DNA from: Micromonospora haikouensis
GTDB lineage: Bacteria > Actinomycetota > Actinomycetes > Mycobacteriales > Micromonosporaceae
Direction of reading: 5' to 3'
DNA length: 64,000 nt
Assembly: GCF_900091595.1 (NCBI RefSeq)
Contig: NZ_FMCW01000023.1
Location: 62,001 to 126,000 of the forward strand
The position numbers were made by a program, and so were the translations under genes. Below are positions 1-64,000 of this stretch, piece after piece; position 1 is the first letter of the stretch; each line of letters starts with the position of its first letter. Under the pieces are notes generated by a model, which ran no database searches, was not told the DNA's origin, and was given only the letters and a program-made list of their open reading frames with translations.

Positions 1-292
1 CCTTGTCCACGGTCATCCCCTTGGCCGTCAGCATGATCACCGGCAGGGCTGAGGTCATCGGGTTGGCGCGCAGCCGCCGGGTCAGCTCCAGCCCGTCGAC
101 GCGCGGCATCATCAGGTCGACGACCGCCAGGTCGGGCCGCTGCCGCTCGATCATCTCGAGGGCCTCCTGGCCGTCGCCGGCGTGGATCACCTCGAAGCCG
201 TGCAGCCGCAGGTTGAACTCGACGAACCGGGCGATGTCGGCGTCGTCGTCGACGACGAGGATGAGGTCGGGTCGCTCGTCGGCCGGGTCCAC
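1..292 (-). CDS. Response regulator receiver domain (3' part outside window)
   Basis: The first 97 codons of a two-component response regulator are visible; the rest runs off the left edge. The receiver fold is clear: an acidic cluster VVDDD near residues 14-18, the phospho-acceptor aspartate in VVDLMMPRVDG near residue 59, and the conserved lysine of the LTAKG motif near residue 92. It should be phosphorylated by a partner histidine kinase. The output domain cannot be seen, so the function is open. The start is a GTG one base after the rpe stop codon, so it is probably co-transcribed and translationally coupled with rpe. A GTG start fits the local style. Confidence 0.85.
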   Translation of the reverse strand, partial: MDPADERPDLILVVDDDADIARFVEFNLRLHGFEVIHAGDGQEALEMIERQRPDLAVVDLMMPRVDGLELTRRLRANPMTSALPVIMLTAKGMTVDK

Positions 293-293
293 C

Positions 294-974
294 TCAGGCC
301 CCGGCGGTCGCGCGCTCCGCCAGGCCCCGCAGGCGGCGGACCGCCTCGGCGGGGTCCTCGGCGCCGTAGACGGCGGTGCCGGCCACGAACGCGTCCGCGC
401 CCGCGGCGGCCGCCTGCTCGATGGTGTCGGCGGCGATCCCGCCGTCGACCTCGATGCGCAGCTCCAGGTGGCCGGCGTCGACGTGCCGGCGGGCGGCGCG
501 CACCTTGTCGAGCAGCTCGGGGATGAACCGCTGCCCGCCGAAGCCGGCCTTGATCGTCATGATCAGCAGCGTGTCGAAGCTGGGCAGCAGCTCCAGGTAG
601 GGCTCGATCGGGGTGTCCCGGTCGATCGCCAGCCCGGCCTTCGCCCCGGCCGCCCGCAGGTCCTTGGCCAGTGACACCGGGTTGTCGCACGCCTCGGCGT
701 GGAAGGTGACGTTGTGCGCCCCGGCGTCGGCGTACCCGGGGGCCCACCGGCGCGGGTCGGTGATCATCAGGTGCACGTCGAACGGCAGCTCGGTCGCGGC
801 GCGCAGGCTCTGCACGACGGGCAGCCCGATGGTCAGGTTCGGCACGAAGTGGTTGTCCATGACGTCCACGTGCAACCAGTCCGCGGCGCCCTCGACGGCA
901 CGGACCTCCTCGGCGAGGCGGGCGAAGTCGGCGGCGAGGATGCTGGGCGCGATGATCGGCGGCGGTACGGTCAC
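294..974 (-). CDS. rpe: Ribulose-phosphate 3-epimerase
   Basis: This cytoplasmic enzyme interconverts D-ribulose 5-phosphate and D-xylulose 5-phosphate in the pentose phosphate pathway. At 226 residues it is normal length for the family and a complete TIM barrel. Visible signatures are PSILAADF near residue 10, the metal/catalytic block [12 protein letters not shown] at 35-46 (H35, D37), H69 in FDVHLMI, and the second catalytic aspartate D178 in RIEVDGGI. The usual DGHFVPN reads DNHFVPN, a mild variation. The start is GTG. A TACACT element lies six bases upstream, which suggests a leaderless transcript. The downstream response regulator begins one base after the stop. Confidence 0.95.
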
Positions 975-980
975 GAGGTC

Positions 981-986
981 AGTGTA
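981..986 (-). promoter_or_regulatory. Candidate -10 element of a leaderless rpe transcript
   Basis: On the minus strand TACACT (TAnnnT type) ends six bases before the rpe GTG. There is no Shine-Dalgarno sequence in between, which is the layout of actinobacterial leaderless mRNAs. No convincing -35 hexamer was found at 17-18 bp. Confidence 0.4.
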
Positions 987-1231
987 CGAATGCGGCCATC
1001 AGCCGCCCGCATCGCGGCACCTTCCCGGACGCGCTGTGACCCAGCCGTGACCGGTGGTGCAAGATAAACCGGTCCGGATGGGAATCCCGGACGAAAAGTC
1101 AGCCGCGACTGGCCGATCGAGGGAAACGCGGCAAGACTCCATGCAGGACGGTCACGTAAGCTGCACGCCCGGTGGCGGAAACGCCCCACGGGCCGTGGCG
1201 CCCGACCGTCAGCTCCCGGAAAGGGCGGACG

Positions 1232-2122
1232 ATGCGACGGTGGCTTGTGGCGCTGGCGCTGGCCGGCACGGTGGTGATGCTGCTGGGCGGCTGCGCCCGC
1301 CCGCACGGGGCAGACGGCGACCTCACCGACGACTGGCCGACGCTGCGGGAACCGAAGATGTTCATCCCGGCCACCGACGCGTGCCTGCCCCGGATCACGG
1401 CGGTCGTGCAGGCCGGCACGTACGAGACGGTGGACTGCGCCCGCAGCCACCTGGCCGAGACGATCCACGTCGGCATCTTCACCGACCCGGCCATCGACGC
1501 GGGCCCGCGCCCCGAGGCGGGCACGCCCGTCCTGCGTGTCGCCCGCGCCGAGTGCGACCAGCGGGCCCGGGAGGTGCTCGGCGGCGACTGGCACTCGGCC
1601 CGGCTGAGCCTCACCATCGCCCTGCCGTCGACGTCGGCCTGGGCGAGCGGGGCCCGCTGGTACCGCTGCGACCTCAGCGAGACCGACAGCATCGACAACA
1701 CCCGGCCGGTCAACCGCGTCGGCAGCCTGCGCGGCGCGATGGTCGGCGACTCGCCGCTGACCCACCGCTGCTTCGACCCGAAGCTGATCGGGGCGAACCT
1801 GAACTACATGGCGCCCGTGCTGTGCACCGAGCCGCACCGCGCCGAGTTCGTCGGGGTCTACACCGAACGCGACATGACCTGGGCCGAGTTCATCCGGTCC
1901 AACCAGAAGGTGCACCGCCGCTGCATGGGGCTGATCGCCGAGTTCGCCAAGGTGCCCAACAACAGCGAGTTGCCGTACCGGGCGGGGTCGATCTTCTATC
2001 CCCCGTCGCAGCGGGAGTGGGACGAGGGCGACCGCGGGGTGCGGTGTTTCCTGTGGAGCGACGACCGCAAGCTCACCCGGTCGATGCGCGGCGCTGGGCC
2101 GAAGGGACTACCCGCGAGCTGA
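1232..2122 (+). CDS. Septum-formation family lipoprotein (first copy)
   Basis: A 296-residue exported lipoprotein. The signal peptide is MRRW followed by a hydrophobic stretch and the lipobox LLGGC with C21. The body holds two repeats of a cysteine-bearing domain of about 100 residues. Each has a leading Cys, a Cys-x3-His-x2-Glu block (VDCARSHLAE; VLCTEPHRAE) and a closing Cys (YRCDL; VRCFLW), so disulfide-bonded extracytoplasmic domains are likely. This matches the Septum_form family, which is associated with septation in actinobacteria; the precise activity is unknown. I chose the ATG at 1232 because it follows a GGAAAGGG ribosome site and begins the signal peptide; an upstream in-frame ATG at 1172 would bury it. 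The next gene is a close paralogue. Confidence 0.8.
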   Translation: MRRWLVALALAGTVVMLLGGCARPHGADGDLTDDWPTLREPKMFIPATDACLPRITAVVQAGTYETVDCARSHLAETIHVGIFTDPAIDAGPRPEAGTPVLRVARAECDQRAREVLGGDWHSARLSLTIALPSTSAWASGARWYRCDLSETDSIDNTRPVNRVGSLRGAMVGDSPLTHRCFDPKLIGANLNYMAPVLCTEPHRAEFVGVYTERDMTWAEFIRSNQKVHRRCMGLIAEFAKVPNNSELPYRAGSIFYPPSQREWDEGDRGVRCFLWSDDRKLTRSMRGAGPKGLPAS

Positions 2123-2209
2123 GCGCCGGTGGCGTAAAGTGCCGCTCCGTGGCGCGCCCGGCGACGGAGGCCGGTGTCCGCGACCACCGGCGACGGGGAG
2201 GTCGGACTG

Positions 2210-3097
2210 ATGCGGCGATGGTGGACGGCGGTCGCCGTGTCGGCGGGGGCGGCGCTTGCGCTGGCCGGCTGCGGCACGCCGGCCGGGCTGGACGGTGACC
2301 TCGCCGACGACTGGCGGACGATGGCGGCGCCGACGCAGTTCGTGCCCGCCGCCGGAACATGTCACACCGTCTTCGCCGACGTCGGCTACCTCAGCGGCTA
2401 CAACCCGGTGGACTGCGCGACGTCGCACCGGGTGGAGACCCTGCACGTCGGCACGCTGACCGGCGCCGCCGCCGAGCTGAGCGCGCCACCGGCCGCCGGC
2501 TCGGCCGGGATGAAGGCCGTCCGCGCCGAGTGCGACCGGGAGGTCAACAAGGCCCTCGGGGCCGACTGGCGCGCGGGGCGGCTGTTCCTGTCCCCGGTCT
2601 TCCCGTCCCGGCAGGCCTGGTCGGGCGGGGCCCGCTGGTTCCGCTGCGACGTGAGCGAGGTGGAGAGCGTCGACGACCCCAGCGCCGTGCCCCGCACCGG
2701 CAGCCTCGCCGGCGCGTTGAAGGGCGCCTCGGCGCTGGCCCACCGCTGCTTCAACCCGAAGATCAAGAAGGACGACGTGCAGGAGATGACCCCCGTCGCC
2801 TGCACCAGGAAGCACCGCGTCGAGTTCGTCGGCGTCTACCAGGCCCCCGACATCTCCTTCGCCCAGGTCGACAAGAACCGGATGCGCATCCACAAGGGCT
2901 GCCGGACGCTGATCGCCTCGTACGCGAAGGTGCCGAACAACGGCGACCTGGAGTATCGGGCGGGCACCATCTTCTACCACCCCTTCGAGCAGGAGTGGAA
3001 GGACGGCAACCGGGGCGTGCAGTGCTTCCTCTGGGTCGACCGTGACCTCACCCGATCGGTGAAGGGCATCGGCACCAAGGGCCTGCCGGTGCAGTGA
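2210..3097 (+). CDS. Septum-formation family lipoprotein (tandem paralogue)
   Basis: This 295-residue lipoprotein is clearly a tandem duplicate of its upstream neighbour. It shares the start MRRW, a lipobox LALAGC with C21, the following LDGDLADDW motif, two Cys-x3-His-x2-Glu domains (VDCATSHRVE; VACTRKHRVE) and the C-terminal pattern RAGTIFYHP...GVQCFLW ending KGLPVQ. It is expected on the outer face of the membrane. A GGGGAGGT ribosome site precedes the ATG at 2210. The 87 bp between the copies suggests co-transcription. What the pair binds is not deducible from sequence. Confidence 0.8.
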   Translation: MRRWWTAVAVSAGAALALAGCGTPAGLDGDLADDWRTMAAPTQFVPAAGTCHTVFADVGYLSGYNPVDCATSHRVETLHVGTLTGAAAELSAPPAAGSAGMKAVRAECDREVNKALGADWRAGRLFLSPVFPSRQAWSGGARWFRCDVSEVESVDDPSAVPRTGSLAGALKGASALAHRCFNPKIKKDDVQEMTPVACTRKHRVEFVGVYQAPDISFAQVDKNRMRIHKGCRTLIASYAKVPNNGDLEYRAGTIFYHPFEQEWKDGNRGVQCFLWVDRDLTRSVKGIGTKGLPVQ

Positions 3098-3107
3098 CCC
3101 GGCCGGC

Positions 3108-3136
3108 GGGCGGGGCGACCGGGAGTCGCCCCGCCC
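3108..3136. terminator. Bidirectional hairpin between convergent genes
   Basis: A perfect 12-bp GC stem (GGGCGGGGCGAC / GTCGCCCCGCCC) with a five-base loop lies between the converging lipoprotein gene and rsmB. There is no long T tract, as is usual for high-GC terminators. Confidence 0.65.
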
Positions 3137-3145
3137 CCGTTCGGT

Positions 3146-4669
3146 TCAGCCCCGGCGCAGGACCGCCAGGAACATGGCGTCGGTGCCGTGCCGGTGCGGC
3201 CAGAGCTGCACCGACGGCCCGTCGCCCAGCCCCGGCATGCCGGCCGGCAGCAGCGGCCGGGCGTCGACGAAGTCCGCCGGCACCCCGGCCCGCCGCGCCG
3301 CCTCGGTCACCGTCACGTGCGTCTCCACGGTGTGCGGGGAACACGTCACGTAGGCCACCAGGCCGCCCGGCCGGGCCGCCCGCAGCGCCGCCGACAGCAG
3401 CTCCCGCTGCAGGCGGGTCAGCGGCGGCAGGTCCGACGGCTGCTTGCGCCAGCGGGCCTCCGGCCGGCGACGCAGCGCGCCCAGCCCGGTGCACGGGGCG
3501 TCGACCAGGACCCGGTCGAAGTGCCCCTCCGGCAGCTCCGGGTCGGCCCCCACGGTGCGGCCGTCGGTGTGCAGCACCGTCACCGGCAGTCCCCGCGTGG
3601 CCTGGCCGACGAGCCGGGCCCGGTGCTCGGAGACCTCCACCGCGGTCAGCCGGGCCCCCCGCTGGGCGGCGATCGCCCCGAGCAGGCCGGACTTGCCGCC
3701 CGGCCCGGCGCACAGGTCCAGCCAGTGGGCGTCCGGGCCGTCGAGCGGGGCGACCGCGAGGGCGTTGGCCACCAGCTGGGAGCCCTCGTCCTGCACGTGC
3801 GCCCGCCCCTCGGCCAGCGCCGGCAGGTCGCCCGGGGCACCGCCGGCGAGATAGACCGCGTACGGGGAGAACGCCCCCGGTGCGCCGCCCACCTCGTCGG
3901 CCAGGACGACCGGGTCGGCCAGGCCGGGCCGGGCACACAGGTGCACCGGCGGGCGCTCGTTGTCCTCGATCAACAGCCGGGTGGTCTCGCCGAGGTCGCC
4001 GCCGAGCGCCTCGGCGAAGGACCGCACGATCCACTGGGGGTGGCTGTACGCCAGGGCCAGGTGCCCGATCGGGTCCGTCTCGAAGGCCGGGGCGAGCTTC
4101 GCCACCCAGGCGTCGGCGTCGCGCCCCGCCACCTCGCGCAGCACCGCGTTGGCGAAGCCCGTCGCCCCGATGCCGACCGCGCGCACCAGGTCGACGGTCG
4201 AGGAGACCGCCGCGTGCGCCGGCACCCGCGTGTGCAGCAGCTGGTAGGCACCCAGCCGCAGCGCGTCGCGCACGGGCGGGTCGATCCGGGCCACGTCCCG
4301 GCCGGCCGCGTCGGTGAGGATCGCGTCGAGGGTGCCGATGTGGCGCAGCGTGCCGTACGTCAGCTCGGTGGCGAAGGCGGCGTCCCGGCCGGTCAGCCGC
4401 TCCTGCCGCAGCAACGCCGGCAGCACCAGGTTGGCGTACGCGTCGTCGCGGTGCACCGCCGCGACCGCCTGGTAGGCGACGTGCCGGGGCAGGTCGACGG
4501 CGGGCCGCGCCGGCCGCGTGCCGCGCCGGTCGTCGCCCCGGCCGCCCCGGGCCGGGCGGTCGCCGAAGGCCGGGCGGTCGCCCCGGGGGCCGCCGGTCGA
4601 CCGGTCGGGCCGCCGGTCGGTGCGGGGGGCGCGCTGCTCGTCGTACCGTCGCTCCGTGGGCCCGGTCAC
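3146..4669 (-). CDS. rsmB: 16S rRNA (cytosine-5)-methyltransferase, RsmB/NOP2 family
   Basis: A 507-residue SAM-dependent methyltransferase expected to make m5C in 16S rRNA. Residues 1-58 are an Arg/Gly/Pro-rich disordered extension. A NusB-like RNA-binding domain follows at about 60-185, then the catalytic Rossmann domain. SAM motif I is [13 protein letters not shown] at 306-318. Motif IV is DAPCTGLG with C383, and motif VI is VTCSPH with the nucleophilic C433. The GTG start overlaps the fmt stop by four bases (GTGA), so the two are translationally coupled in def-fmt-rsmB. A longer in-frame extension into fmt is only a shadow. Confidence 0.92.
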
Positions 4670-5592
4670 GCGAGCTCCTCCCCCGCGCCGACCCGGGCGC
4701 CGCGCGCCCAGTCGCTCGCCGCCATGGCCTTCTTGCCCGCGGCCCGCACCTCGCCGAGGGCCACCGGGGTGGTGGCCGTGCCGGCCAGCACGCGGGACTT
4801 CTCCGCCAGCAGCTCGCCGGGCTTCAGGTCGGGGCCGTCGGGCACCGGGACGACCGGGCCGAGCTTGACCCGCTCGCCCCGGAACGTGGTCCACGGGCCG
4901 GGCGCGGGGGTGCACGCCCGGATCCGCCGGTCCACCGCGAACGCGGGGTCGCCCCAGCGCACCCGGGCGTCGTCGACGGTCAGCTTCGGCGCGAGCGACA
5001 CCCCGTCGGCCGGCTGCGGCTCGGCGCGGGCGGTGCCCGCGTCGAGCGCGTCGAGGACGGCCACCAGCAGGCCGGAACCGGAGTGGGCGAGCCGCTCCAA
5101 CAGGTCGCCGGAGGTGTCGGTGGGGCGGATCTCGTCGGTGACGGTGCCGTAGACCGGGCCGGTGTCCAGCCCCTCCTCCAGCGCGAAGACGCTCGCCCCG
5201 GTCAGCTCGTCGCCGTGCAGCACGGCCTGCTGGACGGGGGCCGCGCCCCGCCACGCGGGCAGCAGCGAGAAGTGCAGGTTGATCCAGCCGTGCCGGGGGA
5301 TCTCCAGCGCGACCGGGGGCACCAGCGCGCCGTAGGCGACGACCGGGACGCAGTCGGGGGCCAGCGCGCGCAGCCGGTCGAGGAACTCCGGCTCGCGCGG
5401 GCGGGCCGGGGTGAGCACCTCGACGCCGCGCTCGTCGGCCCAGGCCCCGACGGGCGAGCGGACCAGGCCCCGGCCCCGGCCGGCGGGGGCGTCGGGGCGG
5501 GTGACGACGGCGACGAGGTCGTGGCCGGAGGCCGCGATGGCGTCCAGGGCGGGCAGGGCGACGGCCGGTGTGCCGGCGAAGATCAGGCGCAC
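4666..5592 (-). CDS. fmt: Methionyl-tRNA formyltransferase
   Basis: This enzyme transfers a formyl group from 10-formyl-THF to initiator Met-tRNA. The protein has 308 residues, normal for the family. The N-terminus [14 protein letters not shown] is the usual Rossmann start. The catalytic triad is visible as N105 and H107 in INLHFSLLP and D143 in GLDTGP, with the [11 protein letters not shown] loop at 109-119. A C-terminal OB-like tRNA-binding domain follows. The start is GTG at 5592, four bases after the def stop. It is coupled at its 3' end to rsmB. Confidence 0.95.
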
Positions 5593-5596
5593 CGGG

Positions 5597-6154
5597 TCAC
5601 CGCCCCAGGCCGAAGGGGCTGCCGGCGTGCGGGTCGAGCTTGACCGTCGGCGGGGCCGCCACGTCATACCACTCGGCCTGGCGGATCGCCTTCATCGCCT
5701 CCTTGCGGCCGGCCGGGTCCAGCCGGTCGACGAAGAGCACGCCGTCGAGGTGGTCGGTCTCGTGCTGCACGCAGCGGGCCATCAGGCCCGTGCCGACGAT
5801 CTGGACCGGGTCGCCGTAGCTGTTGAAGCCCTTGGCGACGACGTTCTGCCGGCGCTTGGTGTCGAAGTAGAGCCCGGGGATGGACAGGCAGCCCTCGGGG
5901 CCGTCCTGCTCCTCGGCGTCGGGGAACTCCAGCACCGGGTTGACCAGGTGGCCGAGCACGTCGTCAACGTCGAAGGTGAACACCCGCAGGCCCACTCCGA
6001 GCTGGGGCGCGGCGAGACCCGCGCCGCTCTGCTCACGCATCGTGTCGGTGAGGTCGGCAACGAGCCTGCGCAGCTCGGCGTCGAAGTCGACCACCGGATC
6101 GGCCGGCGTGCGCAACACCGGATCCCCGAACAGACGGATGGGCTGGACGGTCAC
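5597..6154 (-). CDS. def: Peptide deformylase
   Basis: This metalloenzyme removes the formyl group from nascent peptides. The protein has 185 residues. All three family motifs are intact: GAGLAAPQ at 44-51, EGCLS at 87-91 (metal ligand C89), and HETDH at 131-135 with the catalytic glutamate. The active-site Tyr of the more common HEYDH is Thr here, a harmless-looking variation. The GTG start has a GAAGGAG ribosome site. It is first in the def-fmt-rsmB operon, which is logical because Fmt adds the formyl group that Def removes. Confidence 0.95.
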
Positions 6155-6194
6155 GCGGGATGGCTCCTTCGGTCGGGCGGGTCAGGGCCGTACC

Positions 6195-6200
6195 AGTCTA
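6195..6200 (-). promoter_or_regulatory. Possible -10 element upstream of def
   Basis: TAGACT on the minus strand fits TAnnnT and lies about 40 bp upstream of the def start, ahead of the ribosome site. No good -35 is visible, so this is weak. Confidence 0.3.
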
Positions 6201-6242
6201 CGGACTGCCCGGGGGCCTCCCCCCGCCCGCGACCGGGACGGG

Positions 6243-7226
6243 TCAGGCGCCGGGGGCCGGATCGCCGGCGAGCACGGCGTCGCCGGCCAGCAGGCAGTGC
6301 GCCGGCAGCGGCAGGGTGATGCCGTGGGCGGCCTCCCAGTCGTACACGGTGCCGGGGCGGACCTGGGCGGCGAAGTAGTCCGCCGCGCTCGTCCCGCCCA
6401 CCACCGGCTCGTCGACCTCGGCGACCAGCCGGGCGGGCACCAGCGGGAAGCCGTTGCGGATGGCCGCGCTGAGCCGCCGGTGGCCGTCGACGACGAAGAA
6501 GTATTCCCCGGTGAAGCCGATGGTCAGGGGCTCCAGCGCCTCGTCGCCGGCGGCGGCGACCTCGTCGACGAAGCCCGCGTCCCACAGGCCGCGCAGGGCA
6601 CCGACGTCCTCGGTCGGGTAGACCCGGGTCGGGTCGAGCAGCAGCAGCGGCGGGGCGTCGCGCAGCACGTCCGCGCCGAGCCGCCCCTCGTAGACGTCGA
6701 TGATGTGGCCGATCACCTGCTCCGGGTTGGCCCGGGTGGAGTCGCAGATCAGGTCGTAGTTGCGCAGCCGGGCCTTGTCGACGCCGTAGCGGACGATGAA
6801 CCGGCCCCGCTCGCTCTCGCTGCGCTCGCGCAGCTTGGCCCTGGCCTCCTCCAGCGAGGTGTAGCTCTCGGCCGGGCCGGAGGGGCGGGCCAGGACCCGG
6901 CGGGCCGCCTCGGTCGGCTCGGTGATCATGTGCACCTTGAGCGCGTCGGTGAAGAAGTGCCAGGCGAGCCGGGAGTCCATGACCAGGCTCTCGCCGGAGG
7001 CCGCGATGTCCTGCTGGAGCTGGTCGACGTAGCCGTCGACGGCCTGGTCCAGCTCGGCGTGCAGGTTGAGCTGGAGCGCGGTCATCTGCCGCTCCTGCGC
7101 CATCTGGCGGTAGAGGTCGCCGACGCTGACCCGGCGCAGCCCGAGCCGCTTGGCGATCTCGACGGACACGGTGCTCTTGCCGCTGCCGAGGTCACCGTTG
7201 AAGACGATCGATTGACGAACGGTCAC
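6243..7226 (-). CDS. Cytidylate-kinase-like domain fused to a ParB-like domain
   Basis: A 327-residue two-domain protein. Residues 1-180 resemble archaeal-type CMP/dCMP kinases. They show a P-loop GDLGSGKST at 11-19, then RRVSVGDLYRQMAQER, a DSRLAW segment near 84, a lid-like ESERGRF segment and YDLICDSTRANPEQV near 157-171. Residues 195-270 resemble a ParB/sulfiredoxin-type fold: LDPTRVYPTEDVG, then PLTIG and VVDGHRRLSAA at 246-255. The family-level reading is nucleotide phosphoryl transfer plus a DGHRR domain that in relatives binds or hydrolyses nucleotides. The combined function is unknown to me. I chose GTG at 7226 because a GGTGGA site precedes it and the P-loop strand begins at once; an upstream start at 7286 is possible. 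It stands between priA and def. Confidence 0.75.
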   Translation of the reverse strand: MTVRQSIVFNGDLGSGKSTVSVEIAKRLGLRRVSVGDLYRQMAQERQMTALQLNLHAELDQAVDGYVDQLQQDIAASGESLVMDSRLAWHFFTDALKVHMITEPTEAARRVLARPSGPAESYTSLEEARAKLRERSESERGRFIVRYGVDKARLRNYDLICDSTRANPEQVIGHIIDVYEGRLGADVLRDAPPLLLLDPTRVYPTEDVGALRGLWDAGFVDEVAAAGDEALEPLTIGFTGEYFFVVDGHRRLSAAIRNGFPLVPARLVAEVDEPVVGGTSAADYFAAQVRPGTVYDWEAAHGITLPLPAHCLLAGDAVLAGDPAPGA

Positions 7227-7363
7227 GACTGGTCCACCCCTGATCACCGGCTGACTGGCGTCGTCGACGTGGCGTCGTACCGACACGCCGTCGTGCGCCC
7301 GGGCATGACGGGCGATGCTATCACGCAGCGGCGACCACGGATCGTGACCGCCACTCCGATCGA

Positions 7364-9268
7364 CTAGAACAGCGAAAGAGGGTCGATCTGGACGCGGACC
7401 GGATCGGCGGCCTTACGGAGAGTGCGCACCCCGGCGGCGGCGTGCAGCGCCTCGGCGAGGGCCGCCGCCCGGGCCCGGGGCACCCGGACGAGCATCCGCT
7501 CCTTCTCGCCGTCGGCGGGGACCGGGCCCAGCACCTCGGCCGCCTCGGGCAGCCGGGCGGCGGCCAGCAGGTCGGCCACCGCGTCGGGCGGGCCGGTGAC
7601 GCTGGCCATCCGCACCGCTGGCGGGAACCCCAGCTCGCGGCGCTCGGCCAGCTCCCGGGCGGCGAACCAGGCGGCGTCCCAGCGCAGCAGCGCCTGCACC
7701 GGCGCGAGGGCGCCGTCGGCGACCACCACCACCCGGCCGCCGGCCGTCGCGGGTCGGGCCAGCGCGGCGGCGGCCAGCCAGCGGCGCAGCGCCTCCTCGC
7801 CGGCCCGCAGGTCGGCCCGGGTCAGCAGGGCCCACGAGTCGAGCAGCAGCACCGCGCCGTAGCCGCCGTCGGCGATCGGCTCGGCCCCCGGGGTGGCCAC
7901 CACGAGGCCCGCGCCGCCGGGCACGGTGGTGAGCACCTCCTCCCGGCCGGAGGTGCGCACCGGCACCCCGGGGAAGGCCCGGCCCAACTCCTCGGCGGTG
8001 CGCCGGGCGCCGGTGACGGCCGCGCGCAGCCGCCGCCCGCCGCACTCCGGGCAGGCGTACGCGGCGGAGATCCGGCCGCACCAGCGGCAGGCCGGTGTCC
8101 CCCGCGCCGACGGCAGGGCGAGCGGGCCGGCGCAGTGCGGGCAGCGGGCCGGGGTGCGGCAGTCCGCGCAGGAGATCGACGGCAGGTAGCCGCGGCGGGG
8201 CACCTGGACCAGCACCGGGGCGTCGGCGCCGAGCGCGTCCCGGGCGGCGGCCCAGGCCAGGCTGGGCAGCCGGGCCGTCGCCGCGCCGGGATCGCGGGCC
8301 AGCTGCGGGTCGTCCCCGGTCGGCGCGACGGCGGGGGTACGCGCCCGCACGGTGGCCCGGTCGGCGACCACCTCCCGCGCCCAGCCGGTCTCCACCAGCA
8401 GCTGCGCCTCGGCGCTGCGGGCGTACCCGCCGACCAGGGCGGCCGCGTCGGCGAGCCGGGCGCGGGTGAGCAGCACGTCGCGGGCGTGCGGGTAGGGGGC
8501 GCGCGGCTCGGCGTGCAGGTCGTCGCCGTCGTCGACGATGGCGACCAGGCCGAGCCGGGCCACCGGGGCGAACATCGCCGCGCGGGTGCCGATGACGACC
8601 GGCACGTCCCCGCGCCGGGCGGCCAGGAACGCGCGGTAGCGGCGGGCGGGGCCGAGGGCGGCGGAGAGGCTGACGTGCCGCCCGGGGCCGAGGGCGGCGG
8701 TCAGCGCCGCGTCGAGGCGGTCGAGGTCCCGGGCGTCGGGCACGACCAGCACCGCGCCCCGCCCGCCGGCCACCGTGGCGGCGACCGCCTCGGCGTACCG
8801 GGCGGGCCAGTCCTCCCCCGGCAGCGCGGACCAGACCGCCCGGGCGGGGCGGCCCTCGGTCAGCGCCCGCAGGAACGCCGGCCCGGCCGGGTACGCCCGC
8901 CAGCCGGCCGCCTCCGGCGGGGCCAGGGGCGCGGGCGGCTCCGGCGGGACGTGCGGCTCCTTCTCCACCCGGGCGTGCCGGGGCGGCACGGCCAGCCGGA
9001 GCACGTCGGCGAGGCTGCCGGCGTACCGGTCGGCGACGGCCCGGGCCAGCCGGACGACCTCGTCGGCGAGCACGGGCTCGGGCGAGACGAGCCGGTCGAG
9101 GTAGGCGAGCCTGCCGGTGTGCCCCGAGTCGTCGGCCCGTTCCAGCAGCCAGCCGTCCACGAGCTGGCCGGCGAAGCGCACCTTCACCCGGGTGCCGGGG
9201 ACGGCCTCGTCGGCCAGCTCGGCGGGGACCAGGTAGTCGAAGGGGCGGTCGAGGTGGGCCAGGGGCAC
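7364..9268 (-). CDS. priA: Replication restart protein PriA, helicase motifs degenerate
   Basis: A 634-residue PriA/primosomal protein N' homologue, which acts at stalled replication forks. The N-terminal DNA-binding domain begins PLAHLDRPFDYLVP. The zinc-binding region near residues 364-409 keeps eight cysteines in C-x2-C pairs (CADC, CPHC, CRWC, CPEC). The helicase core has lost its Walker A: where GxTGSGKT is expected the sequence reads LPGEDWPARYAEAV, and the DEEH box reads DDGDDLH. This is the known actinobacterial situation, so a structural rather than unwinding role is likely. The start is uncertain. GTG 9268 is used, but the frame stays open upstream (ARVCVDVPLAHL) and homologues often include those residues. 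Confidence 0.85.
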   Translation of the reverse strand: MPLAHLDRPFDYLVPAELADEAVPGTRVKVRFAGQLVDGWLLERADDSGHTGRLAYLDRLVSPEPVLADEVVRLARAVADRYAGSLADVLRLAVPPRHARVEKEPHVPPEPPAPLAPPEAAGWRAYPAGPAFLRALTEGRPARAVWSALPGEDWPARYAEAVAATVAGGRGAVLVVPDARDLDRLDAALTAALGPGRHVSLSAALGPARRYRAFLAARRGDVPVVIGTRAAMFAPVARLGLVAIVDDGDDLHAEPRAPYPHARDVLLTRARLADAAALVGGYARSAEAQLLVETGWAREVVADRATVRARTPAVAPTGDDPQLARDPGAATARLPSLAWAAARDALGADAPVLVQVPRRGYLPSISCADCRTPARCPHCAGPLALPSARGTPACRWCGRISAAYACPECGGRRLRAAVTGARRTAEELGRAFPGVPVRTSGREEVLTTVPGGAGLVVATPGAEPIADGGYGAVLLLDSWALLTRADLRAGEEALRRWLAAAALARPATAGGRVVVVADGALAPVQALLRWDAAWFAARELAERRELGFPPAVRMASVTGPPDAVADLLAAARLPEAAEVLGPVPADGEKERMLVRVPRARAAALAEALHAAAGVRTLRKAADPVRVQIDPLSLF

Positions 9269-9333
9269 GTCGACACAGACGCGAGCGACCGGCGACCCGT
9301 CGGCGGGTCGCCGGTCGCCGCGCGTGTTGCTGG

Positions 9334-10527
9334 TCAGGCTCCCGCGGCCGACTTGAGGTCGGCGGCCCGGTCGGTGCTCTCCCAGGTCAGCTCGGGCAGT
9401 TCCCGGCCGAAGTGGCCGTACGCCGCGGTCTGCCGGTAGATCGGGCGCAGCAGGTGCAGGTCCCGGATGATGGCGGCCGGGCGGAGGTCGAAGACCTCGG
9501 TCACGGCCTTCTCGATCGAGGCGACCGGCACGGTCTCGGTGCCGAACGTCTCGATGAACAGGCTCACCGGGTGCGCCTTGCCGATCGCGTACGCGACCTG
9601 CGCCTCGCAGCGCTCGGCGAGGCCGGCGGCCACCACGTTCTTGGCGACCCAGCGCATCGCGTACGCCGCCGAGCGGTCCACCTTGGACGGGTCCTTGCCG
9701 GAGAACGCGCCGCCACCGTGCCGGGCGTACCCGCCGTAGGTGTCGACGATGATCTTCCGGCCGGTGAGGCCGGCGTCGCCCATCGGGCCGCCGATCTCGA
9801 ACCGCCCGGTCGGGTTGACCAGCAGCCGGTAGCCGTCGGTGTCCAGGCCGAGGCTCTCCAGCTCCGGCGCGATGACGTGGTCGCGCACGTCCGGGGTGAG
9901 CAGCGAGTCCAGCGAGATGTCGGCCGCGTGCTGGCTGGACACGACGACGGTGTTCAGCCGGACGGGGCGCAGCCCCTCGTACTCGATGGTGACCTGGGTC
10001 TTGCCGTCCGGCCGCAGGTAGGGGATCGTGCCGTCCTTGCGGACCGCGGTGAGCCGGCGGGCGAGCCGGTGCGCCAGGGCGATCGGCAGCGGCATCAGTT
10101 CGGGCGTCTCGGAGCAGGCGAAGCCGAACATCATGCCCTGGTCGCCGGCGCCCTGGGCGTCCAGCGCGCTCTCCGAGGAGCCGGTGCGCAGCTCCATCGC
10201 GTTGTCGACGCCCTGCGCGATGTCGGGGGACTGCGCGCCGATGGAGACGCTGACGCCGCAGGACGCGCCGTCGAAGCCCTTCTTCGACGAGTCGTAGCCG
10301 ATGTCGAGGATCGTCTCCCGCACGATGGTCGGGATGTCGGCGTACGCCTTGGTGGTCACCTCGCCGGCCACGTGCACCTGGCCGGTGGTGATCAGGGTCT
10401 CGACGGCGACGCGGCTGTGCGCGTCCTGAGCCAGCAGTGCGTCGAGAATGCCGTCGCTGATCTGGTCGGCGATCTTGTCCGGGTGGCCTTCCGTGACCGA
10501 TTCGGACGTGAAGAGGCGGCGTGTCAC
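9334..10527 (-). CDS. metK: S-adenosylmethionine synthetase
   Basis: This enzyme forms SAM from methionine and ATP. The protein has 397 residues, normal length. Hallmarks are [16 protein letters not shown] at 14-29, the [12 protein letters not shown] loop in the second domain, and [19 protein letters not shown] in the C-terminal third, which carries the ATP/metal-binding lysines and aspartates. The GTG start is preceded by AGGAG. The 74 bp to the coaBC stop contains no SAM riboswitch-like fold; a TACACT hexamer could be a -10. It is followed by priA 65 bp downstream. Confidence 0.97.
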
Positions 10528-10601
10528 GGCACTCCTAAGTTATGGAAAAGTCGTTCCGCGGAAGTGTAGTCACCCGGGCTAAATGCGCGCTGGAACGGTC
10601 G

Positions 10602-11819
10602 CTACCCCGTCACTCCTCGGGAAGATGGCCAGCGCGCCACGACGAGGTCCCAGACGGCGTCGGCCAGCTCCTCCTTGGACTGCTCGGCCATGGGGTGCAC
10701 CGAGCCGTCCGCGCCGATGACGGTCGCCGCGTTGGTCTCGGCACCGAAGACCTTGTCCGGCCCGACCTCGTTGATGACGATGAGGTCGGCCCGTTTGCGG
10801 GCGAGCTTGGCCCGGCCGTTGGCCTCGGCGTCGCCCGTCTCCGCGGCGAACACCACCAGCACCTGCCCGGGCCGGCGTTGCCGGCCCAGCTCGGCGGCGA
10901 TGTCCGGGTTGGTGACGAGGTCGATCGTAGGTGCCCCGGCTGCTGTTTTCTTGATTTTGGCCGACGTGTAGGTGGCGGGGCGGAAATCCGCGGGCGCGGC
11001 GGCCATCACCACGGCGTCCGCGCCGGCCGCCGCACGGAGCGTGGCCTCGCGCAGCTCCTCGGTGGTGCCGACCCGCACCAGGTCCACGCCGGCCGGGTCG
11101 GCGAGCGCCACGTTGGCGGCGACGAGGGTGACCCGGGCGCCCCGGGCGACCGCCGACCGGGCGAAGGCGTAACCCTGCTTGCCGGAGGAGCGGTTGCCGA
11201 GGAACCGCACCGGGTCGAGCGGCTCGCGGGTGCCGCCCGCGGTCACCACCACGTGCCGGCCGGCGAGGTCGGCCGGGGCGTGCGGGCCGCGGGCCAGGGT
11301 CCGCCGGGCGACGGCGAAGATCTCCGCCGGGTCGGGCAGCCGGCCCTTGCCCGTGTCGGCGCCGGTGAGCCGGCCGACGGCGGGCTCGACGACGCGGACG
11401 CCCCGGGAGCGCAGCGTGGCGACGTTGGCCACGGTGGCGGGATGCTCCCACATCTCGGTGTGCATCGCCGGGGCGAGCAGCACCGGGCACCGGGCGGTGA
11501 GCAGGGTGTTGGTGAGCAGGTCGTCGGCGAGGCCGTGGGCCGCCCTGGCGAGCAGGTCGGCCGTGGCCGGGGCGACCACCACCAGGTCGGCCCGCTGGCC
11601 GAGCCGGACGTGCGGGACCTCGTGCACGTCGGCCCAGACGTCGTCGGCGACCGGCTGGCCGGACAGGGCGGCCCAGGTCGGCGCCCCGACGAAGCGGAGC
11701 GCCGACGCGGTGGGCACCACGCGGACCCGGTGGCCCGACTCGGTGAAGAGCCGCAGCAGCTCACACGCCTTGTAGGCGGCGATGCCGCCGCCGACCCCGA
11801 GGACGATCTCGGCGGACAT
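10602..11819 (-). CDS. coaBC: Bifunctional CoaBC: PPC decarboxylase / PPC synthetase
   Basis: A 405-residue fusion for two coenzyme A steps. The N-terminal flavoprotein (CoaC) starts IVLGVGGGIAAYKA and has the His of VPHVRLGQ, the APATADLLA loop, and the PAMHTEMW substrate-recognition segment. The C-terminal CoaB half starts near residue 186 with VTAGGTREPLDPVRFL, followed by NRSSGKQG and the SAKIKKTAAG lysine motif that binds CTP and phosphopantothenate. It condenses cysteine with phosphopantothenate, then decarboxylates the product. It lies 15 bp after rpoZ in the gmk-rpoZ-coaBC-metK order typical of actinobacteria. Confidence 0.96.
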   Translation of the reverse strand: MSAEIVLGVGGGIAAYKACELLRLFTESGHRVRVVPTASALRFVGAPTWAALSGQPVADDVWADVHEVPHVRLGQRADLVVVAPATADLLARAAHGLADDLLTNTLLTARCPVLLAPAMHTEMWEHPATVANVATLRSRGVRVVEPAVGRLTGADTGKGRLPDPAEIFAVARRTLARGPHAPADLAGRHVVVTAGGTREPLDPVRFLGNRSSGKQGYAFARSAVARGARVTLVAANVALADPAGVDLVRVGTTEELREATLRAAAGADAVVMAAAPADFRPATYTSAKIKKTAAGAPTIDLVTNPDIAAELGRQRRPGQVLVVFAAETGDAEANGRAKLARKRADLIVINEVGPDKVFGAETNAATVIGADGSVHPMAEQSKEELADAVWDLVVARWPSSRGVTG

Positions 11820-11834
11820 CGGCGTGCGGCGCGG

Positions 11835-12098
11835 TTACGGCTGGTCGGTCGGCTCGGCGGTGAGCAGGCCCGCGTTGATCTCGCGCATGGCGATGGAGAG
11901 GGGCTTCTCCTGGGGGGTGGTCTCCACGAGCGGGCCGACGTACTCCAGCAGGCCCTCGCCGAGCTGGCTGTAGTAGGCGTTGACCTGGCGGGCGCGCTTG
12001 GCAGCGAAGATCACCAGGGCGTACTTCGACGTCGTCTTCTCGAGCAGCTCGTCGATCGGCGGGTTGGTGATGCCCTCGGGGTTGGCGATGGATCCCAC
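11835..12098 (-). CDS. rpoZ: RNA polymerase omega subunit
   Basis: An 87-residue omega subunit that helps fold and hold the beta-prime subunit. The signature is the N-terminal block [22 protein letters not shown] followed by [12 protein letters not shown], with a short variable tail. I chose the GTG at 12098 because AGAGGT precedes it at good distance; the open frame continues upstream without homology. It sits between the guanylate-kinase-like gene and coaBC, the conserved actinobacterial position. Confidence 0.93.
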
Positions 12099-12177
12099 GA
12101 AATAACCTCTGCGTCTGTCGTCACCGCGCGGACGCGGTTCGTCTGGCCCCACCACGCGGACGCGGTTGGTGGGTCAC

Positions 12178-12711
12178 TCAGCCGCTCCGCCGCGGTCGGG
12201 CCGGAGCCAGATGGGAAGAACCGAACAAGCCTACCAGCTCATCCACCGCCCGCTCGGTGTGGTCGTGCGCCACGACGTGCGCGTCGCCGGCCGGGTCGAC
12301 CGCATCCGGCCGCCAGCCGGGCGGGGCGAGCAGGACCAGCCGGGCGTCGGGGTGCGCCGCGCGGACCGCGAGCGCACCGGGCAGGTCGAGCGGGAGGAGC
12401 ACCGGATGGCCGGCGGCGAGCCGCCCGGCCACCGGCGGGGCCGGGGTGCCGCGGGCGTACGGCCCGATGCGGGCCCACTCCAGCAACAGACCGGCGGCGA
12501 TCAGCCGGTCGAACGCCGCCGGGGCGAGGAAGACCCGGTCGACGCCGTCCACCTCGCCCGCCCGGCGGGGCCGGGTGGTGGCCGGCACCGGGATCCAGAC
12601 CGACGGAGAACGCGCCCGGAACGGCTCGACGACACTGCCCACGCCGGCCCCGGAGGGACCGGTCAGGACGGTGAGCCGAGCCGCCGGGCGCGCCTCGTCA
12701 TCCGTGCTCAC
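12178..12711 (-). CDS. Guanylate-kinase-like protein, P-loop and lid degenerate
   Basis: A 177-residue homologue in the canonical gmk position before rpoZ. GMP kinases carry GPSGVGKST; here the loop reads GPSGAGVGSVV, so the catalytic lysine is a valine. The codon is clearly GTG and no frameshift is evident. The GMP-binding TTRPRR block and E of AGEVDG are kept, but the usual GxHYxF is GVDRVF and YGTP has become YARGTP. The C-terminal lid with its paired arginines is missing: after LVLLAPPGW comes a short divergent tail, so the protein is shorter than the usual 190-210. It probably cannot phosphorylate GMP. It may be decaying or may have become a nucleotide-binding regulator, and a functional gmk should exist elsewhere. 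Confidence 0.75.
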   Translation of the reverse strand: MSTDDEARPAARLTVLTGPSGAGVGSVVEPFRARSPSVWIPVPATTRPRRAGEVDGVDRVFLAPAAFDRLIAAGLLLEWARIGPYARGTPAPPVAGRLAAGHPVLLPLDLPGALAVRAAHPDARLVLLAPPGWRPDAVDPAGDAHVVAHDHTERAVDELVGLFGSSHLAPARPRRSG

Positions 12712-12760
12712 GGCTCGTTTCTACACGGCGCCGTGCGCGGCCGGCGGCGAACCGCCGGGC

Positions 12761-13078
12761 TCAGTTGGCGGCGAACTCGCCGAGCAGGGCCTTGCGCTGC
12801 TGCTCGCCCAGACCACGCAGGCGACGGCTGTCGGCGATCTTGAGCTTCTCCATGATCTGGGTCGCCCGGATCTTGCCGATGCCCGGCATCGCCTGCAGGA
12901 CGGCCGAGACCTTCAGCTTGCCGACGACGTCGTCGCCCTCGGCCCGCTCCAGGACCGCGGCGAGGGTGGTCTTGCCCTGCTTGAGCTGCTCCTTCAGCTC
13001 AGCGCGGGCCTTGCGGATCTCCGCAGCCTTCTCGAGCGCAGCTGCGCGCTGCTCGGGGGTAAGTGACGGGAGGGGCAC
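12761..13078 (-). CDS. mihF: Actinobacterial integration host factor MihF
   Basis: A 105-residue nucleoid-associated protein, not related to classical IHF alpha/beta. The N-terminal long helix TPEQRAAALEKAAEIRKAR is rich in Ala and charged residues. The DNA-binding helix-two-turn-helix core is VSAVLQAMPGIGKIRATQIM, followed by ISDSRRLRGLG-like ADSRRLRGLG near residues 83-92. The GTG start has a GAGGAG site. The gene lies 49 bp upstream of the gmk-like gene and 180 bp downstream of pyrF. That gap (13079-13257) probably holds its promoter, although no confident hexamer pair was found. Confidence 0.93.
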   Translation of the reverse strand: MPLPSLTPEQRAAALEKAAEIRKARAELKEQLKQGKTTLAAVLERAEGDDVVGKLKVSAVLQAMPGIGKIRATQIMEKLKIADSRRLRGLGEQQRKALLGEFAAN

Positions 13079-13257
13079 CAGTTCTCCTCAGGTCCTTGTC
13101 GCGACGGGCGGGACGCCACGCCGCAGATGTGAAACGTGGAGTCGCCGGAAACCAAAGGGGTCCGTGGTTCCCAGCGCGGGGAAAACTAGCGGTCGCGGAC
13201 GCATTCGGCAACGTGGGCACGCCACGACCACGGCAAAATGACCGAGCCGTCACTCAG

Positions 13258-14094
13258 TCAGGAGCCGCCGAGGGCCGCCTTGCAGTCGGCCAGGGCCCGC
13301 TGTGCGGCGGCCCGCAGGGCGGCCACGTCGGGCCCGGCGTGCAGCACCTCGCGGGAGTACGACGGCAGGACCCACGGCAGGCTCGCGCCGAACACGGTCC
13401 GTAGGTCCGCGGCCGTGGCGCCCTGCGCGCCGAGCCCCGGGGCGAGCAGCGGGCCGCGCACCGCCGACAGGTCGTGGCCGGTGTCGCCGATGGTCGCCCC
13501 GACCACCAGACCGAAGCTGCCCAGCGTCTGCGCACCCCGGTTGAGCTGGGCAATCTCGTCGATGACCGCCTGCGCGACGGTGCGCCCGTCGGCGCCCACG
13601 GCGCGCTGCACGGCGGCCCCCTCGGGGTTGGAGGTGAGCGCCAGGACGAACACCCCGCCGCCGTGCGTGGCGGCGAGCTCGAACATCGGGGCCAGCGACA
13701 TTACTCCCAGGTAGGGGCTCGCGGTGACCGCGTCGACATACAGCGGGCTGGATGGATCAAGGTACGCGGAAGCGTACGCGGCGACGGTGGAGCCGATGTC
13801 TCCGCGCTTGACGTCGAGCAGAACGAGCGAGCCAGAATCCCGCAACTGTCGGATAGTTGACTCTAGCACCGCCACGCCCCGCGCTCCGAAGCGCTCGAAG
13901 AACGCCGACTGGGGCTTGACCACCGCAACCTGGTCGCCTAGGGCCTCCACCACGGTGCGGCAGAACCGCTCCAGACCGTCGACGTCGTCCGTCAGGCCCC
14001 AGCGGGTCAGCAGCCCCGGGTGCGGGTCGATGCCCACGCAGAGCGGACCGCGCTGCGCCATCGCCCGGTGCAACCGGTCACCGAAGGTCTCCAT
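13258..14094 (-). CDS. pyrF: Orotidine 5'-phosphate decarboxylase, subfamily 2
   Basis: This enzyme decarboxylates OMP to UMP, the last step of de novo pyrimidine synthesis. The 278-residue length fits the longer subfamily 2. The catalytic motif LLDVKRGDIGST is at 92-103 with K96 flanked by aspartates. Other signatures are CVGIDPHPGLL at 19-29, VKPQSAFFERFG, and the phosphate loop APGLGAQGA near the C-terminus. The ATG at 14094 has a GGAAGAGG ribosome site; the longer upstream frame (to 14148) is Arg-rich and unlikely. It is separated from bioA by 108 bp. Confidence 0.96.
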   Translation of the reverse strand: METFGDRLHRAMAQRGPLCVGIDPHPGLLTRWGLTDDVDGLERFCRTVVEALGDQVAVVKPQSAFFERFGARGVAVLESTIRQLRDSGSLVLLDVKRGDIGSTVAAYASAYLDPSSPLYVDAVTASPYLGVMSLAPMFELAATHGGGVFVLALTSNPEGAAVQRAVGADGRTVAQAVIDEIAQLNRGAQTLGSFGLVVGATIGDTGHDLSAVRGPLLAPGLGAQGATAADLRTVFGASLPWVLPSYSREVLHAGPDVAALRAAAQRALADCKAALGGS

Positions 14095-14202
14095 CCGCGC
14101 CTCTTCCTCTCGACTCCTCCGGGCGCCCGGCGTCCGCCGGCGCGCCACGCCTGTCCGATCACGGTCATGCGGCCACCCCGCGCGGCCGCCCGGGAACGCC
14201 GG

Positions 14203-15477
14203 TCAGCCGGCCGCCACGGCGGCGGCCATCCCGGCGGCGATCCGGGCGACGTCCGCGTCGTCGGCGACGTACGGCGGCATGGCGTAGACCAGGTCGCGGA
14301 ACGGCCGCAGCCACACCCCCCGGTCCACCGCCGCGGCGGTCGCCGCCGCCAGGTCCACCTCGTGGTCGAGCTGGACCACCCCGATCGCGCCCAGCACGCG
14401 GACGTCCGCCACCCCGGGGGCGCCCCGCAGCGGCTCCAGGCCGGCGCGCAGGGCCGCGCCCACCCTCGACACCTCGGCCGCCCAGTCTCCGGCCCGCAGC
14501 AGGCCGATGGAGGCGTTCGCGACCGCACAGGCGAGCGGGTTGGCCATGAACGTGGGCCCGTGCGCGAGCACCCCGTCGCGGGAGATGCCCGCCGCCACGT
14601 CCGCCGTGCACAGCGCGGCGGCCAGCGTCAGGTAGCCGCCGGTGAGCGCCTTGCCGACGCAGAGGACGTCGGGGCTCACCCCGGCGTGCTCGGCGGCGAA
14701 CATCGTGCCGGTGCGGCCGAAGCCGGTGGCGATCTCGTCGAAGACCAGCAGCACCCCGTGGGCGCGGGTCACCTCGCGCAGCACCCGCAGGTAGTGCGGG
14801 TGGTGGAAGCGCATCCCGCCCGCGCCCTGGACCACCGGCTCCACGATCACGGCGGCCAGCTCGTGCGCGTGCCGCGCCACCGCGTCGGCCAGCGCCGCGC
14901 AGTACGCGGGGTCGGGCGGGGCGTCGAAGCCGGCCGGCGGCACGGGCGCGAAGACCTGCCGGGGCAGCACGTCGCCCCACAGGTGGTGCATGCCGCCCTC
15001 GGGGTCGCACACGCTCATCGGGTGGAAGGTGTCGCCGTGGTAGCCGCCCCGCCAGGTGCCCAGCCGCCGGCGCTCCGGCCGCCCGAGCGCCCGCTGGTAC
15101 TGCAGGCACATCTTCACCGCCACCTCGACGCTCACCGAGCCCGAGTCGCACAGGAAGACCCGCTCCAGCCCCTCCGGGGCCAGCTCGACCAGCGTCTGCG
15201 CCAGGCGCACGGCCGGCTCGTGGGTGAGCCCGCCGAACATCACGTGGCTCATCCGGCCGAGCTGGTCGACGACCGCCGCGTCCAGCACCGGGTGCCGGTA
15301 GCCGTGGATCGCCGCCCACCACGACGACATCCCGTCGACCAGTTCCCGCCCGTCGGCCAGCCGCAGCCGCACCCCCCGCGCGCCCGCCACCACGTACGGG
15401 GGCGTCGCGGGGGGCAGCGGCGCGTACGGGTGCCACACGTGCTCCCGGTCGGCGGCGAGGATCTCCTCCGGCGTCAC
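14203..15477 (-). CDS. bioA: Adenosylmethionine-8-amino-7-oxononanoate aminotransferase
   Basis: A 424-residue class III PLP aminotransferase of biotin synthesis; it uses SAM as amino donor to make 7,8-diaminopelargonate. The identity rests on the N-terminal HVWHPYAP motif typical of Bio[28 protein letters not shown], the cofactor aspartate in [12 protein letters not shown] (D247), and the Schiff-base lysine K276 in [11 protein letters not shown]. No other biotin gene is nearby; it is embedded in the pyrimidine operon between pyrD (49 bp upstream) and pyrF. The GTG start follows GGAGGGGG. The placement suggests co-transcription with UMP genes. Confidence 0.95.
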
Positions 15478-15526
15478 CCGCGCCCCCTCCGGCCCCCGGC
15501 GGGACCCGCTGTGGCCGGCTCCCCGG

Positions 15527-16573
15527 TCACGACCGCCCGCCCGACGGCACCGGCGCGGGCAGCGGGCGGGCGGCCCGGGCGGCGGCGCGGACGAGGCCGG
15601 GGCCCCGGTAGATGAAGCCGGTGTAGAGCTGCACCAGGGCCGCCCCGGCGTCGAACATGCGCGCGGCGTCGTCGGGGTCGACGATGCCGCCCACGCCGAT
15701 CACCGGCAGCCGCCCGCCGGTCTCCCGGTGGACGAACGACACCACCGCGCGGGCGCGCGCGGCCAGCGGACGCCCCGACAGGCCGCCCGCCTGCCCGCCG
15801 CGCTCCCGGTCGGCGGGGGCGAGCCCGTCGCGGGCCAGGGTCGTGTTGGTGGCGATCACCCCGGCCGCCCCCCGGTCGAGGCAGACCTCCAGCAGCTCGG
15901 CGATCGCCGGCTCGGTCAGGTCCGGGGCGATCTTCACCAGCACCGGCTTCTCCCCCACCAGGGCCGCCAGCAGCGCGTCCAGGTGGGCGCGGTCCTGCAA
16001 CGAGCGCAGGCCCGGGGTGTTGGGCGAGGAGACGTTCACGGCGAAGTAGTCGCCGTGGTCGCGCAGCGCCCGGTAGGAGGCGAGGTAGTCCTCCACGGCC
16101 TCGTCCAGCGGGGTCACCTTGGACTTGCCGAGCGAGATGCCCAGCGGCGCGCCGACCGGGCGGGGCAGCGCCGCCAGCCGGTCCGCCAGGGCCCGCGCCC
16201 CGGCGTTGTTGAAGCCCATCCGGTTGACCACGGCCTCGCTGTCGCGCAGCCGGAACAGCCGGGGCCGGGGGTTGCCCGGCTGGGCGTGCGCGGTGACCGT
16301 GCCGACCTCGACGAAGCCGAAGCCCAGCGCCGGCCACGCCGGCAGCGCCGCGCCGTCCTTGTCCATCCCGGCGGCCAGCCCCACCGGGTTCGGGAAGTCC
16401 ACCCCGAACACCGTCCGGGGCGCCCGCACGGCGTAGCGGGCCCGCAGCGCGGCGAGCGCCACCGGCGAGCGCGACACGGCGGCCAGCCGGCGCAGCGTCC
16501 ACTCGTGGGCGGCCTCGGCGTCGCCGCCGCCGAGGCGGAACAGGCCGGGCCGCACCACCCGCTCGAAGATCAC
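15527..16573 (-). CDS. pyrD: Dihydroorotate dehydrogenase (quinone), class 2
   Basis: A membrane-associated flavoenzyme that oxidises dihydroorotate to orotate with quinone. The protein has 348 residues. The class 2 features are the N-terminal amphipathic segment (VVRPGLFRL...AHEWTLR), [13 protein letters not shown] near 62-74, [20 protein letters not shown], and the catalytic-serine loop [11 protein letters not shown] near 178-188 followed by KIAPDL. The FMN phosphate loop is [11 protein letters not shown]. The GTG start has a GGGGAG site 25 bp after carB. It supplies orotate to a PyrE not found in this window. Confidence 0.96.
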
Positions 16574-16598
16574 CGGGCGCTCCCCGGTGTCCCGGCGG

Positions 16599-19968
<3,370 letters not shown>

Positions 19969-19976
<8 letters not shown>

Positions 19977-21180
19977 GCGCGCGCCCCTCGCTGTTGCTCC
20001 GGCCCTCGCTGGGCCGCTGGTCGGGGGCACGGCCCTCGATCAGCTCGGCGAATCGGTCGAACAGGTAGTCCGCGTCGTGCGGGCCGGCCGCCGCCTCCGG
20101 GTGGTACTGGACGGTGAAGGCGGGCACGTCGAGCGCCCGCAGCCCCTCGACCACGTTGTCGTTGAGGCAGACGTGCGACACCTCGACGCCGCCGAACTCG
20201 GTGTCGATCACCTGGTCGGGCACGACCGCGCCCTGCCCGGCGCCGGGCTCCTGTTCGCGGCCCGGCCAGGCGACCGCGAAGCCGTGGTTGTGGCTGGTCA
20301 CCTCGACCTTGCCGGTGGCCCGGTCGAGCACCGGCTGGTTGATGCCCCGGTGGCCGTAGCCGAGCTTGTAGGTGCCGAAGCCCAGCGCCCGGCCGAGGAT
20401 CTGGCTGCCGAAGCAGATGCCGAACAGCGGGATCCGCCGGGTCAGCACCTCCCGGGCCAGCCCCACCGGGCCGTCGGCGGTCGCCGGGTCGCCCGGACCG
20501 GGCGAGAAGAAGACGGCGTCCGCGCCGGTGGCGAGCAGGTCGTCGATGCTCGACCCGGCGGGCAGCACGTGGGTGGTGACGCCGCGCGCGGCGAGCCGGC
20601 GCGGCACGTTGCGCTTGATGCCCAGGTCCAGGGCGGCCACCGTGAACCGGTGCGTGCCCTCGGCCTCGACGACGTACGGCTGCGCGGTGCTCACCTCGGC
20701 GGAGAGGTCCGCGCCGACCATCTGCGGCGACTGGCGGACCCGGGCCAGCAGGGCGCGCGGGTCGTCGTCGACGCTGGAGATGCCGACCCGCATCGCGCCG
20801 CGCTCGCGCAGGTGCCGGGTCAGCGCCCGGGTGTCCACGCCGCTGATGCCGACCACTCCCTCGGCGGCGAGCCGGTCGGCCAGCGTGCCGGTGGACCGCC
20901 AGTTCGAGGGGACCCGGGCCGGGTCGCGCACCACGTAGCCGGCGACCCAGATCCGGGCGGACTCGTCGTCCTCGGCGTTGACGCCGGTGTTGCCGATGTG
21001 CGGGGCGGTCTGCACCACCACCTGCCGGTGGTAGGACGGGTCGGTCAGGGTCTCCTGGTAGCCGGTCATGCCGGTGTTGAAGACCGCCTCGCCGAACGTC
21101 TCGCCGACGCTGCCGTACGCCTCGCCGTGGAACGTACGCCCGTCCTCCAGGACCAGGATCGCGCTCCTGCGCTTCTCCAT
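19969..21180 (-). CDS. carA: Carbamoyl-phosphate synthase small subunit
   Basis: A 403-residue glutamine amidotransferase subunit that feeds ammonia to CarB. The N-terminal CPSase domain has [11 protein letters not shown] at 33-43. The class I GATase domain has the nucleophile C256 in [11 protein letters not shown] and H360/E362 in YHPEAAAG. A short Pro/Gln-rich insertion (residues about 306-323) follows HNHGFAVA, and the protein ends in an extra Ser/Gly/Arg tail with a small repeat ([10 protein letters not shown]) that overlaps the carB start. The ATG is two bases from the pyrC stop. Confidence 0.96.
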
Positions 21181-21181
21181 A

Positions 21182-22513
21182 TTAGTTAACAGCCTTTCCG
21201 TCCAGGACCGTCGGCTCGCCGCGCAGGAAGGTCGCCACGATGCGACCCGGCAGCGTCATGCGGGCGTACGGGGTGTTGCGACTGCGGCTGGCCAGCTCCG
21301 CGGGCTCGATCACCCGGCGGGCCGCCGGGTCGACCAGGGTCAGGTTGGCCGGCACGCCGGGGGCCGGGTCGACGCCGTGGCCGTCGAGCCCGGCGATGCG
21401 GGCCGGGGCGCGCGACATGCGCTCGGCGATCAGGTCCCACTGCGGGCCGAGCACGTCCAGCGCGATCGACAGCGCCGTCTCCAGGCCGAGCATGCCCGGC
21501 CGGGCGTACGCCCACTCGCACTCCTTGTCCTCCACGGCGTGCGGGGCGTGATCGGTGGCGATGACGTCGATCACGCCCTCGGCCAGCGCGGCGCGCAGCG
21601 CGGCGATGTCGGTGGCCGTGCGCAGCGGCGGGTTGACCTTGAACACGGGGTCGTAGGCTCCGGCGGGGCTCCAGTTGTTCGCGAGTGCGGGGCTCGCAAG
21701 CTCACTCCTCCCGCTCACGACCGCGTCCGTCAGCAGCAGGTGGTGCGGGGTCACCTCGGCGGTGACGCGTACCCCCCGGGCCTTGGCCTGGCGCAGCACC
21801 TCGACGCTGCCGGCGGTGGAGACGTGGCAGACGTGCAGGCGGCTGCCGACGTGCTCGGCGAGCAGCACGTCCCGGGCGATGATCGCCTCCTCGGCGACCG
21901 CCGGCCAGCCGGTCAGCCCGAGCCGGGTGGACACCTCGCCCTCGTGCATCTGCGCGCCCTCGGTGAGCCGGGGCTCCTCGGCGTGCTGGGCGATGATCCC
22001 GTCGAACGCCTTGACGTACTCCAGCGCCCGGCGCATCAGCTTCGGGTCGGCGACGCAGTGCCCGTCGTCGGAGAAGATCCGCACCCGGGCCGCCGAATCG
22101 GCCATCGCGCCCAGCTCGGCCAGGCGCTCGCCGGCCAGGCCGACGGTGACCGCGCCGATCGGCTGCACGTCGACCAGCCCGGCCTCCCGGCCGAGCCGCC
22201 AGACCTGCTCGACCACGCCGGCGGTGTCGGCGACCGGGGAGGTGTTCGCCATCGCGCAGACCGCCGTGTAGCCGCCGAGCGCCGCCGCCCGGGAGCCGGA
22301 CTCCACGGTCTCGGCGTCCTCGCGGCCCGGCTCGCGCAGGTGGGTGTGCAGGTCGACCAGGCCGGGCAGGGCGACCAGCCCGGTGCCGTCGACCTGCGTG
22401 GCGTCGGGCGCGGTGAGGCCGGCGCCGGTCTCGGCGACGACGCCGTCGCGGATCAGCAGGTCCGTCGGCGCGGCGCCGACGACGCTCACGTTGGTGATCA
22501 GGTACGCGGTCAC
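21182..22513 (-). CDS. pyrC: Dihydroorotase
   Basis: A 443-residue class I metal-dependent dihydroorotase that cyclises carbamoyl aspartate. Metal and substrate motifs are [10 protein letters not shown] at 54-63, the HAEE His near 178, [10 protein letters not shown] at 226-235, and ATDHAPH in the C-terminal third with the catalytic aspartate. Between LLLTDAVV (about 259-266) and [12 protein letters not shown] (about 287) there is an insertion of about 20 residues, [20 protein letters not shown], absent from the family consensus; the DNA of the insertion forms a repeat-like hairpin (see the repeat entry). The GTG start overlaps pyrB by four bases. The insertion keeps the frame, so the enzyme is probably active. 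Confidence 0.94.
21676..21710. repeat. Short palindromic repeat inserted in frame in pyrC
   Basis: This stretch, coding for [13 protein letters not shown] in pyrC, contains inverted GCGAG/CTCGC arms around TGCGGGG, and has different base use from its surroundings. From memory it resembles a dispersed element of Micromonosporaceae genomes. Only one copy is in this window, so the repeat status is inferred from the alignment gap in dihydroorotases. Confidence 0.55.
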
Positions 22514-23436
22514 AGGTTGTTCCCCCCGAGCAGCAGGTAGAGGACGGCCATCCGCACGGAGACCCCGTTGGCGACCTGTTCGACGATGGTGGAGCGGGGC
22601 GAGTCGGCGACCTCGGGCGTGATCTCCATGCCCCGGTTCATCGGCCCGGGGTGCATGACGATCGCGTGCTCCGGCAACCGGCGCATCCGGGGCGCGTCGA
22701 GCCCGTAGCGGCGGGCGTACTCGCGGGCCGAGGGGAAGTAGGAGTCGGTCATCCGCTCCCGCTGCACCCGCAGCATCATCACCACGTCCACGTTCGGCAG
22801 CACGGCGTCGAGGTCGTAGGAGACGTCGATGCCGGGCGCGAGGGCCTGCGCGATGTCGACGGGGATCAGCGTGGGCGGCCCGACCAGGGTGACCTTCGCC
22901 CCGAGGGTGGACAGCAGCAGCACGTTGGAGCGGGCGACCCGGGAGTGCAGCACGTCCCCGACGACCGCGACGTGCAGGCCGGCGAGCCGCCCCAGCCGGG
23001 CCCGCATCGTGTACGCGTCCAGCAACGCCTGGGTGGGGTGCTCGTGGGTGCCGTCGCCGGCGTTGACCACCGACCCGTCGACCCAGTCGGCCAGCCGGTG
23101 CGGGGCGCCCGAGGCGGGGTGCCGGACGACGACCGCGTCGGCCCCCATCGCCTGGAGGGTGAGCGCGGTGTCCTTCAGGCTCTCGCCCTTGGTCACGCTG
23201 GAGCCCTTGGCCGAGAAGTTGATCACGTCGGCGCTGAGCCGCTTCGCCGCCGCCTCGAACGAGATCCGGGTGCGGGTGGAGTCCTCGTAGAAGAGGTTCA
23301 CCACGGTCCGCCCGCGCAGCGCGGGCAGCTTCTTGACCTCGCGGCCGGCGACCGTGGCCATCTCGGCGGCGGTGTCCAGGATCAGGGTGGCGGTGGCGGC
23401 GTCCAGGTCGGCGCCGGAGAGCAGGTGGCGGATCAT
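22510..23436 (-). CDS. pyrB: Aspartate carbamoyltransferase catalytic subunit
   Basis: A 308-residue ATCase catalytic chain that joins carbamoyl phosphate and aspartate. The carbamoyl-phosphate loop is [12 protein letters not shown] near 56-67 (the STRTR box). [14 protein letters not shown] follows, then the [11 protein letters not shown] motif near 134-144, and [11 protein letters not shown] near the C-terminus. No pyrI regulatory-subunit gene is present, as is usual outside enterobacteria. The ATG overlaps the pyrR stop by four bases (ATGA) and the stop overlaps the pyrC start, giving a tightly coupled pyrR-pyrB-pyrC unit. Confidence 0.97.
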
Positions 23437-24020
23437 GCGGCGGTCGCCTCCCCGTACAGCCTGACCTCGTCGGCGCCGTCGGTCTCGGCGAGGGTGACCT
23501 TCACGTTCTCGGCCAGCGCCGTCGGGATGTTCTTGCCGACGTAGTCGGCGCGGATCGGCAGCTGCCGGTGGCCGCGGTCGACCAGGACGGCGAGCTGCAC
23601 CGAGGCGGGGCGGCCCACGTCGCTGAGCGCGTCGAGAGCGGCCCGGACGGTGCGGCCGGAGAAGAGGACGTCGTCGACGAGGACGACCCGCTTGCCGTCG
23701 ATCCCGCCGGCCGGGAGCTGGGTCGGGCCGACCGCGCGGGTGGCGTGCCGGCGCAGGTCGTCGCGGTAGAGGGTGATGTCGAGCACGCCGGCCGGGACGG
23801 CGACGTCCTCGAAGGTGCCGATCCGGGCGGCGAGCCGCCGGGCGAGCGGCACCCCGCGGGTGGGAATCCCGAGCAGCACCGTGTCGGCGGCGCCCTGGGT
23901 CTTCTCGAGGATCTGGTGTGCGATGCGGTCGACCACGCGCGAGACGTCCGCTGCGGCGAGGATCACCTTCACCGAGGGTTGTCGCGGTGGCGACGTGTGG
24001 GCAGCCGACGGGTAGGCCAC
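23433..24020 (-). CDS. pyrR: PyrR regulator / uracil phosphoribosyltransferase
   Basis: A 195-residue PyrR, an RNA-binding pyrimidine regulator with uracil phosphoribosyltransferase-like activity. The PRPP loop [13 protein letters not shown] lies near residues 102-114. [14 protein letters not shown] and LYRDDL are also family-typical, and VGKNIPTA occurs near the C-terminus. The GTG at 24020 is chosen because AAGGAGG sits seven bases upstream; the longer frame has no homology. Directly upstream of that ribosome site lies a sequence matching the PyrR-binding loop, so the protein probably represses its own operon's translation when UMP is high. Confidence 0.95.
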
Positions 24021-24034
24021 GGCGGACCTCCTTC

Positions 24035-24052
24035 CCCGCCTCACGGGACGGG
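24035..24052 (-). promoter_or_regulatory. PyrR-binding RNA loop next to the pyrR ribosome site
   Basis: On the minus strand the RNA reads CCCG-UCCCGUGAGG-CGGG, a hairpin whose loop contains UCC-N-G-N-GAGG-Y, the core of the known PyrR-binding consensus (ARUCCNGNGAGGYU, 12 of 14 positions). It ends one base before AAGGAGG. PyrR-UMP binding would plausibly block ribosome loading, as reported for mycobacterial pyr mRNA. No terminator/antiterminator pair is seen. Confidence 0.7.
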
Positions 24053-24222
24053 TCGTTAAAGGACGTCTGACGCCTCCGGCGGGCCGCGGGCGACCCGGGC
24101 GGGGGCTGCATGCCACGTTACCAGCGGTCATGGGAGGGGCCGACGCCGGCACTGACCCCAGAATCAGGCTGGCGAATCGGGATAACTCCACCCGCCCAGC
24201 CCAACGGTAGGGTCACGACCAC

Positions 24223-24251
24223 TTGACCAGTTGTCGCAATCCCCGTACCGT
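24223..24251 (+). promoter_or_regulatory. Candidate bldD promoter
   Basis: TTGACC (24223-24228) and TACCGT (24246-24251) are spaced by exactly 17 bp, a good housekeeping-sigma match, 54 bp before the bldD ATG. The imperfect palindrome around TTGACCAGTTGTC overlaps the -35 and could be a BldD autoregulatory site, but the match to the published box is poor. Confidence 0.55.
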
Positions 24252-24304
24252 CACGCTCCGTAGCGATCGCGGGGTGAACCCCGAGCAGCACTGGGAGTGT
24301 CCGA

Positions 24305-24793
24305 ATGCCCTCTGAATACGCCAAGTCGCTGGGCGCCCGCCTGCGCTCCATCCGCCAGCAGCAGGGCCTGTCCCTGCAGGGAGTGGAGGAGAAGTCCAAC
24401 GGGCGGTGGAAGGCCGTGGTGGTCGGCTCGTACGAGCGCGGTGACCGCGCCGTCACGGTGTCCCGCCTGGCCGAGCTGGCCGACTTCTACCGGGTGCCCG
24501 TCTCCGAGCTGCTGCCCGACGGCAGCGGGGTGCGACACGAGCCCACCAGCAAGATCGTCCTGGACCTGGAGCGGCTCTACGACGACGCCTCCGAGGACCT
24601 GGCCTACGTCGCCCGGTACGCCCGCGCCATCCAGCAGCAGCGGGGCGACTACAACGGCCGGGTGCTCTCCATCCGCGCCGACGACCTGCGCGCCCTGGCG
24701 ATCGTCTACGACGCCTCGCCGTCCGGGCTGATCGAGCGCCTCACCGAGCACGGCGTGCTCGTCGCCGACCCGCGGGCGTTCTTCGCGTCCTGA
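24305..24793 (+). CDS. bldD: Developmental master regulator BldD
   Basis: A 162-residue DNA-binding regulator of morphological differentiation and antibiotic onset. Residues 8-72 form an XRE-type helix-turn-helix (LGARLRSIRQQQGLSLQGVEE, then SYERGDRAVTVSRLAELADFY). The C-terminal domain keeps the cyclic-di-GMP signature RGD at 113-115, eight residues, then R124 and D126-D127 (RADD instead of RQDD). Dimerisation by c-di-GMP is therefore expected. It diverges from the pyrR operon and is followed by a strong hairpin. The start ATG has GGGAGTG upstream. Confidence 0.96.
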   Translation: MPSEYAKSLGARLRSIRQQQGLSLQGVEEKSNGRWKAVVVGSYERGDRAVTVSRLAELADFYRVPVSELLPDGSGVRHEPTSKIVLDLERLYDDASEDLAYVARYARAIQQQRGDYNGRVLSIRADDLRALAIVYDASPSGLIERLTEHGVLVADPRAFFAS

Positions 24794-24837
24794 CGCGCCC
24801 ACGGGGCGCTCTTCGCGCCCCGACAAAGGTCACGCCG

Positions 24838-24868
24838 AAAGGGCCCGTGCCGCAGGCACGGGCCCTTT
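24838..24868. terminator. Strong bidirectional intrinsic terminator
   Basis: A perfect 14-bp stem, AAAGGGCCCGTGCC paired with GGCACGGGCCCTTT around GCA, ends in a T run on the plus strand and begins with an A run for the minus strand. It serves both bldD and the converging nusB. Confidence 0.92.
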
Positions 24869-24908
24869 TCGACACCGCCACACCGGCCGGCGCCCCGAGG
24901 GGGGACGG

Positions 24909-25343
24909 TCAGCGGGTGGCGTACTCGGCGATCCGGCCGAGCACCCCGTTGAGGAAGCGCGGCGAGTCGTCGGTCGACATCTGCCGGGCCAGCTCGACGG
25001 CCTCGCTGATCGCCACCGCGTCGTCGAGCTCGTCGACGTAGAGCAGCTCGTAGACGGCGATGCGGGCCAGGTTGCGGTCCACCGCCGGCATCCGGTCCAG
25101 CGTCCACCCCTCGGCGTAGCTGGCGATCAGCTCGTCGATCCGGTCCAGGTGCGCGGCCACCCCCTCGACGAGGCCGACCGCGTACCCCAGGTGCTCCGGG
25201 TGGGGCTTCTCGATCCGCTCGACGTAGCCGGCGAGCACCTCCACCGGCGGCCGGTCGCGCAGGTCGGCCTCGAAGAGCACGTCCAGCGCCCGCTTGCGCG
25301 CCTTGCGGCGCGCCGGCATCTGCTGCTTGGGGCCCTCGGCCAT
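24909..25343 (-). CDS. nusB: Transcription antitermination factor NusB
   Basis: A 144-residue all-helical NusB, partner of NusE (S10) in rRNA antitermination. Seen features are the Arg/Lys-rich start ARRKARKRALDVLFEADLR, the central WTLDRMPAVDRNLARIAVYELLY segment, and the C-terminal ISEAVELARQMSTDDSPRFLNGVLGRIA, all family hallmarks. It overlaps the efp stop by one base and ends at a bidirectional terminator. The efp-nusB pair behind the aro genes is the usual actinobacterial order. Confidence 0.96.
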   Translation of the reverse strand: MAEGPKQQMPARRKARKRALDVLFEADLRDRPPVEVLAGYVERIEKPHPEHLGYAVGLVEGVAAHLDRIDELIASYAEGWTLDRMPAVDRNLARIAVYELLYVDELDDAVAISEAVELARQMSTDDSPRFLNGVLGRIAEYATR

Positions 25344-25900
25344 CAGGCGCGGCCGAGGTAACGGCCGTCGCGGGTGTCGACCTTGATCTTCTCGCCGGTG
25401 GTGATGAAGAGCGGCACCTGCACGGTCGCGCCGGTCTCGACCGTCGCCGGCTTGTTGCCGCCGGTGGACCGGTCGCCCTGCAGGCCCGGCTCCGTGTAGG
25501 TGATCTCCAACACCACGGAGGTCGGCAGCTCGATGTAGAGCGGCACGCCCTCGTGGGTGGCGACGGTCGCCTCGGCCTCCGGCAGGAGGTAGTTGGCGGC
25601 CTCGCCGACGGTGCCCCCGGGGACGGTGATCTGGTCGAACGTCTCCAGATCCATGAAGACGTAGTCCTCGCCGTCGGCGTAGAGGTATTGCATCGTGCGC
25701 TTGTCCACGGTCGCGGTCTCGACCTTGGTGCCCGCGTTGAAGGTCTTGTCGACCACCTTGCCGGACAGCACGTTCTTCAGCGTGGTACGCACGAAGGCGC
25801 CACCCTTACCGGGCTTGACGTGCTGGAACTCTACGACGGCCCAGAGCTCCCCGTCGAGGTTGAGTACCAGGCCGTTCTTCAGGTCGTTGGTGGTGGCCAT
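25343..25900 (-). CDS. efp: Translation elongation factor P
   Basis: A 185-residue EF-P that relieves ribosome stalling at polyproline. Three beta-barrel domains are expected. The tip loop of domain I is VKPGKGGAF with K32, the position modified in some bacteria; the loop is not the palindromic PGKGP reported for some unmodified EF-Ps. No modification gene is nearby. The C-terminus [10 protein letters not shown] fits the family signature. This window encodes very proline-rich proteins, for example the gene at 42286-45789, which would depend on EF-P. Confidence 0.97.
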
Positions 25901-25973
25901 TTCCTGCCTTGATCATCAATTGGCGGACAGACCTGGCAAGTCTACTAGCTGCCGCCGCCGGCCGTACCCGCCG

Positions 25974-26423
25974 TCAGCCGCCGGTCGTTCCCGCGCCCGC
26001 GCGGGCCGCCAGGTGGTGCAGGGCGAGCCGGTAGCCGTCCACGCCCAACCCGCAGATCACCCCCGTCGCCACCGCCGAGACCACCGAGTGCGCGCGGAAC
26101 TCCTCCCGGGCGTGGATGTTGGAGATGTGCACCTCCACCAGCGGGCCGCGCAGCAGGGCGCAGGCGTCCCGCACCGCGATCGAGTAGTGCGACCAGGCCG
26201 CCGGGTTGAGCACCACCGCCGCCTGCTCGTCGGCCGCCTCGTGCAGCCAGCCCACCAGCTCGTGCTCGGCGTCGGTCTGCCGCACCGTCACGTCCAGCCC
26301 CAGCTCCCGGCCGGTCGCCTCGCAGAGCCCCACCAGGTCGGCGTAGCTGGTCGCCCCGTACACGTCGACCTGGCGGGTGCCCAGCCGACCCAGGTTCGGC
26401 CCGTTGAGCACGTACACCCTCAT
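25974..26423 (-). CDS. aroQ: 3-dehydroquinate dehydratase, type II
   Basis: A 149-residue dodecameric dehydratase of the shikimate pathway that makes 3-dehydroshikimate. The N-terminal [17 protein letters not shown] motif (7-23) carries the catalytic arginine and Y22. [15 protein letters not shown] near 73-87 contains the catalytic histidine region, and [14 protein letters not shown] is the substrate loop. The ATG overlaps the aroB stop by four bases. A further 73 bp precede efp. Confidence 0.96.
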
Positions 26424-27496
26424 GAGGAGACCTCCCGGTAGGCGGCGTGCAGCAGCTCGTCGTCCGGGCCCTCCAGGATCGCCGGGCGGGCCAGCGCGTC
26501 GAGCACCACGAACCGCAGCCGCGAGCCGCGGCTCTTCTTGTCCACCCGCATCGCGGCCAGCAGCTGCGGCCACGCGTCGGCCCGGTACGCCGTGGGCAGC
26601 CCCAGCGCCGTCAGCACCGTGCGGTGCCGCGCCGTGGTCTCCGGGTCCAGCCGGCCCGCCAGCCGGGCCAGCTCCCCCGCGTAGACCAGGCCGACGGACA
26701 CGGCGTGCCCGTGCCGCCAGCGGTACCCCTCCACCTTCTCGATCGCGTGGGCCAGGGTGTGGCCGTAGTTGAGCACCTCGCGCACCCCGGACTCGCGCAG
26801 GTCGCCGGAGACCACGTCGGCCTTCACCCGGATCGCCCGCTCGATCAGCTCCCGGACCACCGGCGACGTCGGGTCCGTCGCCGCCGCCCGGTCCCGCTCC
26901 ACCAGGTCGAGGATCACCGGGTCGGCGATGAACCCGCACTTGACCACCTCGGCCAGCCCCGCCGCCAGGTCGGCCGGCGGGAGGCTGTCGAGCACCGCGA
27001 GGTCGCACAGCACCCCGACCGGCGGGTGGAAGCCGCCCACGAGGTTCTTGCCGGCCGCCGTGTTGATCCCCGTCTTGCCGCCCACCGCCGCGTCGACCAT
27101 GCCCAGCAGCGACGTCGCCACCGGCACCCAGCGCACCCCGCGCAGCCAGCAGGCCGCGACGAAGCCGGCCAGGTCGGTGACCGCGCCGCCGCCCACCCCC
27201 ACCACCGCGTCGGTGCGGGTGAAGCCCGCCTCGCCGAGCTGGTCCCAGCACGCGGCGGCCACCTCGATGGCCTTGCCCGCCTCGGCGTCCGGCACCTCCA
27301 CCAGCAGGGGGGCCGCCCCGGCCGCCGCCAGGCGCGCGCCGATCGCGTCGGCCAGCCCCTTCAGCGGCGGAGCGTGCAGCACCGCCACCCGGGTCGCGCC
27401 GGGCAGCAACGTCGGGAGCGAATCGAGCAGGTCGCGTCCCACCAATACGTCGTACGGCCGCTCGCCGCCGACCGGAATCCGGGTCACCTCGTCCAT
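26420..27496 (-). CDS. aroB: 3-dehydroquinate synthase
   Basis: A 358-residue NAD- and zinc-dependent enzyme converting DAHP to 3-dehydroquinate. The NAD loop [16 protein letters not shown] lies near residues 95-110. [24 protein letters not shown] contains the substrate and metal residues, and [12 protein letters not shown] and [10 protein letters not shown] supply the zinc histidines. The ATG at 27496 gives the family N-terminus; the longer open frame upstream runs through a dispersed repeat (copy A) and is not coding. The gene is separated from aroK by the DUF2243/CtaG pair. Confidence 0.96.
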
Positions 27497-27561
27497 CGCC
27501 CGGCAGCCTAGTCCAGCCACGGCCCCCACGACGCCGCCTGTCCACTCCGTGGCGGGTTTCG

Positions 27562-27615
27562 TAAGGAGGGGCCCCTTGTTAACGCTTTCTGTATAGGAAG
27601 GGCCCCTTCCTAACA
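27562..27615 (+). repeat. Dispersed palindromic repeat, copy A
   Basis: A member of a family of about 54 bp with two self-complementary GGGGCCCC-type arms around a TTGTTAACGC core and a variable middle (here CTTTCTGTATAGG). It lies in the gap between the aroB start and the divergent DUF2243 gene. The rest of this 381-bp gap holds only the two tandem repeats listed separately and the ribosome site of the next gene. Confidence 0.85.
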
Positions 27616-27655
27616 CCACGCGCGGCGCGACGCCCGCGCACGGCGCGACTCCGCT

Positions 27656-27691
27656 GCACGACGGGTCGCCGGCGCACGACGGGTCGCCGGC
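27656..27691. repeat. Two 18-bp tandem repeats
   Basis: GCACGACGGGTCGCCGGC occurs twice head to tail in the intergenic region before the DUF2243 gene. There are no spacers, so it is not a CRISPR. Confidence 0.7.
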
Positions 27692-27795
27692 CGCCACGTC
27701 ACCGGCGGCGGCCAGCGGCGTTTAGCCGGGCAGAGCGGGGGCAGCGTTTCCAGCACAGGCGACGGTCCGGACCCGGACGACGTTCTCAGCACGGC

Positions 27796-27848
27796 GGCGT
27801 CTCCGGCACGGACGGCGTCTCCGGCACGGGCGACGTCTTCCGGCACGG
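27796..27848. repeat. Three degenerate 18-bp tandem repeats
   Basis: GGCGTCTCCGGCACGG recurs with an 18-bp period, the third unit being diverged (GACGTCTTCCGGCACGG). It lies just upstream of the DUF2243 ribosome site. It could be slippage DNA or a binding array. Confidence 0.6.
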
Positions 27849-27877
27849 GCCGGCCGACGAGGCGGAGGTACCCCGCG

Positions 27878-28399
27878 ATGAGCACACCCAGCACCGAGGG
27901 CACCGACATCCGGCTGCCCGCCACGATTCTCGGCATCGGCCTCGGCGGCTTCGCCGACGGCATCGTGCTGCACCAGGTGCTCCAGTGGCACCACATGCTC
28001 AGCGGCACCGGCAGCGACAACGTCGGGGTGAAGGCGTACCCGGTGGACACCGTGCCCGGCCTGGAGATGAACACCCTGTGGGACGGGATCTTCCACGTGG
28101 TGACCTGGGTGGCGGTGCTGACCGGCCTGGCCCTGCTCTACTCCCGGGTCACCGGGTCGCGGGGCCGGCTGTGGCGCTCCCCCGTGCTGTGGGGCTGGGC
28201 GCTGGTCGGCTGGGGGTTGTTCAACCTCGTCGAGGGGATCGTCGACCACCACCTGCTCGGCATCCACCACGTGCGCGAGGGCGCGTACCGGACGTGGTGG
28301 GACCTCGGGTTCCTGGCGCTCGGGGCGGCGTTGGTCGCCGCAGGCTGGCTGGTGCAGCGCCGCGGCACGATCGTGGACGTCTGCGCCGACCGCCGGTGA
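27878..28399 (+). CDS. DUF2243 membrane protein
   Basis: A 173-residue integral membrane protein with about four helices. The family signature GIGLGGFADGIVLHQVLQWHHML (near 19-41) is rich in histidine, and more histidines follow in GIFHVVTW and VDHHLLGIHHVREG, which suggests metal or haem handling. Biochemical function is not established. It is followed seven bases later by a CtaG-type protein, a common partner, so a role in oxidase metal supply is an inference. The ATG has a GGAGG site. Confidence 0.85.
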   Translation: MSTPSTEGTDIRLPATILGIGLGGFADGIVLHQVLQWHHMLSGTGSDNVGVKAYPVDTVPGLEMNTLWDGIFHVVTWVAVLTGLALLYSRVTGSRGRLWRSPVLWGWALVGWGLFNLVEGIVDHHLLGIHHVREGAYRTWWDLGFLALGAALVAAGWLVQRRGTIVDVCADRR

Positions 28400-28406
28400 C
28401 CCCACG

Positions 28407-29204
28407 ATGATCGGGGGCCTGGCAGTGGGAGGAGGCAGCCACGGCGGGCACGACGGGTACGCGCCGGGGCCGGCGCTGCTCGTACCCCTGGTGATCTTCT
28501 GGGTCTATCTCGCCGCCGCGCTGCGGCAGCGCGGGCCCGACGGCGGCGGCTGGCCGCACCGGCGCACGGCGGCCTTCGGCGCGGGGGCCGGCCTGCTGGC
28601 GGTGGGGCTGACCCTGCCGGCCGGCGGCTTCGCCGCGCACGCCTGGCAGCACCTGCTGGTCGGCATGCTCGCGCCGCTCGGGCTGGTGCTCGGCGCGCCG
28701 GTCACCCTGGCGCTGCGCAGCATCGACCGGCGGCGCGGCCGGGCCCTGGTGCGGCTGCTGCGCCGCCCCGCCCTCGCCGCGCTCGCCCACCCGGTGACCG
28801 GCCTCGCGCTCACCGCCGGCGGGCTGTACGCGCTGTACCTGACGCCGCTGTACCGGGCGACGCTGGCGCACCCGGTCCTGCACCACCTGGTGCACCTGCA
28901 CTTCCTGCTCTCGGGGCTGCTCTTCGCCTGGTCGGTCGCCGGCCCCGACCCCGGCCCGCACCGCCCCCGGGTGCCGGCGCGGCTCGTGGTGCTCGGGGTC
29001 GCCGTGGCCGCCCACGCCGCCCTGGCCCAACTGCTGTACGCGGGACTCGCCGTGGACGTCCCCGCCCCGCCCGAGCAGCTGCGCGCCGGCGCGACGGTCA
29101 TGTACTACGGCGGTGACCTGGCCGAGATCGCCCTGGCGCTGGCCCTGCTCGCCACCTGGCGTCCGGCGGTAAGGAGGGGCCCCTTGTTAACGCATTCTGC
29201 ATAG
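28407..29204 (+). CDS. CtaG-family cytochrome c oxidase assembly protein
   Basis: A 265-residue polytopic membrane protein with about seven helices. Histidine-rich loop motifs AAHAWQHLLVGMLAP and HPVLHHLVHLHFLLSG fit the caa3_CtaG family, thought to help deliver copper to the oxidase. A short Gly/His start (GGGSHGGHDG) could bind metal. The last eleven or so residues (RRGPLLTHSA) and the stop codon lie inside dispersed repeat copy B, so the natural C-terminus has been replaced or extended by the repeat. It is translationally close to the DUF2243 gene. Confidence 0.85.
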   Translation: MIGGLAVGGGSHGGHDGYAPGPALLVPLVIFWVYLAAALRQRGPDGGGWPHRRTAAFGAGAGLLAVGLTLPAGGFAAHAWQHLLVGMLAPLGLVLGAPVTLALRSIDRRRGRALVRLLRRPALAALAHPVTGLALTAGGLYALYLTPLYRATLAHPVLHHLVHLHFLLSGLLFAWSVAGPDPGPHRPRVPARLVVLGVAVAAHAALAQLLYAGLAVDVPAPPEQLRAGATVMYYGGDLAEIALALALLATWRPAVRRGPLLTHSA

Positions 29205-29224
29205 GAAGGGCCCCCTGCAAACAC
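29170..29224 (+). repeat. Dispersed palindromic repeat, copy B (overlaps gene end)
   Basis: The same repeat as copy A with a variant middle (CATTCTGCATAGG). It begins inside the 3' end of the CtaG gene and ends 26 bp before the converging aroK stop, so it could also act as a terminator. Confidence 0.85.
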
Positions 29225-29250
29225 TCTCGCATGGGGCGGCGGGGAGCGCC

Positions 29251-29811
29251 TCAGGCCTTGAGCAGGGCGGCGACCTCGGCGGCGATCTCCTCCGGCGTAC
29301 GCCCGTCGGTGACCACCGTCGCGGTCGACACCTCGGCGTAGAGCGGGCGGCGCTGGTCCATCAGGTGTTTCAGCGTCGCCCTCGGGTTGATCGCCAGCAG
29401 CGGCCGGCCGGCGCCCAGCCCGACCCGCTTCACCGCGTCGGCCAGCTCGACGCTCAGGTGCACCACGGTGTGCCCGACCAGGGCGGCGCGGTTCTCCTCG
29501 GCGAGCACCGCGCCGCCGCCGAGGGCGAGCACCCCGGCGCAGGAGGTCAGCGCCGCGGCGGTGGCGGCCCGCTCCAGGGCGCGGAAGTGATCCTCGCCCT
29601 CGTCGACGAAGATCTCCGGGATCGGCTTGCCGGCCATCGCCTCGATGTCGGCGTCGGTGTCGCGGAACTCGACCCCGAGCTGCGCGGCGAGGGTCTCCCC
29701 GACGGTGGTCTTCCCGGAGCCGGGCGACCCGACGAGGACGACCACCGGCCGCGTCCGGCCGACCGGGTCACCACTGCGGCTCACCGCATCATCACCGGGA
29801 GAGGTGCTCAC
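29251..29811 (-). CDS. aroK: Shikimate kinase
   Basis: A 186-residue kinase phosphorylating shikimate at the 3-OH. The P-loop [11 protein letters not shown] is at 28-38, DTDADIE with the substrate aspartate near 52, [13 protein letters not shown] near 66-79 with the substrate arginine, GGGAVL near 98, and the lid RPLL with the catalytic arginine. The GTG overlaps the aroC stop by four bases; a second in-frame GTG nine codons later (29784) could also start it. The 20-residue N-terminal extension is Ser/Asp-rich and probably flexible. Confidence 0.95.
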
Positions 29812-30986
29812 CGGATCACCAGGGAGTCGAGGTAGCCGGCCAGGTTGCGGCGCATCTCGGCCACCGAGTCGCCGCCGAACTTCTCCACGGCGGCCTCGGC
29901 GAGCACCAGCGCCACCATCGCCTCGGCGACCACGGCGGCGGCCGGCACGGCGCACACGTCGGAGCGCTGGTTGATGGCGGTCGCCGGCTCCCCCGTGGTC
30001 ACATCGACCGTGGCCAGGGCCCGGTTCAGCGACGAGATCGGCTTCATCGCCGCCTTCACCCGCAGCGGCTCGCCGGTGGTGATGCCGCCCTCCAGGCCGC
30101 CGGCCCGGTCGGTCACCCGGCGCACCCCGGTCGCGGTCGGCACGATCTCGTCGTGCGCCTCCGAGCCACGGGAGCGGGCCTGCAACCAGCCGTCGCCGAT
30201 CTCCACGCCCTTGATCGCCTGGATCGACATCAGCGCCGTGGCGAGCCGGGCGTCGAGCTTGCGGTCCCACTGCACGTGGCTGCCCAGGCCCGGCGGCACC
30301 CCGTACGCCAGCACCTCGACCACGCCGCCCAGCGTGTCGGCGGCCTTCTTCGCGGCGTCGACCTCGGCGACCATCCGGGCGCTCGCGTCGGAGTCGAGGC
30401 AGCGCAGCGGGTCGGCGTCGATGCGCTCGGCGTCCTCGGGCGTGGGGCGCAGCCCCGGCTTCGCGGCGACCGGGCCCAGCTCCACGACGTGCGAGACGAT
30501 CTCGATGCCGAGGGCCTGCTTCACCAGGGCCTTCGCCACGGTGCCGACGGCGACCCGGGCGGCGGTCTCCCGCGCGCTGGCCCGCTCCAGGATCGGCCGG
30601 GCGTCGGTGTGGCCGTACTTCTGCATGCCGGCGAGATCGGCGTGGCCCGGACGCGGGCGGGTCAGCGGCGCGTTGCGGGCCTGCCGGGCCAGCTCGTCGG
30701 GGTCCACCGGGTCGGCGGCCATCACCGTCTGCCACTTGGGCCACTCGGAGTTGCCGACCCGGATGGCGACGGGGCTGCCGAGGGTGACGCCGTGCCGGAG
30801 CCCGCCGATGATCTCGACGACGTCCTGCTCGAAGGCCATCCGGGCACCCCGGCCGTAGCCGAGCCGGCGGCGGGCCAGCTCACCGGCGATCTCGCCGGTG
30901 GTCACCTCGATCCCGGCGGGCACGCCCTCCAGCATCGCGACGAGGGCGGGACCGTGCGATTCACCTGCAGTCAACCAGCGCAACAC
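29808..30986 (-). CDS. aroC: Chorismate synthase
   Basis: A 392-residue FMN-dependent enzyme forming chorismate from EPSP. The signature [10 protein letters not shown] is at 8-17, [12 protein letters not shown] at 39-50, and the catalytic [14 protein letters not shown] segment near 111-124. A further [13 protein letters not shown] motif lies near residue 273 and the C-terminal [10 protein letters not shown] is intact. No ribosome site is obvious, and transcription may start close to the start codon. It couples to aroK by a GTGA overlap. Upstream lies an accessory segment separating it from aroE. Confidence 0.97.
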
Positions 30987-31141
30987 GTGGGCAAGTCTGT
31001 CACGCCCGGGTTACGTCCCACCGGGCCGCCCACCGCGTCCCGCCCTACGGACGCGCCGCCCGCACGCCACGCCCCGCAGCAGACGAGATCGTGGACGCTT
31101 GCTGTCCGCCCGGCTGACAGCAGCTGTCCAAGGTCTGGCGC

Positions 31142-31954
31142 CTACTGCCGGGTCAGGCCGAGGACGGCGGCCAGGCGGGTGACGTCGGCGGGGGTGGGAC
31201 CGGTGCGAAGAATCGTGGTGAGGGCGACCCTGGCGGCGGAGCGGGTGCGAGTCTCGGCGGGGGCGAGGCGGTCGGCGGTGAGGAGAGCACGGCCGGCAGC
31301 CGCCGGGTCGCCGAGGTCGAGGTGGGCGCGGGCGATGTCGATGAGGTGGGCGGCGCGATGCTCGGCGGGGAGCCGGTGCCACCCCTCGCTGTTGGCGGCG
31401 TGACGGTGGAGCGTGACGGCACGATGGTGGTCGCCGAGGTGGGTGGCGGCCAGGGCACGGGCGAGGGTGACAGCGACCGGGCCGAAGGCGACGCCGTCGC
31501 CGTCGTGCTGCCGGTTGCCGTGGGCGGCAGCGAGGTCGACGGCGCGTTCGGTGAGATCGTGGGCGGTGGCGGCGTCACCACAGGTGGCGGCGGCGAGGGC
31601 GGCCTCGATCAACAGGGTCCCGGTCAGTCCCGGTCCGTCCGGCAGGAAGGCGCGCGACGGCGTCCGGTCGAGCTGGTGTACGGCGCTGAGCGCGGCAGCC
31701 TTCGCGAGGCGGCCCCGGCGCAGGGCGCGCAGCGCCTGGGCAAGGGAGACGGCGGCGAGCCCGGTGCGGTGCGGATCTCCAGTAGCGGCCATCATGGCGC
31801 GATCTGCGGCCAGCAGGCCGAGGTGGGGTTCACCGAGCTTGACCAGCGTCTGGGCGGCGAGCCGGTAGACGCGGACGAGCGGGTCGGGGGCGGACGCGTC
31901 CCCGGTCGGGGTGTGGTGGGCGTGCCGGATGGCGGCGAGCAGGTCGGGCAGCAC
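31142..31954 (-). pseudogene. TPR part of an HTH-type regulator, N-terminus missing
   Basis: A 270-residue helical repeat protein with TPR-like units (LAAQTLVKLGEPHLGLLAADRAM; AAVSLAQALRALRRGRLAKAAAL; DIARAHLDLGDPAAAGRALLTADR) ending DVTRLAAVLGL. In actinobacteria such C-terminal repeats usually follow an N-terminal XRE DNA-binding domain. None is present here, and no HTH is encoded in the adjacent 80 bp. The GTG at 31954 has no ribosome site. It faces away from the next gene, which is also N-terminally short. It is called a remnant, but it could be an intact HTH-less protein. Confidence 0.55.
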
Positions 31955-32034
31955 CCGCCTCCGCTGGTCTGGATCTGCCCTGGTCCTCAGCCGGGGCCTT
32001 GCGGGCAGCCGAGGTGGTGAACGAATCTGAGGGA

Positions 32035-33057
32035 ATGATGCACCGACGGATGTTCCTCACTCTGCTCGGTTCCGCACTCACGTCACCGGCACACGAGTGG
32101 CTGATCGCCCAACCACCAGCGGACATCGCGTCGACCGCCGGCCGGCACCTGTCGGGCGAGGTCGTCGACCACCTGGACGCGGTGACGGCCAGCCTGCGAC
32201 GCATGGACGACCACCTCGGCAGCGGCCACACCCTCGGGCTGGTCCGCCAGCATCTGAGCGTGGTGGTCGGGGCGCTGCAAGAGCACAGCTACACCGACAC
32301 CGTCGGTCGGCGTCTCCACGCCACCGCCGGAGAGCTGCTGCGCCTCGCCGGCTGGCTCTCCTTCGACGACGGTCACCACACTCAGGCCCAGCGATTCTGG
32401 ATCGCCGGCCTCTACCAGGCCAACGCCGCCGGCGACCGTGGGCTCGGCGCGAACATCCTCGGCTTCATGTCCTGCCAGGCCAAGGACCTGGGTCAGCTCC
32501 GCCAGGCTGTCACCCTCGCCGAAACTGCGCGAGCCAGCTACCCCACCACCAGCCCGAAGGTGGCGACGATACTCGACCTGCGCGCCGCCGAGGCGTACGC
32601 CAACAACAGGGCGGAGACCGACACCCGGCGCGCGCTCGACAACGCATTCGGCAGGTTCACCGACAGCAGGCCGGAGCACGGCGACCCGGACTGGTCGTAC
32701 TGGATCAACGAGGCGCAGGCACATGCCCAGGCCGGCTACTGCTTCGTCAAGCTCGAAGACTGGCCACGCGCCCGCGATCATCTCCGCACTGCCCTGCGGC
32801 TACAGGGCAACGAGTACACCCGCGAGGGCGCACTGCGAAACGCTCTGCTCGCCACCACCTATGTCCAGCAGGAGCAGCCCGAGCTGGACAAGGCCCTCGC
32901 GCTCGGCGACCAGGCCGTCCAGACCCTGACCGGCCAGGTCACCTCTGCCAGGTGCATCAAGCATGTGCGCAATCTGGTCGGCGCGCTGGCTCCATACCGG
33001 CGTACGCCCGCCGTCCGCCAGTTCTGCCAAGACGCACAAGACCTCATCGCCGCCTGA
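32035..33057 (+). CDS. C-terminal half of an XRE-type regulator (HTH absent)
   Basis: A 340-residue protein starting at the point where actinobacterial XRE regulators pass from the HTH to the sensor half: MMHRRMFLTLLGSALTSPAHEWLIAQP. The body is TPR-like and helical (HATAGELLRLAGWLSFDDG, ANILGFMSCQAKDLGQLRQAV, NEAQAHAQAGYCFVKLEDW) and ends TPAVRQFCQDAQDLIAA. There is no DNA-binding domain. The R-R plus hydrophobic start superficially looks like a Tat signal but is inside the domain in full-length relatives. The codons are less GC-biased than the neighbours. Start choice (32035/32038) is uncertain. It may be expressed or may be a remnant. Confidence 0.6.
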   Translation: MMHRRMFLTLLGSALTSPAHEWLIAQPPADIASTAGRHLSGEVVDHLDAVTASLRRMDDHLGSGHTLGLVRQHLSVVVGALQEHSYTDTVGRRLHATAGELLRLAGWLSFDDGHHTQAQRFWIAGLYQANAAGDRGLGANILGFMSCQAKDLGQLRQAVTLAETARASYPTTSPKVATILDLRAAEAYANNRAETDTRRALDNAFGRFTDSRPEHGDPDWSYWINEAQAHAQAGYCFVKLEDWPRARDHLRTALRLQGNEYTREGALRNALLATTYVQQEQPELDKALALGDQAVQTLTGQVTSARCIKHVRNLVGALAPYRRTPAVRQFCQDAQDLIAA

Positions 33058-33177
33058 CGCGGCAAGGAGAGCCGACACAGCCGGCCTTCCTTCGCTGACC
33101 TCGACGAAAGCGCGATGTGGACGTGAAGACCGTGGAAGGGTGGTCAGCCGAGGGCTGTCCCTCACTCTCGTTGCAGA

Positions 33178-33777
33178 GTGCGAGCAGCCGAGGTGTCGGG
33201 CGAGGATGTGAGGGTGCTGTGGCCTGAGATGATCCGACGTGCCGTGAAGGTCGGAAGCGATCGCGAACTGATAGGCATCTATCCACGCCGCGCAGACCTG
33301 CCCCGGCCGGCGTTCCGTGATGCCATCGGGCAGGCCAGTTCTCGGCTCTGGTTCGGTGGATACACCAGCTACTTTCTCTGGCTGGAGGTGCCCGGCATCT
33401 CCGCCACGCTCGAAGCGAAAGCCAGCGCCGGAGCCGACCTGCGATTCCTGCTCGGGGACCCGGACAGCCCGGTCACGGCCGAGCGAGAGAGGATCGAAGC
33501 GACTCCGCTCACGCTGTCGACTCGCATCGCGATGACGCGCGCGGAGCTCAGCAAGGTCGGTGCCACGATTCCGGTCCGGTTCTCTACCCGTCATCTCGCG
33601 ATGTCCGTGTGGCTCTTCGACGAGGAGGCCATAGTCGCCACGCACATCGGGGCGGGGCTCGGGCAGGACTCCGTGACGCTGCACCTGCGACGACGGCAGG
33701 ACGGAGGAGCGTTCGACCGGTACGTCGAGCACTTCGAGTCCTTGTGGACTGACGGCAAGCCTGCCCCACAGCACTGA
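33178..33777 (+). CDS. Sensor domain of an XRE-type regulator (HTH absent)
   Basis: A 199-residue product that matches the C-terminal effector half of a family of actinobacterial HTH regulators. Family-like pieces are VRVLWPEMIRRAVK, IGIYPRR, the LRFLLGDPDSPVTAERERIEA loop, and the closing LHLRRRQDGGAFDRYVEHFESLW. The fold resembles phospholipase-D-like/DUF5919 domains without a visible catalytic HKD. The HTH expected before it is missing, and the 120 bp upstream do not encode one. The GTG at 33178 has no good ribosome site. Its first codons resemble those of the preceding gene (GCAGCCGAGGTG). Confidence 0.55.
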   Translation: MRAAEVSGEDVRVLWPEMIRRAVKVGSDRELIGIYPRRADLPRPAFRDAIGQASSRLWFGGYTSYFLWLEVPGISATLEAKASAGADLRFLLGDPDSPVTAERERIEATPLTLSTRIAMTRAELSKVGATIPVRFSTRHLAMSVWLFDEEAIVATHIGAGLGQDSVTLHLRRRQDGGAFDRYVEHFESLWTDGKPAPQH

Positions 33778-33823
33778 ACCCCAACCACCACCTCACCCCC
33801 TCCCCGGGCCCAGGCCCCGGCCC

Positions 33824-33883
33824 GGTGATCAAGAGAAAAGCGTCAAGTTTGATCATCACGATGACGCAAACCTCTTGATCACC
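33824..33883. repeat. Nested long hairpin element between convergent genes
   Basis: Outer arms GGTGATCAAGAG and CTCTTGATCACC (12 bp, perfect) enclose inner arms GCGTCA and TGACGC around a TGATCA-containing loop. It sits between convergent genes and may terminate both. From memory, similar elements occur many times in Micromonospora intergenic DNA. It is unusually AT-rich for this window. Confidence 0.75.
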
Positions 33884-33925
33884 GACCGGGGCGAGGCGGG
33901 GCGCACGCAGAGGGCGGGGCCGGGG

Positions 33926-35794
33926 TTAGCGGGTGGCCAGGGTGCGGGCGTCGGCGGCGATGACGCGTGCCTTCGCCTCCGGCAGGAAGCGGCCGGCGTG
34001 CTGGTCGGCGTACCGGGCCAGCTCCGCGTACCGGTGCTTGACGAGATAGTTGGTGAGCACCGTGAGGGCGTGTTCCTTCGCGCCGGAGGTGAGCACCAGG
34101 TGGCCGAGGCCGGCCGGGGTCACCGCCACGGTGAAGGTGGCCTCGGCGGTGGCCGTACCCTTCGGGCCGGTCGCCACGGCGCGCAGCCGGTGCGCGCCGG
34201 CTGCCAGCGCGGTCAGGTCGAAGGGCTTGCCCACCGGCAACGCCGCGCCGTCGAGGGTGACGGTCACGGTGTCGGCGTCGGTGGCCGGCACGGTGAGCAC
34301 CGGCCGCTGCGCCCGGTCCAACGCGACGCCGTCGGCGGGGGCGGCGATCGACACGGTGGGGACGGCCGCGCCGAGCTGACCGGCGGCACTCCAGCCGGCC
34401 AGCTCCGCCGGCCGGTTCGTGATGATCCCGTCGGTGCCGATCCGTTCCAGCTGCTGCCACTGGGCCGGCGAGTCGACCGTCCAGGCCATGACGGCGACAC
34501 CGGCGGCGTGCAGGTCGGCGATCACCGACGGCCGGGCCAGCAGCGCCGTACCCGTCGGGTTGTACGCCGTGACGCCCAGCTCCCGCGCCACGGCGACCGG
34601 GTCGGCGTCCAGGCCGCTGCGCAGCAGGCCGGTCGGCAGCTCGGGGGCGAGTTCCCGGGTGTAGCGCAGGGCGTCAACCTCGAAGCTCTGCACGAAGACG
34701 CGCGCCGTCATCTTCTCGGCGCGGATCACCTCGACGATGCGGGCCACCTCGTCGCGGGTGTGCGCGCCCTTGATCTCCAGCAGCAGGTTGCCGCCCCGGG
34801 TCCGCAGGTCGACGAGCTGCTCGGCGAGGGTGGGCAGCCGGGCCCCGGCGTACTGCGGGGCGAACCAGGAGCCGGCGTCGAGCGCCTTGAGCTGGGCGGC
34901 GGTGAGGGTACGGATCGCGCCCGAGCCGTCGGTGGTGCGGTCGACGGTGGCGTCGTGCAACACGAACGGCACCCCGTCGCGGCTGGGCTGGACGTCGTTC
35001 TCGACGAAGTCCGCGCCGGAGCGGCGGGCGATCTCCTGCGCGACGAGCGTGTTCTCGGGGGCGGCGGCGGACGCCCCCCGGTGGGCGATGACGGTCAGCG
35101 GCGCGCCGGCCGGGCGCAGGTAGCCGTTCGGCGGCAGCTCGGTGACCAGCACGTCGTCGAAGGAGACGCTGCCGCCGTTGACGATCAGGGCCTGCCCGCC
35201 GTCGGTGGACCGGGTGAGGCTGCTGGTGCGCAGCAACTGTCGGCCGTCGAGGAACCAGCGGGCCTGGTTGCCGTGCACCTCCACGACGACCTTCATGTCC
35301 CGCCCCGTGCCGGCGGCGTACGGTGCCGAGCCGGTGTTGGTGACGTTCCAGGCGTTGGCGGTGGTGAGCTGGGCGAACTCCAGGCCGTTCGCGGCAGTGG
35401 TGCCGCTGCGCATGGTCGCGATCCACCACGGGGTACGCCCGTCGGCGGGCACGTCGAGGCCGAGCGCCGTCCACCGGGTCGCCTCGGCGACGGACTCGAA
35501 GCGGACGGTGGCGGAGAACCGGAAGTCGGTGAGGTGCCGGCCGAAGGTGATCTTCTTGGTGCCGCTGGTGGCGGTGCCGCGCAGCCGGCCGTCGCGCACC
35601 GTCCACTCGCCGTCGATGGCCCGCCAGCCGGCGGGCAGCGTACCGGTGGAGAAGTCCTCGGCGACGACGACGTCACCGGGCTTCGCGGCGGCGGCGGGGG
35701 CGGAAACGGGAACGGCGGCGAACAGGCCGGCGGTCGTGGCGAGCGCCACGAGGACGGCCACGGGCCGGCGCGGCCGTCGGTTCAAGGTCAACAT
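33926..35794 (-). CDS. Secreted glycerophosphodiester phosphodiesterase
   Basis: A 622-residue exported enzyme predicted to split glycerophosphodiesters into glycerol 3-phosphate and an alcohol. It has a signal peptide (NRRPRRPVAVLVALATTAG, cleavage near AAAA 37), a concanavalin-like beta domain at about 42-225 (EDFSTGTLPAGW...), then the GDPD barrel with VIAHRGASAAAPENT near 235, FVENDVQPSRDG and LHDATVDRTTDG. A Big/Ig-like beta domain follows (VSIAAPADGVALDRA), then a helical C-terminus. The ATG at 35794 gives the signal peptide; TAGCGT lies seven bases upstream, so the mRNA may be leaderless. Confidence 0.9.
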   Translation of the reverse strand: MLTLNRRPRRPVAVLVALATTAGLFAAVPVSAPAAAAKPGDVVVAEDFSTGTLPAGWRAIDGEWTVRDGRLRGTATSGTKKITFGRHLTDFRFSATVRFESVAEATRWTALGLDVPADGRTPWWIATMRSGTTAANGLEFAQLTTANAWNVTNTGSAPYAAGTGRDMKVVVEVHGNQARWFLDGRQLLRTSSLTRSTDGGQALIVNGGSVSFDDVLVTELPPNGYLRPAGAPLTVIAHRGASAAAPENTLVAQEIARRSGADFVENDVQPSRDGVPFVLHDATVDRTTDGSGAIRTLTAAQLKALDAGSWFAPQYAGARLPTLAEQLVDLRTRGGNLLLEIKGAHTRDEVARIVEVIRAEKMTARVFVQSFEVDALRYTRELAPELPTGLLRSGLDADPVAVARELGVTAYNPTGTALLARPSVIADLHAAGVAVMAWTVDSPAQWQQLERIGTDGIITNRPAELAGWSAAGQLGAAVPTVSIAAPADGVALDRAQRPVLTVPATDADTVTVTLDGAALPVGKPFDLTALAAGAHRLRAVATGPKGTATAEATFTVAVTPAGLGHLVLTSGAKEHALTVLTNYLVKHRYAELARYADQHAGRFLPEAKARVIAADARTLATR

Positions 35795-35903
35795 GCCCCG
35801 CACGCTAGGAACCGCGCCCGAACGTCCGGTGTCGTCACAGCTGACACCGGCCGACCCCCGGATGCACACCCGGCGGGCCACCGGTCCGCTCGGTGGACGG
35901 CGA

Positions 35904-35957
35904 ATGTCGGGGAGATGGCGGTATCCGTGGGCGCGGATACCGCCATGTCGCCGACAT
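35904..35957. repeat. Long perfect hairpin element
   Basis: Arms ATGGCGGTATCCG and CGGATACCGCCAT (13 bp, perfect, loop TGGGCG) are extended by outer arms ATGTCGG and CCGACAT. It lies between the aroE stop and the phosphodiesterase start, so it is a terminator candidate for aroE. It also looks like a dispersed family element. The remainder of this 232-bp gap shows nothing else. Confidence 0.75.
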
Positions 35958-36026
35958 GGCGGCGCTGAACCGGCCGCGCCGCCACGCCGCGCAGCCACGC
36001 GGGGCGAGTCGGGGCGAGTCGGGGCG

Positions 36027-36869
36027 CTAGCGGGTCGGGCGGATCTCGATGCCTACCTCGGCCGACAGCGCGGCGGCCATCGCCGCGACCGGGGCACGGA
36101 CGCCGGTGAAGTGCTCGAACTGGCCGACCGCCTGGGCGACCAGCAGATCCAGCCCGGACACGACCCGGCAGCCGGCCGCCTCGGCCGAGGCGGCGAGGGG
36201 CGTGGGCCACGGATCGTACAACGCGTCGAAGTAGACCGCGCCGGGCCGCCACCGGGCGTGCGCCGCGATCGGGTCGGCGACGCCCTTCGGGACGGTGGAG
36301 ACGACCACGTCGGCGTCGGTGTGCCCGGCCGCATCGGCCCAGTCGGCACCGGCCAGGCGCAGGCCGAGCGCGTCGGCGGCCGGGCGCAGTTCGTCGATGG
36401 CCGACGCGCGACGGGCCACCACGGTCACCGTGCCCGAGCCGAGGCGGGCGGCTGCGGCCAGGGCGGCCCGCGCGGTGCCGCCCGCGCCGAGCACGGTGAA
36501 CCGGGCCCCCGGCGGCACGCCGGCCGCGCCGAGCAGCTCGATCATGCCGGCGGCGTCGGTGTTGTCCGCGTACCAGGAGCCGTCGGGGCGGTGGACCAGC
36601 GTGTTCGCCGCGCCCATCGCGGCGGCGACGGGCGACACCTCGGCCGCGAGGACGAGGGTGGCCTCCTTGCAGGGCATGGTCACCGACAGCCCGGCCCACT
36701 CGGGGCCGAGGCCGCCGACCATCGCCGCCAGCTCCGCCTCCGCGCACTCGATCGTCGTGTACGACCACCCGGCGAGGCCGGCGGCGGCGTAGCCGGCGTT
36801 GTGGATCACCGGGGAGAGGGAGTGACTGATCGGCTTGCCGACCACCGCCGCCCGCCGTGGCGTCGTCAT
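36027..36869 (-). CDS. aroE: Shikimate dehydrogenase
   Basis: A 280-residue NADP-dependent enzyme reducing 3-dehydroshikimate. The substrate motif KPISHSLSPVIHNAG (11-25) is followed by the catalytic lysine in VTMPCKEA and the aspartate in YADNTDAAG. The nucleotide loop is VLGAGGTARAAL with VARRAS. The C-terminal LDLLVAQAVGQFEHFTG motif is typical. The ATG overlaps the mltG stop by one base. In many relatives it would be close to aroC; here the accessory segment at 31-36 kb separates them. Confidence 0.95.
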   Translation of the reverse strand: MTTPRRAAVVGKPISHSLSPVIHNAGYAAAGLAGWSYTTIECAEAELAAMVGGLGPEWAGLSVTMPCKEATLVLAAEVSPVAAAMGAANTLVHRPDGSWYADNTDAAGMIELLGAAGVPPGARFTVLGAGGTARAALAAAARLGSGTVTVVARRASAIDELRPAADALGLRLAGADWADAAGHTDADVVVSTVPKGVADPIAAHARWRPGAVYFDALYDPWPTPLAASAEAAGCRVVSGLDLLVAQAVGQFEHFTGVRAPVAAMAAALSAEVGIEIRPTR

Positions 36870-38071
36870 CAGATGATCCCGGCCTCCTTGGCCTTCGCCT
36901 CGTTCTTCAACTGCTGCTCGTAGGTCTCGGCGAAGGCGGAGTGGCCCTTGTCGTCGATCGCCACGAACCAGAGCCACTTGCCGGGGGGCGGGTCCATGGC
37001 CCCCTCCATGGCCTGCTTGCCCGGGTTGTTGATCGGGGTGGGGATCATCCCCCGCAGCTTGCGGTTGTACGGGTTCTTCTTGTCGTCCAGCTCGGCCTGG
37101 GTCATGTCCTTCGACTTCTTGCCCTCCTTGCCGATGGACTCGAAGTAGTAGTTGACCGTGACGTCCATCTCCAGGCAGTTGCACGGGAACTCGCCGTACA
37201 CCCGGTTGTAGGCCACCCGGGCGACCTTGCCGAGGTCGTCCTTGTTGCCGGCCTCGGCCTGGGCGAGGGACGCGACGATCAGCGCCTCGTACGGGCTGAT
37301 GCCGCCCCGCTCCTCCTGCACCCGGTCGGCGAACTTCATCTCGCCGGTGACGGTGAGGAAGTTCTGCACCATCGTCGACAGCAGGATCTCGGCGGTGGCC
37401 TTCGGCGGGATCTCGTACGTGTCCGGGTAGAGGAAGCCCTCGATCGACTTCTTCGCCGGCTTGCCGTCGGTGCGCTTGAACCACCAGTCCGGCACGCCGA
37501 GCCCTTCCGGGTCCTTCGCGGCGGCCTCGAACTCCTTGATCGGGATCTTGGTCTTGTCCGACAGCAGCTTGTAGACGTTCTTGGCGGTGCGGCCCTCGGG
37601 GATGGTGACCTGGTTGGTGATCTTGTTCTTCAGGTCGAGCAGCATGACCAGGGCCTGCTCGCCGCTCATCTGCTTGCGCACCTTGTAGGTGCCGGGCTGG
37701 ATGTTCTTGCTACGCGAGTTGGCCTCGGCCGCCTCGATGAACGCCTTGGCGCTCTTGACCACCCCGGCGTCGTAGAGCGCGACGGCCATGTCGGCGATCA
37801 ACGCGCCCTGCTTGATCTCGACGGTCACCTCGCCCGTGCCGGCCCCGTCGTAGTCGGGGGTGACGAAGTAGCTCTGCACCCGGTCGAAGCCATAGAAGGC
37901 CCCGCCGCCGATGACGCCGAGCAGCACGAAGGCCATCAGCAGGGCGAGCGCGGTCTTGCCCCCGCTCCCGCCCGACTCGCCCTTGCGCTTGCGTACGTAG
38001 CTGCGCCGGTGCTTGCCCTTGTCGCCACTCCGTTCCGACTCGTCGAAACCGAGGTCCAGATCGTCGATCAT
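36869..38071 (-). CDS. mltG: Endolytic murein transglycosylase MltG (YceG-like)
   Basis: A 400-residue inner-membrane protein that cuts nascent glycan strands. The N-terminal cytoplasmic tail is charged (RSYVRKRKG). One transmembrane helix lies at about 41-62. Then comes a LysM-like module (EVTVEIKQGALIADMAV) and the YceG domain with the catalytic glutamate in LIVASLAQAEAGNKDD near 268-283, followed by KVARVAYNR and the ending PTPINNPGKQAMEGAMDPPPGKWLWFVA. It overlaps yqgF by four bases and aroE by one, forming the alaS-yqgF-mltG-aroE run. Confidence 0.95.
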   Translation of the reverse strand: MIDDLDLGFDESERSGDKGKHRRSYVRKRKGESGGSGGKTALALLMAFVLLGVIGGGAFYGFDRVQSYFVTPDYDGAGTGEVTVEIKQGALIADMAVALYDAGVVKSAKAFIEAAEANSRSKNIQPGTYKVRKQMSGEQALVMLLDLKNKITNQVTIPEGRTAKNVYKLLSDKTKIPIKEFEAAAKDPEGLGVPDWWFKRTDGKPAKKSIEGFLYPDTYEIPPKATAEILLSTMVQNFLTVTGEMKFADRVQEERGGISPYEALIVASLAQAEAGNKDDLGKVARVAYNRVYGEFPCNCLEMDVTVNYYFESIGKEGKKSKDMTQAELDDKKNPYNRKLRGMIPTPINNPGKQAMEGAMDPPPGKWLWFVAIDDKGHSAFAETYEQQLKNEAKAKEAGII

Positions 38072-38529
38072 CGCGTCCGCCTCCGCTGCGCGTCCAGCCA
38101 GCTCTGCAGGATCTCGACCGCGGCGGCCTGGTCGACCACCGCGCGTTGGCGCTTTCCCCGGACGCCACGCTCGGCAAGCCTACGAGAAGCCACGACCGTC
38201 GACATCCTCTCGTCGGTGAGCGTTACCGGAACGGGCGCTATTACGTCAGCCAACCGGTCAGCATACGCCTTCACATTCCGGGCGGCCGGGCCGTGCTGGC
38301 CGGAGAGGTTGACCGGTAGGCCGACGACCACCTCGACGCACTCGTGCTCGGCGATCAGGGCGACGATCCCGGCCATGTCGCTGGGCACCGCGTCCTCGGC
38401 CGCTGTCAGGTCCCGGCCGAGTGTCACCAGCGGGGTGGCCAGCACCCCGTGCGGGTCGGAGCGGGCGACCCCGACCCGCACCTGCCCCACGTCGACGCCC
38501 AGCCGGACACCGTGCACCGTTTCGGTCAT
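38068..38529 (-). CDS. yqgF: Holliday junction resolvase-like YqgF
   Basis: A 153-residue RNase H-fold protein of the RuvX/YqgF family, linked to 16S rRNA processing or junction cleavage. Family motifs are RLGVDVGQVRVGVA near 9-22 with the first aspartate, VVVGLPVNLSGQHGPAARN with the usual glycine/leucine pattern, and LTDERMSTVVASRRL with the D-E pair, then DQAAAVEILQSWLD. Its ATG is inside a zone where a 22-24 bp sequence is tandemly repeated. It overlaps mltG by ATGA. Confidence 0.93.
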   Translation of the reverse strand: MTETVHGVRLGVDVGQVRVGVARSDPHGVLATPLVTLGRDLTAAEDAVPSDMAGIVALIAEHECVEVVVGLPVNLSGQHGPAARNVKAYADRLADVIAPVPVTLTDERMSTVVASRRLAERGVRGKRQRAVVDQAAAVEILQSWLDAQRRRTR

Positions 38530-38532
38530 GTT

Positions 38533-38578
38533 CCGTTCATCCTGCCCTGAAAGACCGTTCATCCTGCCCTGAAAAGAC
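38533..38578. repeat. Tandem duplication upstream of yqgF
   Basis: CCGTTCATCCTGCCCTGAAA occurs twice in direct tandem (starts at 38533 and 38555). A third diverged copy (GTCCTGCCCTGGAACGG) follows at about 38602. It sits within five bases of the yqgF start, where its ribosome site should be, so it may affect yqgF translation. Confidence 0.75.
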
Positions 38579-38617
38579 CGTTGTCCGCCCGGAAGCGGTT
38601 TTCGTCCTGCCCTGGAA

Positions 38618-38654
38618 CGGGTCAGGGCGGACCGTGACGGCCCGCCCTGACCCG
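38618..38654. terminator. Hairpin downstream of alaS
   Basis: A 13-bp perfect stem (CGGGTCAGGGCGG / CCGCCCTGACCCG) with an 11-base loop lies 13 bp beyond the alaS stop. No T run follows on the minus strand. It could partly separate alaS from the yqgF operon. Confidence 0.6.
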
Positions 38655-38666
38655 ACGTGCGGCGCG

Positions 38667-41345
38667 CTACGCGTCGGCGATCGCCTGCTCGACCGTGGCC
38701 AGCAGCTTCGGCGCCTCGGCCGCCGGCAGGCCGCCGCCCTGGGCCAGGTCGTCGCTGCCGCCGCCCCGGCCAGAGAACGCCGCCTTGACCAGGTCCTTCG
38801 CCGCCAGGCCCCGGCTGCGGGCCGCCGCGTTCACGGCCACCACGAGGGACGCCTTGCCGTTCGACCGGGCCGCCACGGCCACCACGGCCGGACGGGCCGG
38901 GTCGATCTTGCCCCGGATCTCCTGGGCCAGGGTCCGCACGTCGTTGCCGGCCGCGCCCTCGGGCGCCTCGGTGCCGACGTACGCCACCCCGCGCACGTCC
39001 TTCGCCTGCCCGGCGAGGGCCGCCGCTCCGCCGAGCACGAGCTGGGCACGCAGCTTCTCCAGCTCCTTCTCGGCGTCGCGGAGCTGGGTGACGGTCTGCT
39101 CCACCCGGTCGGCGACCTGGTCGCCGGGGACCCGGAACAACTCGGCGAGCCGGGAGACCAGCAGGTGCTCGCGGGCCAGGAAGCCGAACGCGTCCATGCC
39201 GACGAGCGCCTCGATGCGGCGTACGCCCGAACCGACCGACGCCTCGGAGAGGATCTTGACGAGGCCGAGCTGGGCCGAGCGGGCCACGTGGGTGCCGCCG
39301 CACAGCTCCCGGGCGTAGTCGCCGACCTCGACGACCCGCACCCGCTCGCCGTACTTCTCGCCGAACAGCGCCATCGCGCCGATGCGGCGGGCCTCCTCCT
39401 GGCTGGTGACGAAGGCGTGCACCTCCAGGTCGGCCAGGAGCACCTCGTTGACCTGCTGCTCCACGTCGTGCAGGACGCTCGGCGACACGCCCGTCGGGGT
39501 GTTGAAGTCGAAGCGCAGCCGGCCCGGCGCGTTCAGCGAACCGGCCTGGGTCGCCGACTCGCCGAGGAAGTTGCGCATCGTCTGGTGCACCAGGTGGGTG
39601 GCCGTGTGCGAACGGGAGATGGCCCGCCGCCGGGTCACGTCGATCTCGGCGTACCCCGTCTCGCCGGCACGCACCTCGCCCCGGACGACGCGGGCGCGGT
39701 GCACGATCAGGCCCGGCACCGGCTGCTGCACGTCGAAGACCTCGACCTGGCCGCCGCCGACGGTGATCAGGCCCTGGTCGGGCTGCTGGCCGCCGCCCTC
39801 GGCGTAGAAGGGGGTGGTGTCGAGCACCAGCTCGACCGTGTCACCCTCGGCGGCCGCGCCGACCTGGTCGCCGCCGGCGAGCACGGCACGGACCCGGGAC
39901 TCCCGGTTCAGCTCCGTGTAGCCGGTGAACTCCACCGGCCCGCCCGCGTCCAGCACCGACCGGTACGCCGACAGGTCGGTGTGCCCGGTCTTGCGCGCCC
40001 GCGCGTCGGCCTTGGCCCGGGCCCGCTGGTCGGCCATCAGCCGGCGGAAGCCGTCGGCGTCGACCTGGAGGCCCTGCTCGGCCGCGATCTCCAGGGTCAG
40101 GTCGATCGGGAAGCCGTAGGTGTCGTGCAGCTGGAACGCCTTGTCGCCCGACAGCGCCGGCTTGCCCGCCGACTTGGTCTCGGCGATCGCCGTGTCCAGG
40201 ATCGTCGTCCCGGCGCGCAGCGTCGCCAGGAAGGCGTCCTCCTCGGCGTACGCGTACTGCGAGATCCGGTCGAACTCGGCCGACAGCTCCGGGTAGGACG
40301 GGGCCATGCAGTCCCGCGCCACCGGCAGCAGCTCGGGCAGCGCCCGGTCCTGCCAGCCGAGCAGCCGCACCGCCCGGATGGCGCGGCGCATGATGCGGCG
40401 CAGCACGTACCCGCGCCCCTCGTTGCTCGGGGTGACCCCGTCGCCGATCAGCATCAGCGCGGTGCGCACGTGGTCGGCGATCACCCGCAGCCGCACGTCG
40501 TCGGGGTGCGACTCGCTGGCGACGTGGCCGGAGTGCGCACCGTACCGCTTGCCGGTCAGCTCGGCGGCGCGCGCCAGGATCGGCCGGACCTCGTCGATCT
40601 CGTAGAGGTTGTCGACGCCCTGCAGCAGCGACGCCATCCGCTCCAGGCCCATGCCGGTGTCGATGTTCTTCTTCGGCAGCTCGCCGACGATCTGGAAGTG
40701 CTCCTTGCTCTGCACGTCGTCGATCTGGAACTGCATGAAGACGAGGTTCCAGAACTCCAGGTACCGGTCCTCGTCGACCTCCGGGCCGCCCTCGCGCCCG
40801 TAGGCAGGGCCCCGGTCGTAGTACAGCTCGGAGCACGGGCCGGCCGGGCCGGGGATGCCCATCGACCAGAAGTTGTCCTTCTTGCCCCGCCGGACGATCC
40901 GCTCGGCCGGCATGCCGACGGAACGCCAGATCTCCGCCGCCTCGTCGTCGTCGAGGTAGACCGTCGCCCAGATCCGCTCCGGGTCCAGCCCGAAGCCGCC
41001 CTCGGCGACCGACTTGGTGACCAGGTCCCAGGCGAGCGGGATCGCCCCGGCCTTGAAGTAGTCACCGAAGGAGAAGTTGCCGTTCATCTGGAAGAACGTG
41101 CCGTGCCGGCTGGTCTTGCCGACCTCGTCGATGTCCGGGGTGCGGATGCACTTCTGCACGCTGACCGCCCGGGAGTAGGGCGGGGTGTGCTGCCCCAGGA
41201 AGTAGGGGACGAACTGCACCATGCCGGCGTTGACGAACAGCAGGTTCGGGTCGCTGATGGCGGGCAGCGGAGCGGACGGCACCACGGCATGGCCGTTCGC
41301 CTCGAAGTGGGCGAGATACCGCCGCTTGATCTCCGCCGTCTTCAT
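38667..41345 (-). CDS. alaS: Alanyl-tRNA synthetase
   Basis: An 892-residue class II synthetase. The aminoacylation core begins [19 protein letters not shown] with [17 protein letters not shown]. The editing domain carries the zinc motif [14 protein letters not shown] (HxxxH) and the later [13 protein letters not shown]. The C-terminal C-Ala domain includes [11 protein letters not shown] and ends [15 protein letters not shown]..., whose GGGS/GG motif is typical. The ATG at 41345 overlaps the DUF6167 gene by four bases. The long frame on the opposite strand is a shadow. Confidence 0.97.
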
Positions 41346-41647
41346 CGCTGGTGCTCCTCCGGAAAGATCTCTCGGTCGCCGATGCGCGGGTCCTCCCGCA
41401 GCTCGGCGAACTGGTCGTCGAACGCCTCGCCCCGGGCGAACGCCTCGTGGATCTCCTGCTCGCGCTCGGCCATCCCGATCCGGACGTCCTCCACGAAGCT
41501 ACGCAGCGACTCCACCAGACCGCCAGCGGATTGCGACAGGCCACCGGCGATGCCGGCCGGCGTGTACGCGTGCGCGGCCTGGGTCGCCTTGCGCACCACC
41601 ACCACGCCGACGGCCAGCCCGATGCCCAGCCAGAACAGGCGCCTCAT
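41342..41647 (-). CDS. DUF6167-like small membrane protein
   Basis: A 101-residue protein with one N-terminal transmembrane helix ([15 protein letters not shown], 4-18) and a mostly helical cytoplasmic tail ([24 protein letters not shown]). It is conserved next to alaS in actinobacteria and annotated there as DUF6167; a function is not known. It ends with a four-base overlap into alaS, so it should be co-translated with it. Confidence 0.8.
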
Positions 41648-41674
41648 GATCTCATCCCTCCGTCGCCGGCCGGC

Positions 41675-42136
41675 TCAGGCGTTGCCGCGCTTGGCGGCGC
41701 GGCGCTGCTGCTTGATGGTGTCGCGCACCTCGCGCTCGGTCTCGGCGTGCCGGCGGGCGGCGGCGGCCCGGCGTACGCCGTAGCCGAAGGCGGCCACCTT
41801 CACCAGCGGGTTCGCGGCGGCGGCGGAGACCACGGTGGCCAGGTTCGCCACGTTGGCGGTGACGTTCTGGGCGTGGGTGGTCATCGTGTCCACCTTGGCC
41901 AGCTGGAGGTTGACCCCGTCCAGCGAGACCTGCACCTGCTCCAGGGCGGTGTTGACGTTCTTCACGGTGGTGTTGACGTCACCGAGCAGGGGCGCGGTGC
42001 GGTCGTTGAGGTCGTTGATCATGCGGGTGGCCGCGTCCACGGTGTGCCGCAGCCGCAGGATGGGCAGCGTCAGGATCAACACGAGCATCGCGAACGCGAT
42101 CGCCGCGATCAGCGCCGCGACCTCTCCAAAACTCAC
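41675..42136 (-). CDS. DUF948 membrane-anchored protein
   Basis: A 153-residue protein with a single N-terminal membrane helix (GEVAALIAAIAFAMLVLILTL). A long amphipathic coiled-coil region follows at about 30-110 (HTVDAATRMINDLNDRTAPLL, VNTTVKNVNTALEQVQVSLD), then a basic tail (RRAAAARRHAETEREVRDTIK). It is a standard companion of alaS in actinobacteria; its role is unknown. GTG start with a GAGGAGGAC-like site upstream. The 148 bp between it and the proline-rich gene holds no clear signal other than a possible promoter. Confidence 0.85.
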   Translation of the reverse strand: MSFGEVAALIAAIAFAMLVLILTLPILRLRHTVDAATRMINDLNDRTAPLLGDVNTTVKNVNTALEQVQVSLDGVNLQLAKVDTMTTHAQNVTANVANLATVVSAAAANPLVKVAAFGYGVRRAAAARRHAETEREVRDTIKQQRRAAKRGNA

Positions 42137-42285
42137 GCCTGTCCTCCTCGAGCAGAGTTCCGGGGCCCGACGCCCCGGAACGCGCGACCGTCATACCCAC
42201 ACCGTCGTACGGCGACCCGCCCCGGGTCAGCGGGGGCAGGCGGGCCTACCAGCCCCAGACCCTACCGTCAGTGATGAAACCCGGC

Positions 42286-45200
42286 TCACGACGGTGACGG
42301 TGTCGGCGTCAACTCGCCGAGCGGATCCTCGCTCAGGGTCGGGAAGGGATCCTCGCCGGTGAGCGACGGGTCGGTGCTCGGCTGGGGCCGGGTCCGCTCG
42401 TCGTCGATGGCGTTGCGGACCTTCACCGACACCAACGACCCATTGCACTCCCCCGCTGCGGGGGGCGTGGCCAGGGACGTCGGCGCGGGCTCCCCGTCGA
42501 TCGGCGGCGGGACGCAGGTCGGCTCGCGTACCCACAGGTCGAGGGTCAGCTCGTCGCGACGCCAGCAGGTGTAGTCGCCCTTCGCCGGCTGCTCGGGGCA
42601 GCGGGTCACCTTCCACTGCTGCCAGCCGGACTCGGTCAGGGCCCGCTCGTAGGCCCGCGCCGTCTCCTCGACCGGCCGCTGCGACTCGACGGTGCGCTCG
42701 CGCAGCCGGCACTCCTCCACGCACCAGCGGCTGCCGCTGACGTTGTCGACGGTCTTCGTGGCCGCCCAGCCGGGCACGTTCAGCCCGTCGAGGGTGTCGA
42801 AGACGGGGTCGCGGCTCAGCGTACGGATGCCGAAGTAGAGCGGCAGGGCACCCAGCAGCACCACGCTGACCAGCGCGAGGATGCCCATCCGCAGCCGGCG
42901 GCGCTCCCGCATCTGCCGCCGCAGCTCCGACCGGGCGCCGCGCAGGCCGCCCGACGCGTCCTCGTCCGCATCGTCCGGGTCGTCCGCGGTGGCGGCCCGG
43001 CGCAACTGGGCCGCCCCGGCAGGCTCCGCGCCGTCGGGGCCGGGGCCGGATGCGTCGCCGCCCGGTCGGGCGGCGGGGCCCGGGCCGAGCCGGTGCACCT
43101 CCAGGCCGGGCCGGTGCTCCTGCGGGCCGGGCCGGTCCGCGTCCGGGCCGGGTCGGGACGGGGGCACGTCGACGGCCGGCACCACGGCGGCGGCCCGGGC
43201 CACCGCGGGCGGCTGGTCGGGGCGGACCACCGACGCCGCACCGGCTGCCGGCTCCGGGGGACGGTGGTGCGGGTGCGCCTCGCCGGGCCCGCCCGGCTGC
43301 GCCGGCGGCACGGGGCCGGGGCCGCGCTGCGGCACCGCCGCGCTGCCGGAGTCGCGTGACGGCGGGGCCGCGCGGCCGTCGGCCTGGTCGGCCGGCCGCT
43401 CGCCCGGGCGACCGGGCGGGACCACCGCCCGTGCCACGCCGGGCTGGTGGGGGCCGGCGGTCGGTGCGCCGGGCGGCACGGCCCGGCCGGCGGGACCCCC
43501 CGGCGGCGTCGCGCGCCCTGCGGGACCGGGCGGAGGCACGTCCCGGCCAGCAGGACCGGGCGGAGGCACGGCCCGGCCGCCAGGACCGGGCGGAGGTGCG
43601 GCGGGGCCGGGCGGAGGCGCGGCCCGGCCGGCGGGGCCGGACGGCGGGTGGACCGGGCCGGCGCCACCGGACCCGGGAACGACCCGGCCGGCAGCGGGAC
43701 CACCGGGTGGGGTGGCTCGACCGGGCGCGGTGGGGGCCGCCGATGCCCGGGCGGTCGGCCCGGACTCGGGGGCGGAGCCTGCGGGCCGAGGGCCGGCGGC
43801 AGCCCCGGACCGGGGATCCGGGCTGGAGCGGGGGCCGGCACCGGGCCGAGGGCCGGACCCGACCGGCGGGGCCTGCGGGCGGCGCTCCTCCGCCGGCCCG
43901 GGACGCATTTCACCGGTGCGCGGATCCGCCACCGGCGGCCGCAGCTCACCCGTACGCGGATCCACCGCAGGGGGCCACAGCTCACCCGTACGCGGGTCGG
44001 CTGCCGGACGGCGGCCTCCCGCACGGGGATCTGCCGGCGGACGGGGTTCCCCGGTGCGTGGGCCCGCGACCTGCGGACGGGACGGCGCCGCCGCCCGGCC
44101 GGTGGGCAGTGGGACCGGCTCCTCCGCCGGGTCGACGGGCGCGGTGGCGGGCCGGGCCCTGCCCATCGGGGCTGCCGGCCCGGCACCGGTGCCGTGCGGC
44201 GCCCCGGTGCCCCGGCCGCCGTCACCGGGCCGGTGGCCCGGCTCCCCCACCGGCGGCGCGACACCCGGCGGCGGCGCGGGCACGCCCGCCCGGTTGACCA
44301 TCGGCATCGCGGTGTCCGTGTGGGTGCCCCGACCGGCCTGGCGCAGCCACTCCGCCGGACGCTGCGGCCGGTCGCCCCGGCCCTGCGGGGGGCCGCCAGG
44401 CTCGACGGGGCCGGGGTGCCCGGTGTCGACGGGGCCGGTCGGACGGTGCGACGTCGCCTCGCCCGGGTCCGCCTCGGGCTGGGCCCGGCGGCGGCCGCCT
44501 GGCTCCCGGCCTGCGGCCGTCGGCCCCTGGGCGACGGCCGGATCCGCGCCGGTGGAGCCGTTGGGCACCCCGGGCACCTCGGGGGCGTTGCCGCTGAGCG
44601 GGACGATCGGCGGCTGCTCCTCGGCGGCCCGCCGGCGACCGACCGGGCCGGGCACGGGCGCGACCGGCCCGGCGGTGCCACGACCCGTCGGCTCGTCCGC
44701 GGCGGGTGCGGCGGGGCCGCCGGGGCGCTCGCCCGCCGGCCCGCGCCGGGGCTCGTCGCCGGGAGGCATCGGGGCCGGGTAGGGCGGGCCCGCGGGCCCC
44801 GGCGCGGCGCGGTGCGGTGCGGACGGCGGAGCGGCGGCCCGACCGGCCGGAGGCGGCGGGCTGACGGCCCGGCCGGCAGGGGGCGGCGGAGCGGCGGCCC
44901 GACCGGCGGGAGGTGCCGGGGCGGCGGCCCGGCCGGCCGGGGGCGACCCGGCGGGGACGACCGGCCAGTCGCCGGTGGAGGGCTGACCACCACGCACGGG
45001 CGGGGCCACGGGTGCTCCGGGCGGACCCAGCGGGCGGGGGCGCTGCCCGGGTGCACCGGTAGCCGACGAGGGTCCGCCGGCCCGCTCGCCCGCCGGTGCC
45101 GCCGCTCGGGGCAGTTCGCCGGACGGTTCACCGTCGTCGCGCGGGCGCCGGGGCGCGGCGTCCGCCGGGTACGGGGCCCGGGCGGGCTGACCCGCCGGGT

Positions 45201-45789
45201 ACGGCGGCCCGGACGGTTGACCCGTCGGGCGGGGCGGGACCGACGACTGGGCCGGCCCCGGCATCGGCCCGGCCGGCGGGGCCGGCGGCTGCGTGGAACC
45301 CTGCGGTGGCCTCGCCGCCTGCTGGGGAGCCCGGGGCGGTTCCGGCGGGCGGTTCGGCTGGTGGGGCGGCTGCGGAGGGCCCTGCGGCGGAAGGTGCGGC
45401 GGTGCGGCCTGCGGCGGGCGGGGCGGCTCGGCGGGCCCGGGGCGGCGGGCCGGCTGCGGCGAGCCGGGCCACGGGCCGTCGACCGGTCGAGGGCGCGCCG
45501 GACCCGGTTCGCCGCCGCGCGCCGGGGCCGCGGGCGCGGTCGGAGCCTGTCGTGCCTGCGGGTCGGGCCGGTCGGGCGGCGGTGCCTGTCCCGGCGCGCC
45601 GCCGGGCCCCAGCTCGCCGCGCTGCTGCTTGGCGGAGCGCAGGTCGTCGATCCAGCCGAACTCCTCGCCGGCCACCGGCTCCTCGGGCTCGCTGTCGGGT
45701 CGGCCCCGGCCCCACCGGCGCCCCTTGGGGCGCGGCTCGCGCTGCTCCTCGGGGCCGTCCTCCGGTCGCTCCGAACCACGGGATCTCAC
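42286..45789 (-). CDS. Giant proline/glycine-rich protein with a C-terminal membrane anchor
   Basis: A 1167-residue protein of unknown function. Residues about 1-960 are a low-complexity Pro/Gly/Ala/Arg region with internal repeats: PPPGPAGRA-type units and several copies of a unit like [13 protein letters not shown] single transmembrane helix (about 968-988, [19 protein letters not shown]) precedes a 179-residue outer domain with six cysteines (WCVEEC, TRCPEQ, YTCWRR, PTCVPP, GECNGS). The tail after it is Pro/Thr-rich. The N-terminus ([26 protein letters not shown]) is the only ordered-looking cytoplasmic piece. The GTG at 45789 overlaps the rarA stop (GTGA). The topology is inferred. Confidence 0.75.
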
Positions 45790-47282
45790 TGCTGACCCTC
45801 CCCGACGGCGCCCGTGCCGTCCTCGTCCGCCGCGTTGGCGTGCCCGTTGCCCGACGGGTGGCGGCCGTTCCCTGCCGGGGCGGGTTCGTCCGGACGTGCC
45901 GGGGCCGGCAGCCCCCGGACGATCCGACGCAGCAGGGGCAGCCGGGCGGCCACCGCCCGCTCCGCACCGTGCCCGCTGGGACGGTAGTAGTCGGCACCGA
46001 CAAGATCGTCGGGAGCGTACTGCTGGGTGACCACTCCCCGGGGGTCGTCGTGCGGGTAGCGGTAGCCCGTGCCGTGGCCGAGCCCCCGCGCGCCGGAGTA
46101 GTGGGCGTCGCGCAGGCCGCGCGGGACCGGTCCGCCCCGGCCGGCGCGGACGTCGGCCGTGGCGGCCCCGATCGCGGTGGTCGCCGAGTTGGACTTGGGC
46201 GCGGTGGCCAGGTGGATCACGGCCTGGGCGAGGTTGAGCTGCGCCTCGGGCAGGCCGACGAACTCCACGGCCTGCGCGGCGGCGGTGGCCACGCCCAGCG
46301 CGCCCGGGTCGGCCATCCCGACGTCCTCGCTGGCGAAGATGACCAGGCGGCGGGCGATGAACCGGGCGTCCTCGCCGGCCACCAGCATCCGGGCCAGCCA
46401 GTGCAGCGCCGCGTCGACGTCGGAGCCGCGCATGCTCTTGATGAAGGCGCTGGTCACGTCGTAGTGCGCGTCGCCGGCCCGGTCGTAGCGCACCGCCGCG
46501 ACGTCCACCGCCTGCTCGGCGGTTGCCAGGTCGATCCGGTCGACGCCCAGCGCCGCCGCCGAGGCCGCCGCGGCCTCCAGGGCGGTCAGGGCCTTGCGCA
46601 CGTCGCCGCCGGCGAGGCGGACGAGATGGTCCTCGGCGTCGGCCTGGAGGGTGAACGCGCCGGCGAGGCCGCGCGCGTCGGTGACCGCCCGGCGCAGCAG
46701 GTCGCGCACGGCCGCGTCGTCCAGCGGCTGGAGGGTGAGCAGCACGCACCGCGACAGCAGCGGTGAGATGACCGAGAAGTACGGGTTCTCCGTGGTCGCC
46801 GCGAGCAGGGTGACCGTCCGGTCCTCCACCGCGGCGAGCAGCGAATCCTGCTGGGTCTTGCTGAACCGGTGCACCTCGTCGATGAACAGGACGGTCGGCG
46901 GGCCCCCGGAGCGGCGCTGCCGGCGGGCGGTGTCGATCACCGCGCGGACGTCCTTGACCCCGGCGGTGAGCGCCGACATGGCCACGAAGCGGCGGTCGGT
47001 GGCGTTCGCCACGAGGTGGGCGATCGTGGTCTTCCCGCAGCCGGGCGGCCCCCAGAGGATCACCGACATCGGGGTGACGCCGCCGACGAGTTGGCGCAGC
47101 GGCGCACCCGGCGCGAGCAGGTGCTGCTGCCCCACCAGCTCGTCGATGCCGGCCGGGCGCATCCGGACGGGAAGCGGCGAGTCGGCCGCCACGGGGGTGA
47201 AGCCGTCGACGCCGACGGCACCCGTGGGGGCGCCGTGCGCCCCGGCGGGTGCGCCGAGCGAGAAGAGAGCGTCGGACTCCAT
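45786..47282 (-). CDS. rarA: Replication-associated recombination protein A (MgsA/WRNIP1 type)
   Basis: A 498-residue AAA+ ATPase that acts at stalled forks. Walker A is [14 protein letters not shown], Walker [15 protein letters not shown], sensor 1 [12 protein letters not shown], and arginine finger LLSRC, followed by the tetramerisation domain [19 protein letters not shown] with the typical SEDVGMADP and [10 protein letters not shown] ending. A Pro/Gly-rich tail of about 50 residues is added. The ATG at 47282 lies seven bases after a TACTGT hexamer, a leaderless arrangement; a GTG one codon earlier is also possible. It couples to the proline-rich protein. Confidence 0.95.
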
Positions 47283-47289
47283 CACGAAG

Positions 47290-47295
47290 ACAGTA
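47290..47295 (-). promoter_or_regulatory. Candidate -10 of a leaderless rarA transcript
   Basis: TACTGT on the minus strand is seven bases upstream of the rarA ATG and no ribosome site exists between them. No clear -35 was found. Confidence 0.4.
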
Positions 47296-47357
47296 CCGGG
47301 CCGGGTCCGCCGCGCCGGAACTGCGCTGCGGGCCCGGCCCGGTTAGATCATTTACGG

Positions 47358-47570
47358 TCAGCCACGGCCGGGGCGGCGGCCCCGGTACCAGCGGCCGCCG
47401 CCACCGCCGCGCGGGCCGCTGCCCACGCCGGCCAGGTAGAGGGAGAGCAGCAGCAGGCCCAGCATCAGCAGGGTGTGCACATTGAACAGGTCCGGCGCGC
47501 CGAAGTTGGTGTCGAGCAGGTCGATCAACAGGGCGAAGCCGAAGACGACGGCCGCGAGAATGGCGAGCAT
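47358..47570 (-). CDS. Small two-helix membrane protein
   Basis: A 70-residue hydrophobic protein with two predicted membrane helices (LAILAAVVFGFALLIDLL, 2-19, and LFNVHTLLMLGLLLLSLYLAGV, 29-50) and a glycine/arginine-rich C-terminal tail (GPRGGGGGRWYRGRRPGRG). No family is recognised by me. The ATG at 47570 has a strong GGAGG site, which supports it as real. It is downstream of the MFS gene on the same strand, across a dispersed repeat, and upstream of rarA. Confidence 0.7.
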   Translation of the reverse strand: MLAILAAVVFGFALLIDLLDTNFGAPDLFNVHTLLMLGLLLLSLYLAGVGSGPRGGGGGRWYRGRRPGRG

Positions 47571-47695
47571 GACGGTCCTCCGGTGGGGGTTCCCAGTAGG
47601 TCGCCGCGTGATGTACCCGATCGGTCCGATCGCCAATCTCCACGGTGGACCGGGCTCGCCGCGGAGACGGTGGGTCACCGCCCGCTCGCCCGCGG

Positions 47696-47750
47696 TGAAA
47701 GGAAGGGCCCCCTGTTAACGCCTGCGGTAGAGACGGGTCCCCTTCTCACC
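47696..47750 (+). repeat. Dispersed palindromic repeat, copy C
   Basis: The same family as copy A, with core CTGTTAACGC and a different middle (CTGCGGTAGAGACG). The TGA stop codon of the adjacent MFS gene lies in the last bases of the repeat. The repeat occupies the gap between the MFS gene and the small membrane protein gene. Confidence 0.8.
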
Positions 47751-49059
47751 GCCGAACCGGGGAGGTGGCGGGATCGGTAGCGGCGGCGGGAGCCGGTACG
47801 GCAGGGGCGGCAACAGCGGGAGCGGGGGCGCGACCGGCCCGCCAGGCGGGCAGGTACAGCGGGGCGGCCATGGCGAGCACCACCGCGCCGACCAGCATCG
47901 CCGCGCTGACGCTGGTGTGCTCGGCGAGGGCCGTCAGCGTCAGCGCGCCGAGCGCACCGGCCGGCTGGGCCATCATCGAGTTGAGCGAGAGCACGCTGGT
48001 GCGGTACGGGCCGTCGACCTGTCGGTGCAGCAGCCCCATGTGCAGCGGGTTCGACGCGCCGTGCACGGCGTAGCAGGCCAGGTAGGCGACGATCACCCCC
48101 ACCGGGCCGGCGAGCAGGCCCATGCCGACCACGGTCGCGCCCTGCAGGATCCGCAGCAGCCCGGCGGCCGGCGCGGCCCCGATCCGGCGGGACAGGAGCG
48201 GAATGAGCGCGGCACCGAGGGCGTTGGCCAGCCAGGCCGCCGAGCTGGCCGGGCCGAGCAGCGCGGCGGCCCGGTCGGCGTCGCCGACCACCTCGGCGAG
48301 GCGTACGGGCAGCAGCGTCTCGAAGGTGACCATGCCGAAGCCCCAGAACAGCTCGACCGCGACCAGGGCGAGCAGCACCCGGGAGCGGCGCAGCAGGCCG
48401 ACCGCCTGCCCGACCATGCGGGGGGCTGCCGCCACCGAGGCGCGCAGGGCCGCCGGCCCCCGGGCGGTGCGTGCCTCCCGGAGCAGGACCAGCAACGCGA
48501 CCAGCAGCACGGCCTGCAGCACGATGGCGGCCAGCACCGGCAGGGTCAGCGCGCTGACCGGCCCGACCGGGCCGAGGGCGACGAGGCCGCCGCTGAGCAG
48601 CGCGCCCGCGCCGATGGCGAGGCCGATGACCGTGCCGGCGTAGCCGAGGCCGCGCTCGTACTCGGCGTCGGGGTCGGCGGCGAGGGTCGCGTCGACGTAC
48701 CAGGACTCCAGGGGGCCGCTGTCGAGCGCGCGGTAGACGCCCTGCAGCGCCCAGGCCAGGAAGAACAGCCAGAACGAGTGCGCCACGGCGAAGACGGCGA
48801 ACGAGACGAGGCCGACGGCCCAGGCCACGGCGAGCACCGGCTTGCGGCCGAGCGCGTCGGCGAGCCCGCCGGTCGGCAGCTCCAGCGCGAGGACGATGAG
48901 GCCCTGCGCGATGCCGGCCAGGCCGATCTGGGACAGCGACATCCCGCGCTCCTGCATCAGCAGGATCATCACCGGGATCATCAGGCCGCCCGGCAGCCAG
49001 CGCAGGCCGCACAGGACCAGGTAGCGGACCTGGACCTGGCGTACGGTCAGCGCGGTCAC
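47746..49059 (-). CDS. Major facilitator superfamily transporter
   Basis: A 437-residue MFS exporter candidate with about twelve hydrophobic helices. The cytoplasmic loop after helix 2 has the MFS signature GGLADALGRKPVLA. Later QGVYRALDSGPLESWYVD resembles tetracycline/multidrug-type proteins. The last 20 residues are Ala/Pro-rich and end in repeat copy C. The GTG overlaps the stop of the ArsR-type regulator gene (GTGA), so the two form an operon and the regulator probably controls the pump. The substrate cannot be told. Confidence 0.85.
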   Translation of the reverse strand: MTALTVRQVQVRYLVLCGLRWLPGGLMIPVMILLMQERGMSLSQIGLAGIAQGLIVLALELPTGGLADALGRKPVLAVAWAVGLVSFAVFAVAHSFWLFFLAWALQGVYRALDSGPLESWYVDATLAADPDAEYERGLGYAGTVIGLAIGAGALLSGGLVALGPVGPVSALTLPVLAAIVLQAVLLVALLVLLREARTARGPAALRASVAAAPRMVGQAVGLLRRSRVLLALVAVELFWGFGMVTFETLLPVRLAEVVGDADRAAALLGPASSAAWLANALGAALIPLLSRRIGAAPAAGLLRILQGATVVGMGLLAGPVGVIVAYLACYAVHGASNPLHMGLLHRQVDGPYRTSVLSLNSMMAQPAGALGALTLTALAEHTSVSAAMLVGAVVLAMAAPLYLPAWRAGRAPAPAVAAPAVPAPAAATDPATSPVRR

Positions 49060-49712
49060 GGCGTGTCCTCGTCGGGAAGCGGGGTGGCGTCGGAGATCGG
49101 GGCGGCGAGGCGCAGCTCGGCCAGCATCGGGTAGGCGGCCAGGTAGATCTGCACCTGCTCGGCGCCGGGCGCGGCGGGGTCGGCCTCCGCGCGGTGGCGC
49201 TCGAAGACCGCCCAGAGCTCGTCCTTGAGGGCCTGGAGGCGCTCGGGCGGGACGGTCATGAACACGTCGCCCATGCCGAACGCGTCGCGCCAGGCCGGCG
49301 ACCACTCGTGCCGCCGGGCGAACCACTGCTCGGCGTGTTGCGTCAGGTAGCGCACCTGGTCGCCCTCGATCCACTCGATCGCGGCGCGGGCGTCGGGGTC
49401 GTCGTCGTAGTCGCTGGGCTCCCACTGGGTCACCTGGTGTGCGGCGCGCCAGTAGCGTTGCCGCCCCGTGCCCAGGTCCGGGTCCTCCACGACCAGGCCG
49501 ACCTCGGCGAGCTGCCGCAGGTGGTAGCTGGTCGCGCCGGTGTTGGTGCCGAGCGTCTCGGCGAGGTCGGTGGCGGTGGCCGGGCCCTTCACCCGCAGGG
49601 CCCCGACGAGACGCATGCGCAGGGGGTGGGCGAGCACCCGCACCTGCCGGTGGTCGAGCCGGACGGTGCGCGGCGCGGGCCGCGCCCCCTCGTTCTCCGG
49701 GAGGTTCTCCAT
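49056..49712 (-). CDS. ArsR-type HTH transcriptional regulator
   Basis: A 218-residue winged-helix regulator. The DNA-binding domain covers about 20-90: HRQVRVLAHPLRMRLVGALR, then GPATATDLAETLGTNTGATSYHLRQLAEVGLVVED. A C-terminal helical domain with many Trp and Glu residues (WEPSD, WIEGDQVRYLTQHAEQWFARRHEW) might bind a ligand. No cysteine cluster for metals is seen. The ATG at 49712 is preceded by two copies of TGCACA-N5-TGTGCA rather than a ribosome site, so a leaderless, autoregulated transcript is likely. It is coupled to an MFS pump. Confidence 0.85.
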   Translation of the reverse strand: MENLPENEGARPAPRTVRLDHRQVRVLAHPLRMRLVGALRVKGPATATDLAETLGTNTGATSYHLRQLAEVGLVVEDPDLGTGRQRYWRAAHQVTQWEPSDYDDDPDARAAIEWIEGDQVRYLTQHAEQWFARRHEWSPAWRDAFGMGDVFMTVPPERLQALKDELWAVFERHRAEADPAAPGAEQVQIYLAAYPMLAELRLAAPISDATPLPDEDTP

Positions 49713-49716
49713 GGCA

Positions 49717-49759
49717 TGCACAATACCTGTGCACAGAAGTTATGCACAACATCTGTGCA
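49717..49759 (-). promoter_or_regulatory. Double operator upstream of the ArsR-type gene
   Basis: The inverted repeat TGCACA-N5-TGTGCA occurs twice at 49717-49733 and 49743-49759 with a 26-bp period. The first copy ends five bases upstream of the start codon. A dimeric regulator binding here would block transcription. Confidence 0.7.
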
Positions 49760-49783
49760 GAGTCGGGATGCGACGGGGTCGGT

Positions 49784-50596
49784 TCAGCCGAGCAGCTCGT
49801 GCACCCCGCGCAGGCGGGTGCGCAGCAGGCCGGCGGCGCGGGAGCTGTCGAGGCGTACCTCGACGGGGCGGACCAGGCCCGACGCGGCGCTCGTGGCGGT
49901 CCGCAGGCCGCCCGGGTCGAGCCCGAACCGCCGCGCCACCAGCAGCCCCAGCTCGGCGCGGCTGACCGCGTCCGGCCCCGCCACGTTGAGCGGGCCGGCG
50001 TAGTCCGACGCGGCCAGCTCCAGCACGGCGGCGGCCAGGTCGCCCACGTCGACCGGGCAGCGCAGCTCGTCGGTGAACAGGGCCCCCCGGCCCGCGAGGG
50101 CGGCCAGGCAGAGCCGAACCTGCTTGCTCCGCTCGTCGCCCACGATCAACGAGGTACGCACCAGCGCCGCGCCCGGGTCGACCACCCGCACGGCGGTCTC
50201 CGCCGCCGCCTTCGCCGCCCCGTACGCGAACACCGGCGTCGGCACGTCGTCGTCGGCGTACGGCTCGGGCCGGCCGGCGTGCAGCGCGTCGCTGGACAGG
50301 TGCACCAGCCGCGCGCCCACCTCCGCGGCGGCGTACGCCACGTTCGCCGCGCCGTCGGCGGTGACCGTCCAGTCGTCGTACCGGTAGGGGGTGCTCACCA
50401 CGGCGGCGGGCCGCACCGCCGCGACCAGCGCGCGCACGGCGGCCCGGTCGGTCACGTCGAGCCGGCGCGCCTCGACGCCGGCCGGCACGCCGGGGTTGGC
50501 GTGGTACGTGCCGACCACCCGCTGCCCCGCCGCGGCCGCCCGGCGGCACACCTCGCCGCCGAGGTACCCGCTGGCACCCACCACGAGCAGCGTCAC
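49784..50596 (-). CDS. NAD-dependent SDR/RmlD-like reductase
   Basis: A 270-residue Rossmann protein of the extended SDR superfamily, most similar to dTDP-4-dehydrorhamnose reductase (RmlD). The nucleotide loop VTLLVVGASGYLGGEV is at the start, RLDVTDRAAV near 45, the HLSSDALHAG segment near 104 resembles the catalytic Ser region, and YGAAKAAAE near 128 gives the Tyr-x3-Lys pair. No other dTDP-rhamnose gene is nearby, so the substrate is open. GTG 50596 is preferred to GTG 50602 because GGAGGA is then seven bases upstream. Confidence 0.8.
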   Translation of the reverse strand: MTLLVVGASGYLGGEVCRRAAAAGQRVVGTYHANPGVPAGVEARRLDVTDRAAVRALVAAVRPAAVVSTPYRYDDWTVTADGAANVAYAAAEVGARLVHLSSDALHAGRPEPYADDDVPTPVFAYGAAKAAAETAVRVVDPGAALVRTSLIVGDERSKQVRLCLAALAGRGALFTDELRCPVDVGDLAAAVLELAASDYAGPLNVAGPDAVSRAELGLLVARRFGLDPGGLRTATSAASGLVRPVEVRLDSSRAAGLLRTRLRGVHELLG

Positions 50597-50662
50597 GCCC
50601 ACTTCCTCCCGCCGACCGGCGGACGGCCGCCGAAGCGCCGCCCGCCGGGATCGCCGCGCGCC

Positions 50663-52468
50663 TCAGACCGGGTCGGCCACCGGGGCGGCCGGGCCGGCGG
50701 TGCCGGCGTGCGCCCCGGTCGGGGCCTTCGGCTTGGCGTCGATGCCCGCCTCGGCGCGCTGCTGCGCGGTGATCGGCGTCGGCGCGCCCGTCAGCGGGTC
50801 GAAGCCGCCCCGGGTCTTCGGGAACGCGATCACCTCGCGGATCGAGTCCGCGCCGGCCAGCAGCATGCAGACCCGGTCCCAGCCGAACGCGATGCCGCCG
50901 TGCGGCGGGGCGCCGTACTTGAACGCCTCCAGCAGGAAGCCGAACTTGTCCTGCGCCTCGGCGGGGGTGATGCCGAGCAGGTCGAACACCCGCTGCTGCA
51001 CGTCGCCCCGGTGGATACGGATCGACCCGCCGCCGATCTCGTTGCCGTTGCAGACGATGTCGTACGCGTACGCCAGCGCCCGGTCCGGCGCCTCCTCGAA
51101 CCGGTCCACCCACTCGGCGTTCGGCGAGGTGAACGGGTGGTGCACGGCCGTCCAGCCGCCCTCGTCGGTCTTCTCGAACATCGGGGCGTCGACCACCCAG
51201 CAGAACGCCCACGCGCTCTCGTCGATCAGCTTCGCCCGCTTGGCGATCTCGATGCGGGCCGCGCCGAGCAGCTCCTGCGCCTCCCGGGCGTCGGCGCTGG
51301 CCGCGAAGAACACCGCGTCGCCGGGCTTCGCGCCGACCGCGTCGGCCAGCCCCGCCAGGTGCTCCTCGGAGAGGTTCTTCGCCACCGGGCCCCGCGGCGC
51401 ACCGGTCTCGGCGTCGAGCACCACGTACGCGAGGCCCTTCGCGCCGCGCGCCTTCGCCCAGTCCTGCCAGCCGTCCAGCTCCTTGCGGGTCTGACCCGCG
51501 CCGCCCGGCATGACGACCGCGCCCACGTACCCGCCCGCGTCGATCGCCCCGGCGAACACCCGGAACGCCGTGCCGCGCAGGTAGTCCGTCAGCTCGGTCA
51601 GCTCCACGCCGTAGCGCAGGTCCGGCTTGTCGGAGCCGTACCGGGCCATCGCGTCGTGCCAGGTGATGCGCGGGATGGGCCGGGGGATCTCGTAGCCGGC
51701 CAGGTCGGACCAGAGCGCCGACACGATCGCCTCGCCGAGGTCGATCACGTCGTCCTCGGTGACGAAGGACATCTCGATGTCGAGCTGGGTGAACTCCGGC
51801 TGCCGGTCGGCGCGGAAGTCCTCGTCGCGGTAGCAGCGGGCGATCTGGTAGTAGCGCTCCATGCCGCCGACCATCAGCAGCTGCTTGAACAGCTGCGGGG
51901 ACTGCGGCAGCGCGTACCAGCTGCCCGGCTGGAGCCGGACCGGGACCAGGAAGTCGCGCGCGCCCTCCGGGGTGGACCGGGTCAGCGTCGGCGTCTCGAT
52001 CTCCAGGAAGTCACGCTCGTGCAGCACGCCGCGGGCGAGCTGGTTGGCCCGCGACCGCAGCCGCATCGCCTTCGCCGGGCCGCCCCGGCGCAGGTCCAGG
52101 TAGCGGTACTTGAGCCGGATGTCGTCGCCGGCCTCGACCTGGTCGTCGACGGGCAGCGGCAGCGGCGCGGCCTCCGAGAGCACCTCCAGCCCGCTCGCGG
52201 TCACCTCGATCTCGCCGGTGGGCAGCTCCGGGTTCTCGTTGCCCTCGGGCCGGCGGGTCACCTCGCCGGTCACCTTCACGCAGAACTCGTTGCGCAGCGC
52301 GTGGGCGTCCTCCTCGCGGAAGACCACCTGCACGACGCCCGAGGCGTCGCGCAGATCGACGAAGATGACACCGCCGTGGTCGCGCCGGCGGGCGACCCAC
52401 CCGGCGAGCGTCACCGTGGTGCCGGCGTCCGTCGCGCGCAGGCTGCCGGCGTCATGGGTACGGATCAC
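50663..52468 (-). CDS. aspS: Aspartyl-tRNA synthetase
   Basis: A 601-residue class IIb synthetase with the bacterial GAD insertion. The N-terminal OB fold begins [15 protein letters not shown] and includes [23 protein letters not shown]. Class II motif 2 is [25 protein letters not shown], motif 3 is the C-terminal [24 protein letters not shown] also fits AspRS. Given that many actinobacteria lack AsnRS, it may be non-discriminating, but this cannot be judged here. GTG start. The gap to the divergent DUF998 gene contains repeat copy D. Confidence 0.97.
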
Positions 52469-52559
52469 GGCTTGCGTCTCCTCATCGTCTGCGTTCGGTC
52501 TGCCCTCGCATTCTGTCAGGGTGCCCCGCCCCCCGCCGTCACCGGGCGCGGTTGGGGGG

Positions 52560-52613
52560 TAAGGAGGGGCCCCTTGTTAACGCTTTCTGTTGTACAAGGG
52601 ACCCCTGCTAACC
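52560..52613 (+). repeat. Dispersed palindromic repeat, copy D
   Basis: The same family as copy A, middle CTTTCTGTTGTACA. It is nearly the inverse of copy E 0.7 kb away, with the DUF998 gene between them. It lies in the divergent gap between aspS and the DUF998 gene. Confidence 0.85.
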
Positions 52614-52640
52614 CGCCCCGCACCGCGTACGGTGTGCCGG

Positions 52641-53279
52641 ATGCGTGTCGTACCCCCGTGGGCCCTGCTCTCCGCCGGCGCGGCGCCGGTGTTCCTGGTC
52701 GGCGGCTGGCTGCTCGGCGCGGCCCGGCAGCCCGGCGGGTTCGACCAGGTCTCCGGCACGATCAGCGCGCTCGCGGCGGTCGGCGCGGCCGACCGGTGGA
52801 TCATGACGCTCGGCCTCGTCGGGCTCGGCCTGTGCCACTGCGTGACCGCCGCCGGGTTGCGTCCGCTGGCGGTCGGGGCGCGGGCGCTGCTCGCGCTGGG
52901 CGGGGTCGCCACGCTCGCGGTGGCGGCGTTTCCGCTGCCGGCCGCCGGCGGCTCGGCGCCGCACGGGCTGGCCGCCGCCGTCGCGTTCGGCGCGCTGGCC
53001 CTCTGGCCGGTGCTCGCCCCCGCCGGAGACTGGCCACGGGCCGGCCGTCCCCGACGCGACGCGGTCGGGTCGGCGGGCGGCGACCGGCCCGCCCCTGACG
53101 GGCCCGCCCGCGGGCGGGCCGCCTGGGCGGCGCTGGCGGTGGGGCTGCTGGTGCCGGTGGCCTGGTTCGCGGTCGAGCTGGCCACCGGCGGTGACCGGGT
53201 CGGCCTGGCCGAGCGGGTGGCCGCCGGCGCGGAGGCGCTCTGCCCGTTGCTGGTCGCCGGGTGGCTGGCCCGGCGCTGA
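52641..53279 (+). CDS. DUF998-like membrane protein
   Basis: A 212-residue protein with six hydrophobic helices, for example ALLSAGAAPVFLVGGWLL, IMTLGLVGLGLCHCVTAAGL, ALLALGGVATLAVAAF and AALAVGLLVPVAWFAVELA. The pattern GFDQVSGTISALAAVGAADRW in the first loop is typical of DUF998 proteins of unknown function. A Pro/Arg-rich cytoplasmic loop lies near 140-160. The ATG at 52641 is chosen; an upstream start at 52590 would translate repeat copy D (KGPLLT). It is bracketed by inverted repeat copies D and E. Confidence 0.75.
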   Translation: MRVVPPWALLSAGAAPVFLVGGWLLGAARQPGGFDQVSGTISALAAVGAADRWIMTLGLVGLGLCHCVTAAGLRPLAVGARALLALGGVATLAVAAFPLPAAGGSAPHGLAAAVAFGALALWPVLAPAGDWPRAGRPRRDAVGSAGGDRPAPDGPARGRAAWAALAVGLLVPVAWFAVELATGGDRVGLAERVAAGAEALCPLLVAGWLARR

Positions 53280-53313
53280 CCACGACACCGCCGGGCGCAC
53301 CACGGCCCGTGGT

Positions 53314-53367
53314 GTTAACAGGGGGCCCCTGTACAACAGAAAGCGTTAACAAGGTGCCCTTCCTTGC
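53314..53367 (-). repeat. Dispersed palindromic repeat, copy E (inverted)
   Basis: Reverse-oriented member of the copy A family. Its middle CTTTCTGTTGTACA matches copy D best. It lies between the converging DUF998 gene and the MFS gene. Confidence 0.85.
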
Positions 53368-53374
53368 ATCCCTG

Positions 53375-54973
53375 CTACGGCTCGTCGGCGGGGAGGAGGT
53401 GGGCGACGTGGACCTCGCCCTCGGTGAGCGCCCTCGCCCGCTCCTCCGCCGCCCGGTCCGCGCCGGTGAGCCGGCCGCCGTGCTGGCGCAGGTGTTCCTC
53501 CCAGGACGGCACCTGGTACACCTCGACGAAGCCGTGCGCCCGCTCCCCCGCCCGGAACAGCCCCCAGCGCATCGCCCCGGTGCGCCGCCGCGACCGGCCC
53601 ACCGCCCGCATCGCCTCGACGAAGGCGTCCTGCCGCTCGGGCGGCACGGTGTAGGAGACGGTCACCAGCACGGGCCCGGTGCGCGGGTGCGCGTCCAGGG
53701 TCAGGTGCGGCTCGGGCCAGTAGACGGCCGGGTCCCGGTCGACCCCGCGGGTGTCGCGCAGCGGCCACAGCGGCACGGTGAGCGCGGCGACGGCCATGGC
53801 CGCCCCGGCCACGGCGAGCGCGGTGACCAGGCCGGCGAGTTCGCCGAGCGCGCCCCAGGCGAGGGCGCCCAGCGCCTGCCCACCGGCGAAGACCATCTGG
53901 TAGACCGACAGCCCCCGGGCGCGTACCCAGCCGGGGAGGAAGAGCTGCATCGCGGCGTTGACGGTGGACAGCACGGTCATCCAGGCCAGCCCGGCGGGCA
54001 CCAGCGCCGCCGTGACCAGGGCCGGCACGGGCACGAGGGCGAGCACCAGCAGGGCCCCGCCGTAGACCAGCCCGGCGACGAGGAGGAGCTGGCTGGCGGT
54101 GAGCGCCCGGCGCACCCGGGGCAGCACGAGCGCGCCGGCGACCGCGCCGACGCCGAGCGCGGCGAGCAGCACGCCGTACCCGCCGGGGCCCAGGCCGAGG
54201 CGCTGGCTGGCCACCAGCGGCAGCAGCGCCCACAGCGCGCTGCCGGGCACCACGAACAGCGCGGCCCGCAGCAGGATGCGGCGGACGACCGGCGAGTGGC
54301 GCACGTACCGGCCGCCGGCGCGCAGCGCGGCGGTGAACCGTTCCGGCATGGCCGGGCCGTCGGGGCGGTCCGGCCGCCAGCGCAGCAGCGCCCCGGCGAA
54401 GATCGCGAAGGACGCGGTGTTCACCGCGAAGACCACGGCCACCCCGGCCTGGGCGACCAGCACGCCGGCCACCGCCGGGCCGACGGAGCGGGCCAGGTTG
54501 ACGCTGATGGAGCCGAGCGCCGAGGCGCTGACGAGCTGTTCCCGGGGCACCAGCTCCGGGATCACCGCCTGCCAGGCGGGCAGGGTGAGGGCCTGGCCGA
54601 CGCCGAGGGCGAAGGTGAGGGTGAGCAACAGGGCGGGCGGCATCCGGTCGGCGGCGGTGAGCGCGGTCAGCAGCACCCCGACGGCGGCGAGGAAGCACTG
54701 CACGCCGATGAGCAGCCGACGCCGGTCGAGGGTGTCGGCGAGCGCGCCGGCCGGCAGGGCCAGCAGCAGCACCGGCAGCATGCTCGCGGTCTGTACGAGG
54801 GCGACCAGGGTGGGGGCGTTGGGTTGCTCGACCAGCAGCCACTGGGCGCCGACGGTCTGCATCCAGGTGCCGACGTTGCTGGCCAGCACGGCCAGCCACA
54901 GGCTGCGGAACGCGGCGAGGCGCAGCGGGGCCCAGGCCGACGCGGGCGGGGCGGAAGGCGGTGTGGCGCTCAC
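53375..54973 (-). CDS. MFS exporter with C-terminal ABM-like domain
   Basis: A 532-residue membrane protein of the enterobactin-exporter-like MFS_3 family. Twelve helices precede residue about 415; the start WLAVLASNVGTWMQTVGAQWLL and PALTLPAWQAVIPELVPREQL-like loop (LTLPAWQAVIPELVP) are characteristic. The last about 100 residues form a soluble ferredoxin-like domain (VLVTVSYTVPPERQDAFVEAM, FVEVYQVPSWEEHLRQH), similar to antibiotic-biosynthesis monooxygenases, as in many family members. GTG 54973 gives the best start, although the ribosome site is weak and a TTG at 54982 is possible. The substrate is unknown. Confidence 0.85.
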   Translation of the reverse strand: MSATPPSAPPASAWAPLRLAAFRSLWLAVLASNVGTWMQTVGAQWLLVEQPNAPTLVALVQTASMLPVLLLALPAGALADTLDRRRLLIGVQCFLAAVGVLLTALTAADRMPPALLLTLTFALGVGQALTLPAWQAVIPELVPREQLVSASALGSISVNLARSVGPAVAGVLVAQAGVAVVFAVNTASFAIFAGALLRWRPDRPDGPAMPERFTAALRAGGRYVRHSPVVRRILLRAALFVVPGSALWALLPLVASQRLGLGPGGYGVLLAALGVGAVAGALVLPRVRRALTASQLLLVAGLVYGGALLVLALVPVPALVTAALVPAGLAWMTVLSTVNAAMQLFLPGWVRARGLSVYQMVFAGGQALGALAWGALGELAGLVTALAVAGAAMAVAALTVPLWPLRDTRGVDRDPAVYWPEPHLTLDAHPRTGPVLVTVSYTVPPERQDAFVEAMRAVGRSRRRTGAMRWGLFRAGERAHGFVEVYQVPSWEEHLRQHGGRLTGADRAAEERARALTEGEVHVAHLLPADEP

Positions 54974-55133
54974 CGGGCGCAACGTACCCCGGTTCGGCCC
55001 GCCCAGTCGATCCGCGCGCGGATCGCGCCCGTCCGGGCCGCCGGTCCCGGCCTTTCCGGCTACGCCGGGTGCCGGGGTACGCCGGAAGCGGGCCGCCGGA
55101 GGCCGGCGACCCGCTTCGCGAGGGCGTGGTGGA

Positions 55134-56183
55134 TCAGATGATGCTGACGCCGTAGACGCTGAGCGCCTCGGTGACCGGCTGGAAGTAGGTGGTGCCGCCG
55201 CGGGTGCAGTTGCCGTTGCCGCCGGAGGTGAGGCCGATGGCGCTGCTGCCGCTGAACAGCGAGCCGCCGCTGTCGCCCGGCTCGGCGCAGACGTTGGTGC
55301 GGATCAGGCCGGAGACGGAGCCCTCGGCGTAGTTGACGGTGGCGTTGAGCGCCCCGACCGTGCCGCTGTGCACGCCGGTGGTGCTGCCGGAGCGCTGCAC
55401 GCTCTGGCCGACGAACGCGTTGGCCGCGCCGGTGACGTCCCGGTAGGTGCCGTTGTAGAGGGAGACGTTGCCGGTCGCGTTGGCGGAGTTGCTGTGCCGG
55501 ACGATGCCGTAGTCGTTGCCCGGGAAGCTGGTGCCGGTGCGGGTGCCCAGGACGCTGGTCTGGGCCGAGTTCGAGTACCAGGTCGAGGCGATGTTGGTGC
55601 AGTGCCCGGCGGTCAGGAAGAAGGTGGTGCCGGCGCTGTTGCGCACGTTGAAGCCGAGCGAGCAGCGGCCGCCGCCGGCGGCGTAGATCGCCTGGCCGCC
55701 GGAGATGCGGGTGCTCAGCACGCCGGCCTCGGCCTCGATGCGGACGGCGCCGCCGGTCCGGGCGGCGGCGGCCTTGACGCGCTCCAGCTTGGCGCCGGTG
55801 ACGGTGCTGTCGACGGAGACGACGACCTGGTTGGTGACCGGGTCGGTCCACCACGCGGTGCCCGGGATCTTCGCGGAACGCTCCAGCTCGGCGGTGGCCC
55901 GGTCGAGCTCGGCGGCGCCCCGCTTGACGAGCTTGGCGATGGCGCCGGAGGCGCGGACCTGACGGGCGGCGGCCGCGTCGGTCACGGTGACGACCATCTT
56001 GCCGCTGGCGTCGGCGTACGTGCCGGCGGAGCGGTCACCGAGCCGCTCGGCCAGGGTGGCGGCGGCGTCGGGCGAGGCGGCGGGGGCGGCCTGGGCGGGT
56101 GCGCCGATCAGCGCGGTGGCGACCAGGGTGCCGGCGGCGGCGACGGACACGGCGCGGAGGAGCGTTGACCTCGTGGGTCGCAT
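55134..56183 (-). CDS. Secreted streptogrisin-like serine protease (S1E)
   Basis: A 349-residue pre-pro-protease. The signal peptide is [20 protein letters not shown] with cleavage near AQA 32. An alpha-lytic-type propeptide covers about 35-160 ([10 protein letters not shown] at its end). The mature chymotrypsin-like domain starts near [15 protein letters not shown]. The catalytic triad is H194 in TAGHC, D224 in GNDYGIV, and S305 in GDSGGS. The C173-C195 and C299-C327 pairs are likely disulfides. The ATG has GGAGG seven bases upstream. A long palindrome lies about 90 bp upstream. Confidence 0.94.
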
Positions 56184-56268
56184 GTAACAACCTCCCGGAA
56201 GGGGGTGAACGGGTCGCGCCGGAGGTGACGGACCCGAGGACCACCGGCCGGAGCTGGGGTGAACCGGC

Positions 56269-56306
56269 CGAGTGAACTGAAGTATTCACATACTTGGATT
56301 CACTCG
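56269..56306. promoter_or_regulatory. Long AT-rich palindrome upstream of the protease gene
   Basis: Two nested arm pairs, CGAGTGAA...TTCACTCG and AAGTAT...ATACTT, share one centre around TCAC. It lies 86 bp upstream of the protease start and 61 bp beyond the desaturase stop. It could be an operator at the protease promoter or a terminator hairpin; no T run favours the former. The rest of the gap holds the protease ribosome site only. Confidence 0.65.
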
Positions 56307-56367
56307 CAAGACCCGGCTTCGCCCCGTTTCACCCCAGCCACCCGCCACCCCCGTTCCGGGGGACGGG

Positions 56368-57303
56368 TCAGCGGGCGGCGGCCAGGCGGGCCGCGCGGGC
56401 GTCGCGCTTCTCCTCGAAACGGGACGCGTGGACCTGGAGGGTGTCCAGGTGGGCGGCGATCTGGTCGCGGGCGGCCTCGCCGTCGGCGTTCAGCCCGGTC
56501 ACGTTGAAGATGTCCCACTGGCGCAGCACCGGGACGACCACCTCGTCGCGGTGCTGGCGCAGGTCGTAGATGCCGGCCAGGGCGATCGCCACCGACTTGC
56601 GGGCGAAGCCCTCGATGCCCACGCCGGGCATCTGGAAGTCGGCGAGGACCTCGGCGATGGCCCGCATCGCCTGGCTCGGGGCCACCTCGAGGGCGGCGGC
56701 GAGCAGGTTGCGGTAGAAGACCATGTGCAGGTTCTCGTCGGCGGCGACGCGGGCCAGCAGCGCCTCGCACACCGGGTCGCCGGTCACCCGGCCCGTGTTG
56801 CGGTGCGAGATCCGGGTGGCCAGCTCCTGGAACGACACGTACGCCAGCGAGCGCAGCATCGAGTCGTCGTGGGAGTTGGTGTAGCCGGCGGTCATGTGCA
56901 CCATCCGGGCCCGCTCCAGCGCCACCGGGTCCACCGCCCGGGTCACCGTCAGGTAGTCGCGGATGGCGGTGCCGTGCCGGCCCTCCTCGGCGGTCCACCG
57001 GCCCACCCACGTCCCCCACGCCCCGTCCGGGCCGAAGAGGGTGGCGATCTGGTGGTGGTACGAGGGGAGGTTGTCCTCGGTCAGCAGGTTCACGATCAGC
57101 GCGGTGCGCGCGATCTCGGGGATCGTCGAGTCCTGCGGCGACCACGCCTCGCCACCGAGCGGGCCGTCGAAGGTGCGCCCCTCGCTCCACGGCACGTACT
57201 CGTGCGGGAACCACTCCTTCGCCATCGAGAGGTGGCGGTCGAGGTTCTTCGCCACGACGGGTTCGAGCTCGACGAGCAGGGCGGTCTGGCTGAGTTCGGT
57301 CAC
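56368..57303 (-). CDS. Acyl-ACP (stearoyl-type) desaturase
   Basis: A 311-residue soluble diiron desaturase of the DesA2/FAB2 family that inserts a double bond in an acyl-ACP chain. Iron-ligand motifs are TEDNLPSYH at 75-83, WTAEEGRHG at 103-111, SFQELATRISHRN near 158-170, and ADENLHMVFYRN near 189-200. The C-terminus is a basic helix. GTG start with GGGAGA upstream. The 31-bp perfect palindrome directly upstream indicates repression by a dimeric regulator. Confidence 0.9.
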   Translation of the reverse strand: MTELSQTALLVELEPVVAKNLDRHLSMAKEWFPHEYVPWSEGRTFDGPLGGEAWSPQDSTIPEIARTALIVNLLTEDNLPSYHHQIATLFGPDGAWGTWVGRWTAEEGRHGTAIRDYLTVTRAVDPVALERARMVHMTAGYTNSHDDSMLRSLAYVSFQELATRISHRNTGRVTGDPVCEALLARVAADENLHMVFYRNLLAAALEVAPSQAMRAIAEVLADFQMPGVGIEGFARKSVAIALAGIYDLRQHRDEVVVPVLRQWDIFNVTGLNADGEAARDQIAAHLDTLQVHASRFEEKRDARAARLAAAR

Positions 57304-57312
57304 GACGTTCTC

Positions 57313-57343
57313 CCTACGGTGGCGTAACTTACGCCACCGTAGG
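57313..57343 (-). promoter_or_regulatory. Perfect 31-bp palindromic operator of the desaturase gene
   Basis: Arms CCTACGGTGGCGTAA and TTACGCCACCGTAGG are exactly complementary around a single C. It begins nine bases upstream of the start codon and abuts the ribosome site. The length and symmetry fit a TetR-family operator, such as those of fatty-acid desaturase regulators; no regulator gene is adjacent. Confidence 0.8.
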
Positions 57344-57391
57344 TCCTCCGCGCCGTACGCGCCAGTAACGCCCGGCCCGCGCGGCGTCCTC

Positions 57392-58720
57392 TCAGCTCAC
57401 CAGGGGCGACAGGTCGGCCCGGGGTGGGGTCCACTCCCCGGCCGCCGCGACCACCTGCTCGCCGGAGCGGATGTCCTTCACCTCGTCGGGCGCCCCGTCG
57501 GCACCGGGGAACCACACGTACGGGATGCCGCGCCGCTCGGCGTGCCGGATCTGCTTGCCGAACTTCGCCGCGCTCGGCGCGACCTCCGTGGGCACCCCCC
57601 GGCGGCGCAGCGCGTCGGCGACGGCGTTGCTCGCCGCCCGCCGCTCCTCGCTGGTCACCGCGACCAGCACGCACGTCGGCACGCTGCGGGACACGGTGAG
57701 CGCGCCCGCGCCGAAGAGCAGCCCGAGCAGCCGGCTCACCCCGATCGAGATGCCGACCCCGGGGAAGGACGCGCCACCGGCGCTGACCAGGTTGTCGTAC
57801 CGGCCGCCGGAGCAGATCGAGCCGAACCGCTCGTAGCCGGCCAGCGACGTCTCGTAGACGGTGCCGGTGTAGTAGTCGAGCCCGCGGGCGATGCGCAGGT
57901 CGGCCACGCACAGCCCCGGGGAGTGCGCGGCGGCGGTCTCCACCACCGCGACCAGCTCGGCGACGCCCTCGTCGAGCAGCGGGTGGGTCACCCCGAGGCC
58001 GCGCACGGCGTCGGCGAACGAGGCGTCCGGGGCGGAGATCTCGGCGAGGGCCAGGCACGCCTTGGCCTGCGCCTCGCTCGCCCCGGCCGTCTCGGCGAGC
58101 AGCTCGGCCACCTTCGCCGGGCCGACCTTGTCGAGCTTGTCGACCGCGCGCAGGGCGGCCTCCGGGTCGGTCAGGCCGATGCCCCGGTAGAACCCCTCGC
58201 AGATCTTGCGGTTGTTGACCTGGATGGTCACCGGAGGGATCGGCAGCGACCGCAGCGCGTCGCCGATGACCAGCGGCATCTCCGCCTCGTAGTGGGCGGG
58301 CAGGGTGTCCCGGTCGACGATGTCGATGTCGGCCTGGAGGAACTCCCGGTAGCGCCCCTCCTGCGGGCGCTCGCCCCGCCACACCTTCTGGATCTGGTAG
58401 CGGCGGAACGGGAACTGGAGCTTGCCGGCGTTCTCCAGCACGTAGCGGGCGAACGGCACCGTCAGGTCGAAGTGCAGGCCGAGGGCGTCGTCGCCGGCCG
58501 GGCCGTCGGCGTCGGCCTGCAGGCGGCGCAGCACGTAGACCTCCTTGGAGGTCTCCCCCTTGCGCAGCAGCTGGTCCAGCGGCTCGACGGAGCGGGTCTC
58601 CAGCGGCGCGAAGCCGTACAGCTCGAAGGTGGCACGGATCCGGTCCAGCACGAACTGCTCGATCATCCGCTGCGCCGGGGTCCACTCGGGGAAGCCGGAG
58701 ATGGGCGTGGGCTTGCTCAT
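57392..58720 (-). CDS. hisS: Histidyl-tRNA synthetase
   Basis: A 442-residue class II synthetase. Motif 2 is FRRYQIQKVWRGERPQEGRYREFLQ, the histidine-specific loop is IARGLDYYTGTVYE, and motif 3 includes GGRYDNL...FPGVGISIGVSRL. The C-terminal anticodon-binding domain covers about 340-442 (VLVAVTSEERRAASNAV). The start ATG SKPTPISGFPEW is typical for actinobacterial HisRS. A GC hairpin precedes it on the minus strand, possibly ending the MBL gene transcript. Confidence 0.96.
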   Translation of the reverse strand: MSKPTPISGFPEWTPAQRMIEQFVLDRIRATFELYGFAPLETRSVEPLDQLLRKGETSKEVYVLRRLQADADGPAGDDALGLHFDLTVPFARYVLENAGKLQFPFRRYQIQKVWRGERPQEGRYREFLQADIDIVDRDTLPAHYEAEMPLVIGDALRSLPIPPVTIQVNNRKICEGFYRGIGLTDPEAALRAVDKLDKVGPAKVAELLAETAGASEAQAKACLALAEISAPDASFADAVRGLGVTHPLLDEGVAELVAVVETAAAHSPGLCVADLRIARGLDYYTGTVYETSLAGYERFGSICSGGRYDNLVSAGGASFPGVGISIGVSRLLGLLFGAGALTVSRSVPTCVLVAVTSEERRAASNAVADALRRRGVPTEVAPSAAKFGKQIRHAERRGIPYVWFPGADGAPDEVKDIRSGEQVVAAAGEWTPPRADLSPLVS

Positions 58721-58736
58721 GACGCTCCGTTCAGCA

Positions 58737-58755
58737 CCCGCGCCGCCGGCGCGGG
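58737..58755. terminator. Short GC hairpin between the MBL-fold gene and hisS
   Basis: CCCGCGCC and GGCGCGGG pair across a three-base loop. It is short and lacks a T run, so this is weak evidence for termination. Confidence 0.35.
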
Positions 58756-58772
58756 AAAGGTCGAGGCGCGGC

Positions 58773-59492
58773 CTAGAGACCGCGGGTGGGTGCGGCCGGG
58801 CGCGCGTCGCCCGAGGCCGCCACCTCGATGAGGTACGGGTTGCTCGCGCGCTCGCGGCCGATGGTGGTCGCGGGGCCGTGGCCGGGCAGCACCACCGTGT
58901 CGTCGGCCAGCGGGAGGATCTTGTCGCGCAGGCTGGTGAGCATCCGGGGCATGCTGCCGCCCCACAGGTCGGTGCGGCCGATCGAGCCGGCGAAGAGCAC
59001 GTCGCCGGAGAGGCAGACCTGCTCGGCCTCCCACTCCGAGCCCTCGCCCGGCAGCCGGAACAGCACCGACCCGCCGGTATGGCCAGGGGCGTGGTCGACG
59101 GTGATCTCCAGCCCGGCGAGCGACAAGGTCGCGCCGTCGGTCAGCTCGGCGACGTCGTCGGGCTCCGAGTAGGGCAGCCGGCCGCCGAAGAGCCCGCGGA
59201 GGTCCATCGACAGCCCTTTGGCCGGATCGGCCAGCAGCTCCCGGTCCTCCGGGTGGACGTACGCGGTGACGCCCCGCGCGCCGCAGACCGGCGCGACGGA
59301 GAACGTGTGGTCGAGGTGGCCGTGGGTGAGCAGCACGGCGGCAGGGTGCAGGCGATGCTCGGCGAGGACGGCGTCGAGCCGGTCGATCACCCCGATGCCC
59401 GGGTCGACCACCACGCACTGCTCCCCCGGCCCGGTCGCCACCACATAGCAGTTGGTGCCGAAGGCGTCCGCGGGAAAGCTCGCCACGAGCAC
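58773..59492 (-). CDS. MBL-fold metallo-hydrolase (glyoxalase II-like)
   Basis: A 239-residue metallo-beta-lactamase-fold hydrolase. The metal motif THGHLDHT (near 56-63), DHAPGHTGGSV (His near 137), SGDVLFAGSIGRTDL with the bridging Asp, and the final LPGHGPAT His are all present, so two metal ions should bind. Such proteins beside hisS and relA are commonly annotated as hydroxyacylglutathione hydrolases, but actinobacteria use mycothiol, so the substrate is open. The GTG 59492 follows AAGGGGAG; the upstream frame is not coding. Confidence 0.88.
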   Translation of the reverse strand: MLVASFPADAFGTNCYVVATGPGEQCVVVDPGIGVIDRLDAVLAEHRLHPAAVLLTHGHLDHTFSVAPVCGARGVTAYVHPEDRELLADPAKGLSMDLRGLFGGRLPYSEPDDVAELTDGATLSLAGLEITVDHAPGHTGGSVLFRLPGEGSEWEAEQVCLSGDVLFAGSIGRTDLWGGSMPRMLTSLRDKILPLADDTVVLPGHGPATTIGRERASNPYLIEVAASGDARPAAPTRGL

Positions 59493-59748
59493 GGCGCTCC
59501 CCTTCCGTCGCTGTCTAGCCTGCACGGGAAGCCTAGCCGCAGCGGCGGGCGGATCGCGCCGGCCCACCCGCCCCCGTGGCACCACCGGCCCAGTGAGCAA
59601 CTCCGATAAAGCCAGCCCGGACCTCGTACACCACTTTCCCAGCCGCTACCCGTACACTCTGGCGGGCGTGTGGCGTGGCGCACGTGGCACCCGACGGGGC
59701 GCGACGCCGACCGCCGGTGACCATCAGGGTAGAGGAAGGGGAGCACGG

Positions 59749-60624
59749 GTGGCTTCCAGCAGGGACCGGCAGCGCAAACTGGCGCGGGCCAAGCTCGACC
59801 GGCAGCTGGCGCGACGGGCCGCCCGGACCAGACGCCGACGGCAGATCCAGGCCGGTGTCGGCGCCGCCGTGGTGCTCGTGCTGATCGTGGCCGGTTCGGC
59901 CTGGGCGCTGGGCGCCTTCGACGACGACCCGAAGCAGGACACGGCCGCCGAGGACGTCTGCCTCTGGACGCCGCAGGACGCCACCGCGAACACCAACCTC
60001 AAGGACGTGGGCACCCCGGCCACCCAGGGCCTGCCGACCTCCGGCACCCGGGCACTGACCGTCACCACCAACCAGGGCGCCCCGATCACCGCCGAGCTGG
60101 ACCTCGCGTCGGCCCCGTGCGCCGGGGCGAGCATCGCCCACCTGGCGAGCAAGGGCTTCTACGACAACACGAAGTGCCACGAGATCACCTCCGAGGGCGC
60201 GCTGCGCTGCGGCGACCCGAGCGGCACCGGGCTGGGCGGCCCGACGTACTCGTTCTACGACGAGAACGTCCCGGTGGCCCCCGAGGCCAGCCCGTCGGCG
60301 AGCCCCGCGCCCGACCAGCCCCCGGCGTACCCGAAGGGCACGGTGGCGATGGTCGCCAACCCGCCGGGCGCCAACGGCAGCCAGTTCCTGATCTTCTTCA
60401 AGGACTTCGACCCGGACAAGCCGGCCTACCCGGTGATCGGGAAGGTCACCGGCGGCCTGGACGTGGTCACGAAGATCGGTGCCCTGCAGACCGTGGACAA
60501 TGGGAGCGGAGCCAAGGTCAAGCCGAAGACCGACGTGGTGATCCAGAGTCTCACCGTCGGCGAGCCGACGACCGCGCCGGCCCCGGCCCCCAGCGGCGCG
60601 TCGGCCAGCCCCAGCGCCGGCTGA
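59749..60624 (+). CDS. Membrane-anchored cyclophilin-type PPIase (active Arg lost)
   Basis: A 291-residue protein with a basic cytoplasmic start (RQRKLARAKLDRQLARRAARTRRRR), one transmembrane helix at about 45-63, and an extracytoplasmic cyclophilin domain. Cyclophilin signatures are KGTVAMVANPPGANGSQFLIFF and FPVIGKVTGG-like YPVIGKVTGGLDVV. The catalytic FHR motif reads CHEI, so the key arginine is glutamate, and activity is doubtful. Four cysteines (VCLW, PCAG, KCHE, RCGD) match the paralogue, suggesting disulfides. A Ser/Pro insert lies near 178-190 and a Pro/Ala/Ser tail ends the protein. GTG start with AGGAAGGGGAG. Confidence 0.85.
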   Translation: MASSRDRQRKLARAKLDRQLARRAARTRRRRQIQAGVGAAVVLVLIVAGSAWALGAFDDDPKQDTAAEDVCLWTPQDATANTNLKDVGTPATQGLPTSGTRALTVTTNQGAPITAELDLASAPCAGASIAHLASKGFYDNTKCHEITSEGALRCGDPSGTGLGGPTYSFYDENVPVAPEASPSASPAPDQPPAYPKGTVAMVANPPGANGSQFLIFFKDFDPDKPAYPVIGKVTGGLDVVTKIGALQTVDNGSGAKVKPKTDVVIQSLTVGEPTTAPAPAPSGASASPSAG

Positions 60625-60694
60625 CCCGGCTCCCCCACACCCCACAGCCTTTTGCGGCACCGGCCGCGCCCGAGACAGTCCAGGAGGATCGACC

Positions 60695-61534
60695 GTGACG
60701 TCCACCAGAGAGCGGCAGCGCGCGGCGGCGCGCGCCCGGCTCGAGCGGGAGATGGCCGAGCGCGCGGCCAGGGCCCGCAAGCGCCGGCAGACGCAGGCGA
60801 TCGTCGGGGCCGGGGCGGCCCTGCTGCTCGTGGTCGCCGGCACCGTCTGGCTCGCCGCCAGCATCGGCGGCGACGACGACAAGAAGCAGGACACCGCCGC
60901 CGCCCCCGGCTTCGTGCAGTGCGCCTGGACCGAGGTCCCCAAGGAGCAGCGGACCAAGGAGATCAAGGACGTCGGGCTGCCGGCCGCCCAGCAACCGAAC
61001 ACGGGCACCCAGACCCTGACGTTCGACACCAACCTGGGCCCGATCACCGCCAAGGTCGACCGGGCGGCCGCGCCGTGCACCGCCGCGAGCTTCACCCACC
61101 TGGCGAGCAAGAACTTCCTCGACAACACCAAGTGCCACCGCCTGGTCACCGAGGGCATCAAGGTGCTCCAGTGCGGCGACCCGAGCGCCACCGGCAAGGG
61201 CTGGCGGGACACCGACGGCACCGGCGGCCCGAGCTACCGGATGGCCGAGGAGAACCTGCCGACCGACAAGCGCCCGCCGTACCCGGAGGGGGTCATCGCG
61301 ATGGCCAACTCGGGGCAGCCGGGCAGCACGGGCAGCCAGTTCTTCATCGTCTACGGCGACTCGCCGCTGGACGCGAACTACACCGTCCTGGGCACCATCA
61401 CCGGCGGGATGGACATCGTCAAGGACGTCGCGAAGGCCGGAGACGACGGCGCGTACGCCCAGCAGGCCGGCGGCGGCCACCCCAAGAAGGAGGTCGTCAT
61501 CAAGAAGATGACGATGAGCGAGGCGCAGGGCTGA
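60695..61534 (+). CDS. Membrane-anchored cyclophilin-type PPIase
   Basis: A 279-residue paralogue of the upstream gene, with the same basic start, a transmembrane helix near 36-55, and an extracytoplasmic cyclophilin domain. The catalytic arginine is present here (KCHRLVTEG), and EGVIAMANSGQPGSTGSQFFIVY is intact, so this copy should be the active prolyl isomerase. The four cysteines of the paralogue are conserved (VQCAW, PCTA, KCHR, QCGD). The GTG follows CAGGAGG. It ends at a strong hairpin facing relA. Predicted role: folding of secreted proteins. Confidence 0.9.
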   Translation: MTSTRERQRAAARARLEREMAERAARARKRRQTQAIVGAGAALLLVVAGTVWLAASIGGDDDKKQDTAAAPGFVQCAWTEVPKEQRTKEIKDVGLPAAQQPNTGTQTLTFDTNLGPITAKVDRAAAPCTAASFTHLASKNFLDNTKCHRLVTEGIKVLQCGDPSATGKGWRDTDGTGGPSYRMAEENLPTDKRPPYPEGVIAMANSGQPGSTGSQFFIVYGDSPLDANYTVLGTITGGMDIVKDVAKAGDDGAYAQQAGGGHPKKEVVIKKMTMSEAQG

Positions 61535-61560
61535 CCGCCCGCCCCACCCCGCACGACGAA

Positions 61561-61588
61561 GCGCCCGCCGGTCACCACCGGCGGGCGC
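61561..61588. terminator. Bidirectional terminator between the cyclophilin gene and relA
   Basis: A perfect 12-bp stem (GCGCCCGCCGGT / ACCGGCGGGCGC) with a four-base loop lies in the gap between convergent genes. Flanking AGCG/GCTG bases extend it slightly. Confidence 0.8.
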
Positions 61589-61616
61589 TGTCGTGTCCGG
61601 GGCCCTGCTGAGCGGC

Positions 61617-64000
61617 TCAGGACCCCGAGGTGACCCGGTAGGCGTCGAACACCCCGTCGACCTTGCGGACGGCGGCCAGCAGGTGCCCCAGGTGCTTCGG
61701 GTCGGCCATCTCGAAGCTGAACCGGCTCACCGCCACCCGGTCGCGGGTGGTGGTGACCGTCGCGGAGAGGATGTTGACCCGCTCCTCGGAGAGCACCCGG
61801 GTGACGTCCGCGAGGAGCTTGTGCCGGTCGAGGGCCTCGACCTGGATGGCCACCAGGAACGTGGAGGCGGAGGTGAGCTTCCAGCTGACCTCGACCACCC
61901 GCTCGGCCTGGGCCCGCAGGTCCTCGGCGTTGGCGCAGTCGTCGCGGTGCACGCTGACCCCGCCGGAGCGGGTGACGAACCCGAAGACCGAGTCGGGCGG
62001 CACCGGGGTGCAGCAGCGGGCCAGCTTGATCCACACGTCGCTGACGCCCCGCACCACCACACCCGGGTCGGCGCTGCTCTGCCGGCTGCGCGGCGGCCGG
62101 GTGGCCACGGCGGTCTCGGCGATGTCCTCCGCCGCGCCCTCCTCGCCCCCGTAGGCGGCCATCAGCTTCTGCACCACCGACTGCGCGGAGACCTGGCTGT
62201 CGCCGACCGCCGCGTACAGCGACGCCACGTCGGCCAGGTGCAGATCCCGCGCGATGGCCATCAGCGCGTCGGAGGTGAGCATCCGCTGCAACGGCATGCC
62301 CTGCTTGCGCATCGCCTTGACGATCGCGTCCTTGCCGGCCTCGATCGCCTCCTCGCGCCGCTCCTTGTTGAAGTATTGCCGGATCTTCGTGCGCGCCCGG
62401 GGGCTCTTCACGAAGCCCAGCCAGTCCTGCGTCGGCCCGGCCGTGTCCGACTTCGACGTGAAGATCTCGATCACGTCGCCGTTGGACAGCGTCGACTCCA
62501 ACGGCACCAGCTTGCCGTTGACCCGCGCCCCGATGCACTTGTGCCCGACCTCGGTGTGCACCGCGTACGCGAAGTCCACCGGCGTCGACCCCGTCGGCAG
62601 CGGGATGACGTCACCCTTGGGGGTGAAGACGTACACCTCCTGACTCGACAGGTCGAACCGCAACGCGTCGAGGAACTCGCTCGGGTCGGCGGCCTCCCGC
62701 TGCCAGTCCAGCAGCTGCCGCAGCCACGTCATCTCGTCGATGTGCGCGGGCGGGCCGACGATCTGGGTGCCCTTGTGCTCCTTGTACTTCCAGTGGGCGG
62801 CGATGCCGAACTCGGCGGTGCGGTGCATCGCGTACGTGCGGATCTGCATCTCCACCGGCTTGCCGGTGGGCCCGATGACCGTCGTGTGCAGCGACTGGTA
62901 CATGTTGAACTTGGGCATCGCGATGTAGTCCTTGAACCGGCCCGGCACGGGCTGCCAGTTCGCGTGGATCACGCCCAGCGCGGCGTAGCAGTCGCGCACC
63001 GTGTCGACCAGGATCCGCACCCCGACCAGGTCGTAGATGTCGTTGAAGTCGCGGCCCCGCACGATCATCTTCTGGTAGATCGAGTAGAGGTGCTTCGGCC
63101 GGCCCGTCGTCTCCGCCTTGATCTTGGCGGCCTTCAGGTCGGTGCCCACCTTCTGCGTCACCTGACGCAGCAGCGACTCCCGCTGCGGCTGGTGCTCCCC
63201 GATCAGGCGCAGGATCTCCTCGTACCGCTTCGGGAACAGCGTGCCGAAGGCGAGGTCCTCCAGCTCCCACTTGATCGTGTTCATGCCGAGGCGGTGCGCC
63301 AGCGGCGCCAGGATCTCCAGCGTCTCCTTCGCCTTCTGCTCCCGCTTCGGCGCGGGCAGGAAGGAGAGGGTGCGCATGTTGTGCAGCCGGTCGGCCAGCT
63401 TGATCACCAGGACCCGCGGGTCCTTCGCCATCGCCACGACCATCTTGCGGATCGTCTCCGCCTTCGCGGCGTCGCCGAGCTTGACCTTGTCGAGCTTGGT
63501 CACCCCGTCGACGAGCAGGGTCACCTCGGGGCCGAAGTCGACCTTCATCTGGTCGAGGGTGTATTCGGTGTCCTCGATCGTGTCGTGCAGCAGCGCGGCG
63601 ACCAGCGTCGTGGTGTCCATGCCCAGGTTGGCCAGGATGGTGGCCACCGCGAGCGGATGGGTGATGTACGGGTCGCCGGACTTGCGGTATTGACCGGAGT
63701 GCCAGCGGTTGGCGGTGTCGAACGCGGTCTGGATCAGCTTCGCGTCGGCCTTCGGGTGGTTCTCCCGGTGGCTGGAGATCAGCGGCTCCAGCACCTCGCT
63801 GACCTGCGAGGTTTGCCAGGGCGCGTTGAACCGGGCCAGCCTCGCCCGCACCCGCCGCCCGGTGGGCGCGTTGGAGAGGGCGAAGCCGCCGCTCGGCGAC
63901 GGATCGCCGGTGAGCTGCGACGGATCGTCGGCGGCGTCGGCCGGGAACAACGACGCCCCGGCACCCGCCGCCGCGCCGTCGGCGGACCCGGAGCCCGCGC
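61617..64000 (-). CDS. relA: Bifunctional (p)ppGpp synthetase/hydrolase RelA/SpoT (5' end outside window)
   Basis: At least 790 residues of a Rel enzyme that makes and degrades (p)ppGpp. The HD hydrolase domain shows [32 protein letters not shown] and RLHNMRTL. The synthetase domain has [39 protein letters not shown] and EMQIRT. TGS ([24 protein letters not shown]), zinc-finger-like ([11 protein letters not shown]) and ACT domains follow. The only near-start in the window is TTG 63950 and the frame remains open to the edge, so the true start lies outside. The visible N-terminus is Ala/Gly-rich. Confidence 0.96.

Follow-up and report, generated by a model that had tools for sequence, protein, structure and literature searches.

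A CMP-kinase-like protein with a ParB-like C-terminal domain as a candidate replacement for guanylate kinase in Micromonospora and related genera

The window, meaning the whole 64,000-nucleotide stretch of DNA analysed here, carries at 6243..7226 on its reverse strand a gene in which a kinase domain is joined to a ParB-like module (window features named below lie on the same strand unless marked otherwise). The gene starts with GTG at 7226, ends with the stop codon at 6243-6245, encodes 327 aa with no internal stops, and is the sole match in a search of the window's genome. Residues 1-180 (6687..7226) form an archaeal-type (d)CMP-kinase-like domain, assigned from Pfam and NCBIfam matches and invariant residues, with the Walker A motif (P-loop) GDLGSGKST at residues 11-19 (7170..7196; alignment A1) and the motif DSRLAWHF at residues 84-91. 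Residues 190-275 (6402..6659) are assigned to a predicted ParB/sulfiredoxin-fold domain, based on structure matches and a weak ParB profile match. Within it, the GxxR motif (P motif, Box II) reads GHRR at residues 248-251 (6474..6485; alignment A3), and a DW...H motif follows past the ParB core at residues 296-301 (6324..6341; 8-row alignment). An earlier note on this DNA had described this pairing in a single gene, with a P-loop at exactly these residues and VVDGHRRL near 246-252, which is found at 245-252. Its reading of the fold and architecture, a CMP-kinase-like domain followed by a ParB fold, is almost certainly correct. The frame error that it had raised as an alternative can be set aside, since the fusion is kept in 80 further Micromonosporaceae loci and dN/dS is below 1 in both halves (0.17 for the kinase domain, 0.31 for residues 190-275).

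Residues 1-180 match AAA_18 (E 9.9e-17), Cytidylate_kin2 (2.5e-12), and Cytidylate_kin (4.3e-9) in Pfam, which agrees with the archaeal-type CMP-kinase-like identity proposed earlier. The match to NCBIfam TIGR02173 spans residues 7-176 and, at 83.1 bits, falls below the cut-off of 102.1. Residues G11 to K17 and T19 are invariant in alignment A1 (23 rows, 22 of them distinct, as L088 and L093 are identical in sequence and both are present in A1 and A2). In the AlphaFold model, residues 1-190 resemble shikimate, CMP, and adenylate kinases (Z up to 8.8). Both the Walker A motif and the kinase fold of the P-loop NMP kinase superfamily are thus present, as judged by Pfam matches over cut-off and by the model. 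The guanylate kinase family (TIGR03263/PF00625) is absent among the 11 Pfam matches and the best 25 of 27 NCBIfam matches of the window protein.

The gene order in the window is pyrB pyrC carA carB pyrD bioA pyrF mihF gmk rpoZ coaBC metK priA, then the kinase, then def fmt. The position of the kinase gene between priA and def, also reported in the earlier note, is seen in the sequence; the names carA, rpoZ, coaBC, metK, priA, def, and fmt are presumptive identifications from the sequences. The genes pyrF, bioA, pyrD, carB, carA, pyrC, and pyrB (13258..23436) lie upstream in the same gene string and, other than carA, are named by NCBIfam. The gmk slot is flanked upstream by mihF (actinobacterial IHF, 12761..13078, NF041260) and downstream by the presumed rpoZ and coaBC (10602..12155); the rpoZ reading frame has no NCBIfam match at E<=1e-30. 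Elsewhere, the kinase gene lies between bioA and pyrF (L097), between efp, named by NCBIfam, and aro genes (L100), or among aro genes (L099), the aro genes in the last two loci being presumptive identifications. Outside the priA-def clade (L096-L112), and among the matches listed, only these three loci share the string aro-efp-pyr-gmk-coaBC; the other neighbour matches listed for L096-L112 are those of the close relatives L096/L098/L112 and of the pairs L101/L104, L103/L105, and L107/L111. At the near end of the window, two adjacent lipoprotein-like genes (1172-2122 and 2174-3097, forward strand) match the same target stretch in L094 and L095, an apparent tandem duplication.

The gmk slot itself is occupied by a degenerate guanylate kinase gene (12178..12711), recognized by TIGR03263 and by alignment. 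Its Walker A motif reads GPSGAGVGS, so the lysine is lost, being replaced by valine, and the LID is deleted. Against TIGR03263 it reaches 92.9 bits, with a cut-off of 160.45, and covers profile positions 2-123 of 180 only. The same decay is seen in other kinase carriers: the LID, called deleted where fewer than 10 of its 20 residues are kept, is deleted in 81 of 82 distinct Gmk homologues from kinase carriers and degenerate in the other (G085), and the Walker A lysine is replaced in 71, kept in nine, and not covered in two. All 30 comparison Gmks, of which eight are from kinase-bearing genomes and one (G577) is of another family, keep both the LID and the lysine. The alignment of 85 rows was drawn from the window and 65 contig loci (66 rows), from L097, and from 18 fetched regions, with three repeats reducing it to 82; L210, another paralogue, and L211, the split gene of the kinase-negative genome G057, were left out. 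Of the 80 contig loci, the 15 without a visible gmk each have less than 10 kb of sequence.

Comparison of 150 Micromonosporaceae genomes identified the kinase in 53 (56 raw matches, with G027, which has a 44-aa remnant, and G053 and G061, at E about 9e-4, counted as negative). Forty-three of these have no gmk over cut-off and ten do; in the 43, there are 36 sub-cut-off gmk matches and seven genomes with no match, all of genus g44. Among the 97 genomes without the kinase, gmk is over cut-off in 95, the exceptions being G057, in which gmk is split over two frames, and G063, which is 77% complete and has no match. An intact gmk is therefore lacking in 43/53 kinase carriers against 2/97 others (Fisher p 2e-25, relatedness ignored), bearing in mind that the gmk search scored part of the first-look candidates, so that a strongly diverged Gmk might escape notice. 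Individual genera show the contrast too. In g23, the kinase is accompanied by a sub-cut-off gmk in G023, and gmk is intact in G054 and G074, which lack the kinase; in g11 (15 genomes), both the kinase and a sub-cut-off gmk are found only in G085.

A second comparison comes from the order of G484, which is distant in the phylum. Here, 15 of 119 genomes carry the kinase and gmk is found in none of the 15; of the 104 without it, 102 have gmk (101 over cut-off, with G1227 just under at 159.8 bits), and the two that lack it are 78% and 72% complete. The contrast, 15/15 against 2/104 lacking, gives a Fisher p of 3e-17 and, counted by genus, gmk is missing in 12/12 against 1/46 (p 1.5e-11), relatedness being ignored in both. 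It is repeated inside each of families f71, f73, and f93. Canonical cmk, on the other hand, is over cut-off in 78 of the 80 genomes tested, including all 24 tested of the 43 Micromonosporaceae in which the kinase goes with a dead or absent gmk, and 14 of the 15 distant kinase carriers. There is therefore no CMP kinase gap to fill; since cmk is present and intact gmk is gone in most kinase carriers, it is GMP kinase that is missing.

The ten Micromonosporaceae genomes that have both genes include G055 and G075, with a nearly full-length kinase. Stop codons are reported inside the match in four of the 53 kinase genes (G115, G136, G146, and G019). In three of these (L109 of G019, L104 of G136, and L105 of G146) gmk is intact, which fits the C-terminal erosion seen at these loci. 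In G027, also with an intact gmk, the 44-aa remnant at L111 4986-5117 (-) indicates that the kinase gene seems losable too. Locus L104 has in addition a guanylate-kinase-like gene (5849-6484, -) overlapping the start of the kinase gene and, beside it, a gene for a protein with a uracil-DNA-glycosylase-type domain (6596-8014, +); further on, another gene weakly matches 2OG-Fe(II) oxygenase.

Wider surveys, in which the top few first-look candidates were scored, found matches in 63 of 397 genomes of the order (62 of the window's genus, and G085), in three of 296 of the class (all of the window's genus), and in nine of 396 of the phylum, of which four are plain archaeal-type kinases rather than the fusion. 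Relatives covering 80-93% of the protein are present on plasmids of Rhodococcus (35-38% identity) and of Parabacteroides distasonis (32%), and there are further relatives in other lineages of the same phylum, including families f71, f73, and f93. In a tree of the kinase domain rooted on the four plain archaeal-type kinases (L163 and the partial L121 left out), the 30 rows that possess a C-terminal region group together (support 98/86), adjoined by 11 single-domain rows with the same D[SA]R[LM][AG]W[HFY]F motif. One change accounts for the C-terminal region, which fits a single gain; for GxxR, counted over the rows with that region, five changes are needed. Long branches were flagged by the tree tool, which leaves the position of the plasmid rows uncertain. 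All 11 loci of the single-domain relatives (families f73 and f93) have the order mihF-kinase-rpoZ-coaBC; in the window and in L097, gmk stands in this mihF..rpoZ slot. In f71, where the relatives have a C-terminal region, the kinase is found between rpoZ and mihF, inverted, at three loci; the fourth locus, L151, has rpoZ-coaBC on one flank, and mihF gave no match there.

Near mutual exclusion with gmk, decay of Gmk, a position of distant relatives in the gmk slot, and the presence of cmk are thus all observed. It is likely that the gene is a non-orthologous replacement of Gmk, encoding a kinase for GMP and probably for dGMP too, as judged from genome sequences; the genomic link to gmk makes it quite likely that GMP is a physiological substrate of this replacement. 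The catalytic half would belong to TIGR02173, the archaeal-type NMP kinases now labelled (d)CMP kinase, as a divergent branch marked by D[SA]R[LM][AG]W[HFY]F. ATP would bind at the P-loop, the gamma-phosphate would be transferred to GMP, and the resulting GDP would pass to nucleoside diphosphate kinase. The fused ParB/sulfiredoxin-fold domain would most likely be an NTP-binding module that regulates or stabilises the enzyme, for example through GTP or CTP sensing. On the Parabacteroides plasmid, the third gene downstream of the kinase is annotated as a hypoxanthine phosphoribosyltransferase, which is consistent with guanine salvage.

A variant of this explanation is that the enzyme is a broad-specificity NMP kinase, acting on GMP and on CMP or dCMP, in which the GMP activity lets gmk decay. 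Membership of a CMP-kinase-like family together with gmk loss would be accounted for, and the ten genomes with both the kinase and an intact gmk would represent a redundant stage; however, cmk stays, although its loss might be expected if the CMP activity were good, and this variant is the less probable form. Improbable, in turn, is an accessory (d)CMP kinase in which the ParB-like domain responds to the end product CTP, a role near the one in CTP/CDP metabolism suggested earlier. The closest family is indeed TIGR02173, with the Parabacteroides member over cut-off at 107.9 bits; pyr genes are in the same gene string, with the L097 kinase right beside pyrF; and CTP is bound by some ParB-type domains, according to the available part of PMC12704722. 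Against this, it is gmk that disappears from kinase carriers while cmk is retained, and the CMP/CTP interpretation of the gene is probably wrong.

The degenerate gmk raises another alternative, that its product persists as a subunit and contributes a working GMP-binding half to a complex that includes the fused kinase. Among the 43 kinase genomes without gmk over cut-off, 36 still have the remnant, and its dN/dS is 0.48 (61 sequences), so constraint is relaxed, not absent, and the remnant may retain some role. Constraint is nevertheless weaker than on intact gmk (0.27), and there is no gmk match at all in the seven g44 genomes or in any of the 15 distant kinase genomes, which makes a shared active complex very improbable. 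The gene at 12178-12711 is likely to be a pseudo-guanylate-kinase, for which a new role is possible, with the fused kinase as the probable replacement.

The ParB/sulfiredoxin fold of the C-terminal part is supported by predicted structures. The earlier suggestion of a ParB-like module stood up in structure comparison and not in Pfam: the C-terminal part alone has no Pfam match at E<=1, PF02195 has no match in the window protein at E<=1 and is not among the best 25 of 35 families for 17 members, and PF08857 is marginal (five of 17 rows, 16 distinct, best E 0.063). The full-length AlphaFold model, built with 81 sequences, has a mean pLDDT of 69.0 and a pTM of 0.71 (41.7-53.2 mean pLDDT in the other four models). 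Its residues 192-291 align with Arabidopsis sulfiredoxin 6ky4 over 87 of 89 residues (Z 7.7, rmsd 2.8), sulfiredoxin appearing only at rank 17 of the VIA-align list; no ParB or sulfiredoxin entry is among the 50 Foldseek matches listed for the same model. A model of the C-terminal part only (mean pLDDT 50.6) was used because its matches agree with those of the full-length model; of 34 listed, 32 are named sulfiredoxin, ParB/Spo0J, Noc, KorB, PadC, free serine kinase, or SbnI, and the other two are proteins without a name. All of the C-terminal Z-scores are below 8, a range that the tool calls common, and the models are mediocre. A profile of the C-terminal part searched against 177,635 PDB sequences has two matches at E<=10, both to ParB-type proteins and in register at GxRR, with E-values (0.35 and 1.3) that are singly not significant.

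Conservation points to the same motif. G248 and R251 of GxxR are invariant in 81 rows of close homologues (alignment A3), and D296, W297, and H301 are invariant in the 8-row alignment, which includes Rhodococcus and Parabacteroides. GxxR is the P motif or Box II of the ParB fold, and a change of its R to A abolished NTP binding by the ParB-fold proteins tested, as given in the part of PMC12704722 available. As GxxR is intact in the window protein, binding of CTP or another NTP by its C-terminal domain is possible. The motif is missing in ten of the 30 tree rows with a C-terminal region, f71 and Rhodococcus being among those that have lost it, and by analogy with the R-to-A change in the same source such eroded forms probably bind no NTP. 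Where gmk is dead or missing in the surveyed Micromonosporaceae genomes behind the tree rows (nine rows: window, L094-L100, L112), the C-terminal region is 119-146 aa long and DGHRR is found in eight of nine; where gmk is intact (ten rows: L101-L110), the region is 50-109 aa and DGHRR is found in one of ten. Within Micromonosporaceae, therefore, the ParB-like domain is best preserved in genomes that have no candidate GMP kinase other than this one. The 11 single-domain relatives have no such domain, and it is dispensable for the presumed replacement. Regulation of the kinase by the ParB-like domain may be proposed, with rather less than even confidence. The structure matches of the C-terminal model include SerK (5x0b, Z 5.1) and SbnI (5uje, Z 4.7), but a free serine kinase activity of the domain is most improbable: the domain erodes repeatedly on the tree, and E206, the Glu after a conserved PT and a tentative counterpart of the catalytic Glu30 of SerK (E30A/E30Q mutants of which are named among the matches), varies in the family (TED, TQE, TQG, TRP, TGD, TKA).

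A number of other readings are not supported. Plasmid partition or DNA binding, the latter also suggested in the earlier note, was dropped, as neither an HTH nor another DNA-binding family is among the Pfam matches of the window protein at E<=1. For a phage origin, there was no match in 50,697 phage records, and a scan of viral contigs gave 19 pattern matches, none of which was confirmed as a relative. For an antiviral viperin system, the PADLOC pVip-kinase and VakA models match only the kinase, and no viperin gene was seen beside it among the window reading frames, as judged by eye on their list. A radical SAM gene beside the Parabacteroides kinase matches pVip models at 1.9e-18 and 6.9e-17; it is not taken as a viperin because of its SPASM domain and because, in NCBIfam, it comes closest to TIGR04251 (148 bits, below the cut-off of 400). 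A stress or dormancy island was considered and dropped as a general role: such surroundings are seen on the Rhodococcus plasmids, but none of 13 neighbouring genes tried at L118 has a match in loci L093-L139, other Rhodococcus loci aside.

Among these plasmid copies, L118, L120, and L121 all have genes for a universal stress protein, a dsRBD-fold protein, and an APC permease near the kinase; L118 and L120 also have a Clp N-domain protein and a KUP transporter, and L118 has Hsp20 and LigD. On the Parabacteroides distasonis plasmid (L119, 10615-15622), genes for an AAA_28 protein, a hypothetical protein, the fused kinase, the radical SAM/SPASM protein, a zinc-type dehydrogenase, and the phosphoribosyltransferase form an operon-like run that adjoins glycosyltransferase genes and is possibly a small biosynthetic cassette.

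Plain members of the kinase family also occur in the gmk slot. In G789, G782, and G476 (loci L132-L134, L139), a plain archaeal-type kinase lies between mihF and rpoZ, with an extra gene within this interval in G789; cmk is kept and there is no true gmk (only a 32-bit match in G782). In G577, the plain kinase has none of those neighbours found and gmk is intact. Against TIGR02173, the proteins of L132-L134 reach 123.6 to 156.8 bits and the four plain relatives overall 123.6-157.0 (cut-off 102.1), and single-domain relatives with the WHF motif reach 136.1 (L152) and 128.2 (L161). The gmk-slot kinases of gmk-less bacteria thus include unfused ones with the classic ESRLAGW/EGRLAGW motif. Among 14 control genomes, the gmk model was found in ten and the cmk model in ten, all bacteria; in the four archaeal controls, named by Cytidylate_kin2, neither bacterial gmk nor bacterial cmk was matched. 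For archaea, the GMP kinase reaction is known and the enzyme is not, and AK6-type kinases have been proposed, according to the available part of a comparative study from 2014 (PMC4177761). The present data suggest that TIGR02173 proteins are candidates for GMP kinase activity in archaea. A tentative and somewhat doubtful extension is that this family holds the missing archaeal GMP kinase and that the Micromonosporaceae version is a sole GMP kinase with a ParB-fold domain that tunes it to NTP.

Guanylate kinase is usually considered to be indispensable in bacteria. In Micromonospora and several related genera, Gmk appears to have decayed and the cells appear to depend instead on an enzyme from a different kinase family, which is listed in databases as CMP kinase. 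Automatic annotation of such a genome therefore yields one pseudo-Gmk and one misnamed enzyme. The family offers a concrete candidate for the archaeal GMP kinase, the enzyme described as missing in the accessible text of PMC4177761, and through the fusion a metabolic enzyme in purine synthesis would carry a nucleotide-binding module of the ParB fold.

Neither this fusion nor such a replacement of Gmk was found in open-licence PMC papers, which is weak evidence of absence, and known systems each share a part of it. With the archaeal-type (d)CMP kinases (TIGR02173/PF13189 Cytidylate_kin2), the window protein shares the P-loop kinase family by profile, but it is below cut-off, has DSRLAWHF in place of ESRLAGW/EGRLAGW, has an extra C-terminal domain, and is distributed like a GMP kinase. 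With canonical Gmk (TIGR03263/PF00625), it shares the proposed role, GMP to GDP, and its distant relatives lie in the gmk slot; however, it is not a member of that family, the true homologue in the window being the decayed gene at 12178-12711. Proteins of the ParB/sulfiredoxin fold (PF02195, PF08857; sulfiredoxin, the ParB N-domain, SerK, SbnI) have the fold and the GxxR P motif in common with the C-terminal domain, which, in contrast, has no PF02195 match and no HTH and is fused behind a nucleotide kinase. The viperin-associated kinases of PADLOC, pVip-kinase and VakA, are alike in the kinase domain (5.7e-20 and 7.5e-7), with the match confined to residues 5-180. Also related are the ParB-CTPase fold fusions (PMC12704722, PNAS 2025), in which, from the part of that paper available, the same fold is a module of multidomain proteins and tested members bind CTP, ATP, or GTP; the survey there used PF02195 as query, and the terms 'cytidylate' and 'nucleotide kinase' are absent from its main text as available.
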